Assembly (NCBI GenBank): GCA_946886325.1
Contig: CAMPIK010000134.1
Location: 1 to 6,530, forward strand
DNA from: an uncultured Shinella sp.
GTDB taxonomy: Bacteria > Pseudomonadota > Alphaproteobacteria > Rhizobiales > Rhizobiaceae
Direction of reading: 5' to 3'
DNA: 6,530 bases
Numbering within the stretch: the stretch's first letter is position 1; each line of letters begins with the position of its first letter. Below the pieces are notes generated by a model. That model saw only the letters and a program-made list of their open reading frames with translations. It did no database searches and was not told where the DNA came from. Shown piece by piece: positions 1-6,530 of this stretch. The position numbers and the translations under genes were made by a program.

Positions 1-1
1 C

Positions 2-499
2 GCGCAGGCGCTGCCCTATCTCGACGGCAAGGCCGCGCCGCTGACGGAGGTCGTCGAAGCCGCCGCATCGGACGCCAAGGCCGCCGGTGAGAAATACGGC
101 AATCCGAACAAGCAGGCCAATTCCCCCTGGACCTTTGCCGTGAAGATCGACGGCACCATCGTCGCCGCCGAAACGGAATCACGTGCCGCGACCATCGACG
201 TGGACGTGAACGCCGACGGCAAGGCGGATGCGAAGGTGCAGATCGGCCCGGCGATCCGCGGCACGGCGCTGCGCGACAGCTTCGATTTTGTCAATTTCAA
301 CGAATTCAAGAACCAGATCGAATGGGCGCAGTTCGGCAAGGCGCTGAACCAGCATGTCGACCAGAGCCTGCTTCAGCCTATCCCGCGCGACGCTCTCGTC
401 GGCAAGACGGTCAGCGTCACCGGCGCCTATCCGATGCCATCAGGCGGCGGCCTGCCGCTGGTGACGCCGGCACGCATCACCATCGGGGCCGGTTCATGA
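2..499 (+). CDS. DUF2291 family predicted periplasmic lipoprotein, 5' end missing
   Basis: The frame is open from the window edge to a TGA at 497-499, giving 165 visible residues; the start and any lipoprotein signal peptide lie upstream. The visible part has the DUF2291 pattern as I remember it: a 'SPWTFAVKIDGTIVA' strand, an acidic 'DVDVNADGKADAKVQIGP' segment that looks like an OB-like or calcium-type acidic loop, then 'IRGTALRDSFDFVNFNEF' and 'QIEWAQFGKALN', ending in a G/P-rich strand. Family members are described as predicted periplasmic lipoproteins, usually about 200 residues, and are often encoded beside RbsABC-type sugar importers. Their biochemical role is not established. The stop overlaps the start of the ATPase gene (ATGA), so translation is probably coupled. 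This supports a role as an accessory part of the importer, which is inference. The family call rests on remembered sequence pattern, not on a search. Confidence 0.8.
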   Translation, partial: AQALPYLDGKAAPLTEVVEAAASDAKAAGEKYGNPNKQANSPWTFAVKIDGTIVAAETESRAATIDVDVNADGKADAKVQIGPAIRGTALRDSFDFVNFNEFKNQIEWAQFGKALNQHVDQSLLQPIPRDALVGKTVSVTGAYPMPSGGGLPLVTPARITIGAGS

Positions 500-2076
500 G
501 TGCGGCCGAAACGACACCCGCCGATGATTGCATCCTGCATCTGGAGGACGTGACCAAGGTCTATTCCGGCATCGTCGCCGTCCGGAAGGCGAACCTCTCG
601 CTCCGGCGCGGCGCGGTCAATGTGCTCGTTGGCGAAAACGGCGCGGGCAAGTCGACGCTGATGCGCATCATCGCCGGCGTCGAGAAGCCGTCGCTCGGCC
701 GCATTCTGCTCGACGGCGAGGAGGTGAGCTTTTCCTCGCCCGCCGACGCGCAGGCGCGCGGCATCGCCATGATCTTCCAGGAGTTGAACCTCTTCGGCAA
801 TCTCTCGGTCGCCGAAAACATCTTCGCCACCCGCGAGATCACCCGCGATGTGCGCGGCATCGATCATCAGGCGCAGGTCGAGAAGGCGAACGGCTTTCTC
901 GCCAAGCTCGATGCGGATTTCACGGCGGATCAGCTGGTCGAAGACCTGCCGATCGGCCAGCAGCAGCTCGTCGAGATCGCCAAGGCGATCTCGCTTGACG
1001 CGCGCATCCTCATCATGGACGAGCCGACCTCGGCGCTGTCGGCGGCCGAAGTCGATACGCTGTTCCGCGTCATCAATGAGCTGAAGGCGCAAGGGGTGGC
1101 GATCGTCTACATCTCGCACCGGCTCGAGGAGCTGATGCGGATCGGCGACCACATCACCGTGCTTCGCGACGGCCAGATCACCGGGCAGGCGGAGGTCAAG
1201 GACATCGACACGCAATGGATCGTGCGCTCGATGATCGGTTCCGACGCCAAGGATTTCTCCAAGTCGGTTGATCACAGGATCGGCGCCGAGGCCTTTCGTG
1301 CGGAGGACATCTGCCTGCCGCGCCGGACCGGTGGCTATGCCGTCGATCACGTTTCGATTTCGGTCGGCGCCGGCGAGGTGCTCGGCATCTACGGCCTGAT
1401 GGGCGCCGGGCGCAGCGAGTTCTTCGAATGCGTCATGGGCTGCCATCCGCATGCGGCGACAGGCAGGATCTTCGTCGCCGGCGAGGAAGTGCGGGAGAGC
1501 GACACCAGCGGCCGTATCCGCCGTGGCCTTGCCCTCATCCCCGAGGATCGCCAGCGCGAGGGGCTGGTGCAGGTTCTCTCTATTGCGAGCAATCTGACGC
1601 TTGCCAGCCTCGAACGCTTCACGCGCTTCGGCTTCCATATCCGCGGCGAGCGCGAGCAGTCGTCGATCAAGGAGGCAATCCGCAACCTCGCCATCAAGGC
1701 GCCGAACCCGGATTTCGAGGTCACGTCGCTTTCGGGCGGCAACCAGCAGAAGGTGGTCATCGGCAAGGCGCTGATGACCGGTCCGAAGGTCCTGCTGATG
1801 GACGAGCCGAGCCGCGGCATCGACGTCGGCGCCAAGGCGGACGTCTTCCGCACGATGCGCAAGCTCGCGGGCGAGGGGCTCGCCATCCTCTTTTCCACCT
1901 CCGACCTCGAGGAGGTCATGGCGCTCTCCGACCGCATCGCCGTGATGAGCAACGGCCGGCTGGTGACGGTGGTCGATCGCAAGGATGCGACCGAGGAGAT
2001 GATCGTCCGGGCCTCTGCCGAAGGACACAAGACGGCCGCAGGCTCTGCCACGGACAAGACAAGGGAACATGCCTGA
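496..2076 (+). CDS. Sugar ABC transporter ATP-binding protein, RbsA/MglA type (two NBDs)
   Basis: 526 residues, the usual length for a fused two-domain sugar ABC ATPase (CUT2 class), acting on the cytoplasmic face of the inner membrane to power pentose or polyol import. NBD1 has Walker A GENGAGKST (46-54), a degenerate signature IGQQQ (153-157), Walker B ILIMDEPT (171-178) and the H-loop histidine at 208. NBD2 has a degenerate Walker A, GLMGAGRSE (300-308), in which R replaces the lysine; a canonical LSGGNQQK (412-419); Walker B VLLMDEPSRG (432-441); and no H-loop histidine (STSD, 467-470). This asymmetry is normal for RbsA-type proteins. The start at 496 was chosen over the longer frame opening at 322 because it overlaps the DUF2291 stop (ATGA) and removes a 58-residue low-complexity shadow extension. 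The stop overlaps the permease start. The substrate cannot be read from this protein; neighbours suggest D-apiose. Confidence 0.95.
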   Translation: MSAAETTPADDCILHLEDVTKVYSGIVAVRKANLSLRRGAVNVLVGENGAGKSTLMRIIAGVEKPSLGRILLDGEEVSFSSPADAQARGIAMIFQELNLFGNLSVAENIFATREITRDVRGIDHQAQVEKANGFLAKLDADFTADQLVEDLPIGQQQLVEIAKAISLDARILIMDEPTSALSAAEVDTLFRVINELKAQGVAIVYISHRLEELMRIGDHITVLRDGQITGQAEVKDIDTQWIVRSMIGSDAKDFSKSVDHRIGAEAFRAEDICLPRRTGGYAVDHVSISVGAGEVLGIYGLMGAGRSEFFECVMGCHPHAATGRIFVAGEEVRESDTSGRIRRGLALIPEDRQREGLVQVLSIASNLTLASLERFTRFGFHIRGEREQSSIKEAIRNLAIKAPNPDFEVTSLSGGNQQKVVIGKALMTGPKVLLMDEPSRGIDVGAKADVFRTMRKLAGEGLAILFSTSDLEEVMALSDRIAVMSNGRLVTVVDRKDATEEMIVRASAEGHKTAAGSATDKTREHA

Positions 2077-3140
2077 TGACCACGGCAAGCACCACCAACA
2101 CGGCGCCTGACGCCTCGACGGGCTCCGCCCTCCTGACGCTGATGAAGCTCAGGACCTTCATCGCGCTCTTCGCGGTGATCATCTTCTTCTCGATCTTCGC
2201 GCCGAACTTCCTGTCGACGGCGAACCTCATCCTGATGTCGAAGCATGTGGCGCTCAACGCCTTCCTCGCCATGGGCATGACCTTCGTCATCATCACCGGC
2301 GGCATCGACCTGTCGGTCGGCTCCATCGTCGGGCTCTGCGGCATGGTCTCGGGCAGCCTGATCCTGCACGGCATCGACCTGCAGGTCGGCTACACCCTGT
2401 ATTTCAACATCGTCGAGGTGGCGCTGATCACGCTTGCCGTCGGCGTCGTCATCGGCGCGGTCAACGGGCTCTTGATCACCAAGCTCAACGTCGCGCCCTT
2501 CATCGCGACGCTCGGCACGCTTTATGTAGCGCGCGGCTTCGCGCTGCTTTCGTCCGGCGGCCAGACCTTCCCGAACCTCGCGGGCAAGGAAGAGCTCGGC
2601 AATACCGGCTTTTCCTTCCTCGGTTCCGGCACGATCTTCGGCCTGCCCTTTTCGGTCTGGCTGCTCGTCGTGGTGGCGCTCGCCGCCGCCTATATCGCGC
2701 GGTACACGCCGATCGGCCGCCACATCTTCGCCGTCGGCGGCAACGAGCGGGCGGCGCGCATGTCGGGCATCAAGGTCGACCGGGTGAAGATGTTCGTCTA
2801 CATGTTCTCCGGCTTCTGCGCGGCGATCGTCGGCCTCATCATCTCGTCCGAACTGATGGCCTCGCATCCGGCGACGGGCAATTCCTTCGAGCTCAACGCC
2901 ATCGCCGCGGCGGTGCTCGGCGGCACCTCGATGTCCGGCGGGCGCGGCACGATCGGCGGCACGATCATCGGCGCCTTCGTCATCGGCATCCTGTCGGACG
3001 GCCTCGTCATGATGGGCGTCTCCTCCTTCTGGCAGATGGTCATCAAGGGCGTCGTCATCATCGTCGCCGTGGTGGTGGACCAGGCACAGCGGCGCTTGCA
3101 GCAGCAGGTGACGCTGATGCAACTGGCGAAGAAGGGGTGA
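2076..3140 (+). CDS. Sugar ABC transporter permease, RbsC type
   Basis: 354 residues of a polytopic inner-membrane permease (BPD_transp_2 family), which forms the transmembrane pore with the preceding ATPase. A short cytoplasmic S/T-rich tail (1-25) is followed by a hydrophobic segment (about 27-45). The family motif GGIDLSVGS is at 75-83. The cytoplasmic coupling region GRHIFAVGGNERAARMSGI is at 214-232 and the conserved LGGTSMSGGRG at 281-291; further hydrophobic helices lie at about 113-135, 190-208, 238-258, 292-312 and 318-336. The start at 2076 overlaps the ATPase stop (TGATG), with an AGGGA Shine-Dalgarno-like stretch at 2062-2066. A longer frame running upstream to 1428 is only a shadow over the ATPase gene. 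No solute-binding protein is encoded in the window; it probably lies upstream of the DUF2291 gene. Confidence 0.95.
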   Translation: MTTASTTNTAPDASTGSALLTLMKLRTFIALFAVIIFFSIFAPNFLSTANLILMSKHVALNAFLAMGMTFVIITGGIDLSVGSIVGLCGMVSGSLILHGIDLQVGYTLYFNIVEVALITLAVGVVIGAVNGLLITKLNVAPFIATLGTLYVARGFALLSSGGQTFPNLAGKEELGNTGFSFLGSGTIFGLPFSVWLLVVVALAAAYIARYTPIGRHIFAVGGNERAARMSGIKVDRVKMFVYMFSGFCAAIVGLIISSELMASHPATGNSFELNAIAAAVLGGTSMSGGRGTIGGTIIGAFVIGILSDGLVMMGVSSFWQMVIKGVVIIVAVVVDQAQRRLQQQVTLMQLAKKG

Positions 3141-3203
3141 GGGTCTCGGCTTCAATCGAACGGACTTGTTGCCGTCCCACGACTACTCTGCGATTTTGCC
3201 GCT

Positions 3204-3428
3204 ATGGAACCTTCTAAAGTTTGCGACCGAGATACGTTTATCGAATTCCTGCAGCAGTTCAGGTCGGAACTTTCCGATCCTTTGCTCTCTGAAAATTGGG
3301 AGAATACGGACCTTATGAGCTTCCTGGAAGCTATGCAGGCATGGACTGAGGACTGGCATGAATCTTTTCCAGACAATCCATGGGAACACGCAGCCACCAT
3401 GCTGCATGTGGCGAGTACTTACGAATAA
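3204..3428 (+). CDS. Small DUF7660-like protein
   Basis: 74 residues, acidic, with no signal peptide or membrane segment, so probably cytoplasmic. The sequence follows the DUF7660 pattern as I remember it: an N-terminal 'DTFIEFLQQFRSEL' helix (about 10-23), then 'WENTDLMSFLEAMQAWTED' (about 32-50), then a short helical end closing on 'ASTYE'. Length and the Y-E terminus fit the family. Function is not established. Small acidic proteins of this kind are often found among immunity genes of polymorphic toxin loci, which is inference here, and no toxin gene is in the window. ATG at 3204 is the first start in a frame open from just after the permease TGA. No good Shine-Dalgarno precedes it. GC content is near 50 %, unlike the flanking operon. 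The stop overlaps an ATG at 3428 (TAATG), but that ORF closes after 22 codons. Confidence 0.75.
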   Translation: MEPSKVCDRDTFIEFLQQFRSELSDPLLSENWENTDLMSFLEAMQAWTEDWHESFPDNPWEHAATMLHVASTYE

Positions 3429-3510
3429 TGTTGGTAATTGCACTGCCGACGAATTCTCAAAAAAGTCGAACGGCGCTACCTCTGTCGGGTCACTGAGGGA
3501 TTTCCAATAG

Positions 3511-3815
3511 ATGAGTCGAAGAATATTGCGGCTTTTGTGTCTTATTATGCCACTGATGTGGATGTTCTTTATTGCTTGGGGGGGCGGTTGGCTCCGATGC
3601 GTGAAAATTATTCAGAACTGTGGACAGAGCATGATGATATGAAAAAGCTGAATGCTTCCGTTTCGTCGTCCGGTGACAGTCTGAGTGACGTCTTTGAGTA
3701 TATGTGCACGAACAGGGGTTATTATTTAGAGGCACTTGAATTGTTCTTGTTGGCGGGCGTTATGCCGGCATTGGTCGCATACTTCCTTATGGCTATGCGT
3801 AAAGCCAACACGTAA
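3511..3815 (+). CDS. Probable small two-TM membrane protein, frame interrupted at a G7 run
   Basis: No family recognised. From ATG 3511 one frame encodes MSRRILR, then a clear hydrophobic helix (LLCLIMPLMWMFFIAW, residues 8-23), and then would stop at 3640. At the G7 run (3578-3584) a -1 shift joins it to the frame ending at 3815. The joined product is about 101 residues: helix 1, a polar loop (RLAPMRENYSELW and onward), then helix 2 (LELFLLAGVMPALVAYFLMA) and a basic MRK end. Positive charges flank both helices on what would be the cytoplasmic side, giving a consistent N-in/C-in topology. A GAGGG sequence lies at 3495-3499, 11 bases before the ATG. Read without a shift, the 3' frame extends up to a TTG at 3438, but its N-terminal part (Cys- and Arg-rich, no helix) looks unnatural. 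The break could be a real frameshift mutation, slippage-dependent expression, or a sequencing error. Confidence 0.5.
3578..3584 (+). repeat. Homopolymer run of seven G inside the small membrane protein gene
   Basis: T3577 is followed by seven G and then C3585. With eight G (or five) the upstream helix-encoding frame and the downstream frame would be continuous as W-G-(G)-R. Such runs are prone to length change at replication, to polymerase slippage in transcription and to miscalling in sequencing. It is the longest G run I saw in the window. Confidence 0.6.
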
Positions 3816-3891
3816 GCGCCCTTCTCAATTGTATGCCTATTGATCGATCCTCTTTTAGAGAGGAGCTGAGGGCTTCCCAAGAACCTATGAC

Positions 3892-3896
3892 GGGAG
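3892..3896 (+). promoter_or_regulatory. Ribosome binding site of apsD, decides the start
   Basis: GGGAG lies five bases before ATG 3902. Two other in-frame starts lie upstream, at 3833 and 3887, but neither has a purine-rich site at a good distance. Starting at 3902 also puts the Rossmann strand (LKGALIGCG) directly at the N-terminus, as usual for the Gfo/Idh/MocA family. Confidence 0.65.
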
Positions 3897-3901
3897 ACAC
3901 C

Positions 3902-4936
3902 ATGACGAACCTCAAGGGCGCACTGATCGGCTGCGGCTTCTTCGCCGTCAACCAGATGCATGGCTGGCGGGATGCCGAGGGCGCGGAGATCGTGGCGATC
4001 TGCGACCGCGATCCCGAACGGCTGAAGCTTGTCGGCGACCAGTTCGACATCGAGCGGCGCTATGAAGATGCGGTGAAGATGTTCGCCGAAGGCGGCTTCG
4101 ATTTTGTCGATATCGCGACGACGGTTAGCAGCCACCGCGCGCTCGTCGAGCTTGCCGCCTCCCACAGAATGCCGGTCATCTGCCAGAAGCCCTTCGCGCC
4201 GACGATGGAGGACGCAAAGGCCATGGTCGCCGCCTGCGAGGCGGCCGGCGTGCCGCTGATGATCCACGAGAATTTCCGCTGGCAATCGCCGATGCTGGCG
4301 GCGAAGGCCGCGCTCGACAGCGGCGCGATCGGCGAGGTCTTCTGGGGGCGTGTCAGCTTCCGTTCCGGCTACGATGTCTTCTCTGGCCAGCCCTATCTGG
4401 CAACCGGCAAGCGCTTCATCATCGAGGATCTCGGCATCCATGCGCTCGACATCGCCCGCTTCCTCTTCGGTGATGCCACGGCGATCACCGCGCGCACGAA
4501 ACGGGTCAACCCCGACATTGCCGGCGAGGATGTCGCGACCATGCTGCTCGACCATGCCCGTGGCGTCACCTCCGTCGTCGATTGCAGCTATGCGACGAAG
4601 CTGCCGGTGGAGCCCTTCCCGGAGACTCTGCTGGAGGTGGACGGCAGCCGCGGCACGCTGCGCCTGTCGCAGAGCTATCGCCTGACGGTGCATTCGCCTG
4701 ATGGAACGGAGACGAGCGATGTCAGCCCGCCGCTCCTGCCCTGGGCGTCGCAGCCGTGGCACAATATCCAGGAGAGCGTGGCGCTCATCCAGCAGCACTG
4801 GACCGACTGCCTGAAGGCGGGCCGCGAACCGGATACATCGGGCGCCGACAACCTGAAGACCTTCGCGCTGGTCGAGGCCGCCTATCTGAGCGCCGCCGAG
4901 GGCCGCACCGTGGCCCTCTCGGAGGTGCTCGGATGA
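3902..4936 (+). CDS. apsD: Gfo/Idh/MocA family oxidoreductase, probable D-apiose dehydrogenase
   Basis: 344 residues, cytoplasmic. The N-terminal Rossmann domain (about 1-120) has the dinucleotide loop GCGFFA at 10-15 and an acidic end of strand 2 at 'ICDRDPER' (33-40), which favours NAD(H). The family's EKP-type motif reads CQKPFAP with K96-P97. The C-terminal catalytic domain carries ENFRW (123-127) and EDLGIHALD (175-183), so the expected catalytic Lys96, Asp176 and His180 are present. From established work on apiose catabolism, ApsD oxidises D-apiose to D-apionolactone. I assign that activity because the sequence resembles remembered ApsD proteins and because the next gene resembles the matching lactonase ApnL. 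Another sugar or polyol dehydrogenase of the same family is the alternative. The stop overlaps the apnL start (ATGA). The gene is high in GC, unlike the block just upstream, which separates it from the transporter genes. Confidence 0.8.
   Translation: MTNLKGALIGCGFFAVNQMHGWRDAEGAEIVAICDRDPERLKLVGDQFDIERRYEDAVKMFAEGGFDFVDIATTVSSHRALVELAASHRMPVICQKPFAPTMEDAKAMVAACEAAGVPLMIHENFRWQSPMLAAKAALDSGAIGEVFWGRVSFRSGYDVFSGQPYLATGKRFIIEDLGIHALDIARFLFGDATAITARTKRVNPDIAGEDVATMLLDHARGVTSVVDCSYATKLPVEPFPETLLEVDGSRGTLRLSQSYRLTVHSPDGTETSDVSPPLLPWASQPWHNIQESVALIQQHWTDCLKAGREPDTSGADNLKTFALVEAAYLSAAEGRTVALSEVLG
4921..4925 (+). promoter_or_regulatory. Ribosome binding site of apnL
   Basis: GGAGG lies seven bases before ATG 4933, inside the end of apsD. 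Together with the ATGA stop-start overlap it fixes the start of the downstream gene and implies coupled translation. Confidence 0.75.
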
Positions 4937-6530
4937 GCGCCCCGGCCGGGTTCCTGCTCTATGGCACGGACGAACGCGAGCCGGAGGCGCTGCGGCTCGA
5001 GGCCGGCTATCTCTCCGCGGACCTGATCGCCGGCAACCTGCGCACCATCCGTTTCCGCGACGTAGAGGTGCTGCGCGCCGTCTCCTTCCTCGTGCGCGAC
5101 CGCGACTGGGGGACCTGCGAGGCGGTGATCTCCGATCTCGCGGTGACGCAGACCGGCCAGAGTTTTGCCGTCACCTACCGCGCCAGCTTCGCGGCGCCAG
5201 ATGGTGCCGTGCTCACCTGCCACGCCTCGATCACCGGCACGCCCGGCCGGCTGAATTTCGAGGCCGAGTTCACGCCCGACCGCGATTTCGAGACGGCGCG
5301 CACCGGCTTTGCGATCCTGCACCCGATCGTCGGTGTGGCCGGCCGGCCGGTGACGGTCGAACACAGCGACGGTTCCGTCGAGGAGGCTGTCTTCCCCGAC
5401 CGGATCGAGCCCTGGCAGCCCTTCATGGACATCGCCGCGCTGACGCACGCGCCGGCGCCCGGTCTCGTCGCCGAATGCCGCATGGCGGGCGACGTCTTCG
5501 AGATGGAGGACCAGCGCAACTGGACGGATGGCTCCTACAAGACCTATGTGCGGCCGCTGGCACTGCCCTGGCCTTACAGGTTGAAGGCCGGCGAGACGGT
5601 GCGCCAGTCGGTCCGACTGACGCTCAAGGCCGGCCTTGCCGTGCCTGCGGTCGCGAAAGCGCCGGAGGCCGCCCGGCTTTCGCTCGGTCAGGCGATCGGC
5701 CAGATGCCTGCCATCGGCGTCGGACTGAGGCCGGATTGCATCGACGAAGAGCGGCGCCATGCCGGTCTTCTGCGGGACATGGGTGCGGTTCGCCTCGTCG
5801 CCCATTTCGATCCGGTCGCCGGCCATGGCGTGAGGGAACTCGCAGGCTTCGCGGAGATCGCCGCCGCCTCCGGCCTGCCCGTGACGCTGGAATGTTTCGT
5901 GCCCTGCAAGGCCGACCTCGATGCCGAGATGGCCGCCATCGCCGGCCAGGTGCGCGAGAGCGGCCTCGTGCTTGCCGACATCGCCGTCTCGCCCTCGGTC
6001 GACCGGCAATCGACGCCACCCGGCAGCACATGGCCGGATTGCCCGCCGCTGGAAGACGTCTACGCCGCGGCGCGAAAGGCGTTTCCCGGCCTGCCGCTCG
6101 GCGGCGGCATGTTCAGCTATTTCACCGAACTGAACCGCAAGCGCGTGCCGTCAGGCCCGCTCGACTACGTCACCCATTGCACCAATCCCATCGTGCATGC
6201 GGCCGACGATCTCTCCGTCATGCAGACCTTCGAGGCGCTGTCGGACGTCGTTCGCTCGGCCCGCGCCATCTACGGCGACAAGCCCTATCGCATCGGCCCC
6301 TCGACCATCGCCATGCGCCAGAACCCCTATGGCAGCGCAACAAAGGACAATCCCTCGGACAAGCGCATCGCCATGGCCAATCGCGATCCGCGCCACAACG
6401 CCCTCTTCGGCGCCGCCTGGACGCTCGCCTATGCCGCGACGGTGGCAGAAGCCCGCCTCGACCTGCTGACGCTGTCAACGCTGGCCGGCCCCTTCGGACT
6501 GGTCGCGGGGGAGGGCGAGCCGGTAGAGGC
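4933..6530 (+). CDS. apnL: Probable D-apionate lactonase, 3' end beyond window
   Basis: The frame is open for 532 codons to the window edge with no stop, so the C-terminus is missing. Two regions can be seen. Residues 1 to about 235 are rich in beta strands ('GNLRTIRFRDVEVLRAVSF', 'DRDWGTCEAVISDL', 'ITGTPGRLNFEAEFTPD'), suggesting a beta-sandwich. From about 260 onward the pattern is that of an alpha/beta barrel: IGVGLRPD (261-268), LPLGGGMFSYFTELNR (387-402), CTNPIVHAADD (416-426) and a QNPYG segment near 464-468. There is no signal peptide, so it is probably cytoplasmic. ApnL hydrolyses D-apionolactone to D-apionate, the step after ApsD. The call rests on remembered family resemblance and the coupled apsD neighbour. 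Start at 4933 is set by the ATGA overlap and the GGAGG site. Which residues are catalytic cannot be decided from this reading. Confidence 0.75.
   Translation, partial: MSAPAGFLLYGTDEREPEALRLEAGYLSADLIAGNLRTIRFRDVEVLRAVSFLVRDRDWGTCEAVISDLAVTQTGQSFAVTYRASFAAPDGAVLTCHASITGTPGRLNFEAEFTPDRDFETARTGFAILHPIVGVAGRPVTVEHSDGSVEEAVFPDRIEPWQPFMDIAALTHAPAPGLVAECRMAGDVFEMEDQRNWTDGSYKTYVRPLALPWPYRLKAGETVRQSVRLTLKAGLAVPAVAKAPEAARLSLGQAIGQMPAIGVGLRPDCIDEERRHAGLLRDMGAVRLVAHFDPVAGHGVRELAGFAEIAAASGLPVTLECFVPCKADLDAEMAAIAGQVRESGLVLADIAVSPSVDRQSTPPGSTWPDCPPLEDVYAAARKAFPGLPLGGGMFSYFTELNRKRVPSGPLDYVTHCTNPIVHAADDLSVMQTFEALSDVVRSARAIYGDKPYRIGPSTIAMRQNPYGSATKDNPSDKRIAMANRDPRHNALFGAAWTLAYAATVAEARLDLLTLSTLAGPFGLVAGEGEPVE

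Follow-up and report, generated by a model that had tools for sequence, protein, structure and literature searches.

Why does a stretch of GC-poor DNA lie between the transport genes and the catabolic genes of an apiose/apionate operon, and what might its small genes do there? The window, a stretch of 6,530 nucleotides from an uncultured Shinella sp., carries all its genes on the + strand, in the order DUF2291, ATPase, permease, block, apsD, and ApnL. The first operon gene visible codes for a DUF2291 lipoprotein (2..499, 5' end beyond the window; Pfam PF10054, 175 bits). It is followed by a sugar ABC transporter ATPase (496..2076; Pfam ABC_tran), for which the best NCBIfam models are xylose- or ribose-type and score under their cut-offs, and by a sugar ABC transporter permease (2076..3140; Pfam BPD_transp_2), which shows 99 % protein identity to Rhizobium alarense (L001) over 2088-3137 by tblastn. 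Downstream of the block are an apsD-type Gfo/Idh/MocA oxidoreductase (3902..4936; Pfam GFO_IDH_MocA), whose name is taken from the original prediction and whose protein is 92 % identical to that of R. alarense, and the D-apionate lactonase ApnL (4933..6530, 3' end beyond the window; NCBIfam NF049900, 815 bits, cut-off 750). As had been claimed, the other junctions overlap slightly, by ATGA at 496-499 between DUF2291 and ATPase (4 bases), TGATG at 2074-2078 between ATPase and permease (1 base), and ATGA at 4933-4936 between apsD and apnL (4 bases). Between the permease, which stops at 3140, and apsD, which starts at 3902, lie 761 bases, and the low GC content noticed there is borne out by the measurement, being 48.1 % for 3141-3901 versus 66.2 % for the remainder of the window.

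At third codon positions the GC content is 0.53 for the first block gene, compared with 0.95 for the permease and 0.86 for apsD. In a comparison based on overlapping segments of 746 bases taken in steps of 50, a segment as GC-poor as 3141-3886 (GC 0.479) occurs in 0 of 246 cases in R. alarense and in 0 of 19,114 across 80 related loci. The window and R. alarense have the permease end in common, and likewise the bases 3890-3904, which precede the apsD start and run into it; the block is therefore placed at about 3141-3889, so that it begins at the permease stop codon and ends just short of the apsD ribosome-binding region (3890..3901, + strand), which we regard as a remnant of the ancestral junction. 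The edge regions hold no direct repeats of at least 7 bases and a single inverted match of 7 bases. A mobile cassette or transposon was rejected as a reading of the block, because end repeats and a target-site duplication are absent, and no mobility gene is seen beside the block in the window. Searching plasmid DNA with 3100-3950 matched the flanks alone, and Rfam at the gathering threshold gave zero matches. Within 2900-4100, no promoters were found where 0.5 would be expected (sigma-70 consensus only), and the one terminator-like site (3262-3279, inside the first block gene) compares with 1.4 expected, so that nothing exceeds chance.

The idea that the block is an insertion was followed into related apsD loci, where it holds up. 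An ApsD scan of genome contigs yielded 147 relatives, the best 80 of which were taken, and neither small gene is found in any of these 80 loci (tblastn, E <= 1e-3); the block is thus not kept in most relatives. For the junction count, 12 of the 80 loci were left out, having no upstream permease match; in one of them (L007), the reason is that the contig begins at this place. In the other 68 loci, the gap between permease and apsD measures at most 20 bases in 52, 21-150 in 2, and 151-300 in 14, which means a direct junction in 52 of 68 and a junction filled without these genes in 16 of 68. These 16 longer gaps of 53-287 bases have a GC content of 51-65 % and, by eye, GC-rich palindromic arms. 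The nearest relative, R. alarense, has a gap of 273 bases with 64 % GC and palindromic arms (by eye), and parts of this junction element are found again across that genome (17 matches, the element itself counted).

At the three other operon junctions, the longest gap in relatives is 58 bases (66, 67, and 76 loci measured), and the block junction is therefore the sole one of four that is filled in relatives too, with other content. Since 0 of 80 relatives carry the block and the 68 junctions are either direct or palindrome-filled, the block is a new insertion or a replacement of a palindromic element, and it is not ancestral at the permease-apsD junction. The palindrome-bearing DNA of the relatives may resemble the Rhizobial intergenic repeat elements (RIME). 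The likeness lies in the palindromes seen by eye at this junction in 16 relatives; the window itself differs in having no such element.

Two small genes had been predicted within the block, of which the first is real and the second was miscalled, its frame being broken. The first gene (3204..3428, + strand) encodes a protein of 74 residues belonging to DUF7660 (Pfam PF24693, 50.5 bits, cut-off 27). The core residues W, N, L, W, D, W, A, Y, and E are common to 12 aligned members, including the one of the window, which belongs to a short-loop branch, whereas three members paired with a putative toxin domain have a longer middle loop. The family is rare, with 6 of 394 sampled genomes of the R. 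alarense family scoring over the Pfam cut-off (7 at E <= 0.001), 4 of 398 sampled genomes of its phylum, and 3 of 26 genomes of one genus; 0 of 14 control genomes matched, and a phage tblastn search with DUF7660 gave zero matches. The AlphaFold model consists of three helices (mean pLDDT 69.0, pTM 0.46, from 2 sequences) and was judged too weak for a fold search. In the analysis as a whole, PADLOC returned a single weak match, to JetA (E 0.02), and PDB sequence searches no match below E 0.1. The name DUF7660 was found in no paper of the literature searched, and the same is true of DUF7674.

The neighborhood of DUF7660 genes in other genomes suggests a function. On the Sinorhizobium chiapasense plasmid pA, a DUF7660 gene overlaps by 1 base the stop of an ORF of 163 residues, which sits between two transposase genes (the transposase names at L094 were tested and borne out). 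Comparing this ORF with 72,556 plasmid records matched 3, namely itself, Haliovirga abyssi, and Streptomyces globisporus, with the latter two matching from residue 61 on. The three records span Pseudomonadota, Fusobacteriota, and Actinomycetota, and in all three (2 of 2 without the query's own) the DUF7660 gene comes directly after the putative toxin domain on the same strand, with a 1-base overlap, a 3-base gap, and an overlap of 4 or 13 bases depending on the choice of start. All three DUF7660 genes score over the Pfam cut-off (89.6, 97.1, and 59.3 bits). The Streptomyces protein of 727 residues also contains a Pretoxin-HINT domain (61.2 bits, cut-off 27.7), and the Haliovirga protein matches Pre-toxin TG below threshold (20.1 bits, cut-off 23.5). 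On the Haliovirga abyssi plasmid (L102), the regions 43-4541 and 6089-10306, which bracket the pair, look like a long tandem duplication, with an integrase and a hypothetical protein of the same accessions on both sides.

By eye, RFSQ with its serine and DNRR with its NRR motif are invariant in the three domains, resembling the conserved Ser and [NT]RR motif that the available part of the source gives as marks of Tox-ParBL1 (PMC3482391). The domain matches no Pfam or NCBIfam model, and those libraries may lack one for Tox-ParBL1; the assignment, made by motif alone, suggests a toxin of the Tox-ParBL1 kind. The partners tabulated in that part of the source are Imm-SUKH and Imm44 (PMC3482391). 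The position of the gene directly after a Tox-ParBL1-like domain in three phyla, together with the Pretoxin-HINT protein and the RFSQ and NRR motifs, leads us to propose DUF7660 as a candidate immunity family. Other immunity-type neighbors of DUF7660 are a ComJ-family gene (L083), DUF7674 (L100), and SMI1/KNR4 (L096).

Viewed from the other side, the putative toxin domain is present at 3 and absent from 17 of the 20 DUF7660 loci screened, often with only 1.5 kb per side examined; one of the 20 (L098) is a weak tblastn match only, and 6 of the 11 plasmid records matching DUF7660 were examined. None of the short-loop relatives among the 20 loci was found to have the domain nearby. Within 379 genomes of the R. 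alarense family, the domain has one weak match (E 3.3e-5, 29 % identity), on a 2.3-kb locus with no DUF7660. In the window itself, which contains no gene of the Tox-ParBL1 kind, no toxin gene was recognised beside DUF7660, and we therefore call the gene an orphan within the scope of these 6.5 kb.

The second gene encodes a small two-helix membrane protein (3511..3815, + strand). An ORF of 125 residues from TTG 3438 (3438-3815) was rejected as a frame accident, the frame of the relatives starting at ATG 3511. Over 62 % of this ORF, the two relatives P0001 and P0002 show 95 and 92 % identity, and they read their N- and C-terminal parts in one frame, whereas the window's copy begins at 3511 in one frame and has its C-terminal part in another, the two parting near a G-run at 3578-3584. 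The change at this 7-G run could be a true mutation, a variable tract or a sequencing error. Full-length relatives, P0007 and P0008, show that intact copies exist in other records, and the one hydrophobic segment on each piece in the window corresponds to two in the intact P0007. The family is tiny: when 5.8 billion sequences were searched with a profile, by a method confined to relatives with short words in common, 4 proteins had E <= 0.001. It is found in 2 of 394 genomes of the R. alarense family at E <= 0.01, one of the two matches being weak (E 0.0081) and having an internal stop. A search of 382 genomes of the order gave 0, which is uninformative by itself, there being no positive genome in the set. 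A plasmid tblastn search with the relatives gave zero matches, and none was confirmed in viral contigs for the relative used there. The AlphaFold model shows two long helices (mean pLDDT 60.6, pTM 0.29, from 4 sequences) and was also judged too weak for a fold search. Two helices joined by a short loop would be fitting for a protein that protects against a toxin acting at the membrane or in the periplasm. The description of the block as immunity-type is thus supported for DUF7660 by its adjacency to putative toxins in three phyla and does not extend to an intact second gene in the window.

Both genes have relatives at other operon junctions. In Rhizobium sp. TH2, the start codon of the P0007 gene overlaps the stop codon of a hydantoinase/carbamoylase-family gene (GTGA), and a dihydropyrimidinase gene follows. 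Testing confirmed the assignments as hydantoinase/carbamoylase, dihydropyrimidinase, dihydroorotase, and PlsY (pyrC and plsY by NCBIfam on L081). The two genes flanking the TH2 junction are present in the same order in 9 of 9 genomes of that genus examined, and the junction measures 395 bases in TH2 and 300-950 bases, with other content, in the other 8. It is occupied by a LysE exporter in L106, a DUF559 protein with palindromes in L109, a MazE-like/PemK pair in L110, a CdiI_3 immunity protein in L113 (63.1 bits, cut-off 28), and proteins without a family over the cut-off in L107, L108, L111, and L112, with contents alike between L107 and L112 only. The junction of this genus (L105-L114) is hypervariable and holds mostly unrelated small genes. 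In one genome (L106 and L114), a single contig bears two copies of the hydrolase gene, one on the + strand (403-1665) and one on the - strand (24161-25423), and both copies adjoin the same 772-base junction.

A DUF7660 gene lies between pyrC (dihydroorotase) and plsY in two species of another genus (L081 and L099), and in L081 the start of the insert abuts the upstream stop. Nine sister genomes of the 26-genome set (L117-L125) were compared; eight of them lack DUF7660, and the ninth (G797) carries it at another place. With gap edges extrapolated from alignments, their pyrC-plsY gap is 10-14 bases in 3 and 105-156 bases in 6, the latter with 59-69 % GC and palindrome-like by eye. Junction contents in the window operon and at pyrC-plsY differ in such a way that one and the same junction is, from lineage to lineage, empty, filled with a repeat-like element, or occupied by an immunity-type gene. 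We tentatively suggest, as a possibility that we would not yet call probable, that junctions of rhizobial catabolic and housekeeping operons might be landing sites for lone immunity or conflict genes, which would start on or soon after a stop, end before the next ribosome-binding region, swap with palindromic repeats, and borrow the promoter.

For the window, we consider it likely that the apiose/apionate operon received, at the junction of permease and apsD, a horizontally acquired block with a putative orphan immunity gene (DUF7660) and a broken membrane-protein gene. The low GC content, the absence from relatives, the placement from stop codon to ribosome-binding region, the DUF7660 membership, and the order of putative toxin and DUF7660 in three phyla are direct observations. 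The block would either be added DNA or have taken the place of a palindromic element such as R. alarense has at this junction. With no promoter or terminator above chance, the same strand, and tight edges, its genes would most likely ride the operon message, transcribed from the promoter of the host operon. In the cytoplasm, DUF7660 may then bind and block an incoming ParB-like toxin domain from a competing bacterium, a toxin that the cell itself need not make. The short-loop protein of the window may answer the same toxin type as its longer-loop relatives, and the broken membrane-protein gene is probably of the same trade. The strongest points against this explanation are the broken second gene, the short-loop branch with no toxin partner, and a window with no whole genome behind it.

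A broken second gene would fit a decaying, unselected insert. Low-GC DNA would in that case have entered an insertion-tolerant junction and be useless to the host, an account that we regard as rather unlikely but the first of the alternatives to be weighed. The extra bases at this junction in 16 of 68 relatives indicate such tolerance, and the lack of promoter or terminator signals above chance points the same way. On the other hand, DUF7660 is intact and has kept the invariant residues of its family, related genes recur at operon junctions elsewhere, including pyrC-plsY in two species, and the parallel inserts abut (L081) or overlap (membrane-protein gene) the upstream stop.

The block could also be a toxin-antitoxin or other intracellular conflict module and not provide immunity to incoming toxins. 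Two small adjacent low-GC genes and the MazE-like/PemK pair at the comparable junction of one sister genome (L110) would agree with this, but neither DUF7660 nor the relative of the membrane protein matches a toxin or antitoxin family in Pfam, NCBIfam or PADLOC, and in Streptomyces the gene preceding DUF7660 codes for a Pretoxin-HINT protein, which makes such a module improbable. That the block marks an old boundary between two ancestral operons, with its own promoter, seems very unlikely; the junction divides transporter from enzymes and is the only one of four with long gaps in relatives, but the gap is at most 20 bases in 52 of 68 relatives and no promoter or terminator exceeds chance (sigma-70 consensus only). 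A metagenomic chimera, which would have placed foreign DNA between true operon halves and could draw on the frame break beside the 7-G run and on the window having no whole genome behind it, is slightly less credible still, as the edges fall exactly at the stop codon and the ribosome-binding region common to the nearest relative, both flanks have the same best-matching relative, and the DUF7660 protein is found on 11 contigs, though each is at most 1568 bases long with its context unseen.

The preferred reading of an acquired block with an orphan immunity gene has counterparts in known systems. According to the available parts of the sources, orphan immunity genes are known in islets, such as the S. 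Typhi interbacterial defence islet (PMC7400221), and in arrays (PMC3482391). The S. Typhi islet likewise has immunity genes without toxins, presumed there to guard against the toxins of neighbors, but consists of many genes, whereas the window has one or two alone in a catabolic operon junction, with no mobility gene seen (PMC7400221). Polyimmunity loci are similar in that their immunity genes lie on the same strand, for which a common transcript is suggested in that source, and differ in being tandem arrays; the Tox-ParBL1 partners listed in that part of the source do not include DUF7660 (PMC3482391). In the literature searched, we did not find the DUF7660 assignment, nor, among the matches listed and judged by titles and abstract openings, a description of single immunity genes in catabolic operon junctions.

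DUF7660, a Pfam family of unknown function, thereby gains a testable role as putative immunity to a ParB-like polymorphic toxin. The locus also points to immunity genes being housed singly, inside operons with a nutrient-tied promoter. If this is true, protection against the toxin would switch on with plant apiose, that is, in the crowded rhizosphere, and many small low-GC "hypothetical" genes in metabolic operons could be understood as parts of a dispersed immunity repertoire.

On a plasmid of Streptomyces sp. NBC_00826 (L097), a DUF7660-like gene (4974-5228) lies 42 bases after an FtsX-like permease gene, possibly a further case of DUF7660 at the end of a transporter operon.
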